A stretch of 64,000 bases of DNA from positions 1,364,001 to 1,428,000 of the forward strand of contig NZ_CP051130.1 of NCBI RefSeq assembly GCF_013378055.1. Reading direction: 5' to 3'. Under the pieces are notes generated by a model. That model saw only the letters and a program-made list of their open reading frames with translations, ran no database searches and had not been told where the DNA came from. Shown one piece after another: positions 1 through 64,000 of the stretch (position 1 is the first letter of the stretch; each line of letters starts with the position of its first letter). The position numbers and the translations under genes were made by a program. This stretch comes from Parasphingopyxis sp. CP4 (GTDB taxonomy: Bacteria > Pseudomonadota > Alphaproteobacteria > Sphingomonadales > Sphingomonadaceae).

Positions 1-1
1 G

Positions 2-1123
2 CTGAAGATCACGCTAAACCGCCGCGAACAATTTGCATTGGAAAAAGTGCTCGTCGATGAGCTGCTGGGTCTTGGACCGTTGGAAGAGCTCCTCTCCGAT
101 CCGGATATCAACGATATCATGGTGAACGGTCCGGAACAGACCTATATTGAGCGCAAGGGTAAGCTGGAACTCGCCAAGATTAAGTTCCGCGATGAAGAGC
201 ATCTGCTCCAGATCGCGCAGCGGATTTGTAACTCGGTTGGCCGTCGTGTCGACCAGACAACGCCGCTGGCCGATGCTCGTCTAGCCGATGGTTCTCGTGT
301 AAACGTGATTGTGCCGCCGCTGTCATTGCGCGGTACCGCGATCTCCATTCGTAAATTCTCGGACAAGCCGATCACCATCGACATGATGAAAGATTTCGGT
401 TCGATGTCGCGCAAGATGTCGACGTTCCTCAAAGTCGCCGGTGCCAGCCGCTTCAATGTGGTTATTTCTGGCGGTACGGGTTCGGGTAAGACGACGATGC
501 TCAATGCCATGTCGAAAATGATCGACCCGGGCGAGCGCGTGCTGACGATTGAGGATGCCGCCGAGCTTCGCTTGCAACAGCCGCACTGGCTGCCGCTGGA
601 AACGCGCCCGGCCAACCTTGAAGGCAAGGGTGAAATCTCAATTGGTGACCTTGTGAAGAACGCCCTGCGTATGCGTCCTGACCGGATCATCCTGGGTGAG
701 ATTCGTGGCGCGGAATGTTTTGACCTTCTGGCCGCCATGAATACGGGCCATGATGGCTCCATGTGTACGCTTCACTCCAACAGCCCGCGCGAATGCCTTG
801 GTCGTATGGAAAACATGGTCATGATGGGAGACATCAAGATCCCGAAAGAAGCGATCTCCAAGCAGATTGCCGACTCGGTTGATCTGATCATTCAGGTGAA
901 GCGTCTGCGCGATGGTTCGCGTCGCACAACCAACATCACCGAAGTGATCGGCATGGAAGGCGATGTCATCGTTACCCAGGAACTGTTCAAGTTCGAATAT
1001 ACCGGTGAAGATGATAACGGGAAGATCGAGGGCGAATATCGCTCAATGGGTCTGCGTCCGTACACGCTCGAAAAAGCCAAGGCCTTTGGTTTTGAACAGC
1101 CGTGCCTGGATGCCTGTCTGTAG
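2..1123 (+). CDS. cpaF: Tad/Flp pilus assembly ATPase CpaF (5' end outside window)
   Basis: This is the ATPase that powers Tad/Flp pilus assembly, a cytoplasmic hexamer of the type II/IV secretion ATPase superfamily. The frame is open to the left edge (in frame from base 2), so the true start lies upstream; the TTG at 38 is only an internal codon. Visible motifs are Walker A GGTGSGKTT (about 471-497), the acidic segment LTIEDAAEL, the Walker B region RIILGEIRG and the His box CTLHSNS. The C-terminus is intact. Other tad/cpa genes should lie to the left; nothing to the right belongs to the pilus system. The family call is firm. Confidence 0.95.
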   Translation: MKITLNRREQFALEKVLVDELLGLGPLEELLSDPDINDIMVNGPEQTYIERKGKLELAKIKFRDEEHLLQIAQRICNSVGRRVDQTTPLADARLADGSRVNVIVPPLSLRGTAISIRKFSDKPITIDMMKDFGSMSRKMSTFLKVAGASRFNVVISGGTGSGKTTMLNAMSKMIDPGERVLTIEDAAELRLQQPHWLPLETRPANLEGKGEISIGDLVKNALRMRPDRIILGEIRGAECFDLLAAMNTGHDGSMCTLHSNSPRECLGRMENMVMMGDIKIPKEAISKQIADSVDLIIQVKRLRDGSRRTTNITEVIGMEGDVIVTQELFKFEYTGEDDNGKIEGEYRSMGLRPYTLEKAKAFGFEQPCLDACL

Positions 1124-1139
1124 GACCGGTGCGGGACTG

Positions 1140-1322
1140 TTAAAGACCGCCTACCGCCAATAGCCCGAGCATTGCGGCTGCAATTCCGGCCAACACCATC
1201 AGCAATGTCCAATTGACCCAGCCAACCTTGTCGAGCTGGTCGCGATTATTGCGTCGCCAATCCATCCAACCAGCGATTATGGCGAACGCCAAGGCTATTC
1301 CGGCGGCAATACCAAGCGTCAT
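1140..1322 (-). CDS. Small two-helix membrane protein, unknown function
   Basis: A 60-residue protein with two predicted membrane helices (about residues 2-19 and 37-57) joined by a short charged loop containing WMDWRRNNRDQ. It is convergent with cpaF and divergent from the siderophore receptor. I do not recognise a named family. Support for it being real is the clean hydrophobic-charged-hydrophobic pattern and the otherwise empty interval; there is no strong Shine-Dalgarno sequence. It could be a spurious frame, so confidence is moderate. Confidence 0.55.
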   Translation of the reverse strand: MTLGIAAGIALAFAIIAGWMDWRRNNRDQLDKVGWVNWTLLMVLAGIAAAMLGLLAVGGL

Positions 1323-1401
1323 CTACACCCACTCCGAAGCGCCACCGCGCGAAACACACTCGCAATCTGAACCATGTTTTTCCTACATTTGCAGCTTTTT
1401 T

Positions 1402-1440
1402 GATTGTTTTTGATAATCGTTATCATTATCGAAAACAATC
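1402..1440 (+). promoter_or_regulatory. Fur box inside a longer palindrome
   Basis: Bases 1412-1430 read GATAATCGTTATCATTATC, matching 16 of 19 positions of the classical Fur consensus. It is centred in a larger inverted repeat whose 15-base arms (1402-1416 and 1426-1440) match at 14 positions. It lies 36 bases before the start of the TonB-dependent receptor, the expected place for iron repression. Confidence 0.85.
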
Positions 1441-1476
1441 AACAGCCTGATTCCTCTGGTGCAGATTGGATTGTAC

Positions 1477-3621
1477 ATGTTTTCCCGAGTATCGCGTTCC
1501 GGCCTTTCGCTTCTGGCCGGCATTTCGTCAATCGCTTTTGCCAGCAACGCAGCCATTGCCCAGGGAGTTCCAGTAGCGCCAGCATCCAGTGTCCTCGTAT
1601 CCACCGGCCCTACAATCGTGGTCACGGGCCAGTATCTGGAAGGCGCAACAATCAGCGCCACGAAGACGGAAACGCCGCTGATCGACGTACCACAAAGCGT
1701 GTCGATTCTGTCTCGCGAACAGATTGACGATCAGGTGCTCGGCGATATTGGCGATGTGCTCCGCTATACCCCCGGCGCATCAATCGGCCAGGGTGAAGGC
1801 CATCGCGATCAGATAACAATCCGCGGCCAGAACACCACGGCCGATTTCTATGTCGACGGCTTGCGCGATGACGTTCAATATTTCCGTCCGCTCTACAATC
1901 TCGAGCGCATCGAGATCCTGCGCGGCTCGAACGCGCTGATATTCGGTCGCGGCGGCGGCGGCGGTGTGATCAACCGCGTTACGAAGACGGCCCGTGTACG
2001 AGAGACATTCGGTGGTGGTACATTCGGCGTCGACACCTTCGGGTCGGTCTATGTCAGCGGCGATGCCAATATTGCTGCGAGCGAAGCCGTCGGACTGCGG
2101 CTCAATGCCTTTTACGAATCCCTCGACAATCATCGCGACTTCTACAGCGGCGATCGGTTCGCGCTCAATCCGACGGCCACGGTCCGACTTGGCGAGGACA
2201 CACGCGTGATCGGCTCCTATGAATATGTCGATGATGATCGCACGGTCGATCGCGGTGTCCCATCGCTGCGCGGTGCACCGCTCGAGGGTTTTGTCGAGAC
2301 CTTTTTCGGCGCCCCCGGCACCAATGTGACGACGCTCCAGGCGCATATCTCGCGCCTGCGCTTCGAACATGATTTCTCGGACAGCCTGACCTATAATTCG
2401 ACCCTGCAATATGCAGATTACAACAAGCTCTATCAGAATATCTATCCGATCGGCTTTGACGATGTCGCAAACACGACGTCCCTGGACGGCTATCGCGATA
2501 CGACCCAACGCGAAAATCTGATCATCCAGGGCAATCTTGTCTGGGAAGGCAATACCGGCGCACTCGGCCATACGCTGTTGCTCGGCTATGAATATGGCGA
2601 TCAGCAGACCCGGAATGCCCGGCGCGATATATTCTTCGCACCGAGCATGGATGATCAGATCACGATCGGCTTTAGCGATCCGCTGGCGATCCCGGCTTTC
2701 TCCTTCCCCGCCTTTACCCGCGCGCGGAGCTCGGATGCGGAATTCTTTTCGATCTATGCGCAGGACCAGATCGCGATTGGCGATCACTTCATCATCGTCG
2801 TTGGAATTCGCTTTGATCGGTTCGAGATCGACGTCGTCGACCAGATCGAGATCAATGATGGCGCGGCAGACGGGAATGACGGTTTTCTCAGCCGTAGCGA
2901 CAGTGAATGGTCGCCTCGGATCGGCCTGATTTACAAGCCGCAGGATAATGTCTCGCTCTATGCAAGCTATGCCCGCTCCTTCCTGCCGCGCTCCGGCGAT
3001 CAATTCCTGTCACTCTCACCGACGACCGAAAACTTGGCGCCCGAACAGTTCGACAATTATGAGATCGGCGTGAAATGGGACCTGCAGCCTGCGCTGAGCC
3101 TGACGGCGGCGATCTTCCGGCTTGATCGGGAGAATGGCACGACGCCGGACCCCAACGATCCCGGCAACTCGATCCTTACCGGCAGCCGCACCGAAGGGTT
3201 TGAAGTGCAGCTGGTCGGCGAGATCCTGCCCGGTTGGAGCGTCAATGCGGGCTATAGCTATCTCGACGCCGATGAGCGCGGCCGCGTGGTCGGCGCTGCT
3301 CTGGCGAACCGGACGCTCGCCCAGGTGCCCGAGCATATGTTCTCGATGTGGAACCATGTGGACATAACGCGCCGGTTCGGTGTCGGCTTTGGCGTGACGC
3401 ATCAATCGTCGCAGTTCGCGTCGATCGACAACAGCGTGCGCCTGCCGAGCTTCACCCGCTTCGATGCGGCTCTGTTCTACGACATTAGCGATGATGTCCG
3501 GATGCAGGTGAATGTCGAAAATCTGTTCGACGAGGATTATTTCCCAGCCGGGCACAACAATAACAATATCTCGACCGGCGAGCCGCTCAACGCGCGCTTC
3601 ACGATCCGGGCGAGCTTCTAA
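1477..3621 (+). CDS. TonB-dependent siderophore receptor
   Basis: Outer-membrane receptor for ferric-siderophore uptake, energised by TonB. The protein has a signal peptide ending near SNAAIAQG, then a plug domain (roughly residues 50-160) with the typical run TPLIDVPQSVSILS, the segment VLRYTPGASIGQGEG, DFYVDGLRDDVQ and IEILRGSNALIFGRG, followed by a 22-strand barrel ending in LNARFTIRASF with a terminal Phe. It is 714 residues from the ATG at 1477; a GTG at 1459 is also in frame, but the ATG gives a normal signal peptide and has GGA seven bases upstream. Plug sequence resembles catecholate/hydroxamate receptors (FhuE/Fiu type); the ligand cannot be told. A Fur box upstream indicates iron repression. 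Confidence 0.93.
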   Translation: MFSRVSRSGLSLLAGISSIAFASNAAIAQGVPVAPASSVLVSTGPTIVVTGQYLEGATISATKTETPLIDVPQSVSILSREQIDDQVLGDIGDVLRYTPGASIGQGEGHRDQITIRGQNTTADFYVDGLRDDVQYFRPLYNLERIEILRGSNALIFGRGGGGGVINRVTKTARVRETFGGGTFGVDTFGSVYVSGDANIAASEAVGLRLNAFYESLDNHRDFYSGDRFALNPTATVRLGEDTRVIGSYEYVDDDRTVDRGVPSLRGAPLEGFVETFFGAPGTNVTTLQAHISRLRFEHDFSDSLTYNSTLQYADYNKLYQNIYPIGFDDVANTTSLDGYRDTTQRENLIIQGNLVWEGNTGALGHTLLLGYEYGDQQTRNARRDIFFAPSMDDQITIGFSDPLAIPAFSFPAFTRARSSDAEFFSIYAQDQIAIGDHFIIVVGIRFDRFEIDVVDQIEINDGAADGNDGFLSRSDSEWSPRIGLIYKPQDNVSLYASYARSFLPRSGDQFLSLSPTTENLAPEQFDNYEIGVKWDLQPALSLTAAIFRLDRENGTTPDPNDPGNSILTGSRTEGFEVQLVGEILPGWSVNAGYSYLDADERGRVVGAALANRTLAQVPEHMFSMWNHVDITRRFGVGFGVTHQSSQFASIDNSVRLPSFTRFDAALFYDISDDVRMQVNVENLFDEDYFPAGHNNNNISTGEPLNARFTIRASF

Positions 3622-3630
3622 CCAACGCAA

Positions 3631-3665
3631 CGGGGCCGCGTGCGGTAAAAACGCGCGCGGCCCCG
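3631..3665. terminator. Hairpin between convergent genes
   Basis: A perfect 10-bp stem, CGGGGCCGCG with CGCGGCCCCG, sits between the receptor gene and phaR, which converge here. No long T-run follows on either side, so termination strength is uncertain; its position favours a bidirectional terminator. Confidence 0.6.
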
Positions 3666-3680
3666 ATTGCTGTTAGCGAA

Positions 3681-4235
3681 TTATTTGCTGAGTTTTTCGA
3701 TCTGGTCCTGAAGCTGGGCCAGCTGTTCCTTCAGCGCATCGACTTCTGCGTCACGCTGGCTTTCCGGTTCGGCTTCGGCGCCCGGCTTGATTGTCTGCTG
3801 GAACGCACCGGCGGCCGCTTCGAACATTTCCATGTTGCGCCGCGCGATCTCCCCGAAAGGTCCGGAGCCAAGCGCCCCTTCCATCGCATCGCGAAACTTG
3901 GCCTGGTTGCGCTGGAACGCTTCCATCGAGGCTTCGAGATATTGCGGCACCATCGCCGACATGGAGTTGCCATACATGCCGATCAGATCGCGCAAAAAGC
4001 TCACCGGGAGCATATTTTGCCCATGGCTTTCCTCTTCCATGATGATCTGGGTGAGGACACTGCGCGTAATATCTTCGCCGCTCTTCGCATCGATCACCTG
4101 AAAGTCACGCTTGTCGCGAATCATGTCACCAAGATGATCGAGCGTGATGTAACTCGAGCTTTCGGTGTTATAGAGACGCCGGTTTGCGTATTTCTTGATA
4201 ATGACCGTGTCAGAACTGGAAGCGGATTTCGCCAT
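3681..4235 (-). CDS. phaR: Polyhydroxyalkanoate synthesis repressor PhaR
   Basis: Transcriptional regulator that links PHA granule formation to expression of phasin and PHA genes. The 184-residue protein begins with the PHB/PHA accumulation regulator DNA-binding domain (residues about 11-70, motif KKYANRRLYNT), followed by the PHB_acc domain (about 75-115, containing MEEESHGQNMLPVSFLRDLI) and a Gln/Glu/Leu-rich C-terminal coiled-coil tail ending LAQLQDQIEKLSK. The ATG at 4235 has GGAG eight bases upstream; an upstream in-frame ATG would add 46 unlikely residues. The neighbours, a PhaC-like hydrolase and a thiolase, fit the role. Confidence 0.93.
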   Translation of the reverse strand: MAKSASSSDTVIIKKYANRRLYNTESSSYITLDHLGDMIRDKRDFQVIDAKSGEDITRSVLTQIIMEEESHGQNMLPVSFLRDLIGMYGNSMSAMVPQYLEASMEAFQRNQAKFRDAMEGALGSGPFGEIARRNMEMFEAAAGAFQQTIKPGAEAEPESQRDAEVDALKEQLAQLQDQIEKLSK

Positions 4236-4237
4236 GT

Positions 4238-5320
4238 ATGAGTCTCCAACTGTTGAATCCCGACTTAGCACCTGGAGATAGTGCACTGCAACACAAACCC
4301 CGCCCCCTCCCACTATTCCTTGATTTGCTGCGCAGCGAAACCGCAGCATCGCCGGAGCGAATGGCGGCCGCACTGGCCGGTTTGAAAGCCTATCAGCAAG
4401 CCGATCGCACAGACCCTCCTCCGCCCATGCCCGTCGCCGCCCAATCCGGGCGCGCGCGCTTGCTCGATTATGGTGGATCTGGCCCGGCCGCGATCTTCGT
4501 CCCCTCGCTGATCAACCCGCCCACGATTCTTGACCTCGCGACTGACAATTCGCTGCTTCGCTGGCTCAGCGATAATGGTGTCCATCCTTATCTCGTCGAT
4601 TGGGGTGCGCCGACTCCAGAAGAGTCCGCGCTTTCGGTCGCCGGCCATGTCGAGACATTGCTGCTTCCGCTGATCGACGCATTGGACGCGCCCGCACATC
4701 TGGTTGGCTATTGCATGGGCGGAACGATGGCGACAGCCGCGGCTGCGTTGCGCACGCCGCTTTCACTCGTGACGATGGCCGCACCATGGCGGTTCGACGG
4801 CTTTCCCGACGAAGCCCGGGACGGGCTGAACGCGCTATGGGACAATGCGCAGGCGACCGCGCGCGACATCGGTGCGCTACCGATGGAGGTACTGCAGACG
4901 GGGTTCTGGAAACTCGATCCGGCACGCACCGTCAGCAAGTTCGAAATGTTCGGCAAGCTCGAACCGGGCAGCGCACGGGCAACAGGCTTTGTTGCACTGG
5001 AAGACTGGGCCAATGACGGCCCGCCGCTAACCTATGGCGCGGGGCGCGAGCTGATCGAAGATCTCTTCACGGCCAATGTTTCCGGTAAAGGGGAATGGCG
5101 GGTCGGCGGTGTGATCGTCGACCCCGCCGCGCTCCCCTGCCCCACGCTCGATATCATCTCGAGCAGCGATCGGATTGTTCCCGAAGCCACTGCCGCCAGG
5201 GCCGGTGAGGTCATCACACTGTCGCAGGGCCATGTCGGCATGGTTGTCGGCGGACGCGGACGGACCGCATTATGGGAGCCGCTCGGGCAATGGCTTTCGC
5301 AGGTGCAACATAATAGCTAA
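4238..5320 (+). CDS. PhaC-like alpha/beta hydrolase with Cys nucleophile
   Basis: A 360-residue alpha/beta-hydrolase that resembles PHA synthases rather than ordinary esterases: the nucleophile elbow is GYCMGG, with Cys159 in place of Ser, and Asp311 (SSSDRIVP) and His332 (QGHVGMVVG) complete a Cys-Asp-His triad spaced much as in class III PhaC. Length matches class III PhaC (about 355) and is far below class I (about 590). No phaE partner is adjacent. It could therefore be a PHA synthase-like polymerase, or a PHA-processing hydrolase. The start is doubtful: the ATG at 4238 is two bases from the phaR start on the other strand and has no clear ribosome-binding site; a TTG at 4253 is an alternative. 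Confidence 0.8.
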
Positions 5321-5367
5321 GCTCGCGAGCGACTCCTGAACTATTTGCATGTGAAAGGGCCCGAGCC

Positions 5368-6540
5368 ATGTCCGATATCGTCATCACCGCCGCCAAACGA
5401 ACCCCCGTCGGCAGCTTTCTTGGTGCCTTTGGCACCACGCCCGCCCATGAACTGGGCCGCGTCGCCATCGAAGCCGCGCTGGAACAGGCCGGCATTGCGC
5501 CGGAAGATGTGTCGGAAGTCGTGCTCGGCCAGGTGTTGACCGCTGCACAGGGCCAGAACCCGGCGCGCCAAGCCTCGATGGGCGCTGGCATTCCGAAGGA
5601 AGTCCCCGCCTGGGGCGTCAATCAGGTCTGCGGATCGGGTCTGCGCGCCGTCGCGATTGCCAGTCAGCAAGTCGCGACAGGCGATGCGAGCATCGTGGTT
5701 GCCGGCGGACAGGAAAGCATGTCCCTGTCGCCTCATTGCCAGAATATGCGCAGTGGAACGAAGATGGGGCCGGTGAGTCTGGTCGACTCCATGATCAAAG
5801 ATGGCCTCACTGATGTCTTCAACGATTATCATATGGGCATCACCGCCGAAAACCTTGCCGAACAATATCAGGTAACCCGGGAAGATCAGGATGGCTTTGC
5901 GGCCCGCTCGCAAAACCTTGCCGAAGCCGCTCGCAGCGAAGGTCGCTTCGTCGACGAGATCGCCCCCGTGACCGTCGCCCATCGCAAGGGTGAAACGATC
6001 GTCGACCAGGATGAGTATATCCGCGAAGGCGTCACGACCGAAGGCCTGGCTGGCCTACGTCCTGCGTTCAAAAAGGACGGCACGGTAACCGCGGCGAATG
6101 CCAGCGGGATCAATGATGGCGCCGCAGCACTGGTCGTCATGTCAGCAGAGGAAGCCGAGAAACGCGGCGCGCCCGTGCTGTGTCGGATCGCAAGCTGGGC
6201 ATCGGCCGGCGTCGATCCATCGATCATGGGCATCGGTCCGGTTCCCGCCAGTCAGCGCGCCCTGGAAAAGGCCGGTTGGACGATTGCCGATCTTGACCTG
6301 ATCGAAGCCAATGAGGCCTTTGCCGCCCAGGCCCTGTCTGTGGGTAAGGAGCTCGGCTGGGATCCCGAAAAAGTGAATGTGAATGGCGGCGCCATCGCCA
6401 TCGGCCATCCGATCGGCGCGTCTGGCGCCCGCGTCCTGACGACATTGATCTACGAGATGCAACGCCGCGATGCGCATAAGGGCCTGGCGACATTGTGCAT
6501 CGGTGGCGGCATGGGAATCGCGATGTGCATTGAACGATAG
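5368..6540 (+). CDS. phaA: Acetyl-CoA acetyltransferase (biosynthetic-type thiolase)
   Basis: Condenses two acetyl-CoA to acetoacetyl-CoA, the first step of PHB synthesis, or runs the reverse reaction in degradation. The 390-residue protein carries the complete thiolase set: acylation Cys88 in [10 protein letters not shown], His347 in [10 protein letters not shown] and Cys377 in TLCIGGGMG, essentially the positions of the classic PhaA enzyme. It starts 47 bases after the PhaC-like gene on the same strand with AAAGGG upstream, so cotranscription is likely. The PHA assignment rests on the neighbourhood; atoB-like function in fatty-acid metabolism is equally possible from sequence alone. Confidence 0.9.
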
Positions 6541-6667
6541 TGCTAATGCGCTGAAATAAATGGAAATTGCCACATATTGGTGATTTCCACCACATAGTCG
6601 CGATTCACCTCATATTTTCCTAACCGAATATTCATTAACTCCCTGCTATTGTGCGGTTTCTTGAAAC

Positions 6668-6683
6668 TGGCACGGGTCATGCT
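6668..6683 (+). promoter_or_regulatory. Candidate sigma-54 (-24/-12) promoter
   Basis: TGGCACGGGTCATGCT matches 15 of 16 positions of the sigma-54 consensus (TGGCACG N4 TTGCW), with the essential GG and GC dinucleotides 10 bases apart. Transcription would begin near 6694, about 48 bases before the next gene. A short inverted repeat TGGTG N5 CACCA at 6578-6592 lies where an enhancer-binding protein could act. This is inference from motif match only. Confidence 0.5.
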
Positions 6684-6741
6684 TATCTAAAGGGCATTAG
6701 CGGATAAAAATCCGTTGTGACTCAAAAATAGGGGTTCAGGA

Positions 6742-7560
6742 ATGTTCAAGGAATTTGCTCTTCTCGGTGCCGCAGCCGTCGCTGCCATCACCGGTTACGC
6801 TACCGACGCCTTCGGTGTCGGCCAACCCGAAGCGGTTGAAGGCCGCATCTATCACTATGTCCGCAGCAACCAGGACGGTAGCGGCGCAGAAAATGTCTAT
6901 GTGTATCGCGCTGCGTATAACCGGCTCGAAATCTACAAATCGAGCGAGCGCTGCGTTGATGCCGGTTTTGTCACTGCATGGGTCGATTCCGAAACCGGAA
7001 ACGCCACGGTGATCCAGGGTGGCCGGCTGATGCCGGAAGCCCGTCACGAGAATTTCGCGACGATCAGCTATGACGGTGCAGCCACGATGCTGCGCGCCGA
7101 AGCTGCCCTGCCGGACCGGATGGTTCGCCAACAGGTGCGCGTCACGGAACCGATCTTCCACCTTTATGATGCCGATCTCGCAACCCTGTCGGTTCAGACA
7201 ATGGGCCTGGATGACCCCCGCCAAGGCTTCTCATTCGCCCTGCCGACGATCTGGACCGAACCCGAGGACGGCCAATATGTCCGCCATCTCGGTGAAGCCA
7301 ATGCAGAGTTCGTCCGCGCCGAAGAGTATCAAGGCACCGCTGCCTTGCGCTTCGATGTGACCGGCAGCGCCTTTGGCGACAATGGCGGGCCGCTGTGGCT
7401 TGACGCACAATCCGGCCATGTGCTGGGCGCGCAATGGGGCATCCCCAATCGCCCGGGCATGGACGATTTCTCGATCCGCCTCGTCGAAACCGAAGATAGC
7501 GGTGATGCCGGTTGGCAAGCACTGTTGACCGATCACTTCGCAGGTTGCCCGACCGTCTAA
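6742..7560 (+). CDS. Secreted hypothetical protein
   Basis: A 272-residue protein with an N-terminal hydrophobic segment (LLGAAAVAAITGYATDAFG) that fits a signal peptide or membrane anchor; the rest is soluble, beta-rich and acidic, with two Cys (SERCVDAG and the C-terminal FAGCPTV) that could form a disulfide in the periplasm. I recognise no catalytic motif. The start has a good Shine-Dalgarno region (GGGGTTCAGGA). It is a single gene preceded by a 200-base AT-richer interval with a candidate sigma-54 promoter. The 50068-50841 protein has a similar architecture, but I cannot claim homology. Confidence 0.8.
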   Translation: MFKEFALLGAAAVAAITGYATDAFGVGQPEAVEGRIYHYVRSNQDGSGAENVYVYRAAYNRLEIYKSSERCVDAGFVTAWVDSETGNATVIQGGRLMPEARHENFATISYDGAATMLRAEAALPDRMVRQQVRVTEPIFHLYDADLATLSVQTMGLDDPRQGFSFALPTIWTEPEDGQYVRHLGEANAEFVRAEEYQGTAALRFDVTGSAFGDNGGPLWLDAQSGHVLGAQWGIPNRPGMDDFSIRLVETEDSGDAGWQALLTDHFAGCPTV

Positions 7561-7601
7561 GGCGAATTGCAATCACGAACAGGCGGCCCTAGCCTCGGCG
7601 A

Positions 7602-8531
7602 ATGAAGAACCCCATTCGTACGGCGCAGGGCCGCCTTTTTATGTGCCTTGCCGGATTGAGCGCCTGCACCATGACTGAACCCACGCCCACCGCGCCCGCC
7701 GCACCGACAGAAGCCGGCGACATCATGAGCTGGGATGATCTGTTCGGACGCACCCAACCGCAAACCGATATTCGGATCGCCTATGGCGAGGGCGACCTTC
7801 AATTTTCCGAGCTGTGGCTGCCCGAAGGCGATGGACCGCATCCCGTGGTATTGATGATCCACGGCGGATGTTGGCAAACCGATATTGCCGAGCGCGATAT
7901 CATGAACTGGATAGCGGAGGATTTGCGGGTCCGCGGCATCGCCGTCTGGAATATCGAATATCGCGGCGTGGACCGTGAAGGTGGCGGCTATCCCGGCACC
8001 TATGAGGATGTTCTCGCCGCTGGCGATTCTCTGATGCAGAATTGGGATCGCTACAATCTTGATGTTGAGCCCATTGTTGCCATCGGCCATTCCGCCGGTG
8101 GTCATTTGGCGCTGTGGCTGGCGGCACGGCAATCGGCCTTTACCGGTCAACCCCTGACCGGAGATGTGCGCCTGCCGATCAGCACGGTGATCAGCCAAGG
8201 CGGGCTGCCGGACCTTGAAGCGGGCATATTGCGCGAAGGCCATCCCTGCGGAGTCGAAGCTCCGCGGTTGATGATGGGCAACCAGCCCGAGCTCACATCG
8301 CCGCAGCGCATGCCGGCTGCAATGGCGCGCCAGATTCTCGTCAATTCGGATCGCGATCGGATCGCCCCGCCTGAATATGCCGAGGCTTATCGCAATGCCA
8401 ATCTGGCGCGCGATGCGACCAATATCGAACTGGTCGTGATTCCGGACGAAGGGCATGTCGAACTTGTGTCCCCCGGGACGGACAGCTGGAACCGGCAGGT
8501 TGAGCTGATCGAAGAGGCATTGGACCGATGA
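7602..8531 (+). CDS. Alpha/beta-hydrolase lipoprotein, possible arylformamidase
   Basis: A 309-residue alpha/beta-hydrolase with oxyanion-hole motif HGGCW, nucleophile elbow GHSAGG and a late Asp/His pair (NSDRDRIAPPE and DEGHVELV). HGG-x-W plus GHSAGG is the signature of the kynurenine-formamidase (AFMID/BNA7-type) and related esterases. The last four bases overlap the start of kynU (ATGA), so the two are translationally coupled, which makes N-formylkynurenine a plausible substrate. Oddly, the N-terminus ends in a lipobox-like LSAC, suggesting lipidation and export; if so, the formamidase role in the cytoplasm would be doubtful. A general BD-FAE-type carboxylesterase is the alternative. Confidence 0.8.
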   Translation: MKNPIRTAQGRLFMCLAGLSACTMTEPTPTAPAAPTEAGDIMSWDDLFGRTQPQTDIRIAYGEGDLQFSELWLPEGDGPHPVVLMIHGGCWQTDIAERDIMNWIAEDLRVRGIAVWNIEYRGVDREGGGYPGTYEDVLAAGDSLMQNWDRYNLDVEPIVAIGHSAGGHLALWLAARQSAFTGQPLTGDVRLPISTVISQGGLPDLEAGILREGHPCGVEAPRLMMGNQPELTSPQRMPAAMARQILVNSDRDRIAPPEYAEAYRNANLARDATNIELVVIPDEGHVELVSPGTDSWNRQVELIEEALDR

Positions 8532-9760
8532 GTACACTCGAAGATGCACGCACCCTGGATGCAGCCGATCCGCTAGCGTCAGTGCGCGATCAGTTCACGC
8601 TGCCAGAGGGTGTGATCTATCTCGATGGAAATTCATTGGGCGCGCTCCCGACATCCACGATCGCCGCGCAGCAGGACGCGGTGGAGCGGCAATGGGGCGC
8701 GGACTTGATCCGCAGCTGGAACAGCAATGACTGGATCGGCGCACCGCAACGGATTGGTGCCAAGATCGCGCCGCTGATCGGCGCACAGCCCCATGAAGTG
8801 ATCGTCACGGACTCGGTTTCCGTCAATCTTTTCAAGCTGATCGTTGCAGCGACGCGATTGCGGCCGGATCGCACGCATATATTGACCGAGCCGGGCAATT
8901 TCCCGACCGATCTCTATACCGCCGACGGTGTTTCTGACGTCCTGCCCAATCACCAGTTGCACGTCGAACAGGCGGGTGACCTGATCGATGCGATCGGCCC
9001 CGAAACGGCGCTGATCATGCTGACCCATGTGCATTACAAGAGCGGCGCACGCCATGAGATGGGGCGGATCACGGATGCGGCCCATGAGGCTGGCGCTCTG
9101 GTGCTGTGGGACCTGAGTCATAGCGTGGGCGCCATCCCGGTGGATCTGAATGACTGCGGCGCCGACCTCGCGGTTGGCTGCGGCTATAAATATCTCAATG
9201 GCGGTCCGGGCGCGCCGGCCTTCCTGTTCGTGCGCGAGGATTTGCAAGAGACGATCCGGTCGCCACTGTCTGGCTGGATGGGCCATGCCGCACCGTTCGA
9301 GTTTCGCGACGATTATGAGCCGGCTCCCGGCATTTCGCGGTTCCTGTGCGGGACGCCGCCGGTGCTCAGCCTGTTGGCACTGGAAAGCGGGATCGACCTG
9401 TTTGCCGAGATCGAGATGGAGGCGATTGCGGCCAAATCGGCATCGCTATTTGATCTTTTTGCGACGCGGATCGAGGAACGATGCGGTGCCCATGGGCTGG
9501 AGCTGATTACACCGCGTGATCCGGACCATCGTGGCAGCCATATTTCGTACCGCCACCCAGATGGCTGGCCGATCAGCCAGGCCTTGATCGAGCGCGGTGT
9601 GATCGGCGATTTCCGCGCGCCCGATATCCTCCGCTTTGGACTGACGCCGCTCTATCTGCGCCATGAAGACATTTGGCAGGCGGTCGAGATTCTGGGTGAG
9701 ATTCTCGATAGCGGTATCTGGCGGGAGCCCCGGTTTGCGGAGAAAGCCGCCGTTACCTAG
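8528..9760 (+). CDS. kynU: Kynureninase
   Basis: PLP-dependent enzyme that cleaves kynurenine to anthranilate and alanine (or 3-hydroxykynurenine to 3-hydroxyanthranilate) in tryptophan degradation. The 410-residue protein has the family landmarks GVIYLDGNSLGALP near the start, WDLSHSVGAIPVDLN, and the Schiff-base lysine Lys221 in GCGYKYLNGGPGAP. Length is normal. It overlaps the preceding hydrolase by four bases. No tryptophan 2,3-dioxygenase gene is present in the window. Its stop codon overlaps the stop of the opposite-strand acetyltransferase gene in a CTAG tetranucleotide. Confidence 0.95.
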   Translation: MSTLEDARTLDAADPLASVRDQFTLPEGVIYLDGNSLGALPTSTIAAQQDAVERQWGADLIRSWNSNDWIGAPQRIGAKIAPLIGAQPHEVIVTDSVSVNLFKLIVAATRLRPDRTHILTEPGNFPTDLYTADGVSDVLPNHQLHVEQAGDLIDAIGPETALIMLTHVHYKSGARHEMGRITDAAHEAGALVLWDLSHSVGAIPVDLNDCGADLAVGCGYKYLNGGPGAPAFLFVREDLQETIRSPLSGWMGHAAPFEFRDDYEPAPGISRFLCGTPPVLSLLALESGIDLFAEIEMEAIAAKSASLFDLFATRIEERCGAHGLELITPRDPDHRGSHISYRHPDGWPISQALIERGVIGDFRAPDILRFGLTPLYLRHEDIWQAVEILGEILDSGIWREPRFAEKAAVT

Positions 9761-10293
9761 GCCGTCGCTCGTTCGAAAATGATCGTCTGCCCGCCTTTGA
9801 AATCGGCGCGGCGGACTTCCCGAAATCCCAGCTTATCCGCAAGTTTGAGAGAGGGTGCGTTGGCCGGATCGATGATGCAGCTCTGGCCGCCGCCAATCTC
9901 GGAATCGCACCAATCAAGCGCGGCCGTCATCGCTTCATGAGCATAGCCTTTGCCGTGCGACCAGCGATCCATGACCCAGGCACCTTCGGGAATGTCGGGG
10001 AGCGGTGGATCGATACCGCGCTCGAAATTTCCAAATCCGACATTGCCGGCAAAGCGGCCGCTGTCTTTGTCTTCGACAATCCACAAGCCGTAGCCAAGCA
10101 ATGACCACCAGCCCGGAGATCGGCAGAATTTCTCCCAGGCCACCGCTCGATCCTCCATCAAGCCGCCGGTGAAGCGCGCAACCACCGGGTCAGCACTCAT
10201 CGCCGCATAGGCGTCGAAATCATCGAGCTGGAACTCGCGCAGGATGAGCCGATCCGTTTCGATGCGCGGTGCGATGGTGATGTGGTTCGGCAT
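9757..10293 (-). CDS. GNAT-family N-acetyltransferase (RimJ/RimL-like)
   Basis: A 178-residue single-domain acetyltransferase. The start IETDRLILREFQLDDFDAYA and the central GNVGFGNFERG, WVMDRWSHGKGYAHEAMTAALDW (acetyl-CoA-binding loop region) are typical of the Acetyltransf_3 group, which modifies protein N-termini or small molecules. The substrate cannot be predicted. The ATG at 10293 has GGGAG five bases upstream. It is tail-to-tail with kynU, sharing a four-base stop overlap, and probably forms its own transcription unit. Confidence 0.88.
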   Translation of the reverse strand: MPNHITIAPRIETDRLILREFQLDDFDAYAAMSADPVVARFTGGLMEDRAVAWEKFCRSPGWWSLLGYGLWIVEDKDSGRFAGNVGFGNFERGIDPPLPDIPEGAWVMDRWSHGKGYAHEAMTAALDWCDSEIGGGQSCIIDPANAPSLKLADKLGFREVRRADFKGGQTIIFERATA

Positions 10294-10342
10294 GCGGCTC
10301 CCTTCGTGCTCATCCTATCGCGCGAACGTCGCAATCGCCAAA

Positions 10343-10381
10343 GAAAAAACCCGCACCGGCCGAGGGGATGGCCAGTGCGGG
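10343..10381 (-). terminator. Rho-independent terminator of the peroxiredoxin gene
   Basis: On the minus strand, a 12-bp stem (arms at 10370-10381 and 10350-10361, one mismatch) with an 8-base loop is followed by TTTTTT. It lies about 55 bases after the peroxiredoxin stop and is a textbook intrinsic terminator. Confidence 0.9.
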
Positions 10382-10437
10382 TTGAGGTCCAAATCGCGAC
10401 AGTTCAGGGGGAGATCGCGATTCAGGGGGTCGGGAGG

Positions 10438-10992
10438 TTAGGCGGCCTGTTGGACAGTCTCGCGATTGCTGCGCAGCCACTCCAACAGATTGTCCGGCGT
10501 CGATTCAGTATAGGGATCTTCGTCGGAACCATCGTCATTGATCCCCGGCTCTTCGAACCAGGCAACAATCTCGTCATCTTCGACGATCATCGCATAACGC
10601 CAGCTGCGATCGCCAAAGCCGAGATGGTCCTTGTTGATCAGCATACCCATGCGCCGCGTGAAATCGCCGGAACCGTCTGGCAGCATCTTGATCTTCTCGA
10701 CACCCAGATCGAGCGACCATTTATACATGACGAACGCGTCATTGACCGAGATGCAATAGACTTCGTCGACGCCGAGCGCCTTGAAGTCATCATAATAGCG
10801 TTCAAAGGCCGGGCATTGTTCGTTTGAACAGGTCGGCGTGAATGCGCCGGGCAGCGAAAAGACGACCGAGCGCTTGCCCGCGAACAGGTCACCAGTTTTC
10901 ACATCCTGCCAGCGAAACGGGTTTTCGCCAGCGATGCTCTCATCACGAACCCGTGTTTTGAGCGTTACGTCTGGAACAGTACGTCCAAGCAT
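10438..10992 (-). CDS. Peroxiredoxin (Prx5-like)
   Basis: Thiol peroxidase that reduces hydrogen peroxide and organic hydroperoxides in the cytoplasm. In 184 residues it shows the Prx active site PGAFTPTCS, with peroxidatic Cys55 and a second Cys60 (SNEQC), and the downstream WSLDLGVEKIKMLPDGSGDFTRRMG segment of the Prx5/AhpE-like group. No glutaredoxin domain is fused. It is monocistronic, ending in a strong terminator. OxyR is encoded 32 kb away in this window and could control it, but I saw no clear OxyR site. Confidence 0.92.
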   Translation of the reverse strand: MLGRTVPDVTLKTRVRDESIAGENPFRWQDVKTGDLFAGKRSVVFSLPGAFTPTCSNEQCPAFERYYDDFKALGVDEVYCISVNDAFVMYKWSLDLGVEKIKMLPDGSGDFTRRMGMLINKDHLGFGDRSWRYAMIVEDDEIVAWFEEPGINDDGSDEDPYTESTPDNLLEWLRSNRETVQQAA

Positions 10993-11146
10993 TAATTTGC
11001 CTCCAAAGATAGGAAATGGGGATGCACCCCGTGTTTGATCTCTGGCCCGATATGGGCGGGACTCCGGCCGTTATCCAATGGATTTAGCAATAGACAGTTA
11101 GTGGCCATTCCGATCAGTGGATTTGCATTGATCGATTTCGCCGCTT

Positions 11147-11905
11147 TTAGACGACCGGTCCGTCCGCCCGGCCCATGACAAACTGGTCGACATGTTCATC
11201 GCCAGTTTCGCGCAGCTCACCCACCGGTCCGGACCAGATAATCTTGCCCTCGTAAAGCATGGCGACACGGTCAGATATTTTCTCAACCGACCCCATGTCA
11301 TGGGTGATTGTGAGCGCGGTAATGCCCAGGTCCTGGACAAGCTCAACGATCAGCTTGTTGATTACGTCGGTGCGGATCGGATCGAGCCCTGTTGTCGGTT
11401 CGTCGAAGAAGATGATCTCCGGCCGCGGCGCAATCGCGCGGGCAAGCGCCACGCGCTTCTGCATGCCACCGGAAAGTTCATTCGGACGAAGATCAAGTAC
11501 ATCCTCTCCCAGTCCGACGCGTTCGAGGTTGTCGAGCGCGATCTTGCGCATTTCGCCGGATCGCTGGCTGCGTCCGCTGGTCAGAGCGAAAGTGACATTG
11601 CGCCAAACCGGAAGCGAATCGAATAGCGCACCGCCCTGAAACAGCATGCCGAATTTGGTGCGCACCTGGTCGCGTTCGGCACTGTTCATGCCGCACACAT
11701 CCTCGCCATCAACAAATATCTGCCCGGCATCGACTTCCATCAGCCCAAGGATGCATTTCAGCATGACCGATTTGCCGCTTCCCGAACCACCGATGATCGT
11801 CATCGATTCACCTGGCTGCACCGCAAAGCTCACATCGCGCAGCACATGATTGCTGCCGAAGCTTTTGACGACGCCCCGTAATTCGATCTTGGGTTGCTCA
11901 CTCAT
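11147..11905 (-). CDS. mlaF: MlaF-type ABC transporter ATPase
   Basis: ATP-binding subunit of an MCE/Mla lipid transporter, which moves phospholipids between the inner and outer membranes. The 252-residue protein has Walker A GGSGSGKS, Q-loop LFQGGALFDSLPVWRNV (the GALFDS wording is typical of MlaF/Ttg2A), signature LSGGMQKRV, Walker B EIIFFDEPTTGLDP and the H-loop THDM. Its ATG overlaps the mlaE stop (ATGA). The substrate-binding MlaD is not adjacent, so a full transporter needs genes elsewhere. Confidence 0.93.
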   Translation of the reverse strand: MSEQPKIELRGVVKSFGSNHVLRDVSFAVQPGESMTIIGGSGSGKSVMLKCILGLMEVDAGQIFVDGEDVCGMNSAERDQVRTKFGMLFQGGALFDSLPVWRNVTFALTSGRSQRSGEMRKIALDNLERVGLGEDVLDLRPNELSGGMQKRVALARAIAPRPEIIFFDEPTTGLDPIRTDVINKLIVELVQDLGITALTITHDMGSVEKISDRVAMLYEGKIIWSGPVGELRETGDEHVDQFVMGRADGPVV

Positions 11906-12705
11906 CAGCCGAATGCCGTCAGTGTTACGATAAGGTTGGAGAGCAGGATGAGGATGAACGCGCCGACAACGGCATTGGTCGTCGCCCGGCCCACGCCAGC
12001 CGCCCCGCCTCGGGTCGTCAGGCCTGCATAGCAACCGGACAGCGCGATGAAGAAGCCGAATACGGCAGCTTTGACGAGCGACATCATGATATCGTCCGCT
12101 TCCAATATGTCGTTGGTCATCGCCAGATAGCCGGCCGGATTGAAGCCGAGCTTGTAGATGGACAGCAGATAGCCGCCGAAAATCCCGATGACATTGGCAA
12201 TACAGACTAGTATCGGCAGCGTGATCACGCTGGCGAACAAGCGCGGCGCAATCAGATAGCGATAGGGATCGGTTCTGAGCGTCACCATCGCATCAATCTG
12301 CTCGGTAACGCGCATCGTGCCAATCTCGGCGGCCATCGATGATGACACCCGGCCGGCCACCATTAGCCCGACGAGCACTGGCCCCAGCTCCCGGACCATC
12401 GCGATCACCACGATCGCCGGTACCGTCGACTGCGCATTGAAGCGTGAACCACCGGTATAGATTTGTTGGGCCAGGGCAGCGCCGGTGAAAATTGCGGTCA
12501 GCGCGACAACGGGTAAGGACGCCCAGCCGATCTGGAACATCTGGTCGAGCAATTTGAGCGGATACCAGGGCGGCGTCAGCGCCTGCTTGATGGTGTGGAG
12601 CGCAAAGAGCGAGACACGACCGACGGTTGCGAATGCACCGATCACTGCCCGCCCGATTGTGGCGAAGAACAGAATCACAGGATTGGGTGCTGCGGGGCTA
12701 GTCAT
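11905..12705 (-). CDS. mlaE: MlaE-type ABC transporter permease
   Basis: Membrane subunit of the MCE/Mla lipid transporter. The 266-residue protein has about five to six membrane helices and conserved MlaE runs such as VVALTAIFTGAALAQQIY, VRELGPVLVGLMVAGRVSSSMAAEIGTM and EQIDAM. The N-terminal 40 residues are amphipathic, as in other alphaproteobacterial members. It overlaps alr upstream by eight bases and mlaF downstream by one codon step (ATGA), so the genes are translationally coupled. Confidence 0.93.
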   Translation of the reverse strand: MTSPAAPNPVILFFATIGRAVIGAFATVGRVSLFALHTIKQALTPPWYPLKLLDQMFQIGWASLPVVALTAIFTGAALAQQIYTGGSRFNAQSTVPAIVVIAMVRELGPVLVGLMVAGRVSSSMAAEIGTMRVTEQIDAMVTLRTDPYRYLIAPRLFASVITLPILVCIANVIGIFGGYLLSIYKLGFNPAGYLAMTNDILEADDIMMSLVKAAVFGFFIALSGCYAGLTTRGGAAGVGRATTNAVVGAFILILLSNLIVTLTAFG

Positions 12706-13744
12706 TCCACTGGCGCTGATAGCGGCGGCCTAGGGTCGTAAGCAACTCATATTGCGACAGGCCTGACTGTTTAGATGCTTTCGGCAATTCAAATTCGATC
12801 GCCAACCAGTCGCCCTCGCGCACCTCCGGCGCCTGATCAACGTTCACCGCAATCAAGTCCATCGACACGCGGCCGATCACCGGACATTGTTTGTCCCCGA
12901 AATGGGTGACGCCAGTGCCTGAGAATCCGTGCAGATAGCCATCCGCATAGCCAAGATTGAGGATGGCGAGTTCCATCGGCTCGGTGCTGGTAAAGGTCGC
13001 ATTGTATCCCACACTTTTACCTACGCCGATCGTTCGCCGCTGGATCACCTGCGCTTCGGGAAAAGCAACCCGCGCGATATGAGGCGCAAGCTCCTCGACC
13101 TGCACGCCGCCATAGATCGACAGGCCGGGTCGGGTGAGATCGAAATGATATTTCTTGCCAAGCACAATCCCGGCCGAATTTGCGAGGCTCAAACGCATGG
13201 CATCCGTGCGATCTGCGAGCTGTGCGAGCGCGGAATACTGCAGCTCGTTCAACCGATGATCCGGTTCATCGGCGCACGCCAAATGGCTCATCAGCGTATC
13301 GATCTTGAGGCCATCCAGCAGGCCGCTGTGAACTTCGTCTTCGCTTAGGCCCAACCTATTCATGCCAGTATCGACCATGACATCGCATGCTCCGCCAGCG
13401 GCTTCGCGCCAACGGGCAACCTGTTCGGCCGAGTTGAGACAGGGTCGCGCCGGACTTTCAAGTGCCGACCCCATGTCTTCATTGCGGACGCCATGGAACA
13501 CGCTGAGTGATGTACCGCTGCACAGATCGGCAATTTCGGCGGCTTCGTCCCATGTGGCGACATAGAAATCGCGGCAGCCAGCAGCCATCAATCGCTCGGT
13601 CACATCGCGCACGCCCAGGCCATATCCATTGGCTTTCACCGCCGCGCCGCACGCCGCTGTACCGCTCAGGCGATCAAGCGCGCGCCAATTGCCGCTGAGC
13701 GCCTTTCCGTCCAAGCGAAGGCGAAGCGGCGGGTTAGATGTCAT
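12698..13744 (-). CDS. alr: Alanine racemase
   Basis: PLP enzyme converting L-alanine to D-alanine for peptidoglycan. From the ATG at 13744 the protein is 348 residues, slightly short for the family. The PLP lysine is Lys37 in AAVKANGYGLG, and the second catalytic base lies in VGKSVGYNATF (Tyr). The C-terminal beta domain contains GYADGYLHGFSG and IGRVSMDLIAV, as expected. The start overlaps the stop of the upstream transporter by 11 bases; a start at 13801 would add 19 residues lying inside that gene and is less likely. Coupling to mlaE downstream places cell-wall and lipid-transport genes in one transcript. Confidence 0.92.
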   Translation of the reverse strand: MTSNPPLRLRLDGKALSGNWRALDRLSGTAACGAAVKANGYGLGVRDVTERLMAAGCRDFYVATWDEAAEIADLCSGTSLSVFHGVRNEDMGSALESPARPCLNSAEQVARWREAAGGACDVMVDTGMNRLGLSEDEVHSGLLDGLKIDTLMSHLACADEPDHRLNELQYSALAQLADRTDAMRLSLANSAGIVLGKKYHFDLTRPGLSIYGGVQVEELAPHIARVAFPEAQVIQRRTIGVGKSVGYNATFTSTEPMELAILNLGYADGYLHGFSGTGVTHFGDKQCPVIGRVSMDLIAVNVDQAPEVREGDWLAIEFELPKASKQSGLSQYELLTTLGRRYQRQWND

Positions 13745-15371
13745 CGGCAAAATCGCGCGGTGGCCCGGAGGGGAGGCCCCACCAGGCGACAACCACGCCA
13801 AAGGCTACAATCGCCCAGGTGTACCAGAGCCCGGAATAGATATCGCCGGTTCGCGCGACGATGATCCCAGCGATCAAGGGCAGGAAACCGCCAAGATAGC
13901 CGGCGCCAATATGATAGGGAATCGACATTGAGCTGTAACGGATCTTGGGTGGGAACATCTCTGACAGCAGCGCCGCGACGGAACCGTATGTCAGCGCAGA
14001 GAGGCCAGCGGACACCAGCAGAAGTGCTAATATCCCAACGATATTGATGAAGGGCGGTGTCTGGCGAGTGAAATCGAATCCGCGTTCTGTCAGCGCTGCC
14101 TGCACGCCATCGCGGCGCGCAGTCCCATCGGCCAACCACTCATCGGTGATCGCGATATCCTCACCGCCCACCGTCATTGCCACCGTGTCACCGGGTTCGA
14201 GCGTGTAGCGCACACCGCTCGATGTCAGTGTTTCGAGGATACGACCGCATTCCGTCTGCTCGCTGCCAAACAGTTCGGCGAAGGGATCGGTCGTGCATTC
14301 CGGACCGCTCACCACAACCGGGTTTTCAGCGGCCGCGCGCGCCAGACCCGGATTGGCAAGGCTACCCATACCCCAGAAGATCGGAAACAAAAGGACCAAC
14401 GCGAGCAAAGCCCCGATCATGATCGGCTTTTTCCGCCCGACCCGATCCGACCATTTGCCGACCATCACATAGAAGATCATGGAAATAAGTCCGGCGGTGA
14501 ACAGGATCAGCTCGACCGTCAGTTCATCGACCCGCATATCGCGCCGGAGGAAAGAAAGGCCAGAGAAGAAGGCCGTGTACCAGATCGTCGTCAGGACACC
14601 GGTCACGCCGAATAACGCCACAAAAATCCGCTTCTTGTTGCCCGGATAGCGAAAGCTTTCAGTAAACGGATTGGCTGCCGTCTCACCCGCCTCTTTCATC
14701 GCCTGGAAGACCGGGCTTTCCGACAGTTTGAGTCGCATCCAGAGTGAAATGAAGAGCAGGATGATCGACAGCAGGAACGGCACGCGCCAGCCCCAGGCAG
14801 CAAATTGCTCTTCGGGAATGAGGAAACGGCAGGCGAGAACGACGGCGATGCTGAGCACGAAACCGCCGACAACGCTCGCTTGAATGAAGGAGGTGTAGAA
14901 GCCGCGCTTCTCAGGCGGCGCATGTTCGGCCACATAGATCGCCGCTCCACCATATTCGCCGCCAAGCGCAAGGCCTTGCAGGATACGAAGGAAAATCACG
15001 ATGATCGGCGCTGCGATACCGATCGTTGCGGCGGTTGGAATCATTCCCACCCCGGCCGTCGCGATGCCCATCAGTGTAACGGTTACAAGGAAGGTGTATT
15101 TGCGCCCCAGCCGGTCCCCGAGAAAGCCGAACAGGATCGCGCCAAGCGGTCGAAATCCAAAGCCAACCGCAAAGCCGGCCCAAACGAGCAGCAACTGCAA
15201 TGTTTCATTGCCGGCCGGGAAAAAGGCTTGACCAATCAGCGCAGCCAGCGTGCCGTAGATAAAGAAATCATACCATTCGAACACGGTTCCGGCAGATGAC
15301 GCCGCAATAACGAGACGAACCTCTTTCTTGCTCGGCTCATGCGATGCGGCATCCATTGCTGTGCTGGCCAT
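13734..15371 (-). CDS. MHS-family MFS transporter with periplasmic insert
   Basis: A metabolite:H+ symporter-type major facilitator (ProP/KgtP/ShiA relatives). The 545-residue protein has twelve predicted helices and the family motifs VFEWYDFFIYG in helix 1, GFLGDRLGRKYTF in the 2-3 loop, and LQGLALGGEYGGAAIYVAEH in helix 4. Between helices 9 and 10, on the periplasmic side by topology, there is an extra soluble stretch of about 100 residues (about 338-438) with two Cys (GPECTTDP and QTECGRI). That makes it about 100 residues longer than standard members. The substrate is unknown. It is the first gene of the coupled operon with alr, mlaE and mlaF. Confidence 0.88.
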   Translation of the reverse strand: MASTAMDAASHEPSKKEVRLVIAASSAGTVFEWYDFFIYGTLAALIGQAFFPAGNETLQLLLVWAGFAVGFGFRPLGAILFGFLGDRLGRKYTFLVTVTLMGIATAGVGMIPTAATIGIAAPIIVIFLRILQGLALGGEYGGAAIYVAEHAPPEKRGFYTSFIQASVVGGFVLSIAVVLACRFLIPEEQFAAWGWRVPFLLSIILLFISLWMRLKLSESPVFQAMKEAGETAANPFTESFRYPGNKKRIFVALFGVTGVLTTIWYTAFFSGLSFLRRDMRVDELTVELILFTAGLISMIFYVMVGKWSDRVGRKKPIMIGALLALVLLFPIFWGMGSLANPGLARAAAENPVVVSGPECTTDPFAELFGSEQTECGRILETLTSSGVRYTLEPGDTVAMTVGGEDIAITDEWLADGTARRDGVQAALTERGFDFTRQTPPFINIVGILALLLVSAGLSALTYGSVAALLSEMFPPKIRYSSMSIPYHIGAGYLGGFLPLIAGIIVARTGDIYSGLWYTWAIVAFGVVVAWWGLPSGPPRDFADDI

Positions 15372-15521
15372 GCAGCCTCCCCCTCTTATTGTTTGCGGGC
15401 CTTATTGCGAGAAAGCGATGGGAACGGCAAGCGGGCAGTACGCCGCCCGACTGCATATTTATCCGTAACATTTGACCATCACCACTGGCTTCTTCATCTT
15501 GGACTATCAGGGGGATACATA

Positions 15522-15992
15522 ATGAAAATGCGCATTATTTCAGCTCTGGCAGTTTGCGCTGGCATTTCAGCTCCGACAGTCGCGGAACCGACAGCACTGG
15601 CAGATTGCCGAAGCGAAGGCTTTACCGTCGACACCGTTATCGTCTCAGAACAGTTTCAGAGCCCCCGACAATTTCGGAATGGCATGGTCACCTTGTTCCA
15701 GCTGCAGACCAATCATAGCCCCTATGCCGGGGCCGGCTTCGCAATCAATTATTATCCCGGCGAGGGAGAAAACATGGCGTGCATGGGCCGGGACATGTTT
15801 TCCAGCGTGAATATCGCCGCCGCAACGGCGGTATTTGTGGAAGGCGAAGGGCTGACAATCACAATCCCGGGTACCGTTCACAGTGGCAGCTGGAACGAAG
15901 AGACCGAACAGCCAATCTTCGATGATGTCATCACGGTTTTGCGCTATAATCCCGACGATGGCAGCCTGATCGCGCTATCCGACACGGAATAG
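15522..15992 (+). CDS. Small secreted hypothetical protein
   Basis: A 156-residue protein with an apparent signal peptide (MRIISALAVCAGISAPTVAEP) and a mature part of about 135 residues containing two Cys (ADCRSEGF and NMACMGRD). No known motif is visible. The ATG at 15522 is preceded by CAGGGGGATACATA, a good ribosome-binding site, which decides against longer upstream frames. It stands between the divergent MHS transporter gene and the convergent GFA gene, as a single transcription unit. Confidence 0.8.
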   Translation: MKMRIISALAVCAGISAPTVAEPTALADCRSEGFTVDTVIVSEQFQSPRQFRNGMVTLFQLQTNHSPYAGAGFAINYYPGEGENMACMGRDMFSSVNIAAATAVFVEGEGLTITIPGTVHSGSWNEETEQPIFDDVITVLRYNPDDGSLIALSDTE

Positions 15993-15999
15993 CAGCCGC

Positions 16000-16380
16000 T
16001 TACAGATTTGCCTTGGCCGCTTCCCAATTCTGCCCGTCATACTTGCGAATCGTCACGTCCAAGCCATGCCCCTCATCGAGCGCGTTATAGTTGACGCTCC
16101 AGGCTTCTGGGTGGCTGCGCGGCTGGTAATAGCTTTTGATTCCGCAATGGCGGCAAAACAGATGGTCAGCCTGACCCGTCCCGAAACGATAGGAGCTGAG
16201 CGCCTCCTCGCCTGACATCAATGTGAAATCTTCATGCGGAACGATCAGGTGGAGGAAGCCAGTCTTGCTGCACATCGAACAATTGCAGTCGAGCAATTCC
16301 GGGCGAGGCTCACGGATCAAGGCTTCGAAACGCACGGCCCCGCAATGGCAACCGCCGCGAACGATCATCCCTTCTTCCAT
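16000..16380 (-). CDS. GFA-family (Mss4-like fold) zinc protein
   Basis: A 126-residue protein of the glutathione-dependent formaldehyde-activating enzyme (GFA)/centromere protein V family. The zinc-ligand motifs are all present: CHCG (residues 11-14), CNCSMC and CRHCG. GFA family members are named after a formaldehyde-glutathione condensation activity that is not established for most of them, so the function is left open. It precedes cysD-cysNC on the map but lies downstream of cysNC by transcription, six bases after its stop, and may be the last gene of that unit. Confidence 0.88.
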   Translation of the reverse strand: MEEGMIVRGGCHCGAVRFEALIREPRPELLDCNCSMCSKTGFLHLIVPHEDFTLMSGEEALSSYRFGTGQADHLFCRHCGIKSYYQPRSHPEAWSVNYNALDEGHGLDVTIRKYDGQNWEAAKANL

Positions 16381-16385
16381 GTGGC

Positions 16386-18299
16386 TTAGCCTCCGTTGAA
16401 CAATTGCTCGACGATATATTCGGCCGCTTCTTCCGCGCTCATCTCGACTGTGTTCACCCGGATCTCCGCCTGCTTTGGCTCCTCATAAGGACTGTCGATG
16501 CCGGTAAAGTTCTTCAGCTCGCCAGAACGCGCTTTCTTGTAGAGCCCTTTGACATCGCGCTCTTCGGCAACTTCGAGCGGCGTATCGACAAACACTTCGA
16601 CAAACTCGCCCTCGGGTACCATTTGACGCACCATCTGCCGCTCCGCCCGGAACGGACTGATAAAGGCTGTCAGCACAATCAGCCCGGCATCGGTCATCAG
16701 TTTCGCTACTTCGCCAACGCGACGGATATTCTCCACCCGATCGGCATCGGTAAAGCCCAGATCACGATTGAGACCGTGCCGGACATTATCACCATCAAGC
16801 AGGAAGCTGTGACGCCCCATTGTGTGCAATTTCTTCTCTACCAAGTTGGCGATCGTCGACTTGCCGGAACCCGACAGGCCGGTGAACCAGAGCAATTTGG
16901 CCCGCTGACCTTTTTGTTCAGCATGCGCCTCGCGCGTCACGTCGATTGCCTGCCAGTGAATATTTTGCGATCGCCGCAGGGCGAAATGGATCATTCCTGC
17001 ACCAACGGTTGCATTGGTCAGCCTGTCGATCAAGATAAAGCCGCCAAGGTCTGGATTATCATCATATGCGGTGAATGGAATCGATGTGTCGGTAGAGATA
17101 TTGCAGACAGCAATCCCGTTTAATCCCAACTCCTTACCGGGCGATTTTGCCATTGTATTGACGTTCACCTGGTATTTCTCGTCCGTAATCGTTGCACGAA
17201 GAGAATTGGTACCGATTTTCATTGCATAGGGACGACCCGGCAGCATCGGCTCATCGGCCATCCATACAACCGTCGCTTCAAACTGGTCGGCGGTTTCAGG
17301 CGGAGAATCGGAAGCCGCAATCACGTCTCCGCGCGAACAATCGATCTCATCAACAAGGGTGATAGTGACGGACTGGCCGGCGATTGCGTGATCAAGATCG
17401 CCATCCATGGTGACGATCCGTTCAACTGTGGAAGTCTTGCCTGACGGCAGGACCCGCACCGCGTCGCCGGGTGCCACCCGGCCACTGGCAATCATCCCAG
17501 AAAAACCCCGAAAATCGAGATTGGGGCGGTTCACCCATTGGACTGCCATTCGGAACGGCGCCTTGCGGCGTCGATCATAGTCGAGACCAACGGTTTCCAG
17601 ATGATCAAGAAGAGCCGGACCCTGATACCAAGGGGTCGCATCACTCATGCCGATGATATTGTCGCCCTTCAGGCCCGAAACCGGGACCGCGAGGAAATCC
17701 TCGATGCCAATCTCTTTGGCAAAATCACGGTAATCCGAAACGATATCGTCGAATGCACCCTGGTCGTAATCGACAAGATCCATCTTGTTCACAGCAAGAA
17801 CGATATTCCGGATACCCAGAAGGTGAACGAGATAGCTGTGGCGGCGCGTTTGGGTGAGCACGCCTTTCCGCGCATCAATCAGGATCACGGCAAGATCTGC
17901 GGTCGACGCGCCGGTCACCATGTTGCGCGTATATTGCTCGTGCCCCGGTGTATCGGCGACAATGAATTTCCGCTTGTCGGTCGCGAAAAAACGATAGGCG
18001 ACGTCGATTGTGATGCCTTGCTCGCGCTCGGCGGCGAGGCCGTCGACCAGCAACGCGAAATCGATATCCTGACCCTGGGTCCCAACCTGTTTGCTATCGG
18101 CTTCGAGCGCGGCGAGCTGATCCTCAAAGATCATCTTGGAATCGTAAAGCAGTCGCCCGATCAGCGTCGACTTGCCGTCATCGACAGAACCACAGGTGAT
18201 GAAGCGCAACAGCGACTTATGCTGATGCTGTTCTAAATATGCGTTGATATCTTCGGCGGCCAGCGCGTCCGGGCGGTAGGAGGTATCGATATCGGCCAT
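16386..18299 (-). CDS. cysNC: Bifunctional sulfate adenylyltransferase subunit CysN / APS kinase CysC
   Basis: A 637-residue fusion. The N-terminal part (about 1-440) is the CysN GTPase that drives ATP sulfurylase, with G1 [10 protein letters not shown]3 [12 protein letters not shown] and G4 NKMD. The C-terminal part (about 450-637) is APS kinase, with Walker [10 protein letters not shown] near residue 473 and [16 protein letters not shown]. Together with CysD it makes APS and then PAPS from sulfate. The start codon overlaps the cysD stop (TAATG), so the two are coupled. Length fits other NodQ/CysNC fusions. Confidence 0.95.
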
Positions 18300-19234
18300 T
18301 AGAAATACCCCTCGCGCTTCTTCTGTTCCATCGAAGCGCCCTGCCCTTTGTCGATCGACCGTCCCTGCCGTTCCGAACCGGTCGCCAAGAGCATTTCCTG
18401 GATGATCGAAGGCAGATCAGCGGCGTCGCTTTCAACTGCGCCTGTCAGCGGGTAGCAACCCAACGTCCTGAAGCGGATCGACTTTTCGACCGGCTCCTCG
18501 CCATCTTCGAAGCGGAACCGATCATCATCTGTCATCAGCAACAAGCCATCGCGTTCAACCGTTGGGCGTGTGGCGGAATAATAAAGCGGTACGATATTGA
18601 TCTGCTCAAGATGGATATATTGCCAAATGTCGAGCTCGGTCCAATTGGACAGCGGGAAGACCCGGATACTTTCGCCCTTATTCTTGCGCGCATTATAGAG
18701 CGACCAAAGTTCGGGGCGCTGGTTTTTCGGATCCCAGCCATGACTTTGATTGCGGAAACTGAAAACGCGTTCTTTTGCCCGAGCCTTTTCCTCGTCGCGT
18801 CGTCCGCCGCCAAAGGCTGCGTCGAACCCGTGTTCCGTCAGCGCTTGTTTGAGCGGGTCGGTAAGCATGGTTTGCGAATAGAGCGCGGAACCTGTGTCGA
18901 ACGGGTTGATGCCCGCGGCCTCGCCCTCGTCATTGTGATGGACAATCAGCTCCAGCCCATATTCCTTAGCCGTCCGATCGCGATGGTCGATCAGGGCCTG
19001 AAAATCCCATCCCGAGGCAATGTGCAAAAACGGAAATGGTGGGCGCCCCGGGAAAAAGGCCTTGAGCGCGATGTGCAGCATGACCGAACTGTCCTTGCCA
19101 ACGCTGTATAGCATGACTGGGTTCTCGGTCTCGGCGACGACCTCACGCATGATATGGATCGCCTCTGCTTCAAGGCGCTCAAGATGCGTAAGCCGTTCCG
19201 GCGTAATGCCGTTTGATGGGTTATCTGCTGTCAT
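18299..19234 (-). CDS. cysD: Sulfate adenylyltransferase subunit 2
   Basis: Catalytic subunit of ATP sulfurylase, making adenylyl sulfate from sulfate and ATP. The 311-residue protein belongs to the PP-loop superfamily: the loop is [14 protein letters not shown], and the family-specific [14 protein letters not shown] and [10 protein letters not shown] are present. It is first in the cysD-cysNC operon. No PAPS reductase (cysH) or sulfite reductase gene is in the window, so the reduction branch must be elsewhere. Confidence 0.95.
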
Positions 19235-19321
19235 GAATCCGCATTTAGGGCCAAAGCACGCACTTGGCGAGCCTCGGATGATTGAGGCCGCTAAAGAGCA
19301 GCTTTCACCGCAGGACGCGGA

Positions 19322-20539
19322 TTACTCGATCACACTGGTATGGATATCAATCCGATTTTCCAATGTTCGGTGGACAGGGCAGCGATCGGCAATTTCAATC
19401 AATCGGCTATGCTGCTCCTCGCTCAGGTCGCCGACAATCTCGATCGCCCGGTCAATCACATCAATCCGGTTTTCGTCATTGTTGCATGTGGTGCAATCTT
19501 CGACATGTTCGCGGCTATGCTCGAGCTCGACTTTGACGCTCTGCAACGGAAACTTCTTGCGCGCGGCGTACATTTGCATGGTCATCGCGGTGCACGCACC
19601 CAATCCGGCGAGCAGCAGATCATAGGGTGTCGGCCCAAGATCATCGCCACCAAAGGAGAGTGGCTCGTCGGCCAGAAATGCGTGCGGACCGGCTTCCACA
19701 CGCTGGGTGAATTTTCCGCCTGCCGTTTCCACGGTTACAACGCCGCTGCGATGCTCTTCGCGAGCCTCCTCGTCGGTCTCGACATAGCGCGCTGCCCAAG
19801 CTGAAATCAGCCCGGCAACATAGCGCCCGGCATGACGTTCGGTCAGCAAATGGTCATAACCGTCCAAAGAAACAAAGCTTTTCGGGTGGTTCGCCGCCTG
19901 GAAGAGCAGGCTCGCATTATCGATTCCAACAATGGAATCATTGGGTGCATGCATGACAAGGAGCGCCGCATCGAGGTCGGCAACCCGTGCTTCTTGCGGT
20001 TGGTTGCGCATCTGCTCGACAAATTCCTGGCCGACCCGAAAGGCGCGGCCGGCAATATGCACATCAGCCTCGCCTTCGGCCTCAACCTTGGCGAGATCAT
20101 CGCCCAGCTGCCCTAGCACATGCTCAACGTCGAATGGCGCGCCGATTGTCGCGACGGCCTTCACTTCGGCGATATGTTCTGCCACCGCAATTACAGCGGC
20201 GCCGCCCAGACTATGGCCAATGAGAAGAGAGGGCGCGGAGTACCGCTCCCGCAGGGCATCGGCCGCGGCGATGAGATCGGCAACATTGGATGCAAAGCCG
20301 CTATTGGCGAATTCGCCCTCGCTGCCACCCAGGCCTGTAAAGTCGAAGCGCAATACGGCAATGCCCTGCTCTGCCAACGATGCCGACACTTGCGTCGCCG
20401 CACGGCTTTGCTTTGTGCAGGTAAAGCAATGCGCAAACAGCGCCATCGCACCCGGCTTCCCGCGCGGGAGTTCGAGACGTCCGTCGAGCGTCTGCCCATC
20501 CTTGCTGGTGAACTGAAACTTCTCGGTCGTGCTGGTCAT
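19322..20539 (-). CDS. Alpha/beta-hydrolase fused to OsmC-family domain
   Basis: A 405-residue two-domain protein. Residues about 1-255 are an alpha/beta-hydrolase (nucleophile elbow GHSLGG, Asp in HAPNDSIV, His in GYDHLL). Residues about 265-405 are an OsmC-like thiol peroxidase domain with the two conserved Cys in GLGACTAMT and ADRCPVHRTL. Such fusions occur in several proteobacteria; the hydrolase may release a substrate for the peroxidase, but this is not shown. The ATG at 20539 is chosen because upstream residues to 20647 lack similarity. Likely role: defence against organic hydroperoxides. Confidence 0.9.
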   Translation of the reverse strand: MTSTTEKFQFTSKDGQTLDGRLELPRGKPGAMALFAHCFTCTKQSRAATQVSASLAEQGIAVLRFDFTGLGGSEGEFANSGFASNVADLIAAADALRERYSAPSLLIGHSLGGAAVIAVAEHIAEVKAVATIGAPFDVEHVLGQLGDDLAKVEAEGEADVHIAGRAFRVGQEFVEQMRNQPQEARVADLDAALLVMHAPNDSIVGIDNASLLFQAANHPKSFVSLDGYDHLLTERHAGRYVAGLISAWAARYVETDEEAREEHRSGVVTVETAGGKFTQRVEAGPHAFLADEPLSFGGDDLGPTPYDLLLAGLGACTAMTMQMYAARKKFPLQSVKVELEHSREHVEDCTTCNNDENRIDVIDRAIEIVGDLSEEQHSRLIEIADRCPVHRTLENRIDIHTSVIE

Positions 20540-20603
20540 TATGCGTATCCTCCTGTTCCCCGCTGGTTCGGAGCGGCAGCGTGCGAGGTTACGAATGCGT
20601 CGG

Positions 20604-20936
20604 CTAGCCGCGCATTGCCTGCCAGGCGAACCACAGCCATCCACCAATCATCAAGACGCCGCCTACAGGCGTGATTGCGCCAAACCAACGCGGTGCTCCG
20701 ATCGCCATCAGATACAGCGTGACGGCGAACAGAAATCCACCGATGATGAATAACCACGCTGGCCCCCGCGCTTCCAACTGAAGCGCCAACAGGGCGGCCA
20801 GCGCATGGGCAAGCTGATACTGTGCGCCCGTCTTGAGCCACTCCGCATTGTCACCCTCCGCGCCATGCGCACCAAAAGCCCCAGCCGCCACAGCCATCGC
20901 TCCTGATAGAGTCGCGAACAGCAGGACAAGGTTCAT
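20604..20936 (-). CDS. DUF423 membrane protein
   Basis: A 110-residue, four-helix inner-membrane protein of the DUF423 (YgdD) family: it opens with a hydrophobic helix followed by AGAFGAHGAEGD, has YQLAHALAALL, and closes with FGAITPVGGVLMIGGWLWFAW. Function is unknown in the family. Its start codon overlaps the glmS stop (ATGA), so it is translated together with glmS. Confidence 0.88.
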   Translation of the reverse strand: MNLVLLFATLSGAMAVAAGAFGAHGAEGDNAEWLKTGAQYQLAHALAALLALQLEARGPAWLFIIGGFLFAVTLYLMAIGAPRWFGAITPVGGVLMIGGWLWFAWQAMRG

Positions 20937-22756
20937 TCGACGGTCACGCTCTTGGCAAGGTTGCGCGGCTGATCGACATCCGTGCCTTTCGCGACCGCCA
21001 CATGATAGGCGAGCAGCTGGACCGGAATAGCGTAAACCAGCGGCGCGATGAGCGGATGGACTTTGGGCATTTCGATGGTTGCGATCGTCCCCTCACCGGC
21101 CTTCGCGATACCGTCGGCGTCCGAAATCAACACGACCTGCGCACCGCGTGCCTGGGCTTCCTGCATATTGGACACGGTTTTCTCAAATAACGGCCCGGAC
21201 GGAGCAATCACAATGAGCGGTACCGCGTCGTCAATCAGCGCGATCGGCCCATGTTTCATTTCACCCGATGCATAGCCTTCGGCATGAATATAGCTGATTT
21301 CCTTGAGTTTTAGTGCACCTTCCAGAGCCATCGGATAATCGGGACCGCGACCCAGATAGAGCACATCACGAGCTTCGGCGATTGTCCCCGCCATGGCCGC
21401 GATCTCATCGTCATGGTTCAGCGCTTCGTTCATGGCTTCCGGCGCTTCTGCCAGATGCTGCACGATCTCGCGCTCTGCTTCGGGATCGAGCTTGCCTTTG
21501 GCGCGCGCAAGATTGGTCGCAAAAGCGGCCATCACGGCAAGCTGACAGGTAAAGGCCTTGGTAGAAGCCACGCCAATTTCAGGCCCGGCATGGGTCGATA
21601 GCAGCAGATCGACTTCGCGAGCCATTGAACTGGTCGGCACATTGATAATACCGGCCGTCTTGATTCCCGCCGCTTTGCAATGTTTGAGCGCAGCGAGTGT
21701 ATCGGCGGTCTCTCCAGATTGGGAAATGAACAGAGCCAGCTGGTCTTCCGTGAGAACCGGCTCACGATATCTAAACTCAGACGCGACATCGACTTCGACC
21801 GGAACCCGGGCAAATTGCTCGATCCAATATTTGCCGATCATCGCGACATAGCTGCTGGTGCCGCACGCGACGATCGAGACTCGATCAAAACCGGCAAGGT
21901 CAAACTCCATGTCGGGAAGCGCAACCTGTTCTTCCAACGGGCGCAAATAGCTTTGCAGCGTTTGGGCGACCACGATTGGTTGCTCGAAAATCTCTTTCCG
22001 CATGAAGTGGCTATGATTGCCTTTTTCGATGACCGAAGCAGACGCACCCGACACGGTCACCGGACGGGCAACCAGCTTGTCATCACTGTCATAAATCATT
22101 GTCGCATCACGCCGGATGACGACCATGTCGCCTTCTTCGAGATAGCTGATTTTCTGCGTGAAAGGCGCAAGGGCCAAGGCATCCGAGCCGAAGAAGCTCT
22201 CGCCATCGCCATGGCCGACGACCAGCGGCGAGCCAAGACGGGCACCGATCAACAGGTCCGGGTCACTGCGGAACATGATCGCCAGCGCAAAGGCGCCATG
22301 CAAGCGATCGAGTGTATTGCGAACCGCCTGGCGTGGATCTGTCCCCGCTTCAATTTCTTCGGTGACCAGATGGGCGACAACCTCCGTATCGGTCTCGCTT
22401 TCAAATGTGCGCCCGCGCGCGAGTAGCTCCTCACGCAGCTCCTTGAAATTCTCAATGATACCATTGTGGACGAGCGCAACTTCTTCCGTCGCGTGGGGAT
22501 GCGCGTTGTCCGTCGTCGGCGCGCCATGCGTCGCCCACCGGGTATGCGCAATACCGGTTATCCCGTCGATCGGATCTTGGCCGAGCACCGAAACCAGATT
22601 GTCGAGCTTCCCTTCGGCTCGGCGCCGTTCAATCTGGCCATCAGAAAGCGTTGCAACACCGGCAGAATCATAGCCCCGATATTCGAGCCGACGCAGGCCT
22701 TCGATCAGCCGGTCGGTTACATTAGCCGTTCCGAGTATCCCGATAATTCCGCACAT
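20933..22756 (-). CDS. glmS: Glutamine--fructose-6-phosphate aminotransferase (isomerizing)
   Basis: Makes glucosamine-6-phosphate, the entry step to UDP-GlcNAc for peptidoglycan and lipid A. The 607-residue protein has the glutaminase domain (about 1-225) with the N-terminal nucleophile Cys2 (MCGIIGI), and two SIS sugar-isomerase domains (about 285-410 and 455-590; CGTSSYVAMIGKYW, SQSGETADTLAAL, GRGPDYPMALEGALKLKEISYIHAEGYASGEMKHGP). The leader (22757-22900) shows nothing like the glmS ribozyme. glmU lies 6 kb away. Confidence 0.97.
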   Translation of the reverse strand: MCGIIGILGTANVTDRLIEGLRRLEYRGYDSAGVATLSDGQIERRRAEGKLDNLVSVLGQDPIDGITGIAHTRWATHGAPTTDNAHPHATEEVALVHNGIIENFKELREELLARGRTFESETDTEVVAHLVTEEIEAGTDPRQAVRNTLDRLHGAFALAIMFRSDPDLLIGARLGSPLVVGHGDGESFFGSDALALAPFTQKISYLEEGDMVVIRRDATMIYDSDDKLVARPVTVSGASASVIEKGNHSHFMRKEIFEQPIVVAQTLQSYLRPLEEQVALPDMEFDLAGFDRVSIVACGTSSYVAMIGKYWIEQFARVPVEVDVASEFRYREPVLTEDQLALFISQSGETADTLAALKHCKAAGIKTAGIINVPTSSMAREVDLLLSTHAGPEIGVASTKAFTCQLAVMAAFATNLARAKGKLDPEAEREIVQHLAEAPEAMNEALNHDDEIAAMAGTIAEARDVLYLGRGPDYPMALEGALKLKEISYIHAEGYASGEMKHGPIALIDDAVPLIVIAPSGPLFEKTVSNMQEAQARGAQVVLISDADGIAKAGEGTIATIEMPKVHPLIAPLVYAIPVQLLAYHVAVAKGTDVDQPRNLAKSVTVE

Positions 22757-22900
22757 AGGCCCCTACTTTTTGACTGGCTTCCGCCACTTACTTGAGAATG
22801 CTCTTAGACCGAAACGTCCGAGCATCAAGTAAACATCGGCGGTCCGAGACTTGACCCGATCCCGATTCCTGCCATTTTCAGCCAAACGGGAGAGGTTTTC

Positions 22901-23287
22901 ATGGCAATTTTGGTTCGTATTCTGGTCTTACTGCTCGGGCTATTCAACATTTTTCTGGGTATTTCATTTCTCTTCAACCCAGCCGAAATGGCAGGAGATT
23001 TCTTCCTCGAGCCGCAAGGGATTCAAGGCCTCGCCACAATTCGCGCGGACTATCCCGCATTCTTTCTCACCGCCGGTGGATTCGCCCTCTACAGCGCATG
23101 GAAACAAAGCGGGTGGCCGCTTCTCGTGCCAATGTGTTTGATGTCGATCGCAATTATCGGACGGGTGGTGAGCTTGGCGCTGGACGGCGAAGCCCCAACC
23201 GCGTTTCAACCGATGGTCGTCGAAGCGATCATGATTGCCATCTCGGTTATCGGCTATCGCGTGTTCGGGAGGTCAGCCCATGCCTGA
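22901..23287 (+). CDS. DUF4345-like membrane protein
   Basis: A 128-residue protein with four predicted helices. The order of an N-terminal helix with NIFLGISFLFNPAEM, the RADYPAFFLTAGGFALYSAWK segment, and a final helix fits the DUF4345 family, whose function is unknown. Its last eight bases overlap the following dioxygenase gene, so the two are expressed together. GGGAGAGG lies upstream of the ATG. Confidence 0.78.
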   Translation: MAILVRILVLLLGLFNIFLGISFLFNPAEMAGDFFLEPQGIQGLATIRADYPAFFLTAGGFALYSAWKQSGWPLLVPMCLMSIAIIGRVVSLALDGEAPTAFQPMVVEAIMIAISVIGYRVFGRSAHA

Positions 23288-24122
23288 AGCCGTCCGCGTC
23301 GAACCGATTGCCGGGGCATTGGGCGCTGAAATTGGCGGCGTAAATCTCGCCGGTGACCTGTCGAACAGCGACTTCGATGCGATCCATGATGCGTTCCTGA
23401 AACATCATGTGATTTTCTTTCGCGATCAGCACGACCTGACGCCTGAAGCCCATAAAAGTTTTGGCCAGCGTTTCGGCAGCCTCAATGTTCACCCCTATGT
23501 CAGCGGCATGGACGCGCATCCCGAGATCATGGAGATCATCAAGGAGCCTGAGGAAAAACTGAATTTTGGCGGCGGTTGGCATTCGGACATGTCATTTCTC
23601 GAAAAGCCTGCGCTCGGTTCGATCCTGCATGCAATCGAAGTTCCGCCCTTTGGTGGCGATACGCTTTTCGCCAACCAAGTGGCGGCCTATGAAGCGCTCT
23701 CGGATGGCATGAAGGCGATGCTGGACGGAATGGTCGCGATCCACTCAGCATCCCGCGAATATAGCGCGCGCGGCCATTCGGCACAGGCCCGCAAATCAAT
23801 GGATGCGCAGGTTGCTGACGATGCGCCCGAATATGAGCACCCGGTTGTCCGAACCCACCCGGAAACGGGCCGCAAGGCGCTCTATGTCAATCCGGCCTTC
23901 ACGCTACGTTTCAAGGATATGACAAAGCGTGAGAGTAGACCGCTGCTCAATTTCCTGTTCGAGCATAGCCGGGATGAACGCTTCACCTGTCGGTTCCGCT
24001 GGAGCGATGGTGCTGTGGCCTTTTGGGACAATCGCTGTGTCTGGCACTATGCCTTGAACGATTATCATGGCCACCGCCGCCATATGCGCCGGGTTACCGT
24101 GAATGGAGACCGGCCGGCCTGA
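23280..24122 (+). CDS. TauD/TfdA-family Fe(II)/2-oxoglutarate dioxygenase
   Basis: A 280-residue non-haem iron dioxygenase. The iron triad is visible as HSD in GGGWHSDMSF and the distal His in the segment WDNRCVWHYALNDYHGHRRHMRR, whose closing Arg binds 2-oxoglutarate. The family oxidises taurine, alkylsulfates or aryloxyalkanoates; the alkylsulfatase gene 1.2 kb downstream makes an alkylsulfate or related sulfonate substrate conceivable, but this is inference. The ATG at 23280 has GGGAGG upstream and overlaps the preceding gene. Confidence 0.9.
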   Translation: MPEAVRVEPIAGALGAEIGGVNLAGDLSNSDFDAIHDAFLKHHVIFFRDQHDLTPEAHKSFGQRFGSLNVHPYVSGMDAHPEIMEIIKEPEEKLNFGGGWHSDMSFLEKPALGSILHAIEVPPFGGDTLFANQVAAYEALSDGMKAMLDGMVAIHSASREYSARGHSAQARKSMDAQVADDAPEYEHPVVRTHPETGRKALYVNPAFTLRFKDMTKRESRPLLNFLFEHSRDERFTCRFRWSDGAVAFWDNRCVWHYALNDYHGHRRHMRRVTVNGDRPA

Positions 24123-24304
24123 GCCCGGGCTCTGCATAGCGCATCGACCGCATCTGCGTTGGCTGAGACATCTTTCCTTGCAAAGGACGGCTGGGTGCCT
24201 GTCGCCGGCGGTTCACAGAGATAACTGCGATGTCCGCAGTCCGTCCATGACCATGTTTGACCATGGCCGCGCAGAAGCGGGCCCAGCGAGTGGATATGTG
24301 CTGC

Positions 24305-24685
24305 TCAGGCATAGCTCACCACCTCGAACTCAATGCCATTCCAGTCGAAGAAATAGAAACGGCGACCCGGTTCGTAGTCATCATGGCTAAACGGGGTCAG
24401 CCCGGCCGCGACCACCTGCTCTTCAACCGCATCAAGGTCGTCCACGACCACACCGACATGATTGAGCGGCCTGCTTTTCGAAAATTTTTGATCCGCAGCC
24501 TGGACATCGTCATTGGTGTAGAGCGCGAGATAATCCTCCTCGCTACCGACATGGATCGTATGCCCGCCCAACATTGAGGGGCCTTCCCAACGGATCTTCC
24601 AGCCGAACAGGTCTTCCATCAACTGTGCTGATCGTTGCGGGTCTGTCACCGTGATATTTACATGTTCAATTCGTCCAGTTTTCAT
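24305..24685 (-). CDS. VOC-family (glyoxalase/bleomycin-resistance-like) protein
   Basis: A 126-residue single VOC domain: INTVTD-like start (MKTGRIEHVNITVTDPQRS), NHVGVVVDDLDAVEEQV in the middle and RRFYFFDWNGIEFEVVSYA at the end, with His and Glu positions suited to metal binding. Possible roles are detoxification or dioxygenase chemistry. It is divergent from soxR, and an 18-base SoxR box lies between them, oriented so that the VOC gene promoter spans it; a redox-cycling-drug response role is inferred. Confidence 0.88.
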   Translation of the reverse strand: MKTGRIEHVNITVTDPQRSAQLMEDLFGWKIRWEGPSMLGGHTIHVGSEEDYLALYTNDDVQAADQKFSKSRPLNHVGVVVDDLDAVEEQVVAAGLTPFSHDDYEPGRRFYFFDWNGIEFEVVSYA

Positions 24686-24772
24686 TGCTTTTCTCCTGTT
24701 TTATCCGGGTGATGACGCGCCGTTCCAGCGCTTCACCCGCCCGTTCGTTCGTTTGATTTGTCTTTTCTACAA

Positions 24773-24790
24773 CCTCAACCTAAGTTGAGC
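24773..24790 (-). promoter_or_regulatory. SoxR-binding box
   Basis: CCTCAACCTAAGTTGAGC is an 18-base inverted repeat matching the SoxR box (CCTCAAGTTAACTTGAGG) at 13 positions, including CCTCAA and TTGAG arms. On the minus strand, TTGAGC and TGTAGA, 17 bases apart, could serve as -35 and -10 elements around the box, driving the VOC gene; no similarly spaced pair is evident for soxR. Confidence 0.8.
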
Positions 24791-24827
24791 TCAAGAGAAT
24801 TATTCACAAAGAAAAGCGATCAGACTT

Positions 24828-25271
24828 ATGGCCAAATCAAATCTGCTGACGATCGGTGATCTTGCCGCCCGGACGGGCCTCTCGGTTTCCGCGATCCGCT
24901 TCTATGAAGACAAGGGTTTGGTACATCCGCTGCGCAGCGCTGGTGGCCAACGGCGCTTTCTGCGCTCCGATATCCGCCGTCTCTCCTTCGTGCTGATTGC
25001 CCAGCAATTGGGCTTGTCGATCGGGGAGATCGCGAAACAGCTCAAGCTGCTGCCCGAGGGACGCGCGCCAACACAGCGGGACTGGACCCGGATCAGCAAG
25101 GCAATTCGCGGTACGATCGATGCGCGGATCGCGGAATTGGAGCGGACGCGAGACCGGTTGGATGGCTGTATCGGATGCGGCTGCCTGAGCCTCAAAAAGT
25201 GCCAGCTCTATAATCCGGAAGATCGGGCTGGGTTGAAAGGCCCGGGGCCGCGCCACCTGATCGAAGCGTAA
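24828..25271 (+). CDS. soxR: Redox-sensitive transcriptional activator SoxR
   Basis: MerR-family [2Fe-2S] sensor activated by redox-cycling compounds and superoxide or nitric oxide. The 147-residue protein has the winged-helix N-terminus (LTIGDLAARTGLSVSAIRFYEDKGL), a dimerisation helix, and the iron-sulfur Cys cluster CIGCGCLSLKKC, with C-x2-C-x-C-x5-C spacing as in enteric SoxR. No soxS gene is present, in line with non-enteric bacteria where SoxR controls its targets directly; the adjacent divergent VOC gene is the evident target. Confidence 0.95.
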   Translation: MAKSNLLTIGDLAARTGLSVSAIRFYEDKGLVHPLRSAGGQRRFLRSDIRRLSFVLIAQQLGLSIGEIAKQLKLLPEGRAPTQRDWTRISKAIRGTIDARIAELERTRDRLDGCIGCGCLSLKKCQLYNPEDRAGLKGPGPRHLIEA

Positions 25272-25347
25272 GCCGTACCCCTCAGGCCGATGACAATCGA
25301 TGGATCATTCTGCATAAGAGAAAGAAAAAAGCAGAGGGAGCCGGCAC

Positions 25348-27348
25348 ATGAGGGTAGCGCGCACATTTTGGAATTCAGCAGGCATGGGCCTCGCACTGGC
25401 GGCTGTCCCGTCTAGCGCACAATCGCCGTCCATTGAGACGGGTGCCCTTCGCGAAGCCCCAGCCGCTGGTGTGGCGACCGAAGCAACCCGACGCGCCAAT
25501 GCTGCCATTGCCGCACGCCTTCCGCTCGCCGACCAATCCGATTTTGTCGATGCACGCCGCGGACGCATTGCGCAGATCGAGGGTGAAGCAATCCTGGCTG
25601 AGGACGGGTCGGTAGTCTGGCCGATTGCCGGCCAAGCCTTTCTGTCCGAGGATGCTCCGGATACGGCCAACCCGTCTTTGTGGCGGCAATCGGTTCTGAC
25701 CGCAGAGCACGGCCTGTTCGAGGTCACCGAGGGTATCTGGCAGATCCGTGGCTACGACCTGTCCGTCATGACGATTATCGAGGGCGAGACCGGCTGGATC
25801 ATTGTCGATCCTCTCACCACGACGGAGACCGCCGCGGCCGCATTGGCCCTTGTCCAGGAAACGCTGGGCGAACGACCGGTTACCGGCATGCTCTACACCC
25901 ACTCCCATGCCGACCATTTTGGTGGTGCGCGCGGAATACTCGATGAAGAAGAGATTGCAGCACGGAATGTTCCGGTGCTGGCGCCGATCGGGTTTTCGGA
26001 AACCGCCGTCGCCGAAAATCTGCTCGCCGGCCCCCATATGAGTCGGCGCGCAACCTTGATGTTCGGGCAGGTCATCCCGCCCTCGCCTGAGTCTCATATC
26101 GGATCCGGCCTTGGCCCCGGCATTCCGCAGGGTTCAGTCAGCCTGGTCCTGCCGACTGAAGAGATATCGGGTCGCGGCACGCGGCGGACGATCGACGGGG
26201 TGGAGTTTGAATTTATCGACGCCGCCGGAACCGAAGCACCGGCCGAGTTCATGTTTTACCTGCCAGCAAGCCGCGCGCTGCACACAGCCGAAGTCGCCAC
26301 TGGCACGCTCCATAATGTCCTCACCATGCGCGGCGCGCGAGTGCGCGATTCCCTCGCCTGGAGCCGGGCCATCGATCATGTGCTGATCCATTATGGTGCG
26401 CAGTCGGATGTGGTGCTCGCCTCGCACCACTGGCCAAGCTGGGGCACGGACAATGTCATCAGCTTTCTCAGCGGACAGCGCGACATCTATCGCTACATCC
26501 ACGATCAAACACTGCGCCGGGCGAATAGTGGCGCGACAATGATCGAGGCAGCCGAGGCGATCAGCGAACCCGATTTCACGCGCGATGCCTTTGATACACG
26601 CGGCTATTATGGGACGCTCAATCACAACGCCAAGGCCGTCTATCAATTCTATTTCGGCTGGTGGGGCGGTGTGATGGCCGAATTCAACCGCCTGCCGCAC
26701 GCCGAATCCGCGGCTCGCTATGTCGAGGCCATGGGCGGGCGGGACGCTACGCTGGATCGTGGGATCGCTGCCTTTGATAGCGGCGATTATCGCTGGGCAT
26801 CGGAAATCCTGAACCATCTCGTCTTCGCCACTCCGCAAGACGAGCAAGGGCGGACCTGGCTTGCCGCAGCCTATGAGCAACTCGGCTTCCAGGCAGAGAG
26901 TGGCCCGTGGCGCAGCTATTATCTCGGCGCGGCCAGCGAGCTGCGTAACGGCGTCCCCGATGCTGGCGGAGCGCGGCTCGGCAATGCGGACTTCCTCCGC
27001 GCCGTCCCGACCTTGGACATGTTCGACATGCTCGCCTCCCGCTATGCGCCGGAACGGCTGGATCGGGATCCGTTCGCGGTGAATTTCGTGTTCCGGGATA
27101 CCGGCGAGACAATAGGCGTCGAGATCGGTCGCAGCGTGATCGTACCACGCGACCAGGGATCCGAAACACCAGCCGCTACACTCACGCTCGATCGGCCGAG
27201 CTTTGAAGGCATGCTGCTTGGAACGGCGACACCGGCTGCTCTGATGCAATCGGGCGCATTGGAGATCAGTGGCGATGGCACGGCTGTCGCGGGATTTCTC
27301 GGCTTACTCGAGCAGCCGACCTTCTGGTTCGCGACTGCCACGCCTTAG
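25348..27348 (+). CDS. Alkyl sulfatase (SdsA1/YjcS type, metallo-beta-lactamase fold)
   Basis: A 666-residue secreted hydrolase that cleaves alkyl sulfate esters (for example dodecyl sulfate) to alcohol and sulfate. It has an N-terminal signal-like segment (ALAAVPSSAQS), the metallo-beta-lactamase zinc motif THSHADH at residues 184-190 with later ligands around HTAEVATGTLHN, the sulfatase dimerisation segment, and a C-terminal SCP2-like domain (from about residue 540, GNADFLRAV). Length is standard for the family. AGAGGGAG precedes the ATG. Sulfate released could feed the cysDNC route. Confidence 0.92.
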   Translation: MRVARTFWNSAGMGLALAAVPSSAQSPSIETGALREAPAAGVATEATRRANAAIAARLPLADQSDFVDARRGRIAQIEGEAILAEDGSVVWPIAGQAFLSEDAPDTANPSLWRQSVLTAEHGLFEVTEGIWQIRGYDLSVMTIIEGETGWIIVDPLTTTETAAAALALVQETLGERPVTGMLYTHSHADHFGGARGILDEEEIAARNVPVLAPIGFSETAVAENLLAGPHMSRRATLMFGQVIPPSPESHIGSGLGPGIPQGSVSLVLPTEEISGRGTRRTIDGVEFEFIDAAGTEAPAEFMFYLPASRALHTAEVATGTLHNVLTMRGARVRDSLAWSRAIDHVLIHYGAQSDVVLASHHWPSWGTDNVISFLSGQRDIYRYIHDQTLRRANSGATMIEAAEAISEPDFTRDAFDTRGYYGTLNHNAKAVYQFYFGWWGGVMAEFNRLPHAESAARYVEAMGGRDATLDRGIAAFDSGDYRWASEILNHLVFATPQDEQGRTWLAAAYEQLGFQAESGPWRSYYLGAASELRNGVPDAGGARLGNADFLRAVPTLDMFDMLASRYAPERLDRDPFAVNFVFRDTGETIGVEIGRSVIVPRDQGSETPAATLTLDRPSFEGMLLGTATPAALMQSGALEISGDGTAVAGFLGLLEQPTFWFATATP

Positions 27349-27489
27349 GTGACTGCAATCTGGGTAGATTGTGACTCCACCGAAACAATCTGCTAACCTT
27401 GCGTGGCGAGCCGAGCGACCGTCGCGTTTCTCGAGCGGCGCGTGCCCGAGAGCTATAAGCCGGGCTATGGGGACTAAGGGGAGATAATT

Positions 27490-27963
27490 ATGAAAAATCT
27501 TGTGGGAGGCGGCATGCTTGCCGCCGCGCTTTTCTGCGCGAGTACGGCACAGGCCGAAAACTTCACCTATGAAGTCACCTGGGGTGATGTGAACATGGTG
27601 GGTGGCATTGGCGCCGATGGAACCTGGGGCCGAGGCGGTACAGTCTCAGGCACCTATGTGACTACGCTTGCAGATGGCGGCGCCATTAACGGCACGATCA
27701 GCTGTGTCGGCATGGACCAAGCACCATCGGAAAGCGTGTTCGCGCTGACCTTGGCATGCGATGCCACGCGGGAAGGCGCGAGCGAAGCCACGGCGATCGC
27801 CTATGGCTGCAACTATCTCGGCGAGCGAGGTCCCGATACCGCTTTGGGCTGTGTCGGCGGCATTCGCAATGCAGAAGGCGACGCGGCTCCTCGACTGGGT
27901 TCGGTAACAATGCATTGGCATTCGGCGACCGCAGCCCATGGCACAGGACAATGGTACGAATAA
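27490..27963 (+). CDS. Small secreted hypothetical protein
   Basis: A 157-residue protein with a signal peptide (GGMLAAALFCASTAQAEN) and a mature part of about 133 residues rich in Gly and Thr, with four Cys (ISCVG, LACDA, YGCNY, LGCVG) that could make two disulfides. No motif is recognised. AGGGGAGATAATT precedes the ATG. It probably forms its own unit, ended by the hairpin at 27985-28022. Confidence 0.78.
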   Translation: MKNLVGGGMLAAALFCASTAQAENFTYEVTWGDVNMVGGIGADGTWGRGGTVSGTYVTTLADGGAINGTISCVGMDQAPSESVFALTLACDATREGASEATAIAYGCNYLGERGPDTALGCVGGIRNAEGDAAPRLGSVTMHWHSATAAHGTGQWYE

Positions 27964-27984
27964 CCACTGCTAACTGACATTCTG

Positions 27985-28022
27985 CCCGCCATATTGCGTC
28001 CTATCGGTCGCGATATGGCGGG
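27985..28022 (+). terminator. Hairpin after secreted protein gene
   Basis: CCCGCCATAT (27985-27994) pairs perfectly with ATATGGCGGG (28013-28022). The following bases are only mildly T-rich (TAAATTG), so it is a possible rather than certain terminator. Confidence 0.55.
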
Positions 28023-28250
28023 TAAATTGCATCCGCCTAACGCGCTGCGCGAGCCCCCAATTTGCCCCGCCTTGGCAATCTAAGCCTTTGCTCCGACTGA
28101 CATCCAGACGGCGTCGATCGGGTCCCATGCGTGACCTGCGACACATAATCCCCTGCAAAAACTGTGAGGCAGCGCACAGCTCCCTTTGTCCAATCGCCGT
28201 AGAACAATCTTCGTAACGAGGGACTTCCCCCTCAGTGACGGAGAATGACA
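28023..28250. other. Intergenic leader upstream of micro-ORFs
   Basis: Within the 560-base stretch between 27964 and 28525 that has no conventional gene, this part carries no recognisable coding frame. A small hairpin (GAGGG with CCCTC at 28218-28233) stands just before the first micro-ORF ribosome-binding site. No clear promoter boxes could be assigned. Confidence 0.4.
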
Positions 28251-28334
28251 ATGCATTACGCTTTGACTTCAGTGTTCGCGGCCGCTGCCACCCTCACCTG
28301 TTTTGGCAGCACGCTCGCGGTCCTCAGCTTCTAA
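28251..28334 (+). CDS. Membrane micro-ORF 1 (27 aa)
   Basis: A 27-codon frame with ATG preceded by GGAGAATGACA (Shine-Dalgarno at ideal spacing), encoding one hydrophobic helix with the core AAAATLTCFGSTLAVL and no charged side chain. It is followed 36 bases later by a second micro-ORF encoding a similar peptide: both share M-x-Y, an A-A-x-A-T stretch and F-G-x-T-L. Two tandem, similar frames each with its own ribosome-binding site are unlikely by chance. Function is unknown; small single-helix proteins often tune membrane complexes or act as toxins, but nothing here decides this. Confidence 0.6.
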   Translation: MHYALTSVFAAAATLTCFGSTLAVLSF

Positions 28335-28370
28335 CCACCAACCCATTCAACCCAACTCAGGAGAATTATC

Positions 28371-28442
28371 ATGGCCTATATTCTTGCAGCATCGGCTACC
28401 GCAGTCAGCTTCGGAGCCACCCTTATGCTCATGGCCGCCTAG
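28371..28442 (+). CDS. Membrane micro-ORF 2 (23 aa)
   Basis: A 23-codon frame with ATG at 28371 after AGGAGAATTATC, an excellent ribosome-binding site. The peptide is wholly hydrophobic (ILAASATAVSFGATLMLM) and aligns with micro-ORF 1 at 8 of 19 positions from the first Ala-Ala pair onward. It ends in TAG and is followed by an imperfect 10-bp hairpin. Likely cotranscribed with micro-ORF 1 as a two-gene unit made by duplication. Confidence 0.62.
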   Translation: MAYILAASATAVSFGATLMLMAA

Positions 28443-28462
28443 TGCGACCCACAGTTCGCGGT

Positions 28463-28499
28463 GCCTGACCGGGAGAATCCCTTTCCCTTCCGGTCGGGC
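28463..28499 (+). terminator. Hairpin after micro-ORFs
   Basis: GCCTGACCGG pairs with CCGGTCGGGC (one T-G pair) around a 17-base loop. It lies 20 bases after micro-ORF 2 and before the convergent glmU end. No T-run directly follows, so termination may be factor-assisted or simply structural. Confidence 0.5.
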
Positions 28500-28525
28500 C
28501 CGCGTCGTTTCAATTGTAGTGAAGA

Positions 28526-29905
28526 CTAGTCCTTTGACGCCTTTTTGCGCGTCATCACATCCCGAAATTTTTTGGCCCAGCCGGGTTTTGCGCTCTGCTC
28601 GCCGCGGGCAACGCCCAGCGCATTAGCCTCGACATCCCTCGTGACGACCGATCCGGCGCCAACAATGGCGCCATCGCCAACCTTCACGGGCGCGACCAGC
28701 GCGCTGTTCGAGCCGATAAAGGCGCCCGCGCCGATCTCGGTCTGATATTTGAAGAAACCATCATAATTACAGGTGATTGTACCGGCACCAATATTGGCGC
28801 CCGGCCCAACGGTCGCGTCACCCAGATAGGTCAGGTGACTGGCCTTGGCCCCTTCGCCGAGCACCGCTTTCTTCATCTCGACGAAATTGCCGACCTTGGA
28901 TCCCTGCTCCATGACTGCCCCGGGACGCAGCCGTGCATAGGGGCCGACCGAGCAACCCGGACCGATTGATGCGCCCTCGATATGCGAGAAAGCGTGGATC
29001 GTTGCGCCATCGGCAACTGTGACGCCCGGCCCAAAGCGGACCTGCGGTTCGATGGTCACGTCGCGGCCAATCTCGCTATCGTGACTGAACCAGACCGTAG
29101 CCGGATCAACCAGGGATGCGCCGCCAGCCATGATCGCAGCCCGTTTCCGTTCCTGCCAGTCGCGTTCGACATCTGCGAGTTCAGCACGGCTGTTAATGCC
29201 CGCAACTTCCCAGGCATCGGCTTCGATCACCGCGCTGTGCCGCCCATCATTCTGGGCCACCATAACCATGTCCGGTAGATAATATTCGCCCTGCGCATTA
29301 TCGTTGCCGACCTGATCGAGTAGCGCGAACATATCGCCGGCGCGCGCGACGATCAGCCCGCTATTGCAGAGATTGACGGCGCGCTCGCTCTCGCTCGCGT
29401 CCTTGAACTCAACCATCTTTTCGATCCGGCCCTCGCCATCGGCAATGATCCGGCCATAAGCCAGTGGATCATCCGGACGAAACGCCAGAACAACAGAGGC
29501 TGGGGAATCGTCCGCATGGAGCCGATCCAGCATCGCTGCGACGGTTTCTGCGCACACCATCGGCACATCGCCAAAGCATGCGAGAACATCACCTTCGAAA
29601 TCCTTGAGCGCCGAGCGCGCCTGCATAGCCGCATGACCAGTTCCCAGCTGCTGTTCCTGCAAGGCTATGTTGGCGCCGCGCTCGGCAACGAAAGGTTCGA
29701 CCTCTTCGCGGCCGACGCCAAGCACGACAACCGTCTGGGCAGGTTCCAGCCTGTTCAGCGAATCCATCAGATGGCCCAGCATTGGTTTACCGGCGATCGG
29801 GTGCAGCACTTTGTGGCGCGCAGATTTCATGCGCGTGCCTTTGCCGGCCGCCAATATGATGGCGGCGAACGGGCCGGGCGTTTCTATCTTGGTCGTTTCG
29901 CTCAT
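28526..29905 (-). CDS. glmU: Bifunctional GlcNAc-1-phosphate uridyltransferase / GlcN-1-P acetyltransferase
   Basis: Makes UDP-GlcNAc, the last two steps after GlmS and GlmM. The 459-residue protein has the nucleotidyltransferase N-terminal domain (about 10-235; signature LAAGKGTRMKSARHKVLHPIAGKP and the CFGDVPMV segment) and a left-handed beta-helix acetyltransferase domain (about 255-459; repeats such as IGPGCSVGPYARLRPGA and the active-site region NYDGFFKYQTEIG). The ATG at 29905 is chosen because the upstream extension has no family similarity. It is divergent from gph. Confidence 0.96.
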   Translation of the reverse strand: MSETTKIETPGPFAAIILAAGKGTRMKSARHKVLHPIAGKPMLGHLMDSLNRLEPAQTVVVLGVGREEVEPFVAERGANIALQEQQLGTGHAAMQARSALKDFEGDVLACFGDVPMVCAETVAAMLDRLHADDSPASVVLAFRPDDPLAYGRIIADGEGRIEKMVEFKDASESERAVNLCNSGLIVARAGDMFALLDQVGNDNAQGEYYLPDMVMVAQNDGRHSAVIEADAWEVAGINSRAELADVERDWQERKRAAIMAGGASLVDPATVWFSHDSEIGRDVTIEPQVRFGPGVTVADGATIHAFSHIEGASIGPGCSVGPYARLRPGAVMEQGSKVGNFVEMKKAVLGEGAKASHLTYLGDATVGPGANIGAGTITCNYDGFFKYQTEIGAGAFIGSNSALVAPVKVGDGAIVGAGSVVTRDVEANALGVARGEQSAKPGWAKKFRDVMTRKKASKD

Positions 29906-29974
29906 TACGCTGGGCGGTCTGCCAGCAAATGCTTTCCATTTCCATAGCCCTATCAATTCCGGGCCTGAACAGGC

Positions 29975-30658
29975 ATGGGCGAGCGCATGGCAGACTTCCC
30001 TTTCGATATTGTCGGCTTTGATCTCGACGGCACCTTGCTCGACACCAGTGACGAGCTCACCCTTTCGTTGAACCATGCCCTATCGACAGTCGATATACCG
30101 CCTCTCACTCAGGCTGAAGTGCGGCCAATGGTGGGGCTTGGAGCCAAGCATATGCTGCGCATGGGACTCCGGGCATCTGGCGCTGGAGACGATGCCCTGG
30201 CGGACCGTTTGCTCCCGATACTGGTCGATCATTATGATGCGCATCTGGGCTCGGGATCCCCACCATTTCCGGGGCTGATCACGGCGATGGATGATTTGGC
30301 CGACGTCGGAGTGCGCTTTGCGATTGTCACGAACAAATATGAACGCCTGGCCGTAAAGCTCTTGGATAAAACGGGTTTTGCAAGACACTTTGAGGCGATC
30401 ATCGGTGGCGACACTCTGCCCGGCGGCAAGCGCAAGCCAGATGCAGCACCCATTCTCCAGATGATCAATCGATCCGGCGGCGGGCGCGCGGCTTTTATCG
30501 GCGACTCAATCTATGACGTCGAGGCGGCGCGCAATGCCGGAATCCCGAGCGTCGTCGTCAGCTTCGGATTTCTGCATCAGCCGGTCGAGGAGCTCGGCGC
30601 CGATGCGGTGATCGATCATTATGATGCACTTGTGCAGACGCTGCGCATACTCAGCTAG
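29975..30658 (+). CDS. gph: Phosphoglycolate phosphatase-like HAD hydrolase
   Basis: A 227-residue HAD-superfamily phosphatase. Motif I DLDGTLLDT, motif II IVTNK, Lys motif GGKRKPDAAP and motif IV IGDSIYDVEAARNAG are all present, with a helical cap domain between motifs I and II. This is the pattern of Gph, which removes 2-phosphoglycolate from DNA repair or oxygenase side reactions. An in-frame ATG at 29987 is an alternative start. Related phosphatases with other substrates cannot be ruled out. Confidence 0.85.
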   Translation: MGERMADFPFDIVGFDLDGTLLDTSDELTLSLNHALSTVDIPPLTQAEVRPMVGLGAKHMLRMGLRASGAGDDALADRLLPILVDHYDAHLGSGSPPFPGLITAMDDLADVGVRFAIVTNKYERLAVKLLDKTGFARHFEAIIGGDTLPGGKRKPDAAPILQMINRSGGGRAAFIGDSIYDVEAARNAGIPSVVVSFGFLHQPVEELGADAVIDHYDALVQTLRILS

Positions 30659-30683
30659 GCCAACTGCGCGCGACTGAGAGGCT

Positions 30684-31700
30684 CTAGCTCTTTCGCCATT
30701 TGGTCCAAAGATGCCGCGCGAGCATCAGCGGCGGCATCCGCAGCCAATGCGATCGAACATAGAAAGCAAGGCGAGTGCCCTTGCGTGTCTCGCGGCCCCA
30801 GTCATCGCGCGCCAGCAAGCGGCGAATATACAGTGCGTCGCCTCTCCGGCCCCGCCCAGCGACATCGCCATCGACCGGTGTGCCATAGACGGCCTCGGCC
30901 AGACGCACGGCCCGAGCCACCGGCTTGGCCAGCTCATGCCGGCTCGCCCGCTCGCTAAGCGCCTGCCAAAAACCCGCCTGTTCGCCAAAATCGCGCAGCA
31001 ACCGATCGATATCCCAGAGATTGCGCAACCCACCGGCCAAATCGCCATCCGCAAACAAATGGGCTGCGGCGTGGCAGATCATGTCGGCTGGTGAGAGGAT
31101 GTAGAGGCCGTTTTCCAGCTGAACCGCGTCATCGAGCATCGCTTGCGGATCGGGCGTCGGGCCGGCCGTCAGCGGCAGGATAGTGTGGTGGACATCAATC
31201 ATCCGATCGCGTTCGTTGTGAATGAGCGGTGGCAGCTCATGCATGTGATCGCGATAATAGGCATCATCATATTCGTCGTCTTTCACCCATTCCCAGCCAC
31301 CCCGATCGATGAGGGCGCGTTCGACATCATCCAGCGCATCGCGCCGCACGAGAATATCGAGATCCCCGATCGACCGTCCGATCCCCGGCGACAGCCCGGC
31401 GGCCACATAGGCCGTACCCTTGAGCAGCACGACGGGCGTATCGAGCGGCGCAAGCACGCGGCGCGCCATCTCCGCTTCCCAAAGCGCCTGGCGCCTGCCG
31501 ATATCGGCCGATCGGCGCGTGTCCGCGAACAACCGCGCAACGGAGTCTGGCAGATCGAGGCCGTCCAGCCGGTGTGCAAGCGTGCCGATCAACTGCTCGG
31601 CACGGGCCATGGTGATCAGCGCTGTCCAGCCTTGCGATCCCAGTCCGGCGGTCGATGACGGGTCGCTAAGCGCGCGTGTAAGGATGCCCGCATCCATCAT
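30684..31700 (-). CDS. Nucleotidyltransferase-family protein of HPr-rel-A cassette
   Basis: A 338-residue protein of the uncharacterised nucleotidyltransferase family (PF14907). The catalytic fold is seen as VVLLKGTAYVAAGLSPGIGRSIGDLDILVRR, with the G-x-L-D-x-L acid pair, and a helical C-terminal half that includes ICHAAAHLFADGDLAGGLRNLWDIDRLL. The same family occurs in some lasso-peptide clusters next to HprK-like kinases. Its start overlaps the kinase stop (ATGA). It is the last gene of a four-gene unit. The chemical group it transfers is unknown. Confidence 0.87.
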   Translation of the reverse strand: MMDAGILTRALSDPSSTAGLGSQGWTALITMARAEQLIGTLAHRLDGLDLPDSVARLFADTRRSADIGRRQALWEAEMARRVLAPLDTPVVLLKGTAYVAAGLSPGIGRSIGDLDILVRRDALDDVERALIDRGGWEWVKDDEYDDAYYRDHMHELPPLIHNERDRMIDVHHTILPLTAGPTPDPQAMLDDAVQLENGLYILSPADMICHAAAHLFADGDLAGGLRNLWDIDRLLRDFGEQAGFWQALSERASRHELAKPVARAVRLAEAVYGTPVDGDVAGRGRRGDALYIRRLLARDDWGRETRKGTRLAFYVRSHWLRMPPLMLARHLWTKWRKS

Positions 31701-32557
31701 ATGGCAAGCTCCGCCCAGAGCTGCTCGACGCTTTCTATCGCTGCATTCGTATCGGGATAATCGACGGCCCGCGTCGGGATTGTCTTCACCAGCTTCGCCA
31801 GCGCATCAAAGCCTGGCTCCCCCAGCGCGACATAATTGGTCGAGGCCTGGGTCAAGCGGGCAAATACCTCTGCCTCGCCGATTTTGCGGACCTCCGGCGC
31901 ATGGCCGAAGCGCGGGAACAACAGCAATGCCGGTTGCGCTAGCTGCTCCATCTGCGCAATCGCACTATCGGGCGGCCTCAGATGGCGGATATCACCCTTG
32001 GGCGTATCGTGCATCAGCGGCCCCAGTCGTTCTGCATCTACCTGCCCGTCAAACAGCCCTATCGCCTCATTCTTCAGGCTGACGAGCCTTGGAAAGGCGT
32101 GGATCGCGCCCGTCTCAAGGTCGAGCAGCGCAAACTCATCGCCCATGAAGCGCCAGCCGCGCTCGCCGAGCAGTGCGGAAAGCGTCGATTTGCCGGCTCC
32201 GGACTCTCCGGTCATCAGCAGCGCCTTGCCATCCCGTTCAACGGCCGAAGCATGAAGTAGAAGGTATCTCCGCTGGCCGAGTGCCATTTGCAGGTTCATT
32301 CCCATCTCCGCACCAAGCATGCCATGCGCAAGCGAGAGCGGCGCGGCATCGGGCAGCATATAATCGCCGCCGATCATGACAGAAGGTCGGATCAGCTTGC
32401 GCCAGGGTCGCTGGGCAAACAGGCGAACCGTGAAATCAGGGATCTCGGGTTTTGGATAGCCGCGATACAAGGCTCGCATCTGGTCTAGCGGCTCGCGCCA
32501 ATCCGATCCGATCCGGAAGCCCGTCTGCCCGACGGTGACAGAAAAGCTGTGCTTCAT
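31697..32557 (-). CDS. HprK-related kinase A
   Basis: A 286-residue protein related to HPr kinase/phosphorylase. From the ATG at 32557 the P-loop is GESGAGKST at residues 117-125, preceded by the HAS segment (102-104) and followed by WRFMGDEFALLDLETG, where HprK has its catalytic acid. The kind known as HprK-rel-A is found only with a PqqD-like protein, as here. There is no PTS HPr in this context, so the phosphate acceptor is probably a peptide or protein of the cassette. ATG at 32566 is an alternative; 32557 overlaps the PqqD stop as ATGA and is preferred. Confidence 0.9.
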   Translation of the reverse strand: MKHSFSVTVGQTGFRIGSDWREPLDQMRALYRGYPKPEIPDFTVRLFAQRPWRKLIRPSVMIGGDYMLPDAAPLSLAHGMLGAEMGMNLQMALGQRRYLLLHASAVERDGKALLMTGESGAGKSTLSALLGERGWRFMGDEFALLDLETGAIHAFPRLVSLKNEAIGLFDGQVDAERLGPLMHDTPKGDIRHLRPPDSAIAQMEQLAQPALLLFPRFGHAPEVRKIGEAEVFARLTQASTNYVALGEPGFDALAKLVKTIPTRAVDYPDTNAAIESVEQLWAELAI

Positions 32558-32835
32558 GTCCGCCATACCAGTCCGGCCGCTTCGAGTTCATCGATCCGCG
32601 CCGCCAGCGCCTCGGCCAGGTCACCGCTATCGGCAAAGTCATAAACGCGCTGGAGTCGGTTGAGCAACGCACCGGAATCCGCCGGGCCTTCGCCCAATGC
32701 ATCCAGGATCTGCGGCGCTGGTGGGGCAACAATATGGGTGAGGCCCGAGGATCGATGAAAGATCAACGCAACGCCATCCAGCTCCACCAGGCGCCGGGCC
32801 TCAGGCGGATCGGCGCGATAGACGGGTGCGGTCAT
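32554..32835 (-). CDS. PqqD-like peptide chaperone of HPr-rel-A cassette
   Basis: A 93-residue PqqD-fold protein (RRE-like peptide-recognition domain) with the pattern VELDGVALIFHRSSGLTHIVAPPAPQILDALGEG followed by a three-helix segment ending IDELEAAGLVWRT. PqqD proteins bind the leader of a precursor peptide and present it to modifying enzymes. The stop overlaps the kinase gene start. It begins 19 bases after the Tat-type protein gene. Assignment to the HPr-rel-A subgroup follows from context and size. Confidence 0.88.
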   Translation of the reverse strand: MTAPVYRADPPEARRLVELDGVALIFHRSSGLTHIVAPPAPQILDALGEGPADSGALLNRLQRVYDFADSGDLAEALAARIDELEAAGLVWRT

Positions 32836-32854
32836 AAGGGATCTCGAAGGAGCG

Positions 32855-33277
32855 CTAGCTCCGCGACATCTGGATCGATGCGTAGCAGGTAAAGCCGCTC
32901 TGGCCGGACTGCAGGCGGCGAATATAATTGGTGTAAGCTTGGCTCTGGTCATAGCCATAGCCCGGGATTCGACCACCACCCAGCACGGCATCGCGAACTT
33001 CTTCGCCAATCAAATTGCGGCCCGGCGGCGGAAAGGCGCCCGGTGTTCCGGGTGGAACAACCGAACCGTCCGCAGCGATATAATTGCCCATCCGCCCAGG
33101 ATCAGGAATCGGGATCTCGCACGCCATGACCGAAATCTGCGTTTGCGCCAGCGCGGGACGCACGGTGACAACCGTCGACGCAGCTGCAGCGCCAAGCGCC
33201 AGCACCTGGCGCCTGCCGGGCTTAGTCATACCAGTTTCGCCTGTTTCAGGCGGCGTATCGTCGCTCGTACCGGTCAT
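32855..33277 (-). CDS. Tat-signal-like small protein, candidate substrate of HPr-rel-A cassette
   Basis: A 140-residue protein with a polar N-terminus, a twin-arginine segment GRRQVLALGAAAASTVVTV and an Ala-rich cleavage region (RPALAQ). The mature part is about 95 residues, rich in Gly and Pro (VPPGTPGAFPPPGRN), with two Cys (VMACEIP and FTCYASI) and a C-terminal Ser (IQMSRS). It is the first gene of the four-gene unit. The ATG at 33277 has AGGAAGGAACGC upstream; ATG 33229 has a weaker site and lacks the polar extension. No known enzyme motif is visible. A substrate role is inferred from position. Confidence 0.8.
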   Translation of the reverse strand: MTGTSDDTPPETGETGMTKPGRRQVLALGAAAASTVVTVRPALAQTQISVMACEIPIPDPGRMGNYIAADGSVVPPGTPGAFPPPGRNLIGEEVRDAVLGGGRIPGYGYDQSQAYTNYIRRLQSGQSGFTCYASIQMSRS

Positions 33278-33361
33278 GCGTTCCTTCCTGCGTTGCCATC
33301 CTGATGCTAGTCATTCTCGCACCGACTGGCGAGTGTAACAATAGCGCTGTATCAGGACATC

Positions 33362-34669
33362 ATGGGTCAGATAACGCCTCTTCGCGCAATTGTCGCGCTG
33401 TTAACCACCTTTGGCCTTGGCTTGATTGCCAATTCTTTGGGTGCCGCACCGATTCCGGTCATATTGGCCTGTATTGGCGGTATTGTGGGGGGTTTGGTGC
33501 TATTTGGGTTCCAGGCTCCGGCAATCGAGGAAGTTGACCCTGAACCGGTTCAGCTTCCCGAACCGATTGCCGATGAATCGCTGTTTCCCACGCTCGAAGA
33601 ATTGATGAACGCAATTGACGATCCGAGCCTCTTGATCGTCGGTCGCCGCGTAACCAAAGCCAATCCCGCCGCTGAAGAGCTGCTCGGCACCCACATTGTG
33701 GGCGAAGATGTCAGGCTGGCCATCCGCCATCCCGCAGCCGCCGAACGACTGACGGGAGAAGCCGGCACCGAAGAATCGCGCGTCGCAATGGAGCTGGTCG
33801 GCATTGGACAACGCGAACGGCCGTGGGAGCTCATCATTCATGAGTTGAAAGGCAATGCCCGCTTTGTCCGTCTTGCCGATCGCAGTGGCGCCCATGCCGC
33901 CGAGAAGATGCGCGCCGATTTCGTTGCCAATGCGAGCCATGAACTACGCACACCGCTCGCTTCGCTACTTGGGTATATCGAAACACTCCAGGACGGTGCC
34001 GCCAAGGACAAGAAGACGCGCAATCGCTTTCTTGAGATTATGCAGGGCGAGGCCAGCCGAATGCAGACGCTGATCGGCGATCTCATGTCACTTTCCCGCA
34101 TTGAAGCGGAGAAATATCGTGCACCGGAAGAAGACATCGCGCTTGGGCCGCTGATCGAAGAGGCCTGCCAATCGGTCTGTGCCACACAAGGCGTCGAACG
34201 TGATCGTGTCGAGATAGAGCCGCATGACGATGAAGTACGGATCGCTGGCGATCGGGTGCAGATTGCCCAGCTGGTCAGCAATCTGGTCGGCAATGCGCTA
34301 AAATATGGCGCGCCGGAAGACCCGATTGAAGTCCGCTATGCGCCAATCTCCGATACGCTGGTCCGGCTGACGGTAGAAGACAAAGGCGAAGGCATTGCGC
34401 CGGAACATCTCCCGCGCCTGACCGAACGTTTTTACCGCATTGATCCGGGCCGAAGTCGTTCGCTGGGCGGGACTGGGCTTGGCCTCGCAATCGTCAAACA
34501 TATCGTCGAACGCCATCGCGGCCGCCTCAATATCGAGAGTGAGTTGGGTGCGGGCACGATTGTTAGTGTCGATTTACCGAAAAAACCGTCTGCGTTGTCA
34601 TCATCCCGTAACGAGAATGTCACAAAGGCGAGTGGTCCTTCATTGGTCGGCGCGCGTGATTCGCAATGA
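33362..34669 (+). CDS. phoR: Phosphate regulon sensor histidine kinase PhoR
   Basis: A 435-residue inner-membrane kinase that senses phosphate status through the Pst-PhoU complex and phosphorylates PhoB. Two N-terminal helices (about 10-50), a PAS domain (about 75-165), HisKA with the phospho-acceptor His193 in NASHELRTPLASL, and a HATPase domain with NLVGNALKYG (N box), EDKGEGI (G1) and GGTGLGLAIVKH (G2) are seen. It is the first gene of phoR-pstCAB-phoU-phoB. The C-terminal 35 codons overlap a Pho box that precedes pstC. Confidence 0.95.
   Translation: MGQITPLRAIVALLTTFGLGLIANSLGAAPIPVILACIGGIVGGLVLFGFQAPAIEEVDPEPVQLPEPIADESLFPTLEELMNAIDDPSLLIVGRRVTKANPAAEELLGTHIVGEDVRLAIRHPAAAERLTGEAGTEESRVAMELVGIGQRERPWELIIHELKGNARFVRLADRSGAHAAEKMRADFVANASHELRTPLASLLGYIETLQDGAAKDKKTRNRFLEIMQGEASRMQTLIGDLMSLSRIEAEKYRAPEEDIALGPLIEEACQSVCATQGVERDRVEIEPHDDEVRIAGDRVQIAQLVSNLVGNALKYGAPEDPIEVRYAPISDTLVRLTVEDKGEGIAPEHLPRLTERFYRIDPGRSRSLGGTGLGLAIVKHIVERHRGRLNIESELGAGTIVSVDLPKKPSALSSSRNENVTKASGPSLVGARDSQ
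34595..34623 (+). promoter_or_regulatory. Pho box (three repeats) inside phoR end
   Basis: Three 7-base units with exact 11-base period, TTGTCAT (34595), CCGTAAC (34606) and ATGTCAC (34617), separated by 4-base spacers, match the PhoB-binding direct repeat CTGTCAT-like. They lie within the phoR reading frame, about 190 bases before pstC. The downstream -10 element is weak, as expected for PhoB-dependent promoters. Confidence 0.75.
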
Positions 34670-34813
34670 CAAGATGACGGCCGGAATTTCGTTTCAATAG
34701 TTTCAATACCAAGTCAGATTTTGTGTGAGCTTCGCAGATAGGCCTTTGGGCAGCGGAGTTTGGGGTATCGAACCGATCGATGTACCGGTCGGAAGCAGGG
34801 ATTGAGCAGGGCC

Positions 34814-36193
34814 GTGTCGATTTTCTTCTTGTTCATTCTGGTTCTCGGCTTTGCGGCCATGGCCTGGTTTGTGGCGCGCATGCGCGCGGCGCATCTGCGC
34901 CCGACTGACGGTACCCGCCCGCACTCGCTTCCGGGTTATCATGGCTGGTATGTCGCATTGTGGCTGGCCGTGCCGGCCCTCGCTTTTCTCGCTGTCTGGT
35001 CCGTGGTCATGCCGGGGCTTGTCGAGCAGGCGGTCCTTTCGACCAGCGCAGCGCAGCAATTGCCGGTTTCCGAGATCGAGCGCACGGCGATTTTAGGCGA
35101 AGCCCAAGCGCTGGCCGATGGATCGCTACGCGCCGCCTTCAACTCTGAAGCAGAGGCCCTCGTACCGGCATTCCAGGAGGCTTCTGGCTTTTACGGTGTC
35201 ATCGGCATTGTCGCGACAATATTGCTCGCCTTTGCCGGTGGAGCCTTCGCGTTCCTCAGGGTTCGTCCAGATTTCCGCGCCCGCAACCGCGTCGAGCGCG
35301 TGGTCATGTGGGTGCTGCTCATCGCATCACTGATCGCGATCCTCACGACGATCGGGATTGTTGCATCTCTATTGTTCGAAACGATGCGATTCTTTGAGCG
35401 GATATCGCCGATCGAGTTCATCTTCGGCACCCATTGGAGCCCGCAATCGACGACGTTTAGCGACGATCCGGGTTCATTCGGCGCGATCCCACTTTTCTGG
35501 GGCACGATTCTCATCGGCGCCATTATCGCGATGATCGTTGCCATTCCGCTGGGCTTGATGAGCGCTGTTTATCTTACCCAATATGCGCCGGCCCGGGTTC
35601 GCTCGATCATGAAACCGGTGCTGGAAATTCTCGCCGGGGTGCCGACCGTGGTTTATGGCTATTTTGCCGCGCTGACCGTGGCACCGGCGGTCCGCGACTT
35701 TGCCGTCAATGTGCTCGGCGTCAGCAGTGCATCGTCAGAATCGGCGCTCGCAGCGGGCGTGGTGATGGGCGTCATGATCATACCGTTCGTCTCTTCGATG
35801 GCCGATGATTCTCTTGCCGCCGTACCAGGCGCGATGCGCGACGGCAGCTTGGCGATGGGCGCGACCAATTCTGAGACCATCAAGCGCGTTCTGATCCCCG
35901 CTGCCCTGCCCGGCATTGTCGGCGGTGTATTGCTGGCGGTCAGTCGCGCGATTGGCGAAACGATGATCGTTGTGATGGCCGCCGGGCTTGCCGCCAATCT
36001 GACGGCCAATCCGTTCGAGAGTGTGACGACCGTAACCGTCCAGATCGTTCAGCTGCTTACAGGTGATCAAGAATTCGACAGTTCGAAGACCTTGGCCGCC
36101 TTTGCGCTCGGCCTGGTTCTGTTCATCGTCACCTTGTTGCTCAACATCATCGCGCTCAGCGTCGTCAAACGATTCCGCGAGGCATATGAATAG
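34814..36193 (+). CDS. pstC: Phosphate ABC transporter permease PstC
   Basis: One of the two membrane subunits of the high-affinity phosphate importer. It has an N-terminal extension (about 140 residues, helices at about 1-17, 47-70 and 115-140, DUF3708 type) before the standard six-helix permease domain, whose EAA-like loop is TNSETIKRVLIPAALPGIVGG. This makes about 459 residues, the long alphaproteobacterial form, against 319 in E. coli. The start is uncertain: GTG 34814 and TTG 34802 both follow AGCAGGG; a TTG at 34760 is less likely. Confidence 0.9.
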   Translation: MSIFFLFILVLGFAAMAWFVARMRAAHLRPTDGTRPHSLPGYHGWYVALWLAVPALAFLAVWSVVMPGLVEQAVLSTSAAQQLPVSEIERTAILGEAQALADGSLRAAFNSEAEALVPAFQEASGFYGVIGIVATILLAFAGGAFAFLRVRPDFRARNRVERVVMWVLLIASLIAILTTIGIVASLLFETMRFFERISPIEFIFGTHWSPQSTTFSDDPGSFGAIPLFWGTILIGAIIAMIVAIPLGLMSAVYLTQYAPARVRSIMKPVLEILAGVPTVVYGYFAALTVAPAVRDFAVNVLGVSSASSESALAAGVVMGVMIIPFVSSMADDSLAAVPGAMRDGSLAMGATNSETIKRVLIPAALPGIVGGVLLAVSRAIGETMIVVMAAGLAANLTANPFESVTTVTVQIVQLLTGDQEFDSSKTLAAFALGLVLFIVTLLLNIIALSVVKRFREAYE

Positions 36194-37489
36194 ATGAACA
36201 CCTCTCTCGCCTCTTCCGAAGCCCGGAACCCAACCGACTGGGCGACTGACGCCATGCAGCGCCGGATTCGCGCGCGGTACCGCGCTGAAAAGCGCTTCCG
36301 CATCTATGGTCTGTTCGCCGTTTTGCTCTCCGCCGGCTTCCTCGCATTTCTGCTCATCACAATGATGTCCAGCGGCGCGCGCGGATTTACCCAAGTGCAA
36401 GTCGCCTTGCCCGTGGATTTTTCATCATCCGACATCTTCCTCGAACCAAGCCAGCTGGACGGCGAAAATCGCGATCAACTGCTTGCAGAGGCGGATTTTC
36501 AGGGATTGGCCCGGCAAGCCGCCATCGCCGCTTATGGCGAAGACGGTGACGCGCTGTTCTCTGGCGGCGCATGGGTCTCCCTGCGCAACGCAGTTTCCGA
36601 AGACCCGACGCTGCTCACTCGCCAGGAAACACTCTGGCTTCCAGCGTCCACCGAGGTCGACTTTGCCGCGCGCGGCGATGCAGGAGCGCGCCAGAGCGAA
36701 GAACGATCGGCAATGATTGATCGCTATGCAGAGCTCGAAGAAGCGGGTCAGGTGCGGCGCGCACTGAGCTGGACCTTCCTGACTATGGCGGATTCAAGCG
36801 ATCCAACGCTTGCCGGAATATGGGGCGCACTGAAGGGCTCGCTGCTGACGATGCTCGTCACGCTCGCGCTTGCCTTCCCGATTGGCGTGCTCGCGGCGGT
36901 CTATCTTGAAGAATATGCGCCACAAAATCGCTGGACCGACATGATCGAGGTCTCGATCAACAATCTCGCCGCCGTCCCCTCGATCATCTTTGGCCTGCTC
37001 GGCCTCGCGGTGTTCATCAACACATTCCACCTGCCCCGATCCGCCGCGATTGTCGGCGGTCTCACGCTCGCCTTGATGACGATGCCGGTGATCGTGATTG
37101 CCGGGCGCAATGCCATCAAATCGGTGCCGCCATCGATCCGCGATGCAGCGCTCGGCGTCGGCGCATCGCCGGTGCAGGTGCTGACCCATCATGTGCTCCC
37201 GCTCTCGCTCCCAGGGATCCTCACCGGCACGATTATCGGAATGAGTCGAGCGCTTGGCGAAACCGCACCGCTTCTGCTGATTGGTATGCGCGCCTTTGTC
37301 GCGACACCGCCCGATGGATTCACAAATCCCGCCACCGTCCTGCCGGTGCAAATCTTCCTCTGGTCGGACGAACTCGATCCCGGCTTTGTCGAAAAAACAT
37401 CAGCCGCAATCATCGTATTGCTGCTCTTCCTGCTTGCCATGAACGGTATCGCGATCTGGCTGCGCAACAAATATGAACAACGTTGGTGA
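36194..37489 (+). CDS. pstA: Phosphate ABC transporter permease PstA
   Basis: Second membrane subunit of the Pst importer, 431 residues. It carries an N-terminal DUF3333-type region (about 1-210) with one helix near residues 35-57 and a periplasmic part, then a six-helix permease domain with the loop [26 protein letters not shown]. Start follows directly on the pstC stop (TAG ATG), and the end overlaps pstB if the earlier pstB ATG is used. Length is typical for alphaproteobacteria and longer than the E. coli protein. Confidence 0.94.
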
Positions 37490-37493
37490 CATT

Positions 37494-38312
37494 ATGAACG
37501 AAGCAACGGAAAATGCTGCCGAATCTCCGGATGAAACCGCCGCTGAAGCGCCCGAAGAGCCAAAGATGACGGCCCGCGATGTGGATGTCTATTATGGCGA
37601 CAAGCAGGCGATCAATAATGTGTCGATTGATATCGGCATGGACAATGTGACGGCCTTTATCGGACCGTCCGGCTGCGGCAAATCAACCTTTCTCCGGACC
37701 CTCAATCGGATGAACGACACGATCCCGATCGCGCGGACCACAGGTCAGATCGAGCTCGACGGCAACGATATCTACGATGCATCGATGGATGTGGTGCAGT
37801 TGCGCGCCCGGGTTGGCATGGTGTTTCAAAAGCCCAATCCTTTCCCGAAATCGATTTACGAAAATGTTGCCTATGGCCCCCGCATTCATGGACTTGCTTC
37901 GTCCAAGGCGGATCTCGATGCGATTGTCGAACGCTCGCTGATCCGCGCAGGCCTGTTCGAAGAAGTGAAAGACCGGCTCGCCGATAGCGGTACCGCGCTT
38001 TCCGGCGGCCAGCAGCAGCGCCTGTGTATTGCCCGCGCGATTGCGGTCGATCCTGAAGTCATCCTGATGGACGAACCCTGCTCGGCGCTCGACCCGATCG
38101 CCACGGCGAAGATCGAAGAGCTGATCCACGAGCTGCGCGGCAAATATGCGATCGTGATCGTCACCCATAACATGCAACAGGCCGCTCGAGTGTCGCAGCG
38201 CACGGCCTTTTTCCATCTCGGCAATCTCGTTGAATATGGCGAGACTTCGGAGCTCTTTACCAATCCAAGCAAAGATCGAACCAAGGATTATATCACTGGA
38301 CGCTACGGTTAG
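37494..38312 (+). CDS. pstB: Phosphate ABC transporter ATP-binding protein PstB
   Basis: ATPase subunit of the Pst importer. It has Walker [11 protein letters not shown]-loop [16 protein letters not shown] (the PNPFP wording is PstB-specific), signature LSGGQQQRL, Walker [14 protein letters not shown] and H-loop THNM. A 30-residue acidic, Ala-rich tail precedes the domain. The ATG at 37494 follows GGTGA; an in-frame ATG at 37473 would overlap pstA by 17 bases. No pstS gene for the periplasmic phosphate-binding protein is in the window. Confidence 0.95.
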
Positions 38313-38326
38313 TCCGGAACGCAATC

Positions 38327-39043
38327 ATGGCCAAGAACACAGAACATACAGTCAAAGCATTTGACGACGATATCGGCGAACTGCGCGCGCTCGTTTCCGA
38401 AATGGGCGGACTGGTCGAAGCGGCCATCGGCGATGCTATCCATGCCCTAAGCCGCCACGATCTCGATACCGCCACGCGGATAATCGCGGAAGATGCGCGG
38501 ATCGATGAGCTGGAAGCCGAGATTGAGCGGCTGGCGGTGCGCCTTATCGCACTGCGCGCGCCCCTGGCTGACGATCTGCGCGAGGCGGTCGCCGCGATCA
38601 AGATCGCAACCGTTCTCGAGCGTATCGGCGATTATGCCAAGAATATCGCCAAGCGTGTGCCGATCTTTGATCGTCGGGGCGATATCGAACCGCTGAGCAT
38701 CCTGCCGTCGATGGCGCAGATTGTTCAAGAGATGATCCATAATGTGCTCGACGCCTTTGCCGCTCGCGATGCGGCGATGGCAAAGACCGTGATCGAACGC
38801 GATTCAGCGGTCGATGATTTCTACGATAGCCTGTTCCGCGCCCTCCTTACCTACATGATGGAGAATTCGCACAATATTACCCAGTCCACGCATCTGTTGT
38901 TTATCGCCAAGAACCTTGAACGGGTTGGTGATCATGCAACCAACATTGCGGAAATGGTCTATTTCGCCGCCACCGGCGATTATCTCGAAGACCCTAACAC
39001 GGGACAGGGTGACGAGCCCGACACCGAGGATATCGAAGAATGA
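38327..39043 (+). CDS. phoU: Phosphate signalling complex protein PhoU
   Basis: A 238-residue all-helical protein, two PhoU repeats (about residues 15-105 and 120-215) each with the acidic metal-binding pattern near E-x3-D (ILERIGDYAKNIAKR and NLERVGDHATNIAEM). It links the Pst transporter to PhoR and shuts off the Pho response when phosphate is ample. Its stop overlaps phoB start (ATGA). Confidence 0.95.
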   Translation: MAKNTEHTVKAFDDDIGELRALVSEMGGLVEAAIGDAIHALSRHDLDTATRIIAEDARIDELEAEIERLAVRLIALRAPLADDLREAVAAIKIATVLERIGDYAKNIAKRVPIFDRRGDIEPLSILPSMAQIVQEMIHNVLDAFAARDAAMAKTVIERDSAVDDFYDSLFRALLTYMMENSHNITQSTHLLFIAKNLERVGDHATNIAEMVYFAATGDYLEDPNTGQGDEPDTEDIEE

Positions 39044-39738
39044 GCAAGGCAAAACTCCTGCTAGTCGAAGATGATATGGCGCTGACCGAGCTGCTAATCT
39101 GGCATTTCGAGCGCGAAGAATTCAAAGTGAAGCATACCGTCGATGGCGAAGAAGCGCTGCTCCTGGCTCGCGAAAACCCGCCGGATCTGGTGCTGCTCGA
39201 CTGGATGATCGAGGGCCTTTCCGGGATCGAAGTCTGCCGCCGCCTGCGGCGCATGCCCGATACCGCCAATGTTCCAATCATCATGCTGACCGCGCGTGGC
39301 GAAGAAGAAGATCGCGTGCGCGGTCTTGAAACCGGCGCCGATGATTATGTGACCAAGCCGTTCAGCCCGCGCGAACTGGTGGCGCGGGTTGGCGCGGTGC
39401 TCCGCCGTGTGCGTCCTGCCCTGGCTGGCGAGCCATTGCACCATGGCGATATCGCGATGGATACGGTGAGCTATAAGGTTAAGCGCGACGGCGAGACCAT
39501 TCCGCTTGGCCCGACCGAATTCCGCTTGCTCAAACATTTTCTCGAACATCCCGGCCGCGTATTCAGCCGCGAACGGTTGCTCGATTCTGTCTGGGGCCAT
39601 GACTCGGATATCGAGCCGCGGACAGTCGATGTGCATATCCGGCGACTGCGCAAGGCCCTGAATAAGGGCGGAAAGCAGGATATCATCCGCACGGTCCGTT
39701 CAGCGGGCTATGCGCTGGATGCAGAAGGCGTAGGATAA
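39040..39738 (+). CDS. phoB: Phosphate regulon response regulator PhoB
   Basis: A 232-residue OmpR-class regulator with receiver domain (1-120; phospho-acceptor Asp54 in VLLDWMIEG, Thr and Lys partners in ITAR and TKPF) and winged-helix DNA-binding domain (about 130-228; RVFSRERLLDSVWG, RTVDVHIRRLRKAL). It binds Pho boxes, one of which is found inside phoR. It is the last gene of the unit, unlike the common phoB-phoR order, so sensor and regulator bracket the transporter. Confidence 0.96.
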   Translation: MSKAKLLLVEDDMALTELLIWHFEREEFKVKHTVDGEEALLLARENPPDLVLLDWMIEGLSGIEVCRRLRRMPDTANVPIIMLTARGEEEDRVRGLETGADDYVTKPFSPRELVARVGAVLRRVRPALAGEPLHHGDIAMDTVSYKVKRDGETIPLGPTEFRLLKHFLEHPGRVFSRERLLDSVWGHDSDIEPRTVDVHIRRLRKALNKGGKQDIIRTVRSAGYALDAEGVG

Positions 39739-39873
39739 CCCGCATCCGCCGGGCTCGCCGATACGGCAGATCAGAGCCAGGAAAATTCTGTTTGCCAGCC
39801 CGTTGCTAACGCAAACGCGGCGGGTTAACGCGCACGTCAACTGAATTCACAGCCAATCCATGGAGTCTCCATC

Positions 39874-40779
39874 ATGTCCATTTCCTTTGAAGATAAAGTC
39901 GCCATCGTCACCGGAGCCGGCGGCGGATTGGGCCGCGCTTATGCGCTCGATCTCGCCAAGCGCGGCGCCAAAGTTGTCGTCAACGATCTCGGCGGCGCTC
40001 GCGATGGCACCGGCACCTCCGATGCTGCAGCCGAAGTGGTTGCGGAGATCGAAGCAGCTGGCGGTACGGCCATGGCCAATGGCGGCAGCGTGACCGATGA
40101 AGAGCATATGGCCGAGATGGTCGCCAAGACCAAAGAAACCTGGGGCGGCGTGCACGTCCTGATCAACAATGCCGGCATCCTGCGCGACAAGAGCTTTGCC
40201 AAGATGACGATGGAAGATTGGAAGCTCGTCATCGATGTGCATCTCAATGGCTCGGCGATCTGCACCAAGGCCGTATGGGAAACGATGCGCGAACAGGCCT
40301 ATGGCCGCATTCTCAACACAGCCTCCTCAACCGGTCTCTACGGTAACTTCGGCCAAGCCAATTATGGCGCGGCCAAGCTCGGCCTTGCCGGTTTCACCAA
40401 GACGCTCGCCATCGAAGGCGCGAAGTATAATATCAAGGTGAACACGATCGCACCGATCGCTGGCACGCGCATGACTGAAGACATCATGCCGCCGGAAATG
40501 TTCCAGGCCCTGTCGCCAGAAAATGTGGTTCCGGCGGCGGTTTACCTGGTTGCCGAAGACGCACCGACCAACATGATCGTGGGCGCTGGCGGCGGCTTCT
40601 TCCATGCCGCCTATGTCACCCACACGCAGGGCGTTGCCCTTCCCGATGACCAGCGCAACGCCGAAGGCGTAGCCGCGGTCTGGGACGAAATCATCGATCG
40701 TGCGGAAGAATTCGTACCGCAGAGCGGCGCGGAACAGGGCGGACAGGCGTTCAAGAAGCTGCAGGCTCTGGCTGGCTAA
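39874..40779 (+). CDS. SDR-family dehydrogenase (17-beta-HSD4/multifunctional enzyme-type)
   Basis: A 301-residue short-chain dehydrogenase with NAD(P)-binding [12 protein letters not shown], the NNAG motif ([13 protein letters not shown]), catalytic Ser in [14 protein letters not shown] and the Tyr-Lys pair in YGAAK. The longer C-terminal part and the [13 protein letters not shown] segment resemble the (3R)-hydroxyacyl-CoA dehydrogenase unit of peroxisomal multifunctional enzyme, so acyl-CoA oxidation is likely. GGAG precedes the ATG. A terminator follows, so it is monocistronic. Confidence 0.88.
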
Positions 40780-40803
40780 CTCAAGCCAAACAATCGAATA
40801 GTG

Positions 40804-40840
40804 AAGGGCGCGTCGGATTAACCGGCGCGCCCTTTCTATT
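40804..40840 (+). terminator. Rho-independent terminator after SDR gene
   Basis: AAGGGCGCG (40804-40812) pairs perfectly with CGCGCCCTT (40826-40834), and the next bases are TTCTATTT. It lies 25 bases after the SDR stop. Confidence 0.85.
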
Positions 40841-40946
40841 TAGCACGCAAATTCCGGTCGTCATGTTCACCGCTGATCGTACCACCGTATTGCATCACTA
40901 ATACAGCTGTGCTAGGGCCGCCCCATCCAAGGCACAATGAGGAAGG

Positions 40947-42002
40947 ATGCCGATGTATAGCGAGAGCGATTTAGAGGCGGCGATCGACGCGGGAGCGTTG
41001 AACGAAGCCGATGTAGCCAAATTCCGCCGGTTCATGGCCGCGGACCGGTCCACCACCCTTGTCGATGAGGAGCATTTTCGCCTCATCACCGGGTTCAACG
41101 ATATCTTTGTGGCGATTGCCAGCGTCTTGCTGCTGGTCGCCATCGCCTGGTTGGGCGGAGAGATTCAACCCTGGGTTGGCGCGCTTGGCGTTGCCGCAGC
41201 GGCATGGGGTCTGTCTGAATATTTCACCAAGGTCCGCCGCATGGCGTTCCCGTCGATCCTGCTGTTGCTCGCTTTTGTCGGCGGTCTTTTTGCTACGGTG
41301 GTCAGCGGATTGATCGGAGATGGAAACCAATATGGCCCGGGCGATGAAGCAACGGTAGCCACCTTCATATCGATTGCCGGCGTGGTCGCCGCAATCGGCG
41401 CCTTCTTGCATTGGCGGCGGTTCCGCGTGCCGATCACGATTGCGGCTGGCGCTGCAGCGGTGGTCGCGACCATTATCGGCCTGATGGCGGTTGCCACCGA
41501 TGGCGAAATCGAACCGTTCCTGCATCCGCTTCTGCTGATTTCGGGCCTCGGCGTCTTTGCCCTGGCGATGCGCTGGGACATTAGCGATCCGGTCCGCGAA
41601 ACGCGGCGTTCGGACGTCGCCTTCTGGCTCCACCTCTTGGCAGCCCCGCTGATCGTTCACCCGATCTTCGCGGAAATCGGCGTCCTCGAAGGTACGCTCA
41701 GCATGGGCGGCGCGGTGCTCGTCATTGGCCTCTATGTCGTGATGGCCGTGATCGCACTGGCGATCGATCGCCGGGCACTGATGGTGTCGTCGCTTGTCTA
41801 TGTGCTGTGGGCACTCAATGGCCTCTTCGATCAGTTCGGCGCGGTTGAAACCAACATCGCCCTGGCGGCGCTGGTCATTGGTTCAGCCCTGCTGCTGCTC
41901 TCGGCCTTCTGGCACAATGCCCGCGGGCTGGTTGTGAAGCCGCTCCCCGAAGCGATTACCAACAGGCTCCCGGTAATCGGCAAGGAAACGGCTACGGCCT
42001 AA
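40947..42002 (+). CDS. Multi-pass membrane protein, unknown function
   Basis: A 351-residue protein with a soluble acidic N-terminus (about 1-45) and roughly ten predicted membrane helices (first at about 55-72). The N-terminal ALNEADVAKFRRFM segment followed by many helices resembles DUF2157-type proteins, but the match is weak. No catalytic motif is seen. An AGGAAGG site precedes the ATG. A strong terminator follows. Confidence 0.8.
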   Translation: MPMYSESDLEAAIDAGALNEADVAKFRRFMAADRSTTLVDEEHFRLITGFNDIFVAIASVLLLVAIAWLGGEIQPWVGALGVAAAAWGLSEYFTKVRRMAFPSILLLLAFVGGLFATVVSGLIGDGNQYGPGDEATVATFISIAGVVAAIGAFLHWRRFRVPITIAAGAAAVVATIIGLMAVATDGEIEPFLHPLLLISGLGVFALAMRWDISDPVRETRRSDVAFWLHLLAAPLIVHPIFAEIGVLEGTLSMGGAVLVIGLYVVMAVIALAIDRRALMVSSLVYVLWALNGLFDQFGAVETNIALAALVIGSALLLLSAFWHNARGLVVKPLPEAITNRLPVIGKETATA

Positions 42003-42050
42003 GGGCGGGCGGAGCTCCCCAACGGAGCTTCTGCCACGCCAGTCAACAGC

Positions 42051-42088
42051 AAAGGGCGGGAGGATGCACACGCACCCTCCCGCCCTTT
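42051..42088. terminator. Strong bidirectional terminator
   Basis: Arms 42051-42066 and 42073-42088 form a 16-bp stem (AAAGGGCGGGAGG against CCTCCCGCCCTTT, one mismatch further in) with a six-base loop, flanked by A-run and T-run. It serves the membrane-protein gene on plus and the DUF2794 gene on minus. Confidence 0.9.
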
Positions 42089-42095
42089 TCTGATT

Positions 42096-42455
42096 CTAGT
42101 CTCCGACGATTTTGAGCAAACGCCGTTCAACCGGTGCCAATACCGGCGCCAGTTCATGGCCGCGTTTCAGGATCATCCCGGCTTCGTTGAGCAATGCCCA
42201 CATCCCCTGCCGATTGCGCAGCGAGGGCCGTTTCTCGATCCGGTACTCGGGCTGTTCTGCCGTCCGGCGAAAGGCGGAGAAAGAGGCAAAATCCTTCTCG
42301 AAATTCATCGCATAGTCCCGCCAGTGCCCGGCCGCGACCATCCGACCATAGAGATCGAGGATACGGTTGAGTTCGGGGCGCTCAAAACCGACCTGGTTGG
42401 GCTTGGATTGACCATGCTGGCCGCTTCTTTTGGGAAATGGGGTAACTGTGCCCAT
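42096..42455 (-). CDS. DUF2794 protein
   Basis: A 119-residue soluble protein with the DUF2794 core FERPELNRILDLYGRMVAAGHWRDYAM, FASFSAFRRTAEQPEYRIEKRP and QGMWALLNEAGMILKRGHEL, found in alphaproteobacteria and of unknown function. The ATG at 42455 overlaps the stop of cysE (ATGA), so it is coupled to serine acetyltransferase. A 9-base longer start (42464) is possible but would lie inside cysE. Confidence 0.88.
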   Translation of the reverse strand: MGTVTPFPKRSGQHGQSKPNQVGFERPELNRILDLYGRMVAAGHWRDYAMNFEKDFASFSAFRRTAEQPEYRIEKRPSLRNRQGMWALLNEAGMILKRGHELAPVLAPVERRLLKIVGD

Positions 42456-43153
42456 CAGGCGCAATCGCTCTCCTGAGGCTCGTCTTCAGCGCCATCACGC
42501 TCGGCAATCAGGGCATCGAGCTGCTTGTGGAGCTGTTCCAACTCGCACCGCATCAGCTCAAGGCGCTGGGTCGATGGATCAAACATATCGCTGCACGGCG
42601 TACCATATGGAACAAAGCCTTCAGGCTTGTCCTCGGCCTCCATCAGCGTAGGCTTGGCGGGAATACCGACCATAACCGCGCCGGGTTGGACATCCTTGGT
42701 CACCACGGCATTGGCACCGATACGCGCGCCCTGCCCGACCGTGATCGGACCGAGGATCTGTGCGCCCGACCCGATAATCACGTCATCTTCAATCGTCGGA
42801 TGCCGCTTGCCCGCGACACCATCGGCCGGGTTTGTGCCGCCCAGCGTTACGTTCTGATAGATGGTGACATTGTCGCCGATCTGCGCGGTTTCCCCGATCA
42901 CCGTGAATCCGTGATCAATAAACAGATGGCGACCGATCTTCGCGCCGGGATGAATATCGATCGCCGTGAGGAAACGCGAAAAATGGTTCACGAAACGCGC
43001 AAGGAAAAACAACCGCCCGCGAAACAGTAAATGCGCGAAGCGATGATAGGTAAAGGCCCATACTCCTGGATAGAGCAAGACCTCCACCCGAGATCGCGGT
43101 GCGGGATCGCGAGACCGTATGGAATCGATATAGGCAATCAATCTGCCGGGCAT
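42455..43153 (-). CDS. cysE: Serine O-acetyltransferase (EpsC type)
   Basis: Acetylates serine to O-acetylserine, the carbon donor for cysteine synthesis. The 232-residue protein has an N-terminal helical part and a left-handed beta-helix (about residues 75-170) with the active-site GFTVIGETAQIGDNVTIYQNVTLGG and GKRHPTIEDDVIIGSGAQILG. The C-terminal 60 residues form a charged coil (RLELMRCELEQLHKQLDALIAERDG). ATG 43153 has GGGAG eight bases upstream and is preferred to 43201. It complements the sulfate activation genes cysDNC. Confidence 0.92.
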   Translation of the reverse strand: MPGRLIAYIDSIRSRDPAPRSRVEVLLYPGVWAFTYHRFAHLLFRGRLFFLARFVNHFSRFLTAIDIHPGAKIGRHLFIDHGFTVIGETAQIGDNVTIYQNVTLGGTNPADGVAGKRHPTIEDDVIIGSGAQILGPITVGQGARIGANAVVTKDVQPGAVMVGIPAKPTLMEAEDKPEGFVPYGTPCSDMFDPSTQRLELMRCELEQLHKQLDALIAERDGAEDEPQESDCA

Positions 43154-43322
43154 CTTGCTTCTCCCGCGCCAGTGGCAATCCGCAACGTAATAATCGTTCA
43201 AGCGGAAAAAGACCAGTTCAACCGACTAATAGCCCACAAAGCCCAGCTATCTCAATATTGAATGTTGAAATCGATTAATAACCGTGTATTAAGCTATAAA
43301 ACCGATTACGGAAGAACCTGCC

Positions 43323-44225
43323 ATGTCGACTTATCTGCCGACTTTGAAACAGCTGCAATATCTTGTGGCGCTGCGCGATCATGGCCATTTCGGCAAAGCT
43401 GCCGAAGCCTGTTTTGTTACCCAATCGACCCTGTCGGCCGGTCTTCGTGAGCTGGAATCCCTGATCGGTATCACTTTGGTCGAACGCACGCGTCGGGTGG
43501 TTCGCTTTACACCGCTCGGCCTCAGCATCGCTGACAAAGCCCAGCGCGTTCTGCGCGAAGCCGAAGAGCTTTCAGAGATGGCTCGGGCCGCCGGTAAGCC
43601 GTTGTCCGGTGAAATGCGAATGGGCGTCATCCCAACCATCGCTCCGTTCCTGCTGCCCCATATTCTGCCCAAGCTTCGAACGGACTGGCCGGATCTCAAA
43701 TTGTTCCTGCGCGAAGAGACCAGTCCAGCAGCATGCGATTCCCTGCAGCGTGGCCAGATTGACTGCATATTGCTCGCCCTCCCCTATAGCTGTGGCGAAG
43801 TCGATTATGCGGAGTTGTTCGATGATCGGCTGTTCGTGGCCTTTCCCGAAGGCGAACCCGCTGACCCGCCAAAGCAGATCTCGCCCGACACAATAGATGA
43901 AGGCAAATTGCTGCTGCTCGAAGACGGCCATTGCCTGAAGGATCATGCGCTCGCGGCATGCAACCGGCCGGAGCTGCGCGCAGAGGCCCGGATGATGGGA
44001 ACCTCATTGCACACGCTCGTCCAGATGGTCGAAAATGGCCTTGGCACCACGATGCTGCCGGAGATGGCAATCGATGCCGGTATCTTGCGCGATACTCATA
44101 TTGTCGCCCGGCCACTCGATGCCGATCACCCGTCTCGGACGATCGCCCTGGTGTGGCGCAAGAACAGTCCCCGCGAAAAAGATTTCCGCCTGCTGGCTGA
44201 CGCAATGCGTGAGGCGGCCGCGTAG
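43323..44225 (+). CDS. oxyR: Hydrogen peroxide-inducible activator OxyR (LysR family)
   Basis: A 300-residue LysR regulator. The helix-turn-helix is GHFGKAAEACFVTQSTLSAGLRELE. The sensing disulfide pair is recognisable in EDGHCLKDHALAAC, with the two Cys nine residues apart as C199 and C208 in E. coli OxyR. It senses peroxide and should control peroxide-scavenging genes. The 170-base divergent interval to cysE contains the likely promoter region; no full OxyR site could be assigned. Confidence 0.92.
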   Translation: MSTYLPTLKQLQYLVALRDHGHFGKAAEACFVTQSTLSAGLRELESLIGITLVERTRRVVRFTPLGLSIADKAQRVLREAEELSEMARAAGKPLSGEMRMGVIPTIAPFLLPHILPKLRTDWPDLKLFLREETSPAACDSLQRGQIDCILLALPYSCGEVDYAELFDDRLFVAFPEGEPADPPKQISPDTIDEGKLLLLEDGHCLKDHALAACNRPELRAEARMMGTSLHTLVQMVENGLGTTMLPEMAIDAGILRDTHIVARPLDADHPSRTIALVWRKNSPREKDFRLLADAMREAAA

Positions 44226-44273
44226 ATAAATCGAGCCTGCCCAAAAGGGCAGATCTCGCTCTTTCTTGCGCGC

Positions 44274-44723
44274 TCAGTCCGCGGTCCAGCGATCGCGGGC
44301 CGTCTTATCATCGCTTCGCGATTCGACCCATTGCGTGCGCCCATCGGCAAAGATTTCGCGCTTCCAGAAAGGCGCGTCGGTCTTGAGCCAGTCGATCACG
44401 AAATGCACCGCATCCAGCGCATCGCCGCGATGGCGCGCCGAAGCCCCGACAAATACAATGCGGCTGCCGACCGGCAAGCGGCCAACCCGGTGAATGATGG
44501 TGAGGCTGTTGAGCGCCCAGCGTTCGCTCGCCTGCTGAGCAATCGTTTCCAGCGCCGAGACCGTCATCGCCGGATAGTGCTCAAGCTCGAGCGCCGTGAT
44601 GCCGCCATCGCCGCGCACCAGGCCGACAAAAGTCGCAACTGCACCGGGCGCATTCTGTTCGAGCCGCGCAGATTCTTGCGAGAGATCGAAATCTTCCGGC
44701 CGGACCGAAACAAACGGCCTCAT
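44274..44723 (-). CDS. moaE: Molybdopterin synthase catalytic subunit MoaE
   Basis: Transfers sulfur from MoaD thiocarboxylate to precursor Z, making molybdopterin. The 149-residue protein has GAVATFVGLVRGD, LELEHYPAMT, IIHRVGRLPVG, SARHRGDALDAV and the active-site APFWKREIF with the catalytic Lys. Start overlaps the moaD stop (ATGA). Gene order pgsA-moaD-moaE on the minus strand suggests one transcript. Confidence 0.95.
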   Translation of the reverse strand: MRPFVSVRPEDFDLSQESARLEQNAPGAVATFVGLVRGDGGITALELEHYPAMTVSALETIAQQASERWALNSLTIIHRVGRLPVGSRIVFVGASARHRGDALDAVHFVIDWLKTDAPFWKREIFADGRTQWVESRSDDKTARDRWTAD

Positions 44724-44977
44724 CCGCCTGTCACTGGCGGGAACACCGCCACCTCACAATTGGCAGGCAGCGGTGCATCGGGCGTGGAAAACTCCTGGTT
44801 CACCGCCATATGAAGCCGATCACGATCAGCAAAGGCAGTCGCATAACCATCGCCTCGTTCGGCAAGCCAGTCGATCAGCCCAGCCACGGTATCGACATTT
44901 GCCGGCGGCTCAACGCTCTCTTCGCTGCATCCGATCGCTTCCCGCACCCAGGCAAAATAGAGCATGTCGATGGCCAT
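44720..44977 (-). CDS. moaD: Molybdopterin synthase sulfur-carrier subunit MoaD
   Basis: An 85-residue ubiquitin-like sulfur carrier ending in the GG tail (VAVFPPVTGG) that is thiocarboxylated. It contains ALREAIG-like FAWVREAIGCSEESVEPP near the start and the acidic beta-strand order of the family. ATG 44977 is five bases after the pgsA stop. It couples to moaE at its end. Confidence 0.92.
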   Translation of the reverse strand: MAIDMLYFAWVREAIGCSEESVEPPANVDTVAGLIDWLAERGDGYATAFADRDRLHMAVNQEFSTPDAPLPANCEVAVFPPVTGG

Positions 44978-44982
44978 GGTCG

Positions 44983-45546
44983 CTAGTCCATATGCTTGAG
45001 GCCGGCGCGCAAATAATCCCAGCCGGTGATCAACGTCAGCGCCGCGGCCGTCCAAAGCGACACCAGGCCGACCATGTTGACCCAATCGAAATCCGTCCAG
45101 CCGCCGCGGTTCACCGCACCAGCCAATATCAGCGCACCGAGCGCCACCATTTGGAACGCGGTTTTCCACTTGGCCAACTGACTGACCGGCACCGAGACAC
45201 TGAGCCCCGCCAGAAACTCGCGCAGGCCCGAAACAATGATCTCGCGCAACAGGATGACGATCGCAGCAATCACGTGCCAGCTATCGATATCGCGCGTGAA
45301 CACCAGCATCACGATGACCGCTGCCACCATGATCTTGTCGGCAATCGGATCGAGAAAGATGCCGAGCTTCGACACCGTACCGGCCGCACGGGCAAGATAG
45401 CCGTCGAGATAATCCGTCGCGCCGACGATGCAGTAGAGCACGAAGGCGCAGCTATAGCCGAGCCACCCAGAATCCCAGAGCAGCGCCACCAGCACGGGCA
45501 CCGCAAAGATGCGTGACAAAGTGAGAAGGTTCGGAAGCGTCAGCAT
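44983..45546 (-). CDS. pgsA: CDP-diacylglycerol--glycerol-3-phosphate 3-phosphatidyltransferase
   Basis: Inner-membrane enzyme of phosphatidylglycerol synthesis. The 187-residue protein has about five helices and the CDP-alcohol phosphotransferase motif D-x2-D-G-x2-A-R-x8-G-x3-D-x3-D in DYLDGYLARAAGTVSKLG and FLDPIADK. The N-terminal LPNLLTLSRIFAVP is also typical. Five bases separate its stop from moaD, so the three minus-strand genes are probably cotranscribed. Confidence 0.95.
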   Translation of the reverse strand: MLTLPNLLTLSRIFAVPVLVALLWDSGWLGYSCAFVLYCIVGATDYLDGYLARAAGTVSKLGIFLDPIADKIMVAAVIVMLVFTRDIDSWHVIAAIVILLREIIVSGLREFLAGLSVSVPVSQLAKWKTAFQMVALGALILAGAVNRGGWTDFDWVNMVGLVSLWTAAALTLITGWDYLRAGLKHMD

Positions 45547-45693
45547 GGTCCCGCCCTCCTAACCGCTTTTCGCCATCCGACAAAGCCTCGATCCGCATAG
45601 ACCGACACAGCACAGCCCTTGGCGTGCCCGAATGGCTTCGCTATGCGTGACAACCAATCTCAACGCACCCCTTCCCTTTTCTCGAAGGACTGC

Positions 45694-46995
45694 ATGCCAA
45701 CATCGCTCGAACTTTTAACAAAGCGCCGTTTTGCGCCGCTTTTCGTCACCCAGCTACTGGGCGCGTTCAACGATAATCTCTTCAAGTTCGCGATGGTCGT
45801 GCTGGTAATCTACGAAATTTACGACGATCCGGCAGTCGAGTTTCAATTCAGTTCGATCTCCACTGCCTTGTTTATCCTGCCATTTTTTCTGCTTTCGGCG
45901 ATTGCCGGTCAACTAGCCGACAATATGGACAAGGCGAAAATCATTCGCTTCGTCAAAACGCTGGAAATCGTGATCGCGCTGACCGGCGCTGCCGGGCTTA
46001 TTCTGCAGTCCATCCCGCTAATGCTGACAGCATTATTTGCCCTTGGCGCCCAATCGACATTTTTCGGGCCTATCAAATATGCGATCCTGCCGCAGCATCT
46101 CAAAAAAGAAGAAGTGCTCGCAGGGACCGGCCTGGTCGAAGCAGGAACCTATGTCGCAATCCTGGGAGGAACGATCCTCGGCGGTGTGATTGTCGACTGG
46201 CTGGGCGCCTTCTGGGCGGCCATCTGGGTGCTTACTGTTGCGATCATTGGCCGCATCAGCGCGCATTTCGTGCCGGATGCCCCGCCGCAGAAGGAAGTCG
46301 AGCCGATCGACTATAATATCTTCCGCTCCTCCTACCGGCTGGTGAACGGGACGATGCATATTCGTCGGCTGTTCCTGGCGATCATCGCAATCAGTTTCTT
46401 CTGGACGATCGGATCGGTGCTGATCATCCAATTCCCGCCGCTCGTCAAAAATGTGCTGACCGCCGACCCGAAGGTTGCCAGCCTTTTCCTCGGCGTTTTC
46501 TCGATCGGCATCGCCATCGGCTCGATCCTCTCCAACCGGATCCTGAAAGGCGAAGTCTCCGCCCGGATCGCGCCCCTGAGCGTGATCGTCATGGGCGCCT
46601 TTGTGCTGGTGCTCTATTTCATCTCGATCAGCTGGGAAGGGCTCGAAAATGGTGAGCTCTACGATCTGGTCGGCTTCATCCTGCATGACGGCAGCTGGCT
46701 GCTGCTTGGCGTGTTGCTGGGCGTTGCAATTGCCGGCGGCATGTTCGTCGTGCCGCTCTACGCCTTCCTCACCACAACCGTTGACCTGAGCCAGACCGCG
46801 CGGACGATTGCGGCGAACAATGTCGTGAATTCAGGCTGCATGGTGCTCGGCGCGCTCGCCGCATTCGGTCTCAGCTTGCTCGGCGTGTCGACTACTGAGC
46901 AGCTATTCCTCGTGGCAGCGATGTGTTTGGTATCCTCCTGGACAGCCTGGCTGCTGCACAAGGCCTGCGATGAGGTTAAGCCTGCGCTCGGCTAG
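45694..46995 (+). CDS. MFS transporter, LplT-like
   Basis: A 433-residue major facilitator with about twelve helices. The first helix region RRFAPLFVTQLLGAFNDNLFKFAMVVLV and the QSTFFGPIKYAILPQHL segment are hallmarks of the LplT lysophospholipid flippase group (normally next to an Aas acyltransferase, which is absent here). ATG 45694 follows AAGGA at six bases; upstream in-frame starts have no such site. It is divergent from pgsA, a phospholipid gene. Its stop overlaps that of the small minus-strand gene in CTAG. Confidence 0.88.
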   Translation: MPTSLELLTKRRFAPLFVTQLLGAFNDNLFKFAMVVLVIYEIYDDPAVEFQFSSISTALFILPFFLLSAIAGQLADNMDKAKIIRFVKTLEIVIALTGAAGLILQSIPLMLTALFALGAQSTFFGPIKYAILPQHLKKEEVLAGTGLVEAGTYVAILGGTILGGVIVDWLGAFWAAIWVLTVAIIGRISAHFVPDAPPQKEVEPIDYNIFRSSYRLVNGTMHIRRLFLAIIAISFFWTIGSVLIIQFPPLVKNVLTADPKVASLFLGVFSIGIAIGSILSNRILKGEVSARIAPLSVIVMGAFVLVLYFISISWEGLENGELYDLVGFILHDGSWLLLGVLLGVAIAGGMFVVPLYAFLTTTVDLSQTARTIAANNVVNSGCMVLGALAAFGLSLLGVSTTEQLFLVAAMCLVSSWTAWLLHKACDEVKPALG

Positions 46996-47210
46996 CCCAG
47001 GAACGTAAAGAAGAAGACAAAGCCCCCGGCCCATGTCGTGGCGAATAGCCGGACATTCTCGCTAAATATCGGACGACGCAATCGCGGCACGCGCCGCAGC
47101 GTCGCCGCAAACTCAGCCTCACTGGGCCGACGGATCATATCCGCAGTCAGCGACGCGTAGAGCGTTTCTGGGAGCGTTTCAGGAAGCGATTCGGTTGGGG
47201 CAGTTGCCAT
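46992..47210 (-). CDS. Small C-tail-anchored membrane protein
   Basis: A 72-residue protein with a polar N-terminal part containing DMIRRPSEAEFAATLRRVPRLRRP and a C-terminal helix (LFATTWAGGFVFFFTFLG). A GGGGA ribosome-binding site precedes the ATG. Charge pattern (basic residues before the helix) fits a C-terminal membrane anchor. Family unknown. Confidence 0.6.
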   Translation of the reverse strand: MATAPTESLPETLPETLYASLTADMIRRPSEAEFAATLRRVPRLRRPIFSENVRLFATTWAGGFVFFFTFLG

Positions 47211-47327
47211 TCCCCGGCGTTAACACTTTCTTTACGATCTCGTTTACCGCAAATTAGGGTTAACCCGGACAGGCCAATTTCCTGTCCATTATCGGGACAA
47301 CAGCAGCACTGTTTTCACTCGATTTTT

Positions 47328-48188
47328 CTAGCTGTCAGCCTCTTGGCGCGCAGCAATTGCCTCGGCCATTGCGACCAGCCCTTCGGCTTCAGCAAGATGT
47401 AGGCGCTCAACCATGGTGCCATCGAGATCGATGACCCCCTTCCCCTCATTTTCGGGTTCGGCAAAGGCCGCGATTATGGCCTGCGCATCTTCCAGCGCGC
47501 TGCGCGAGGGGGCAAATATCCGGTTGGCCGCCTCAAGCTGATCGGGATGGATTACAGTCTTTCCGTCAAACCCGAATTCACGACCCTGTTCGCATTCGGA
47601 CGCAAGGCCCGCCTCATCGCTGATCGAATTGTACACACCATCGATCACAATCTTGCCATGCACCCGCGCAGCCATAACGGTCAGCGACAATGCCGTTTCG
47701 AATGCCGAGCGCTGCGGACGCAGCTTGGCCTGCATCTCCTTGGCAAGATCATTGGTGCCCATCACCAGCGCAGAGAGCTTCTTGCTCGCCGCGATCTCCG
47801 CAATATTGAAGATCGCGAGCGGCGTTTCGACCATGGCCCAGATCGGGATTTTGGTCGCAACCCCAAAATCAATATCACCCGGTTCGGATATTTTCGGCAG
47901 TAAGACGCCATCGGGCTTCACGGTTTTGACCATGGCAATATCGTCCGCACCCCATTCGGTGTCGGCTCCGTTGACGCGAATGACGGTCTCGCGCGCGCCA
48001 TAACCTCCGGCCTTCACCGCCGCCGCCACCTGCTCTCGGGCATTGGGTTTTTCTATAGGCGCCACCGCATCTTCGAGATCGAAGATCAGGACATCGGCAG
48101 CAAGCGTCCTGGACTTTTCCAGGGCACGCGCATTGGCACCTGGCATATAGAGGCAAGAACGGCGAGGTCGGAAAGAGAGTTTGGTCAT
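47328..48188 (-). CDS. CitE-like HpcH/HpaI aldolase/lyase
   Basis: A 286-residue CoA-ester lyase of the CitE/malyl-CoA lyase family: SCLYMPGANARALEKSRTLAADVLIFDLEDAV at the start, VIRVNGADTEWG, WAMVETPLAIFNIAEIAA with the catalytic Glu, GTNDLAKEM and DGKTVIHPDQL at the end. Candidate substrates are malyl-CoA or citramalyl-CoA. ATG 48188 follows AAGGGCGGCT. It is divergent from a crotonase gene, which suggests acyl-CoA metabolism; the exact reaction cannot be assigned. Confidence 0.88.
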   Translation of the reverse strand: MTKLSFRPRRSCLYMPGANARALEKSRTLAADVLIFDLEDAVAPIEKPNAREQVAAAVKAGGYGARETVIRVNGADTEWGADDIAMVKTVKPDGVLLPKISEPGDIDFGVATKIPIWAMVETPLAIFNIAEIAASKKLSALVMGTNDLAKEMQAKLRPQRSAFETALSLTVMAARVHGKIVIDGVYNSISDEAGLASECEQGREFGFDGKTVIHPDQLEAANRIFAPSRSALEDAQAIIAAFAEPENEGKGVIDLDGTMVERLHLAEAEGLVAMAEAIAARQEADS

Positions 48189-48286
48189 AGCCGCCCTTAT
48201 TCCGCATGCTGCATCACAAACCAAGGTTGACGTGAACGTAAGGTATCGCGAGAGTGCGCCAAAACAGAATCATGGGAGAAGCGATC

Positions 48287-49048
48287 ATGTCCGAAGCCGT
48301 CACCACCAATGCCGAAAATGGCGTTCTCACAATCACGATCAATCGGCCCGAAGCCAAAAATGCGGTGAACCGGGAGGTTGCCGAAGGTATCGCCGCAGCC
48401 ATCGAGACGCTGGAAAGCGACGACAGCCTGATCATCGGCATCATCACCGGTGCCGGCGGTACTTTCTGTTCGGGCATGGATCTGAAAGCCTTTCTGCAGG
48501 GCGAGCTTCCGGTTGTGGCCGGCAAGGGCTTTGCTGGCTTTGTCGAAGATCCGCCTGCCAAACCGCTGATCGCCGCGGTAGACGGCTATGCACTCGCCGG
48601 TGGTATGGAACTCGCCATCGCCTGTGATCTCGTCGTGGCCAACAAGGACGCACAGTTCGGCATTCCCGAAGCCAAGCGCGGCCTGGCAGCAGGCGCCGGC
48701 GCACTGCTCCGCCTCCCCCGCCTGATGCCGCAACGCTATGCGATGGAACTCGCGCTGACCGGCGATTTCATTTCGGCCCAGCGCGCCGCGGAGATGGGCC
48801 TCGTCAATCGCGTGGTCGACGGCCCGGCGCTCGATGGTGCCAAGGAACTCGCCGCGACAATCGCCGAAAATGGCCCGCTCGCGGTAAAGGCCAGCAAGGA
48901 AGTCATCGTGAAGACTGAAGATTGGTCGCACGATGAAATGTGGGCCAAGCAGCAGGAAATCATCGGCGGCATTTTCCAATCCGAAGATGCCCGCGAAGGC
49001 GCGATGGCCTTTGCCCAGAAACGCAAACCCGAATGGAAGGGCCGGTAG
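48287..49048 (+). CDS. Enoyl-CoA hydratase/isomerase (crotonase) family protein
   Basis: A 253-residue crotonase. NRPEAKNAVNREVAEGI, GTFCSGMDLKAFLQGE (oxyanion hole) and ALAGGMELAIACDLVVA with PEAKRGLAAGAGALLRLPRLM are the familiar family segments. The fold residues for hydration are present near GIPEAKRG, though the second Glu position is not clear. ATG 48287 follows GGGAGAAGCGATC; a GTG start at 48254 is less convincing. It is followed by a nitronate monooxygenase gene 45 bases on, so they form a unit. Confidence 0.9.
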   Translation: MSEAVTTNAENGVLTITINRPEAKNAVNREVAEGIAAAIETLESDDSLIIGIITGAGGTFCSGMDLKAFLQGELPVVAGKGFAGFVEDPPAKPLIAAVDGYALAGGMELAIACDLVVANKDAQFGIPEAKRGLAAGAGALLRLPRLMPQRYAMELALTGDFISAQRAAEMGLVNRVVDGPALDGAKELAATIAENGPLAVKASKEVIVKTEDWSHDEMWAKQQEIIGGIFQSEDAREGAMAFAQKRKPEWKGR

Positions 49049-49093
49049 AAACCAGGCCATTCAAACAGAACGACCGCCCGAGGAGAGACAAGA

Positions 49094-50071
49094 ATGAAAA
49101 CCCGTATCACCGAACTGTTCGGCATCGAACATCCGATCATCCAGGGCGGCATGCATTATGTCGGCTTTGCTGAGCTCGCCGCTGCGGTGTCCGAAGCGGG
49201 CGGCCTCGGTATTATCACTGGCCTGACGCAGAAAACGCCTGAAGATCTCGATAAGGAGATCAAGAAGGCGAAGGAAATGACGGACAAGCCGATCGGCGTG
49301 AACCTGACTTTCCTCCCGGCATTCACCACCCCGCCCTACCCCGAGTATATCGACGCAATCATCGAGAATGATATCAAAGCCGTCGAAACCGCTGGTCGCA
49401 ATCCGCAGGAACATCTGCCGCGGATGCAGGAAGCGGGCATCAAGATCATCCACAAATGCACCAGCGTGCGCCACAGCCTGAAGGCCCAGTCGATTGGCTG
49501 CGATGCCGTGTCGGTTGATGGCTTTGAGTGCGGCGGCCATCCGGGTGAAGACGATATCCCAAACATGATCCTGCTGCCGCGCGCCGCCGATGAACTGGAA
49601 ATCCCGTTCGTCGCATCCGGCGGTCAAGCCGATGCGCGCAGCCTGGTCGCGAGCCTCGCCATGGGCGCCGAAGGCATCAATATGGGCACGCGCTTTATCG
49701 CAACCAAAGAAGCGCCGGTGCATGACAATGTCAAACAGGCGATCGTCGATGCGAGCGAGCTGGACACCGCGCTTGTGATGCGCCCGCTCCGCAATACCGA
49801 GCGCGTGCTGAAGAATGATGCGGTCGAAGAAATTCTGAAGATCGAACGCGAAAAAGGCGCTGACCTCCAGATCACCGACATTCTCGATCAGGTTGCCGGT
49901 GTTTATCCGGAGATCATGATGGAAGGCACCATGGATCGCGGCGCATGGAGCTGCGGCATGGTTGCAGGGCTCATCAATGATGTCCCGACCTGCAAGGAAC
50001 TGATCGACGGCATCATGGAAGAGGCCGAAACGATCATCAATCAGCGGCTCGAAGGTTTTCTCGCGGCTTAG
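49094..50071 (+). CDS. Nitronate monooxygenase / 2-nitropropane dioxygenase-like flavoprotein
   Basis: A 325-residue FMN-dependent protein of the NMO family: HPIIQGGMHYVGFAELAAAVSEAGGLGIITG at the start, FECGGHPG at the substrate or FMN region, and VASGGQADARSLVASLAMGAEGINMGTRFIATKEA, which binds FMN phosphate. The family includes true nitronate oxidases and enoyl-reductase-like relatives; context with a crotonase points to an acyl-CoA role. AGGAGAGACAAGA precedes the ATG. Stop overlaps the stop of the next minus-strand gene by four bases. Confidence 0.9.
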   Translation: MKTRITELFGIEHPIIQGGMHYVGFAELAAAVSEAGGLGIITGLTQKTPEDLDKEIKKAKEMTDKPIGVNLTFLPAFTTPPYPEYIDAIIENDIKAVETAGRNPQEHLPRMQEAGIKIIHKCTSVRHSLKAQSIGCDAVSVDGFECGGHPGEDDIPNMILLPRAADELEIPFVASGGQADARSLVASLAMGAEGINMGTRFIATKEAPVHDNVKQAIVDASELDTALVMRPLRNTERVLKNDAVEEILKIEREKGADLQITDILDQVAGVYPEIMMEGTMDRGAWSCGMVAGLINDVPTCKELIDGIMEEAETIINQRLEGFLAA

Positions 50072-50841
50072 CTTCCGCTTGCCGGCATGGGTACGGCCAG
50101 GAATTGCATGTCCTGGCCAACCACATCGATCCGTACGACGCGGCGATTGTCGCCACGCGTGACATAGACGTCATTGTCTGGCGATCCGCCGCGAATTTCA
50201 TAGCGGATCGTGTCAAAATCTCCCGCAGGAGTGCTGATCTCGCCACCGGGATAGGCCGTAACCGTCACATCGGCGAAGGCGTTGCCGAGCGGGCCATACC
50301 AGTGAAAGCTCTCCGCAGTCCCTTCCGCTTCGCCCATCACCAGCGGCATAAGAAAGGCCACCGGGCGCGGCAGCGTGCCATCAGGTACGTTGAAATCTAC
50401 TGGCTGCGTCTCCGTTTCCTCAACGGCATCGATAAAGCGACTGCCAGTTGCACGCCCATCGGTGAATTCGAGATTGAGAACCATATAGGACATGCCCCGA
50501 TGAAATTGGAGATGGACCCTATCGAACTCCAGGCTCGGGGTGAGGTTGAAGGCAAGCGTCTCATAGACTTCTGCGCTCGGCATCATCGAGCGATCGTAGA
50601 GGATCACACCGTCCTCAGTCTTTATCCAGCCAAGCCGCATGAACCCGTCCCGCTCACCGCCATTGAACAGGCCAAGGAAAAACTCACCGCGGTCGGCCAG
50701 CGCCGATGCGGTTCGCGCGCCGACGCTGCCGTCAACCGGAACCTGCGCCTGAACCGCGCTCATCGGTTGAGCCAGAAGCGCTGCGCCGGCCAATGCGAAG
50801 CCTGCCACTGCGCGTGAAAACGGTTGGAATAGTCTGTGCAT
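50068..50841 (-). CDS. Secreted hypothetical protein
   Basis: A 257-residue protein with a signal peptide (FALAGAALLAQPMSAVQAQ) and a beta-rich periplasmic body ending AGDFDTIRYEIRGGSPDNDVYVTRGDNRRVVRIDV. This strand pattern resembles DUF3108-type periplasmic proteins, but I cannot confirm the family. GGGG upstream of ATG 50841 supports the start. Tail-to-tail with the nitronate monooxygenase gene. Confidence 0.82.
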   Translation of the reverse strand: MHRLFQPFSRAVAGFALAGAALLAQPMSAVQAQVPVDGSVGARTASALADRGEFFLGLFNGGERDGFMRLGWIKTEDGVILYDRSMMPSAEVYETLAFNLTPSLEFDRVHLQFHRGMSYMVLNLEFTDGRATGSRFIDAVEETETQPVDFNVPDGTLPRPVAFLMPLVMGEAEGTAESFHWYGPLGNAFADVTVTAYPGGEISTPAGDFDTIRYEIRGGSPDNDVYVTRGDNRRVVRIDVVGQDMQFLAVPMPASGS

Positions 50842-51030
50842 GCGATGCCCCTTTTTCTTGCGAAAACCGTATTCAGGGCATCTTCCAGCACAAAGCGCGA
50901 TTCGACGAACGGCCGCTGGTGTTCGAGCGATAATCACAGCGCCGGCGGCCGAGCGGGGTTTAGACTGGCCTTTTCAGCCGTTCAGGCAGTCCGATCAGTC
51001 AAGCCGGTTCATGCAATCGAGCAAACGTGC

Positions 51031-51813
51031 CTAGGCGGTTGAAATCATGCCGCCGTCCAGCACAATGGTCTGGCCGGTCATCCAAGACGAGGCCTCGGAG
51101 CAAAGGAAAATTGCAGTTCCGGCAATATCCTCTGGCTTGCCCATTCTTCCGCGGGGAATCTGGGACAGTGCAAACTTCGTCATTTCGTCATTCTCGACGA
51201 TCTGTTTGGTCATGTCGCTTGGGAAAAAGCCGGGTGCGATTGCGTTCACATTGATACGGCTCGATGCCAGATCTGTCGCCAGATGCTCGGTCAGATGGAT
51301 CACGCCAGATTTGCTCGCGGAATAGGCATAGGTGGGCATTCCAGAATTTCTGATCCCGTTGATCGACGCGATGTTGATCACCCGGGCAGGCTCGTCGGCA
51401 TTTCCACCCGCCTTCAGCAGCGGAAGGAACTTCTGGGTGGCGAAGAATATGGACTTGATATTGATGTCCATGACCTTGTCCCAGCCCTTTTCGGGGAAAT
51501 CCTCCAGCGGCGCGCTCCAATTGGCGCCGGCATTGTTGATCAGAATGTCGATCCTGTCCTCATGCTTGCCGATTTCCTCAACAAGAGCTTCAATCCCCTC
51601 GACTTTCGACATGTCGCTCTGAATGGCGATACATTCTCCCAGTTCGGACAGCTCTTTGGCCTTCGCCTCAAGCCGTTCGGCCTTGCGCGCAGTGATGTAG
51701 ACCTTGGCGCCATTCTCCAGCAGCCCACGCGCCATCATCGCACCAATACCGCTCGAACCGCCGGAAACGACAGCGACCTTGCCGCTGACATCGAAAAGGG
51801 ATCTCATGTTCAT
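51031..51813 (-). CDS. SDR-family oxidoreductase
   Basis: A 260-residue classical SDR: VSGGSSGIGAMMARGL (cofactor loop), NNAGANWS, catalytic Ser in NIASINGIRNSG and Tyr-Lys in YAYSASKSG, with PGFFPSDMTKQ as substrate loop. Resembles gluconate or 3-oxoacyl reductases; substrate unknown. ATG 51813 has GGAG six bases upstream; 51825 and 51807 are other in-frame ATGs. Confidence 0.88.
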   Translation of the reverse strand: MNMRSLFDVSGKVAVVSGGSSGIGAMMARGLLENGAKVYITARKAERLEAKAKELSELGECIAIQSDMSKVEGIEALVEEIGKHEDRIDILINNAGANWSAPLEDFPEKGWDKVMDINIKSIFFATQKFLPLLKAGGNADEPARVINIASINGIRNSGMPTYAYSASKSGVIHLTEHLATDLASSRINVNAIAPGFFPSDMTKQIVENDEMTKFALSQIPRGRMGKPEDIAGTAIFLCSEASSWMTGQTIVLDGGMISTA

Positions 51814-51995
51814 CGCGCACTCCATGTGGTTCAGTTGACCATCCTCTTAAGGGCGCCCGTGTGCCGGTCAACAAAGTGGTGCTTCAACGCACCGAGAACA
51901 TGGGCGCCGAGAATGATGTGAGAAACCGACCGTCGCGTTTCGTTGGAGCCAATCCAATCGCACGGTTATTCAACTCAGATTGTAGATATGGAAAA

Positions 51996-52071
51996 TGGTG
52001 GAGCCGAGGGGGATCGAACCCCTGACCTCTACACTGCCAGTGTAGCGCTCTCCCAGCTGAGCTACGGCCCC
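51996..52071 (-). tRNA. tRNA-Ala (GGC)
   Basis: A 76-base gene on the minus strand, including encoded CCA. Acceptor stem GGGGCCG pairs with CGGCTCC, including the G3-U70 pair that marks alanine tRNAs. The anticodon arm is CTACA-CTGGCAG-TGTAG, anticodon GGC. D- and T-loops are standard (AGCTCAGCTGGGAGAGC, GGTTCGATCC). Confidence 0.97.
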
Positions 52072-52132
52072 ATCATATTGGGAGCGGCGCATGTAACGCC
52101 GCCGCCCGAAATTGGCAAGTCAGCCAAACGCC

Positions 52133-52492
52133 CTAGCTATCGTCTTCCTTATCGTCGTCGCTGGCGCTGGTATCGACCTGAATATCGTCGTCGCCACCCA
52201 GATCGACTTCGTCGTCCGGGTTGATCTCGGCATCTTCATCGACATCGGCAACGAGATCCTCATTGTCATTGTCATCGCCGCCGGAAAGATCGGCATCGTC
52301 CTTCTTGTCTTTGTCGTCTTTCTTGGCGTCGTCAAAGATCACCGGCTGCTTTGATTTGAGAACCGGCTCAGGTTCCCAGATCGCTCCGCACTCGCTGTTG
52401 ATACAGGTTACCGGATCGTCATTGCCGAGGTCATAAAAACGCAGGCCGCATTTCGGGCAGGTGCGTTTCGATCCCCATTCTGGCTTCACCAT
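52133..52492 (-). CDS. FYDLN-acid (TIGR02300) family protein
   Basis: A 119-residue protein with an N-terminal zinc-ribbon-like part (residues about 1-45: GSKRTCPKCGLRFYDLGNDDPVTCINSECGAIWEPEP, quoted in parts, with Cys12, Cys15, Cys30 and Cys35) followed by a long acidic tail in which more than half of residues are Asp or Glu. The FYDL wording names the family, which is alphaproteobacterial and uncharacterised. It may bind a basic protein or nucleic-acid-binding partner; no evidence decides. Confidence 0.9.
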   Translation of the reverse strand: MVKPEWGSKRTCPKCGLRFYDLGNDDPVTCINSECGAIWEPEPVLKSKQPVIFDDAKKDDKDKKDDADLSGGDDNDNEDLVADVDEDAEINPDDEVDLGGDDDIQVDTSASDDDKEDDS

Positions 52493-52649
52493 TATCTTGT
52501 GTCTTTCATCGGATAGAAAAATTGTCTGCTGGCGAAATGCCGCACTTCGCCGGGCGCTTGCCACATGGGATTGCCACTGTCAAAAGCCAAGGCCTTCAAA
52601 TGCGATTTCGAAGCTGATGCTGCAGCACAGCCTCCTAAAAAGGACGACC

Positions 52650-53987
52650 ATGTCAGAACCGATTCCCCGGACCTTTATGGCGCAAGGACCATTGCGTGGC
52701 CATGCCCGCGTTCCCGGCGACAAATCGATCAGCCATCGCGCCCTGATCCTGTCCGCAATGGCCACCGGTGAGAGCCGAATCGAAGGGTTGCTGGATAGCG
52801 AGGACGTGATCGCGACGGTGGCCGCTCTCTGGTCGATGGGCGCGCAGATTGGCCAGGATTCCAACGGCAATTGGGTCGTGAACGGGGTCGGGGTCGGCGG
52901 ATTGCTGCAGCCGGAAACCGCTCTCGACATGGGTAATTCCGGCACCAGCACGCGGTTGTTGATGGGATTGGTCGCCAGTCACGCGATTAGCACGACCTTT
53001 ATCGGCGATCCCTCCCTCTCCCGTCGGCCCATGGGTCGGGTGATCGAGCCGCTCTCCAAAATGGGCGCGAGCTTTTCGGTGACGCCGGAAGACCGCCTGC
53101 CGCTGATGGTGCATGGGCGGGTGCCGGCGGTGCCGATCGAATATCGCCTGCCGGTCGCCTCAGCCCAGGTGAAATCCGCGATCATGCTCGCCGCGCTCAA
53201 TACACCGGGCGTATCGCGCGTGATCGAGCCGGAACGCACCCGGGACCATAGCGAGCGGATGCTCAAGGGGTTTGGCGCCGAGGTCACGGTCGAGGAAGTC
53301 GATGGCGAACGGATCATCAGCGTTACCGGCGAGGCCGCACTCCAGCCGCAGCTGATGAGCGTTCCCGGAGACCCCTCCTCTGCTGCCTTCCCGATGGTCG
53401 CTGCGTTGATCGTGCCGGGCTCTGACATCTGGATCCGTCATGTTGGCGTTAATGAGACGCGCATCGGCCTGATCGAAGTGCTGCGCGATATGGGTGCCGA
53501 CATCTCCTACGCTAATGAGCGCGAAATCGGCGGCGAACCGGTGGCCGACATCCATGTCCAGCATAGCGCGCTCAAGGGCATTGAAGTTCCGCCCGAAATC
53601 GCACCGCGCATGATCGACGAGTTTCCAGTCCTGTTCGTGGCAGCAGCCATGGCCGAGGGGAAAACGGTTTGCACAGGCCTCAGCGAGCTGCGCCACAAGG
53701 AGTCCGATCGCCTCGCGGTGATGGCCAAAGGTCTCGCCCAGCTGGGCGTGCCGGTTGAAGAGAGCGACGATGGGCTGACAATCACCGGATCGGGCGGCGA
53801 ACAGTTACGCGGAGACTATGCAACGCCCGTGATTGCCGCTGAACTCGATCACCGGATCGCAATGAGCTTTGCAGTGGCCGGCCTTGCGTCGCAGCATGGC
53901 GTGCGGATTGACGATATCCGCCCGATAGCGACCAGCTTTCCCAGCTTCCCGCCGATGCTCGAAGATTTGGGCGCCACCCTCCAATGA
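52650..53987 (+). CDS. aroA: 3-phosphoshikimate 1-carboxyvinyltransferase (class II-like)
   Basis: EPSP synthase of the shikimate pathway, 445 residues. The sequence follows the Agrobacterium CP4 (class II) pattern: ARVPGDKSISHRALILSAMA, TFIGDPSLSRRPMGRV, YRLPVASAQVKSAIMLAAL, PGDPSSAAFPMVAALIVPGS, DEFPVLFVAAAMAEG and KESDRLAVMAKGL. At the CP4 Ala100 position, however, there is Gly98 in the loop N96-S-G-T-S-T-R102. ATG 52650 has AAAAAGGA upstream. It overlaps cmk by four bases in the conserved aroA-cmk-rpsA order. Confidence 0.96.
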   Translation: MSEPIPRTFMAQGPLRGHARVPGDKSISHRALILSAMATGESRIEGLLDSEDVIATVAALWSMGAQIGQDSNGNWVVNGVGVGGLLQPETALDMGNSGTSTRLLMGLVASHAISTTFIGDPSLSRRPMGRVIEPLSKMGASFSVTPEDRLPLMVHGRVPAVPIEYRLPVASAQVKSAIMLAALNTPGVSRVIEPERTRDHSERMLKGFGAEVTVEEVDGERIISVTGEAALQPQLMSVPGDPSSAAFPMVAALIVPGSDIWIRHVGVNETRIGLIEVLRDMGADISYANEREIGGEPVADIHVQHSALKGIEVPPEIAPRMIDEFPVLFVAAAMAEGKTVCTGLSELRHKESDRLAVMAKGLAQLGVPVEESDDGLTITGSGGEQLRGDYATPVIAAELDHRIAMSFAVAGLASQHGVRIDDIRPIATSFPSFPPMLEDLGATLQ

Positions 53988-54610
53988 TCATCGCGGTCGA
54001 CGGACCCGCCGCATCCGGCAAGGGGACGATCGCCCGTGAGCTGGCGGCGCATTACGGCCTCGCCTGGCTCGATACCGGCCTGCTGTATCGCGCCGTAGGG
54101 GTGAGCGTGATGCGGGCAGAGGCGGATCCAGAGGATTCCGATGCGGCCCTGGCCGGCTGTGATTTCGCGGACGACCTGCTGGAAGACCCCGAACTGCGCA
54201 GCGAACGGGCCGGAAACTATGCCTCACGCGTATCCGTACACCCGGCGGTACGCGCCGCACTGATCGAGCGACAAGAACGCTTTGCAAACCAGCCGGGAGG
54301 TGCGGTTCTTGACGGTCGCGATATCGGCACGGTGATCGCGCCTCATGCCGACGCCAAACTGTTTGTAACAGCGAGTGCGCAAGCGCGCGCAGACCGCCGG
54401 TTCGCCGATGAAGTGAAGAGCAATCCGGATGCAGATCGCGATGCGATCCTCGCTGATATCGAAGCGCGCGACGAACGCGACTCAGAACGCTCCAGCGCCC
54501 CTCTGAAACGCGCAGACGATGCGGACTTGCTCGATACCACGAACCTGACTATATCAGCCGCCGTCCAGCGGGCGATTGCGCTCGTAGAAGCTCGGACGGG
54601 TAAGCGGTAA
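53984..54610 (+). CDS. cmk: Cytidylate kinase
   Basis: Phosphorylates CMP and dCMP. The 208-residue protein has Walker A DGPAASGKGTIAREL, LDTGLLYRA, the GGAVLDGRDIGTVIAPHADAKLFVTAS segment and the lid-like DADLLDTTNLT. Slightly shorter than E. coli Cmk (227). It overlaps the aroA stop, so it is translated with it; rpsA follows 208 bases later. Confidence 0.95.
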   Translation: MIIAVDGPAASGKGTIARELAAHYGLAWLDTGLLYRAVGVSVMRAEADPEDSDAALAGCDFADDLLEDPELRSERAGNYASRVSVHPAVRAALIERQERFANQPGGAVLDGRDIGTVIAPHADAKLFVTASAQARADRRFADEVKSNPDADRDAILADIEARDERDSERSSAPLKRADDADLLDTTNLTISAAVQRAIALVEARTGKR

Positions 54611-54818
54611 CAACCGCATCCACCCAGCAACGTATCAGGCAACGGCGCATGCGCCGCGGTCTTGGTGCGTTTTTGTGCTTTTCGCACAGCGCCTAGCTTT
54701 TACGCCGAAAACGGCCACTGGATGCGGGATCGACATGGGGTCGTTTCTGCAATTTTGTTCCAAGACCTCCGGAGACAACCGGATGGCCTGAAACGAATAT
54801 TCGAAGGACTATTTATTC
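54611..54818 (+). other. rpsA leader region
   Basis: This 208-base interval between cmk and rpsA holds no gene I can support. It includes a palindrome GCGCATGCGC near 54647 and a small stem GTGC-TTTTC-GCAC after a T-run (about 54676-54690), which might act as terminator or leader structure. AAGGA before rpsA is unusually far (about 13 bases) from its ATG, as often found for rpsA. Confidence 0.4.
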
Positions 54819-56525
54819 ATGGCAACTGCGCCGAACCCTACACGGGACGATTTTGAAAAACTGCTCAACGAAACACTGGGCGATGCTGACGGCTTCGAAG
54901 GCCGCGTCGTCAAAGGCACCGTTACCGGTATCGAGAATGATCTCGCGGTTATCGATGTTGGGCTGAAATCCGAAGGCCGCGTGCCGCTTCGCGAATTTGC
55001 GAGCCCCGGCCAAAAAGCTGAACTTTCCGTTGGCGACGAAGTCGAAGTCTATGTCGACCGCGTCGAAAACTCGAATGGCGAAGCAATGCTCAGCCGCGAT
55101 CGCGCCCGCCGCGAAGCCGCCTGGGACCGCCTCGAAACAGAATATGACAAGGAAGCCCGTGTCGAAGGTACGATCTTCGGTCGCGTCAAAGGCGGCTTCA
55201 CCGTCGATCTTGGCGGCGCCGTGGCCTTCCTTCCCGGCAGTCAGGTCGATATCCGCCCCGTGCGCGACGTCACCCCGCTGATGGATATTCCGCAGCCGTT
55301 CCAGATCCTCAAAATGGATCGTCGCCGTGGCAACATCGTTGTCTCGCGTCGCGCCGTTCTGGAAGAAACCCGCGCCGAACAGCGTTCGGACCTGATCCAG
55401 TCGCTCACCGAAGGCCAGGTTATCGAAGGCGTCGTCAAGAACATCACCGATTATGGTGCGTTCGTTGACCTCGGCGGCATTGATGGTCTGCTGCATGTCA
55501 CCGACATGAGCTACAAGCGCATCAACCACCCGTCCGAGATGGTCAATATCGGCGACAAGGTTACCGTGCAGATCGTCCGCATCAATCGCGAGACGCAGCG
55601 CATCAGCCTTGGCATGAAACAGCTCGAAACCGATCCTTGGGATGGTGCATCGGCCAAATATCCGGTCGAGGCGAAGTTCACCGGTCGGGTTACGAACATC
55701 ACCGAATATGGTGCTTTCGTCGAACTGGAATCCGGCATTGAAGGCCTGGTCCATGTGTCCGAGATGAGCTGGACGAAAAAGAACGTCCATCCGGGCAAGA
55801 TCGTTTCGACGAGCGAACAGGTTGAAGTCGTCGTTCTCGAAGTTGATGAAGAGAAGCGCCGGATCAGCCTTGGCCTGAAACAGGCACAGGACAATCCGTG
55901 GGATAGCTTCGCAGATCGCTTCCCGGTTGGTGCCGAAGTCGAAGGTGAAGTCAAAAACGCTACCGAATTCGGCCTGTTCATCGGCCTCGATGGCGATGTC
56001 GACGGCATGGTTCACATGTCGGACATCAGCTGGGGCGTTTCCGGTGAAGAAGCCCTTGAACTTCATCACAAAGGCGAAACCGTCAAGGCAATCGTTCTCG
56101 ACGTGGATCCCGAAAAGGAACGCATCAGCCTCGGCATGAAGCAGCTCGAACGCGGCGGCGCATCGACCGACACCGGCGATCTTCGTAAAGGCAAAGTGGC
56201 TACGGTCACCGTGCTCGATGTTCGCGATGGTGGCCTCGACGTACAGGTTGGCGACGATGGAGCCACCGGCTTCGTCAAGCGCTCGGATCTGGGTCGCGAC
56301 CGCGACGAACAGCGTCCGGACCGTTTCCAGGTTGGCCAGAAATTCGACGCGATGGTCGTCGGTTTCGATCGCTCGAAAAAGCCGAACTTCTCGATCAAGG
56401 CGCTTCAGGTTGCCGAAGAGAAACAGGCCGTCAAACAATATGGTTCGACGGATTCCGGTGCGAGCCTCGGCGATATTCTCGGCGAAGCGCTGAAGCAGAA
56501 AGGCGATGACTCAGACGACAGCTAA
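54819..56525 (+). CDS. rpsA: 30S ribosomal protein S1
   Basis: A 568-residue RNA-binding protein that helps mRNA load on the 30S subunit. Six S1 (OB-fold) repeats follow each other (about residues 30-95, 115-175, 200-265, 285-350, 370-435 and 455-520), each recognisable by VKGTVTGIENDLAVIDVGL or VVKNITDYGAFVDLGG-like runs and KxxRRISLGxK ends. It ends with an acidic tail (GDDSDDS). High-expression codon usage is visible in the runs of CTCGAA and GGC codons. A strong terminator follows. Confidence 0.98.
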   Translation: MATAPNPTRDDFEKLLNETLGDADGFEGRVVKGTVTGIENDLAVIDVGLKSEGRVPLREFASPGQKAELSVGDEVEVYVDRVENSNGEAMLSRDRARREAAWDRLETEYDKEARVEGTIFGRVKGGFTVDLGGAVAFLPGSQVDIRPVRDVTPLMDIPQPFQILKMDRRRGNIVVSRRAVLEETRAEQRSDLIQSLTEGQVIEGVVKNITDYGAFVDLGGIDGLLHVTDMSYKRINHPSEMVNIGDKVTVQIVRINRETQRISLGMKQLETDPWDGASAKYPVEAKFTGRVTNITEYGAFVELESGIEGLVHVSEMSWTKKNVHPGKIVSTSEQVEVVVLEVDEEKRRISLGLKQAQDNPWDSFADRFPVGAEVEGEVKNATEFGLFIGLDGDVDGMVHMSDISWGVSGEEALELHHKGETVKAIVLDVDPEKERISLGMKQLERGGASTDTGDLRKGKVATVTVLDVRDGGLDVQVGDDGATGFVKRSDLGRDRDEQRPDRFQVGQKFDAMVVGFDRSKKPNFSIKALQVAEEKQAVKQYGSTDSGASLGDILGEALKQKGDDSDDS

Positions 56526-56827
56526 AGCCGTCATCTGAGCGATTATCGCGCAGGATCAGAGGCCTGCGACTCGCGAGTGGGACATTGTCTCATAGCGTGG
56601 TCTCAGGCCTCTTTTTTTGCTCGTTAATCACGAATTCCCCAAAAATCAGACCGATTTGCGGGCATTTCACCATGAAACCTGCCCAATCGCCTTGAAAAAG
56701 ATGGCAAAGCGGAACATTACGGAATTGCACGGGTCATAAGCGCGGAGACACGCGTCTGGCCTCTGCCGCAATGGCAAAGCCATGTGAAATAAGAGTCGCA
56801 AACTAAAATGTTTTGGGGGAAACGCGC
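56526..56827 (+). other. Interval between rpsA and ihfB
   Basis: About 300 bases without a gene. It holds the rpsA terminator at 56559-56618, a weak hairpin GGGCA/TGCCC at 56660-56684, and a possible ihfB promoter (TTGAAA at 56692, CATTAC 17 bases later) that is only a weak match. Nothing else is evident. Confidence 0.5.
56559..56618 (+). terminator. Rho-independent terminator of rpsA
   Basis: GAGGCCTG (56559-56566) pairs with CAGGCCTC (56604-56611), followed by seven T. The loop contains a second small palindrome ACTCGCGAGT. Confidence 0.85.
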
Positions 56828-57106
56828 ATGATTCGATCTGAGCTTGTGCAGAAGATCGCCACCGACAATCCTGACCTCTCGGCCAAGGATGTCGAAAAAC
56901 TCGTGAACTGCTTCTTTGACACGATTACCGACCAGCTCGCCGATGGCGGACGGGTTGAGCTTCGTGGCTTCGGTGCCTTTTCGACGCGTGACCGAAAAGC
57001 ACGCATCGGCCGCAACCCGCGCACCGGGGCTTCGGTTAGTGTTCCAGCCAAGCGCGTGCCCTATTTCAAACCGGGCAAGGAAATGCGCGAACGCCTTAAC
57101 GACTAA
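56828..57106 (+). CDS. ihfB: Integration host factor subunit beta
   Basis: A 92-residue DNA-bending protein of the HU/IHF family: [67 protein letters not shown] and [13 protein letters not shown]. The RIGRNPRTG arm with conserved Pro intercalates DNA. It follows rpsA, as in many proteobacteria, which supports IhfB rather than HU. Start ATG 56828 follows GGGGG at about nine bases; a TTG at 56813 is not needed. Confidence 0.93.
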
Positions 57107-57162
57107 GGCGCGCGCACTTTGCGCTTGTAACACGAAGACAGTTCAGCCACGCATTTCCAGAT

Positions 57163-57249
57163 GCGGACGTGGCGAAACCGGTAGACGCTGCAGACTTAAA
57201 ATCTGCTTCCCGTAAGGGAGTGCGGGTTCGAGTCCCGCCGTCCGCACCA
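57163..57249 (+). tRNA. tRNA-Leu (UAA)
   Basis: An 87-base class II tRNA with encoded CCA. Acceptor GCGGACG pairs with CGTCCGC; the anticodon arm is GCAGA-CTTAAAA-TCTGC, anticodon TAA; the variable arm TTCCCGTAAGGGAGT forms the long stem of leucine tRNAs; the T-loop is GGTTCGAGTCC. Confidence 0.96.
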
Positions 57250-57329
57250 AAAGCGCGAAAAGTTGTTCACTGTACCATATTCGCGCTAGGCTGCTGGTTA
57301 CCCAATCAACCAGCCGGGACACCTGATCG

Positions 57330-58745
57330 ATGACGCTCTCTCGCCGAACTTTCCTACAATATGGCCAGGCGGCTGGTCTCTTCTATTCAGCAACTGCACT
57401 GGGCGGCCTAACGGCTCTGACATCGTCGGCCCGTGCCAATCCCCTTGTTCCGGACCCTGAAGCGCTGATCGACCTTCCCCAAGGCTTTTCCTATTCGGTT
57501 GTGTCAGAAACGGGCGGCATGATGGCCGATGGATTTTTTCGGCCTGGCCGTCCCGATGGCATGGCCTGTTTCGCTGATCCAACAAATGCAGATCGCTGCA
57601 TCTTGATGCGCAATCATGAAAATTGGCCGGACACCACCGATGGCAGCCCGTTTGGCGAGAATAACGAGCTGCTATCGCGCGTTCCCGAAGGCAAGATTTT
57701 CGGCCTGAAACCTGATGGCAGCCCGTTTTTCGGCGGCGTCTCCAAGGTCGTGTACGATATGCGTCGCGGAGAGCTGGTTGAGGATTATCTCGTATTGACC
57801 GGCACTTCGGCCAACTGCGCTGGCGGGGCAACGCCATGGGGATCCTGGCTGACCTGCGAAGAAGCCCCCCGGCGACCACCGGAAGAATCGCAACGCTATC
57901 ACGGCTTTGTCTTCGAAACGCCGTCATCTGCAACCGGCTTGATCGACCCGGTGCCGCTGACTGCCATGGGACGCTTTGTCCATGAGGCCGTGGCCGTCGA
58001 TCCGGATACCGGCATTATTTACCTCACTGAAGATAGCCCGACCGGTCTCTTCTATCGCTTTTTGCCGAACAGCCCGGGTCAGTTACACCTGGGTGGCCGC
58101 CTCCAGGCGCTGGTGATCCGGGAATGGCCGTCGGCCAATACCAGTAACTGGCCGCGGGATTGGGGTGGCGCAGGATTGGGTGAAATTGGCCAGGGCAGAT
58201 CCTATGCGGTCGACTGGATCGACCTGAACGATGTGGAATCACCCGATGCGACCTTGCCGGCCCGCGGCTATGCGGCGGGTGCAGCTCAGTTCTTCCGTGG
58301 TGAAGGTATGGATTATGCCCGGCGGCCCGATGGCAGCGGCGGTGACATCTATTTCAACTGTACACAGGGCGGCGTCCAGCGGGCGGGTCAGGTGTGGCGA
58401 TATTCGCCAAGTCCGTCGGAGGGCCAGGGCGATGAAACCGGAACGCCAGGCCAACTGACCCTGGTGTATGAATCGCCGGGCGCAGATTCGCTCGACATGT
58501 GCGACAATCTGGTTGTTGCGCCCTGGGGCGATCTCATCCTGTGTGAGGATGGTCGCGGCGAGAATTATCTGCGCGGTCTGACACCCACGGGAGAGATTTA
58601 CGACGTCGCCCGCAATGCGCATCCATTGAAGAGCGAGTTTTGCGGTGCCTGTTTTTCGCCGGACGGAAGCACGATGTTTGTGAACATCCAGGTTCCGGGC
58701 ATCACGCTCGCAATCCGCGGACCTTGGGAAAGCCTAAGCAGCTGA
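57330..58745 (+). CDS. PhoX-family (DUF839) protein, Tat-exported
   Basis: A 471-residue protein with a Tat signal (SRRTFLQYGQAAGLFYS) and the DUF839/PhoX beta-propeller. Typical runs are ILMRNHENW, NCAGGATPWGSWLTCEEAPR, FVHEAVAVDPDTGIIYLTEDS, YFNCTQGGVQRAGQVWRY and DNLVVAPWGDLILCEDG. PhoX enzymes are periplasmic Ca/Fe-dependent alkaline phosphatases; length is shorter than classic PhoX (about 650), so this is a PhoX-like protein, activity unproven. No convincing Pho box is seen before it. Confidence 0.88.
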   Translation: MTLSRRTFLQYGQAAGLFYSATALGGLTALTSSARANPLVPDPEALIDLPQGFSYSVVSETGGMMADGFFRPGRPDGMACFADPTNADRCILMRNHENWPDTTDGSPFGENNELLSRVPEGKIFGLKPDGSPFFGGVSKVVYDMRRGELVEDYLVLTGTSANCAGGATPWGSWLTCEEAPRRPPEESQRYHGFVFETPSSATGLIDPVPLTAMGRFVHEAVAVDPDTGIIYLTEDSPTGLFYRFLPNSPGQLHLGGRLQALVIREWPSANTSNWPRDWGGAGLGEIGQGRSYAVDWIDLNDVESPDATLPARGYAAGAAQFFRGEGMDYARRPDGSGGDIYFNCTQGGVQRAGQVWRYSPSPSEGQGDETGTPGQLTLVYESPGADSLDMCDNLVVAPWGDLILCEDGRGENYLRGLTPTGEIYDVARNAHPLKSEFCGACFSPDGSTMFVNIQVPGITLAIRGPWESLSS

Positions 58746-58789
58746 TCTTGGCCGTGGAGCATTGGCGGCGCTTGGCGTAATGTAGCGTC

Positions 58790-60337
58790 GTGCTGCAACG
58801 ACTGATCTTCGCCCTCATGCTGTATGGAGCGCTGGCTGCCTGTGGCGGGCCACAGACCGGCGCATTGCCGTCCGAGACGCTTGTCCGGCTTGCCGATGAC
58901 GAGGTGAAGTCGCTCGATCCCCACAGCGTGTCCGATCTCGCGTCCTTGCGCGTTGCATCCGACCAGTTTGAAGGCCTGACGCGCTATGCCGCGGATGGCA
59001 GTATCGAACCTGGCCTGGCGGCGGATTGGGCGGCTTCTGACGATGGGTTGGTGTGGGAATTCGCCTTGCGCGACAACCTGGTTTTTTCCGATGGCGAGGC
59101 GATCACCGCAGCGGTTTTCGCAGCGGTTTTTGCGCGGCTTCGCGATCCAGTCACGGCCGCGCCGACTGCCTCATTGTTCGATGCGATCGCGGCGGTGGAT
59201 GCCCTTGCTCCTGATACTGTTCGGGTCCGCCTGAATTATCCCTATCCAGCAATAATTGAGCTGCTGGCGCATCCGGCAATGGCCGCCTTGCCGCTCCATC
59301 GGATCGAGGCGGACCGAGACGGCTGGACCAGCGATCGACCGCTGGTCACCTCGGGTCCGTATCGGCTCGCCGATTGGACATTGAACGACCGGGTGCTGCT
59401 CGAACGCAATCCGCGCTGGCATGGCGGCGAAGCGCCAATCGCTGAGATCGCTTGGCGGCCAGTCGATGATAGCCTTACGGCAATGCGCATGTTCCTGGCG
59501 GGCGGCGCAGACATTGCAGGCGAGTTCCCTTCGACACGGCTTGAGTGGCTTCGGGCGCGCCGTCCAGCCGAGACCCGCATCACCGACTATCGCGGCGCTT
59601 ATTATTTCGCCTTCAACACACGCCAGCCGCCTTTTGATGACGCGCGCGTGCGGCGTGCATTGAGCCTCGCCATCGATCGGCGCTGGATCTCTGAAGAGCT
59701 GCTCGCCATCGGTACGCAACCGGCCTGGGGCATCATCCCGCCGGGGATGTCGGGGCTTGATCCGATAGCGCCGGCGAGTGCGGCGATGGATCGCGAAGCG
59801 CGCCTGGCTGAGGCGCGTGCGATGTTGGCCGACGCGGGTTATGGTCCAACCAACCCGCTCAGCTTTGATATCCGCTTCAACAGTGCGGCGGAGCATCGCC
59901 GGATATCGGTAGCGCTCGCAGCCATGTGGGAGCCGCTGGGCGTCGAGGCGCAGCTCTTCAACAGTGAAGCGACGTTGCATTTTTCCGCGTTGCGCCGGGC
60001 CGATTTCACACTCGCGCGTTCAGGCTGGATCGGGGATATCTCGGCGCCGGAGAATTTCCTCGCTGTCCATCGATCGGACGCCGGCGTGATCAACTATTCC
60101 GGCTATGCCAGCGCGGAATATGATAGCGCGCTTGATGCGGCGCTCAATGAGCCGGACCCCGAGCGCCGGGCAGAGAGGATGCGGGCGGCCGAAGCGATAC
60201 TGGTGGCGGACGCGCCAATCCTGCCAATCTATTACTACGTCAGCCGATCATTGGTTTCCGAGCGGGTCTCGGGCTGGGTCGATAACTCGCCCAATGTCCA
60301 TCCGAGCCGGACGCTGCTACTCAATCCAGCGTCATGA
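58790..60337 (+). CDS. Oligopeptide-binding-type ABC lipoprotein (SBP family 5)
   Basis: A 515-residue extracytoplasmic solute-binding lipoprotein. Signal and lipobox end in LAAC (residues 14-18 region). The family-5 landmarks are ITAAVFAAVFARLRDP, SGPYRLADWTLNDRVLLERNPRWHGG, YYFAFNTRQPPFDDARVRRALSLAIDR and PILPIYYYVSRSLV. The start codon is GTG at 58790. The next gene encodes a second such protein, starting in its last bases; no permease or ATPase gene is near. The ligand is unknown. Confidence 0.9.
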   Translation: MLQRLIFALMLYGALAACGGPQTGALPSETLVRLADDEVKSLDPHSVSDLASLRVASDQFEGLTRYAADGSIEPGLAADWAASDDGLVWEFALRDNLVFSDGEAITAAVFAAVFARLRDPVTAAPTASLFDAIAAVDALAPDTVRVRLNYPYPAIIELLAHPAMAALPLHRIEADRDGWTSDRPLVTSGPYRLADWTLNDRVLLERNPRWHGGEAPIAEIAWRPVDDSLTAMRMFLAGGADIAGEFPSTRLEWLRARRPAETRITDYRGAYYFAFNTRQPPFDDARVRRALSLAIDRRWISEELLAIGTQPAWGIIPPGMSGLDPIAPASAAMDREARLAEARAMLADAGYGPTNPLSFDIRFNSAAEHRRISVALAAMWEPLGVEAQLFNSEATLHFSALRRADFTLARSGWIGDISAPENFLAVHRSDAGVINYSGYASAEYDSALDAALNEPDPERRAERMRAAEAILVADAPILPIYYYVSRSLVSERVSGWVDNSPNVHPSRTLLLNPAS

Positions 60338-61827
60338 TCCGCCAACGCGTCTCGATTCTTGCTCCGCTTCTCGGCTTGTTGGCCGTCGCTTGCACCGATA
60401 GCGAGGATGCTCGCGCGCTGCGGGTCGACATGCTGGCCGAGCCGACGGATTTCTCAAACCCGATCGCCGCTCTCCCCTCGCCTGCCGATGCGTTGCTGCT
60501 CGAGGCGACCGCACAAGGCCTGGTCCGGTTGGACGGCGAAGGGCAGATCGAACCGGCCCTGGCCCAACGCTGGATCGTGCTCGACGAGGGCCAGACCTAT
60601 GTGTTCCGCCTCAACGATGTCACCTGGGATGACGGAACCGCCGTCACCGCAGGCCAGGTCGTGCAGCAATTGCGCACCGCCAGCCGTGTCAATCGCAACA
60701 ACCGGATCGCGGCGCTGCTCTCCGATATCGAGACGGTAAATGCGGTCACGCCAATGGTTGTCGAGATCAACCTCACCCGGCCGCGCCTCGATTTCCTGCA
60801 GCTTCTCGCAACACCGGACCTCGCTATCTTCGTCGAAGGCGCCGGCCTTGGGCCCTATGAGATTGCCGATGGCTATGAACCCGATAGCGAAATGATACTG
60901 CTGGCGCCGCGCCGCGAACCGCCCGAAATCGTTGACGACGAGATTGTCGAACTCCCCCCGATCGCACCCAGCGAAACAATCGAGCTCAGATTTCGCACAG
61001 CCGCAACGGCGGTCGCGCGGTTTGACGCCGAACTTGCTGATATCGTGCTGGGCGGCAGCTGGGCGACGCTGGTGCTCGCAGAAGCTATCAATCCGAATTC
61101 CAATCAGCTCCAGATCGATCCCGTCGACGGGCTCTACGGTCTCGCAATTGTCGAACAAACCGGCTTTCTCGAAACGCCGCAGAATCGTGAAGTCCTTTCG
61201 CTCGCCATCGATCGCGGTCAACTGGCCGGCTATTTCGGCGCCGACCTCGCCGAAGCGCGGCTGACCATCGTCCCGGCCGACGTCGATGGGCTGCTCGATC
61301 CCGTCGGCCCGCCCTGGGTCAACAGTACGATCGCGCTCCGCCGCGCCTTTGCGCGCCAGGCGGTGGCAAGCTGGACTGCCGATAATGGCGATATCGAACC
61401 GCTACGCATCGCGCTTCCAGATGGTCCCGGCAGTCGGGTCGTTTTTGCCGTTCTCCGCACCAACTGGGCGGCAGTCGGCATTCCCGTTGAGCGGGTGGCC
61501 TGGACCGACGACGCAGATCTCAGACTGATCGATCGCGTCGCCGCGACAGAAAGCGCAACCTGGTATCTCGAGCAGTTTCGCTGCAATCGCGGTCTTCCCT
61601 GCAGCGATGATTATGCCGACCTGCTCGAACAGATCGACGAAGTGGAATCGGACCGCGTCCGCGCCATCCGGATCGGCGAAGCGGCGACCGAATTGCAGCG
61701 GCTTACCCCCTATATCCCCCTGCTCCGACCCATTCGTTGGTCATTGGTTTCGCCCAGAATTTCGGGCTTTACACCCAATAGATTTGGCAGCCACCCGCTC
61801 GACACACTGGGTGCGCCACCTAGCTAA
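60334..61827 (+). CDS. Second oligopeptide-binding-type lipoprotein (divergent family 5)
   Basis: A 497-residue lipoprotein with lipobox LAVAC. It shows the same domain order as its neighbour (ALAQRWIVLDEGQTYVFRLNDVTWDDGTAVTA, ETPQNREVLSLAIDRGQLAGYFG, TPYIPLLRPIRWSLV) but is more divergent, lacking the clear SGPYRL-x-NPxxWG run, which is replaced by GLGPYEIADGYEPDSEMILL. Start overlaps the previous stop (ATGA), so they are coupled. It may have a scaffold or partner role rather than independent transport. Confidence 0.86.
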   Translation: MIRQRVSILAPLLGLLAVACTDSEDARALRVDMLAEPTDFSNPIAALPSPADALLLEATAQGLVRLDGEGQIEPALAQRWIVLDEGQTYVFRLNDVTWDDGTAVTAGQVVQQLRTASRVNRNNRIAALLSDIETVNAVTPMVVEINLTRPRLDFLQLLATPDLAIFVEGAGLGPYEIADGYEPDSEMILLAPRREPPEIVDDEIVELPPIAPSETIELRFRTAATAVARFDAELADIVLGGSWATLVLAEAINPNSNQLQIDPVDGLYGLAIVEQTGFLETPQNREVLSLAIDRGQLAGYFGADLAEARLTIVPADVDGLLDPVGPPWVNSTIALRRAFARQAVASWTADNGDIEPLRIALPDGPGSRVVFAVLRTNWAAVGIPVERVAWTDDADLRLIDRVAATESATWYLEQFRCNRGLPCSDDYADLLEQIDEVESDRVRAIRIGEAATELQRLTPYIPLLRPIRWSLVSPRISGFTPNRFGSHPLDTLGAPPS

Positions 61828-61905
61828 AACACCTCTCAATACCTACATAAAGGGTGGGTGCGGACCTGTTCTTCCGCAATATCATTGAGTTTAAAGAGGT
61901 TTTTC

Positions 61906-62340
61906 ATGGCGCTTACGCAGGATCATCTAGACAAGATTACAGCCAATATGCCCGAGATCGGGCGCGATCCGGCTTCTGTTCGCCAACGCATAGAAGCCAT
62001 GGAGGCGGTGCTTGAGCGCGGTTTCACCATGCCAATCATCAACCGCGAATTCGGCCTTGATTTCATTCTCGGTCTGATCCCGGTAATCGGCGACATCATC
62101 GCGGCTGTAATGGGCACCTGGCTGGTCTGGGAAGCGCGCAACCTCAACATGCCCAAATGGAAAATCGCCCGCATGTTCGGCAATATCGGTGTCGATCTTG
62201 CCGTGGGCGCGGTTCCCTTCATCGGCGACGCGGCTGACTTTGTGTTCCGGTCCAACACGCGCAACCTGAAGATCATCCGCAAGCATCTCGACAAGCATCA
62301 TCCCGAAACGATGGTGATTGAGGGCGAAGTCCGCCGCTAG
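61906..62340 (+). CDS. DUF4112 protein
   Basis: A 144-residue protein with DUF4112 features: FGLDFILGLIPVIGDIIAAVMGTWLVWEA and GVDLAVGAVPFIGDAADFVFRSNTRNLKIIRKHL, two hydrophobic segments with the PVIGD and PFIGD repeats. Probably membrane-bound, function unknown. AAGAGG precedes ATG 61906; a longer start at 61858 is less supported. Its stop shares CTAG with the RNase T2 gene end. Confidence 0.9.
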   Translation: MALTQDHLDKITANMPEIGRDPASVRQRIEAMEAVLERGFTMPIINREFGLDFILGLIPVIGDIIAAVMGTWLVWEARNLNMPKWKIARMFGNIGVDLAVGAVPFIGDAADFVFRSNTRNLKIIRKHLDKHHPETMVIEGEVRR

Positions 62341-63152
62341 CTGCGTCCGCGCCAGATCCGCAATCGTTCATTGGGCCGCGCGCCCCGTTGCCGCGCCGGG
62401 CAGCGTTGCGGTCGAAAATCCCGAGCCAGGCAAATTCGCACTTCGGTGAGCCAGCCGCGACTGTTGCTCTGCACCCGCACCATATCCGCAGTTACGCCGC
62501 GATTGGCGGCCGCAAAAGCATCCGCAAACTGCCGCACGGTCAAGTTGCGTCGCGACAGCGCGTCCATATCGGGATAGCGGACCGCGCGGTACATGATCGT
62601 TCCGGCCCGCAAATAGCGACCCGGATCGCGCGTCATGCAGCTCCCATGCTTGGCCCATTCGCGCTGAATCAGGTGGACCGAGGGGGTCGTGCAGAGATGT
62701 TGGCGCACCAGGCGCGGCGACAAGGCATTGACCGGCCGACACCATTGCGGCCAACGCGAACCATTGGTCTCGGGCCATAGGCCATGCAGGATGAAGCCGA
62801 ACTGCCCGGCCCCGCCATTGGCGATACCCCCACATTGCATGCGGTGACTGGCATCGCCTCGCCGGGTCCGGCAAAATTCGGGTGACCAACTCAACGCCAG
62901 GACATGACGCGTAACCGGTGCAGTGCGCGCTTCACCGGGTGGAATAGAGACGGCGCGCGGGGCAGCGACCCGATCCGGGATCCGGCATTCACGGGCCTGG
63001 GCATGCACGCCTGCGGGAAGTGAAAAAAGGGCGACAATAAAACCGATTACCCTGAGCTTGTCGAAGGGTTGTTTTGTTCTTCTCCGTGCCAACCCAAAGA
63101 AAGTGCAGGGCTTCGACGGGCTCAGCCCAAACGGTAGTCTGGCTGTTATCAT
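62337..63152 (-). CDS. Ribonuclease T2 family protein
   Basis: A 271-residue secreted endoribonuclease with both catalytic segments: CAS I FILHGLWPE and CAS II EWAKHGSC (catalytic His in each). The signal peptide hydrophobic core is VIGFIVALFSLPAGVHAQ, but it is preceded by 34 unusual residues, because a palindromic repeat lies in this part of the gene (63051-63125). The ATG at 63152 overlaps the nadC stop (ATGA), favouring coupled translation from there; a TTG at residue 21 would give a shorter, more normal signal peptide. Confidence 0.88.
   Translation of the reverse strand: MITARLPFGLSPSKPCTFFGLARRRTKQPFDKLRVIGFIVALFSLPAGVHAQARECRIPDRVAAPRAVSIPPGEARTAPVTRHVLALSWSPEFCRTRRGDASHRMQCGGIANGGAGQFGFILHGLWPETNGSRWPQWCRPVNALSPRLVRQHLCTTPSVHLIQREWAKHGSCMTRDPGRYLRAGTIMYRAVRYPDMDALSRRNLTVRQFADAFAAANRGVTADMVRVQSNSRGWLTEVRICLARDFRPQRCPARQRGARPNERLRIWRGRS
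63051..63125. repeat. Palindromic intergenic-type repeat within coding start
   Basis: Inverted arms CTGAGCTTGTCGAAG (63052-63066) and CTTCGACGGGCTCAG (63111-63125) match at 13 of 15 positions, about 44 bases apart. The motif with TCGAAG/CTTCGA arms is a repeat known to me in many sphingomonad genomes, usually between genes. Here it lies inside the N-terminal codons of the RNase T2 gene. Confidence 0.75.
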
Positions 63153-63997
63153 ATCTCGGCGAAGTCGAGGCCGATATCGGCGGCAGGCGCAGATTGGGTC
63201 AGCCGGCCAACGGAGATAAAGTCGACCCCGGTCTTTGCAATCTCGTTGATACTGCCCAGCGTAACTCCGCCCGAGGCTTCGGTCGGCACCCGATCGTCAA
63301 CCATATCGACGGCATGGCGGAGCATTTCGGGCGGCATGTTGTCGAGCAGCAAATGTGTAGCTCCCGCCTCCAGCGCCGGTTCGATCTGGTCGATCCGGTC
63401 TACCTCGACAATGATCCGATCAATGCCGGCACTGACTGCCCGGCGCACGGCTTCGCGGACGGATCCGGCGACGGCCACATGATTGTCCTTGATCATCGCC
63501 GCATCCCACAATCCCATGCGGTGGTTCTGCGCGCCGCCCATGCGGGTCGCATATTTCTCCAACGCCCGCAGTCCCGGAATCGTCTTGCGCGTGTCGAGCA
63601 AGGTCGCGCGCGTACCCGAAATTTCCTTCACATAGTTCCGCGTCATGGTCGCGATTCCAGACAGATGCTGCATGCTGTTCAGTGCTGATCGTTCCGCTGT
63701 CAGCATGGGCCGGGCCAAACCGGTGAGACGCATAAGATCGGTACCGGCAGGAACGCGATCGCCATCTTCGACCAACGCGTCGATTTCGACATTCGGGTCC
63801 AGCGCCCGGAAAAAAGCTTCCGCAATCGGCATGCCCGCGACCACAATCGCGTCGCGGCTGTCCATCACACCTTCAAAGCGCGCCGTTTCCGGGATCACAG
63901 CCGCCGATGTAATATCGCCAATCTCGCCAAGGTCTTCGGCGAAGGTCGATGCGACAAAGGCATCAAGATCGAAACGGTCGAGGGCAAATTCAGTCAT
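63149..63997 (-). CDS. nadC: Nicotinate-nucleotide diphosphorylase (carboxylating)
   Basis: Converts quinolinate and PRPP to nicotinate mononucleotide in NAD synthesis. The 282-residue protein has the family segments ALNSMQHLSGIATMTRNYV, LLDTRKTIPGLRALEKYA, GGAQNHRMGLWDAAMIKDNH and VEVDRIDQIEPALEAGATHLLLDNMPPE and SGGVTLGSI, as expected. The N-terminal Met is at 63997, three bases from the window end, so the gene is complete but its promoter is outside. nadA/nadB are not in the window. Confidence 0.95.
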   Translation of the reverse strand: MTEFALDRFDLDAFVASTFAEDLGEIGDITSAAVIPETARFEGVMDSRDAIVVAGMPIAEAFFRALDPNVEIDALVEDGDRVPAGTDLMRLTGLARPMLTAERSALNSMQHLSGIATMTRNYVKEISGTRATLLDTRKTIPGLRALEKYATRMGGAQNHRMGLWDAAMIKDNHVAVAGSVREAVRRAVSAGIDRIIVEVDRIDQIEPALEAGATHLLLDNMPPEMLRHAVDMVDDRVPTEASGGVTLGSINEIAKTGVDFISVGRLTQSAPAADIGLDFAEI

Positions 63998-64000
63998 GAA

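Follow-up and report, generated by a model that had tools for sequence, protein, structure and literature searches.

A four-gene cassette on the minus strand

The window analysed here is a stretch of 64,000 nt from Parasphingopyxis sp. CP4 (contig NZ_CP051130.1, assembly GCF_013378055.1), whose genome measures 2.96 Mb. Four genes lie close together on the minus strand. The first (32855..33277) encodes a 140-aa protein with a putative twin-arginine (Tat) signal, which is a candidate substrate of the enzymes encoded behind it. After a gap of 19 bases (32854-32836) come the genes for a 93-aa PqqD-like protein (32554..32835), a 289-aa HprK-related kinase A (31697..32566) and a protein of the nucleotidyltransferase fold (PF14907; 30684..31700). 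The PqqD-like and kinase genes overlap by ATGA (32557-32554) if the kinase starts at its second ATG, the first ATG giving a 13-base overlap, and a further ATGA (31700-31697) joins the kinase and nucleotidyltransferase genes. The ORF coordinates agree with the arrangement described in an earlier, sequence-only reading of this DNA, and the kinase P-loop GESGAGKST (32183..32209, minus strand) and the GDLDILV stretch that it named were both found in the translations. The closest relatives by kinase, among the best 80 of 297 candidates in a scan of genome contigs, belong to Parasphingopyxis (75-82% identity).

The cassette is flanked by a divergent gene for a PhoR-like histidine kinase and by a phosphoglycolate-phosphatase-like gene, both below the NCBIfam equivalog cut-offs, with glmU (named after an annotated relative) beyond the latter. 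Pho regulation, suggested by the PhoR-like neighbour, was considered and dropped: a Pho-box pattern gave 2 matches in the window against 3.98 expected, none of them near the cassette.

The PqqD-like assignment, also made earlier, holds at the level of NCBIfam, where the protein passes the curated cut-off of TIGR04353 (HPr-rel-A PqqD chaperone; 58.6 bits, cut-off 35), while its Pfam PqqD score stays below the cut-off (13.5 versus 23.4 bits). The kinase passes TIGR04352 with 223 bits (curated cut-off 200) over residues 10-283 of 289. Six of its residues (H105, K126, D143, E144, K165 and K190) do not vary across the 155 sequences compared, i.e., the window and 154 of the 156 kinase loci described below. 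Their roles are taken over from HprK, and an active kinase is expected because the His, Lys and acidic residues are invariant. The HprK families proper were not reached (TIGR00679, 20.5 bits versus 240; PF07475, 19.2 versus 33.3), and the match to solved HprK is weak (E 8.5e-4).

The last protein of the cassette matches PF14907 (NTP_transf_5) with 171.7 bits (gathering cut-off 31.2, E 2.8e-50). Its D113, D115 and D169, with roles that we presume from the polymerase-beta superfamily, are kept in 110 of 110 nucleotidyltransferase sequences. A search by sequence found no solved relative. The predicted structure has a pLDDT of 91.2, and its best Foldseek matches are nucleotidyltransferases, with MenT1 first.

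Neither NCBIfam nor Pfam has a model, Tat-signal models included, that matched the protein encoded by the first gene at E<=1; nor did ten of its relatives fall into a family, their Tat-signal models scoring below the cut-offs. Its signal region (residues 22-44, RRQVLALGAAAASTVVTVRPALA; 33146..33214, minus strand) nonetheless contains the twin Arg, a hydrophobic stretch and A-x-A, and it is matched by our own signal profile and not by the public models. The genome encodes TatC, and the small protein is probably exported. Its predicted structure has a mean pLDDT of 63.4 and a pTM of 0.49; no PDB structure matched the model below E 0.5, and the hits of a profile search of solved structures were all weak (E 0.15 and up), the MelC caddie protein accounting for most of them. 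Plasmid records of Vibrio alfacsensis and Sphingomonas parapaucimobilis carry relatives annotated as hypothetical proteins.

Conservation of the Tat-signal protein with the kinase

To survey the neighborhood of the kinase we used 156 loci besides the window: 30 from a protein-family search of genomes of the order, 80 from the contig scan (the best 80 of the 297, mostly titled Sphingomonadales) and 46 from searches at class and phylum level. A kinase above the cut-off is encoded by 72 of the 118 genomes searched in the order, by 7 of 240 in the class and by 61 of 398 in the phylum; some kinase genomes of the order and phylum gave no locus, and some genomes may represent the same species. The PqqD profile matched upstream of the kinase at 143 of the 156 loci, and the nucleotidyltransferase profile matched downstream at 144; some of the 12 loci without the latter are short. 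All three profiles occurred together at 133 loci. Short contigs account for some of the misses, and at L178-L183 a small ORF missed by the profile was seen by eye at the expected position. The sequence-only reading had named a lack of conserved neighbors as grounds for its refutation, and on this count it was not refuted.

A loose Tat pattern was passed by 88 of 496 background ORFs and was set aside for a profile of the signal stretch, built from 30 seeds and run on 12,273 ORFs from the 156 loci. At 141 loci the best match was an ORF on the kinase strand that starts at most 2 kb upstream of it; we do not trust one of these (L004, 4.1 bits). Beyond them, 14 bits was exceeded only by genes of this same kind, which either had a misextended start (L061, L065 and L072) or were placed differently, at a greater distance upstream (L074), downstream (L113) or on the opposite strand (L134), and three weak ones (L120, L121 and L178) were accepted by eye. 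In total, 149 Tat proteins were obtained, with precursors of about 80-290 aa, the smallest (L144) having some 20 residues beyond the signal. The seven loci without one comprise two at contig edges (L038 and L111) and L004, L136, L137, L143 and L175. The genomes of the last five (G053, G413, G424, G371 and G466) encode a Tat protein elsewhere.

Co-occurrence was then assessed genome by genome, using as query an alignment (A2) of 42 divergent Tat proteins picked from those bearing the C-terminal motif described below, with starts set to Met. Among the 118 genomes of the order, with up to the best 32 candidates per genome considered, a Tat match (E<=0.01) was present in 74, the same 74 that have a kinase of at least 187 bits. 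These are the 72 above the cut-off (some partial) plus two just beneath it (G093, 197.7 bits; G006, 187.8 bits). Among the 398 genomes of the phylum, with up to the best nine candidates each, 56 had a match at E<=0.001. Fifty of them have the kinase, and all fifty matched at 1.3e-8 or better; the six without it matched weakly (1.2e-4 and up), five over the signal only. A strong match was therefore present in 50 of 61 kinase genomes versus 0 of 337 kinase-less ones. In ten of the eleven kinase genomes without a match, the kinase locus holds a Tat gene of a divergent type (type II), and the eleventh (G524) is 57% complete. Given the limits on candidates per genome, absences are not to be taken as absolute. 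These counts are not a tally of independent events, as the genomes are related and kinship inflates them; in addition, rows of A2 came from 15 of the 74 genomes of the order and from 21 of the 50 of the phylum.

The Tat gene and the kinase gene are non-adjacent in eight genomes, lying about 160 and 280 kb apart in G035 and G080, respectively, and on different contigs in the other six (G097, G053, G413, G424, G466 and G371). In these split cassettes the Tat gene is accompanied by PqqD in G053, G413, G466 and G371 and stands alone in G035, G080, G097 and G424, and PqqD remains with the kinase in G035, G080 and G097. Elsewhere, a second Tat gene of G520 is accompanied by a PqqD of its own, G034 and G082 have tandem pairs of Tat genes, and in G003 two Tat genes flank one PqqD-like gene. 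The partnership of the Tat protein and the kinase is well supported by these patterns.

They also bear on whether the kinase simply serves the phosphotransferase system as its HPr kinase, with the Tat protein a mere neighbor. The genome of the window does have HPr, beside EIIA-, RapZ- and ChvG/ChvI-like genes (named by eye); the ChvG- and RapZ-like genes are adjacent with no kinase gene in between, and the kinase of the cassette is the only PF07475 match in the genome. Against this, kinase and Tat protein occur together in the order and phylum sets even where the two are separated, as in the eight split cassettes, and a PqqD protein, which HPr kinases are not known to require, is present at 143 of the 156 loci. 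Other genomes, G010, G015, G053 and G064 among them, have besides this kinase another HprK-like match, a short one in an open frame of 150-180 aa. We consider an HPr kinase with a mere neighbor quite improbable.

Spread by mobile elements was rejected on the counts from plasmid records, in which 15 of 72,556 matched the kinase (6 covering most of it) and one matched the Tat protein.

A conserved C-terminal motif in the Tat-signal proteins

The conserved columns and motif counts of the Tat proteins single out a C-terminal motif, T130-C131-Y-A-S134-I135 in the window (32873..32890, minus strand). In A2 the signal has a mean pairwise identity of 0.49, the tail one of 0.41 and the middle one of 0.16. 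Five columns do not vary, namely M1 (by construction), R23, C53, C131 and S134; the invariance of C131 and S134 partly reflects the selection of rows, and the unselected figure is the count of the motif over all Tat proteins. In the form [STN]-C-x-x-S-[ILVFMYG] within the last 60 residues, it is present in 135 of 149 versus 1.3 expected from shuffling, many of the 135 being closely related. Grouping by single linkage at 60% identity gave 48 clusters, with the motif in all members of 34, in none of 13 and mixed in one. Control ORFs, which include spurious ones, had it in 3 of 1109 cases. Of 27 further Tat proteins that had no part in defining the motif, 25 have it, or 26 if Ala is allowed at the last position, and the sole miss is a Vibrio protein of the other Tat type. 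One additional protein (G006, locus L214) has, by eye, S-C-W-T-S-A at its end. Counted back from the C-terminus, S134 is residue 7 in the window protein, and in other proteins the motif Ser can be as far in as roughly residue 50. The final block that holds the motif has a pLDDT of about 50-62 in the model.

The motif-bearing proteins have two Cys in 104 cases, four in 30 and three in one. In the 27 further proteins the number is mostly 2, 4 or 6, apart from the Vibrio protein (9) and two with misextended starts (3). An even number, as in 134 of the 135, is what disulphides would give, and the Tat protein could then be a periplasmic partner whose motif serves for disulphide formation or for binding, with the enzymes modifying something else, e.g., a polysaccharide precursor. 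The genomic context lends this some weight: glmU is near 68 of 111 loci, and by eye several loci in other families of the phylum adjoin asparagine-synthetase-type, glycosyltransferase-like or nucleotide-sugar genes. A disulphide, however, leaves the conserved Ser three residues past the Cys unexplained. In four of the split cassettes PqqD is found beside the Tat gene, and PqqD-like proteins are reported to bind precursors in known systems (PMC9266682, PMC8498205). On balance we regard a periplasmic partner that the enzymes do not modify as unlikely.

The spacing of the motif raises a different chemistry, in that C-x-x-S could form a four-residue ring if the kinase activated the Ser for elimination and a lanthipeptide-like thioether with the Cys followed; in some lanthipeptide synthases, phosphorylation comes before elimination. 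No lyase or cyclase family is present among the four genes (NCBIfam, Pfam), and because the Cys counts are mostly even there is no odd Cys for a thioether, which makes this route very improbable.

The remaining 14 of the 149 proteins lack the C-terminal motif and are termed type II (12 from beyond the class and 2 from within). In seven of them a C-x-x-S lies at most 40 residues past the mature start versus 1.3 expected, in several cases followed by a second Cys and a stretch resembling S-P-G-x-W (by eye). The copy on the Vibrio alfacsensis plasmid resembles this type. The acceptor residue in type II proteins may differ.

A candidate modification and export system, and its known relatives

The sequence-only reading had proposed a tailoring pathway acting on an unknown substrate. 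The conserved cassette of a tailoring kind stands, whereas the second part does not, in that the first gene encodes a conserved partner of the enzymes and, by co-occurrence and motif, their likely substrate. We favor, with a probability of about 60%, a dedicated modification and export system for the Tat protein of the cassette's own first gene. The parts of this reading differ in strength. That the Tat protein is the substrate is strongly suggested, and its Cys-x-x-Ser-tagged form may be the kinase target before export. The motif Ser (S134) is a reasonable candidate for the acceptor; the nature of the second added group and the site bound by PqqD can be proposed only tentatively.

In such a system, the PqqD-like protein would bind the precursor in the cytoplasm by its N-terminal (signal) region and present it, and the HprK-related kinase A would phosphorylate the Ser of [S/T]-C-x-x-S-hydrophobic. 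The PF14907 enzyme might then add a nucleotidyl or sugar group, probably on the phosphate. Finally, the Tat translocase would export the product, whose Cys residues (usually two or four) could pair in the periplasm. Both the phosphate and the later group transfer are modelled on lasso-peptide tailoring. As the Tat translocase carries proteins already folded in the cytoplasm, modification in that compartment would suit it.

More speculatively, and with somewhat less than even odds, the Tat signal may double as the recognition leader for PqqD, the C-x-x-S tag being phosphorylated and sugar-capped before a protein with a variable body is exported by Tat. On the same tentative footing, these proteins could form an unrecognised class of ribosomal, post-translationally modified proteins, with some genomes feeding several precursors to one enzyme pair.

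Among the papers searched, none mentions HprK-related kinase, HPr-rel-A, TIGR04352/TIGR04353, HprK_rel, PqqD_rel_X or PF14907. The enzyme families are known and the Tat protein is the new partner, and a named but functionally blank enzyme system thereby gains a candidate substrate and one candidate residue. If true, the proposal would link RiPP-style tailoring with Tat export and extend the phospho- or glycophosphoproteins that bacteria secrete by a kind that occurs in several lineages of the phylum.

Compared with systems already described, the cassette is closest in name to the HPr-rel-A system, with the kinase and PqqD passing the respective NCBIfam cut-offs, and those family names give no substrate. 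HprK shares the P-loop and the conserved His with the kinase, but the kinase adjoins PqqD and the Tat protein and not HPr, which lies ~540 kb away. The Foldseek matches to the PF14907 model include MenT1, ANT(2'')-Ia and FKRP, a phospho-sugar-alcohol transferase, at 11-17% sequence identity; only a MenT1 chain (8an4_A) is below E 0.001, and FKRP is weak (E 0.27 and up).

The lasso peptides offer the nearest parallel in composition, though two core components of a lasso system were not found, in line with the sequence-only reading. Nothing in the genome matches PF13471, the family of the B2 leader protease, and no C cyclase was found among the families of the four genes (NCBIfam, Pfam) or among the best 25 per flanking gene (NCBIfam). 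According to two reviews, HPr-kinase homologues phosphorylate the C-terminal Ser of lasso precursors, knock-outs assign the addition of a hexose on the phosphate to the nucleotidyltransferase homologue PsmN, with nucleotidyl transfer followed by a host glycosyltransferase as an alternative route also considered, and PqqD-homologous B1 proteins bind leader peptides (PMC9266682, PMC8498205). Lasso tailoring (PadeK, ThcoK, SyanK; PsmN) shares with the cassette an HPr-kinase homologue, a nucleotidyltransferase homologue and a PqqD-like (B1) protein, the likeness to PadeK and PsmN being one of family and description. Set against the His-Lys-Asp-Asp reported for the lasso kinases, the cassette kinase has invariant His105, Lys126 and Asp143 and then Glu144; if the two Asp of the lasso motif are neighbors, the second residue in the cassette is Glu. 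The acceptor in lasso systems is the last residue, whereas in the cassette the candidate Ser lies inside C-x-x-S, and where the lasso precursor is a lasso peptide, that of the cassette would be a protein with a Tat signal, about 80-290 aa long.

The HPr region of the Parasphingopyxis genome

A second locus of the window's own genome (L249; G000:C1:850000-861000) bears on the unlikely rival reading of the cassette kinase as the HPr kinase of the phosphotransferase system. Here the HPr gene adjoins EIIA-, RapZ- and ChvG/ChvI-like genes (names assigned by eye), and no kinase gene was present between ChvG and RapZ. The cassette kinase was the sole match to PF07475 in this genome.

Other features of the window

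The Tat gene is separated from the divergently oriented PhoR-like gene by a short gap (window 33278-33361), in which a Pho-box pattern gave no match. Elsewhere, a 666-aa ORF (25348-27348) carries, by eye, a metallo-beta-lactamase-like HSHADH motif and is similar in look to alkyl sulfatases.

Variants and neighbors of the cassette among surveyed loci

Two of the 80 loci kept as the best of 297 candidates have records titled Bacillus sp. 2B10 (L054) and Arthrobacter sp. TPD3018 (L096), but their cassettes and neighboring genes are those of Sphingomonas; misnaming or contamination of these records is probable. Seven genomes from a different family within the order (L203-L209) each carry an additional Tat C-x-x-S gene apart from the kinase, mostly downstream of a sigma-factor-like gene and a short YCII-like gene (named by eye).

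On a Methylobacterium tardum plasmid (L252), the kinase match falls within a gene annotated as a PqqD family chaperone, suggesting a PqqD-kinase fusion; a nucleotidyltransferase gene lies close by on the opposite strand.

In other families of the phylum (L155, L158, L160, L162, L163, and L176), inspection by eye indicated that the cassette adjoins asparagine-synthetase-type genes and, at most of these loci, glycosyltransferase-like genes as well, the neighboring genes appearing to be arranged as in exopolysaccharide clusters.
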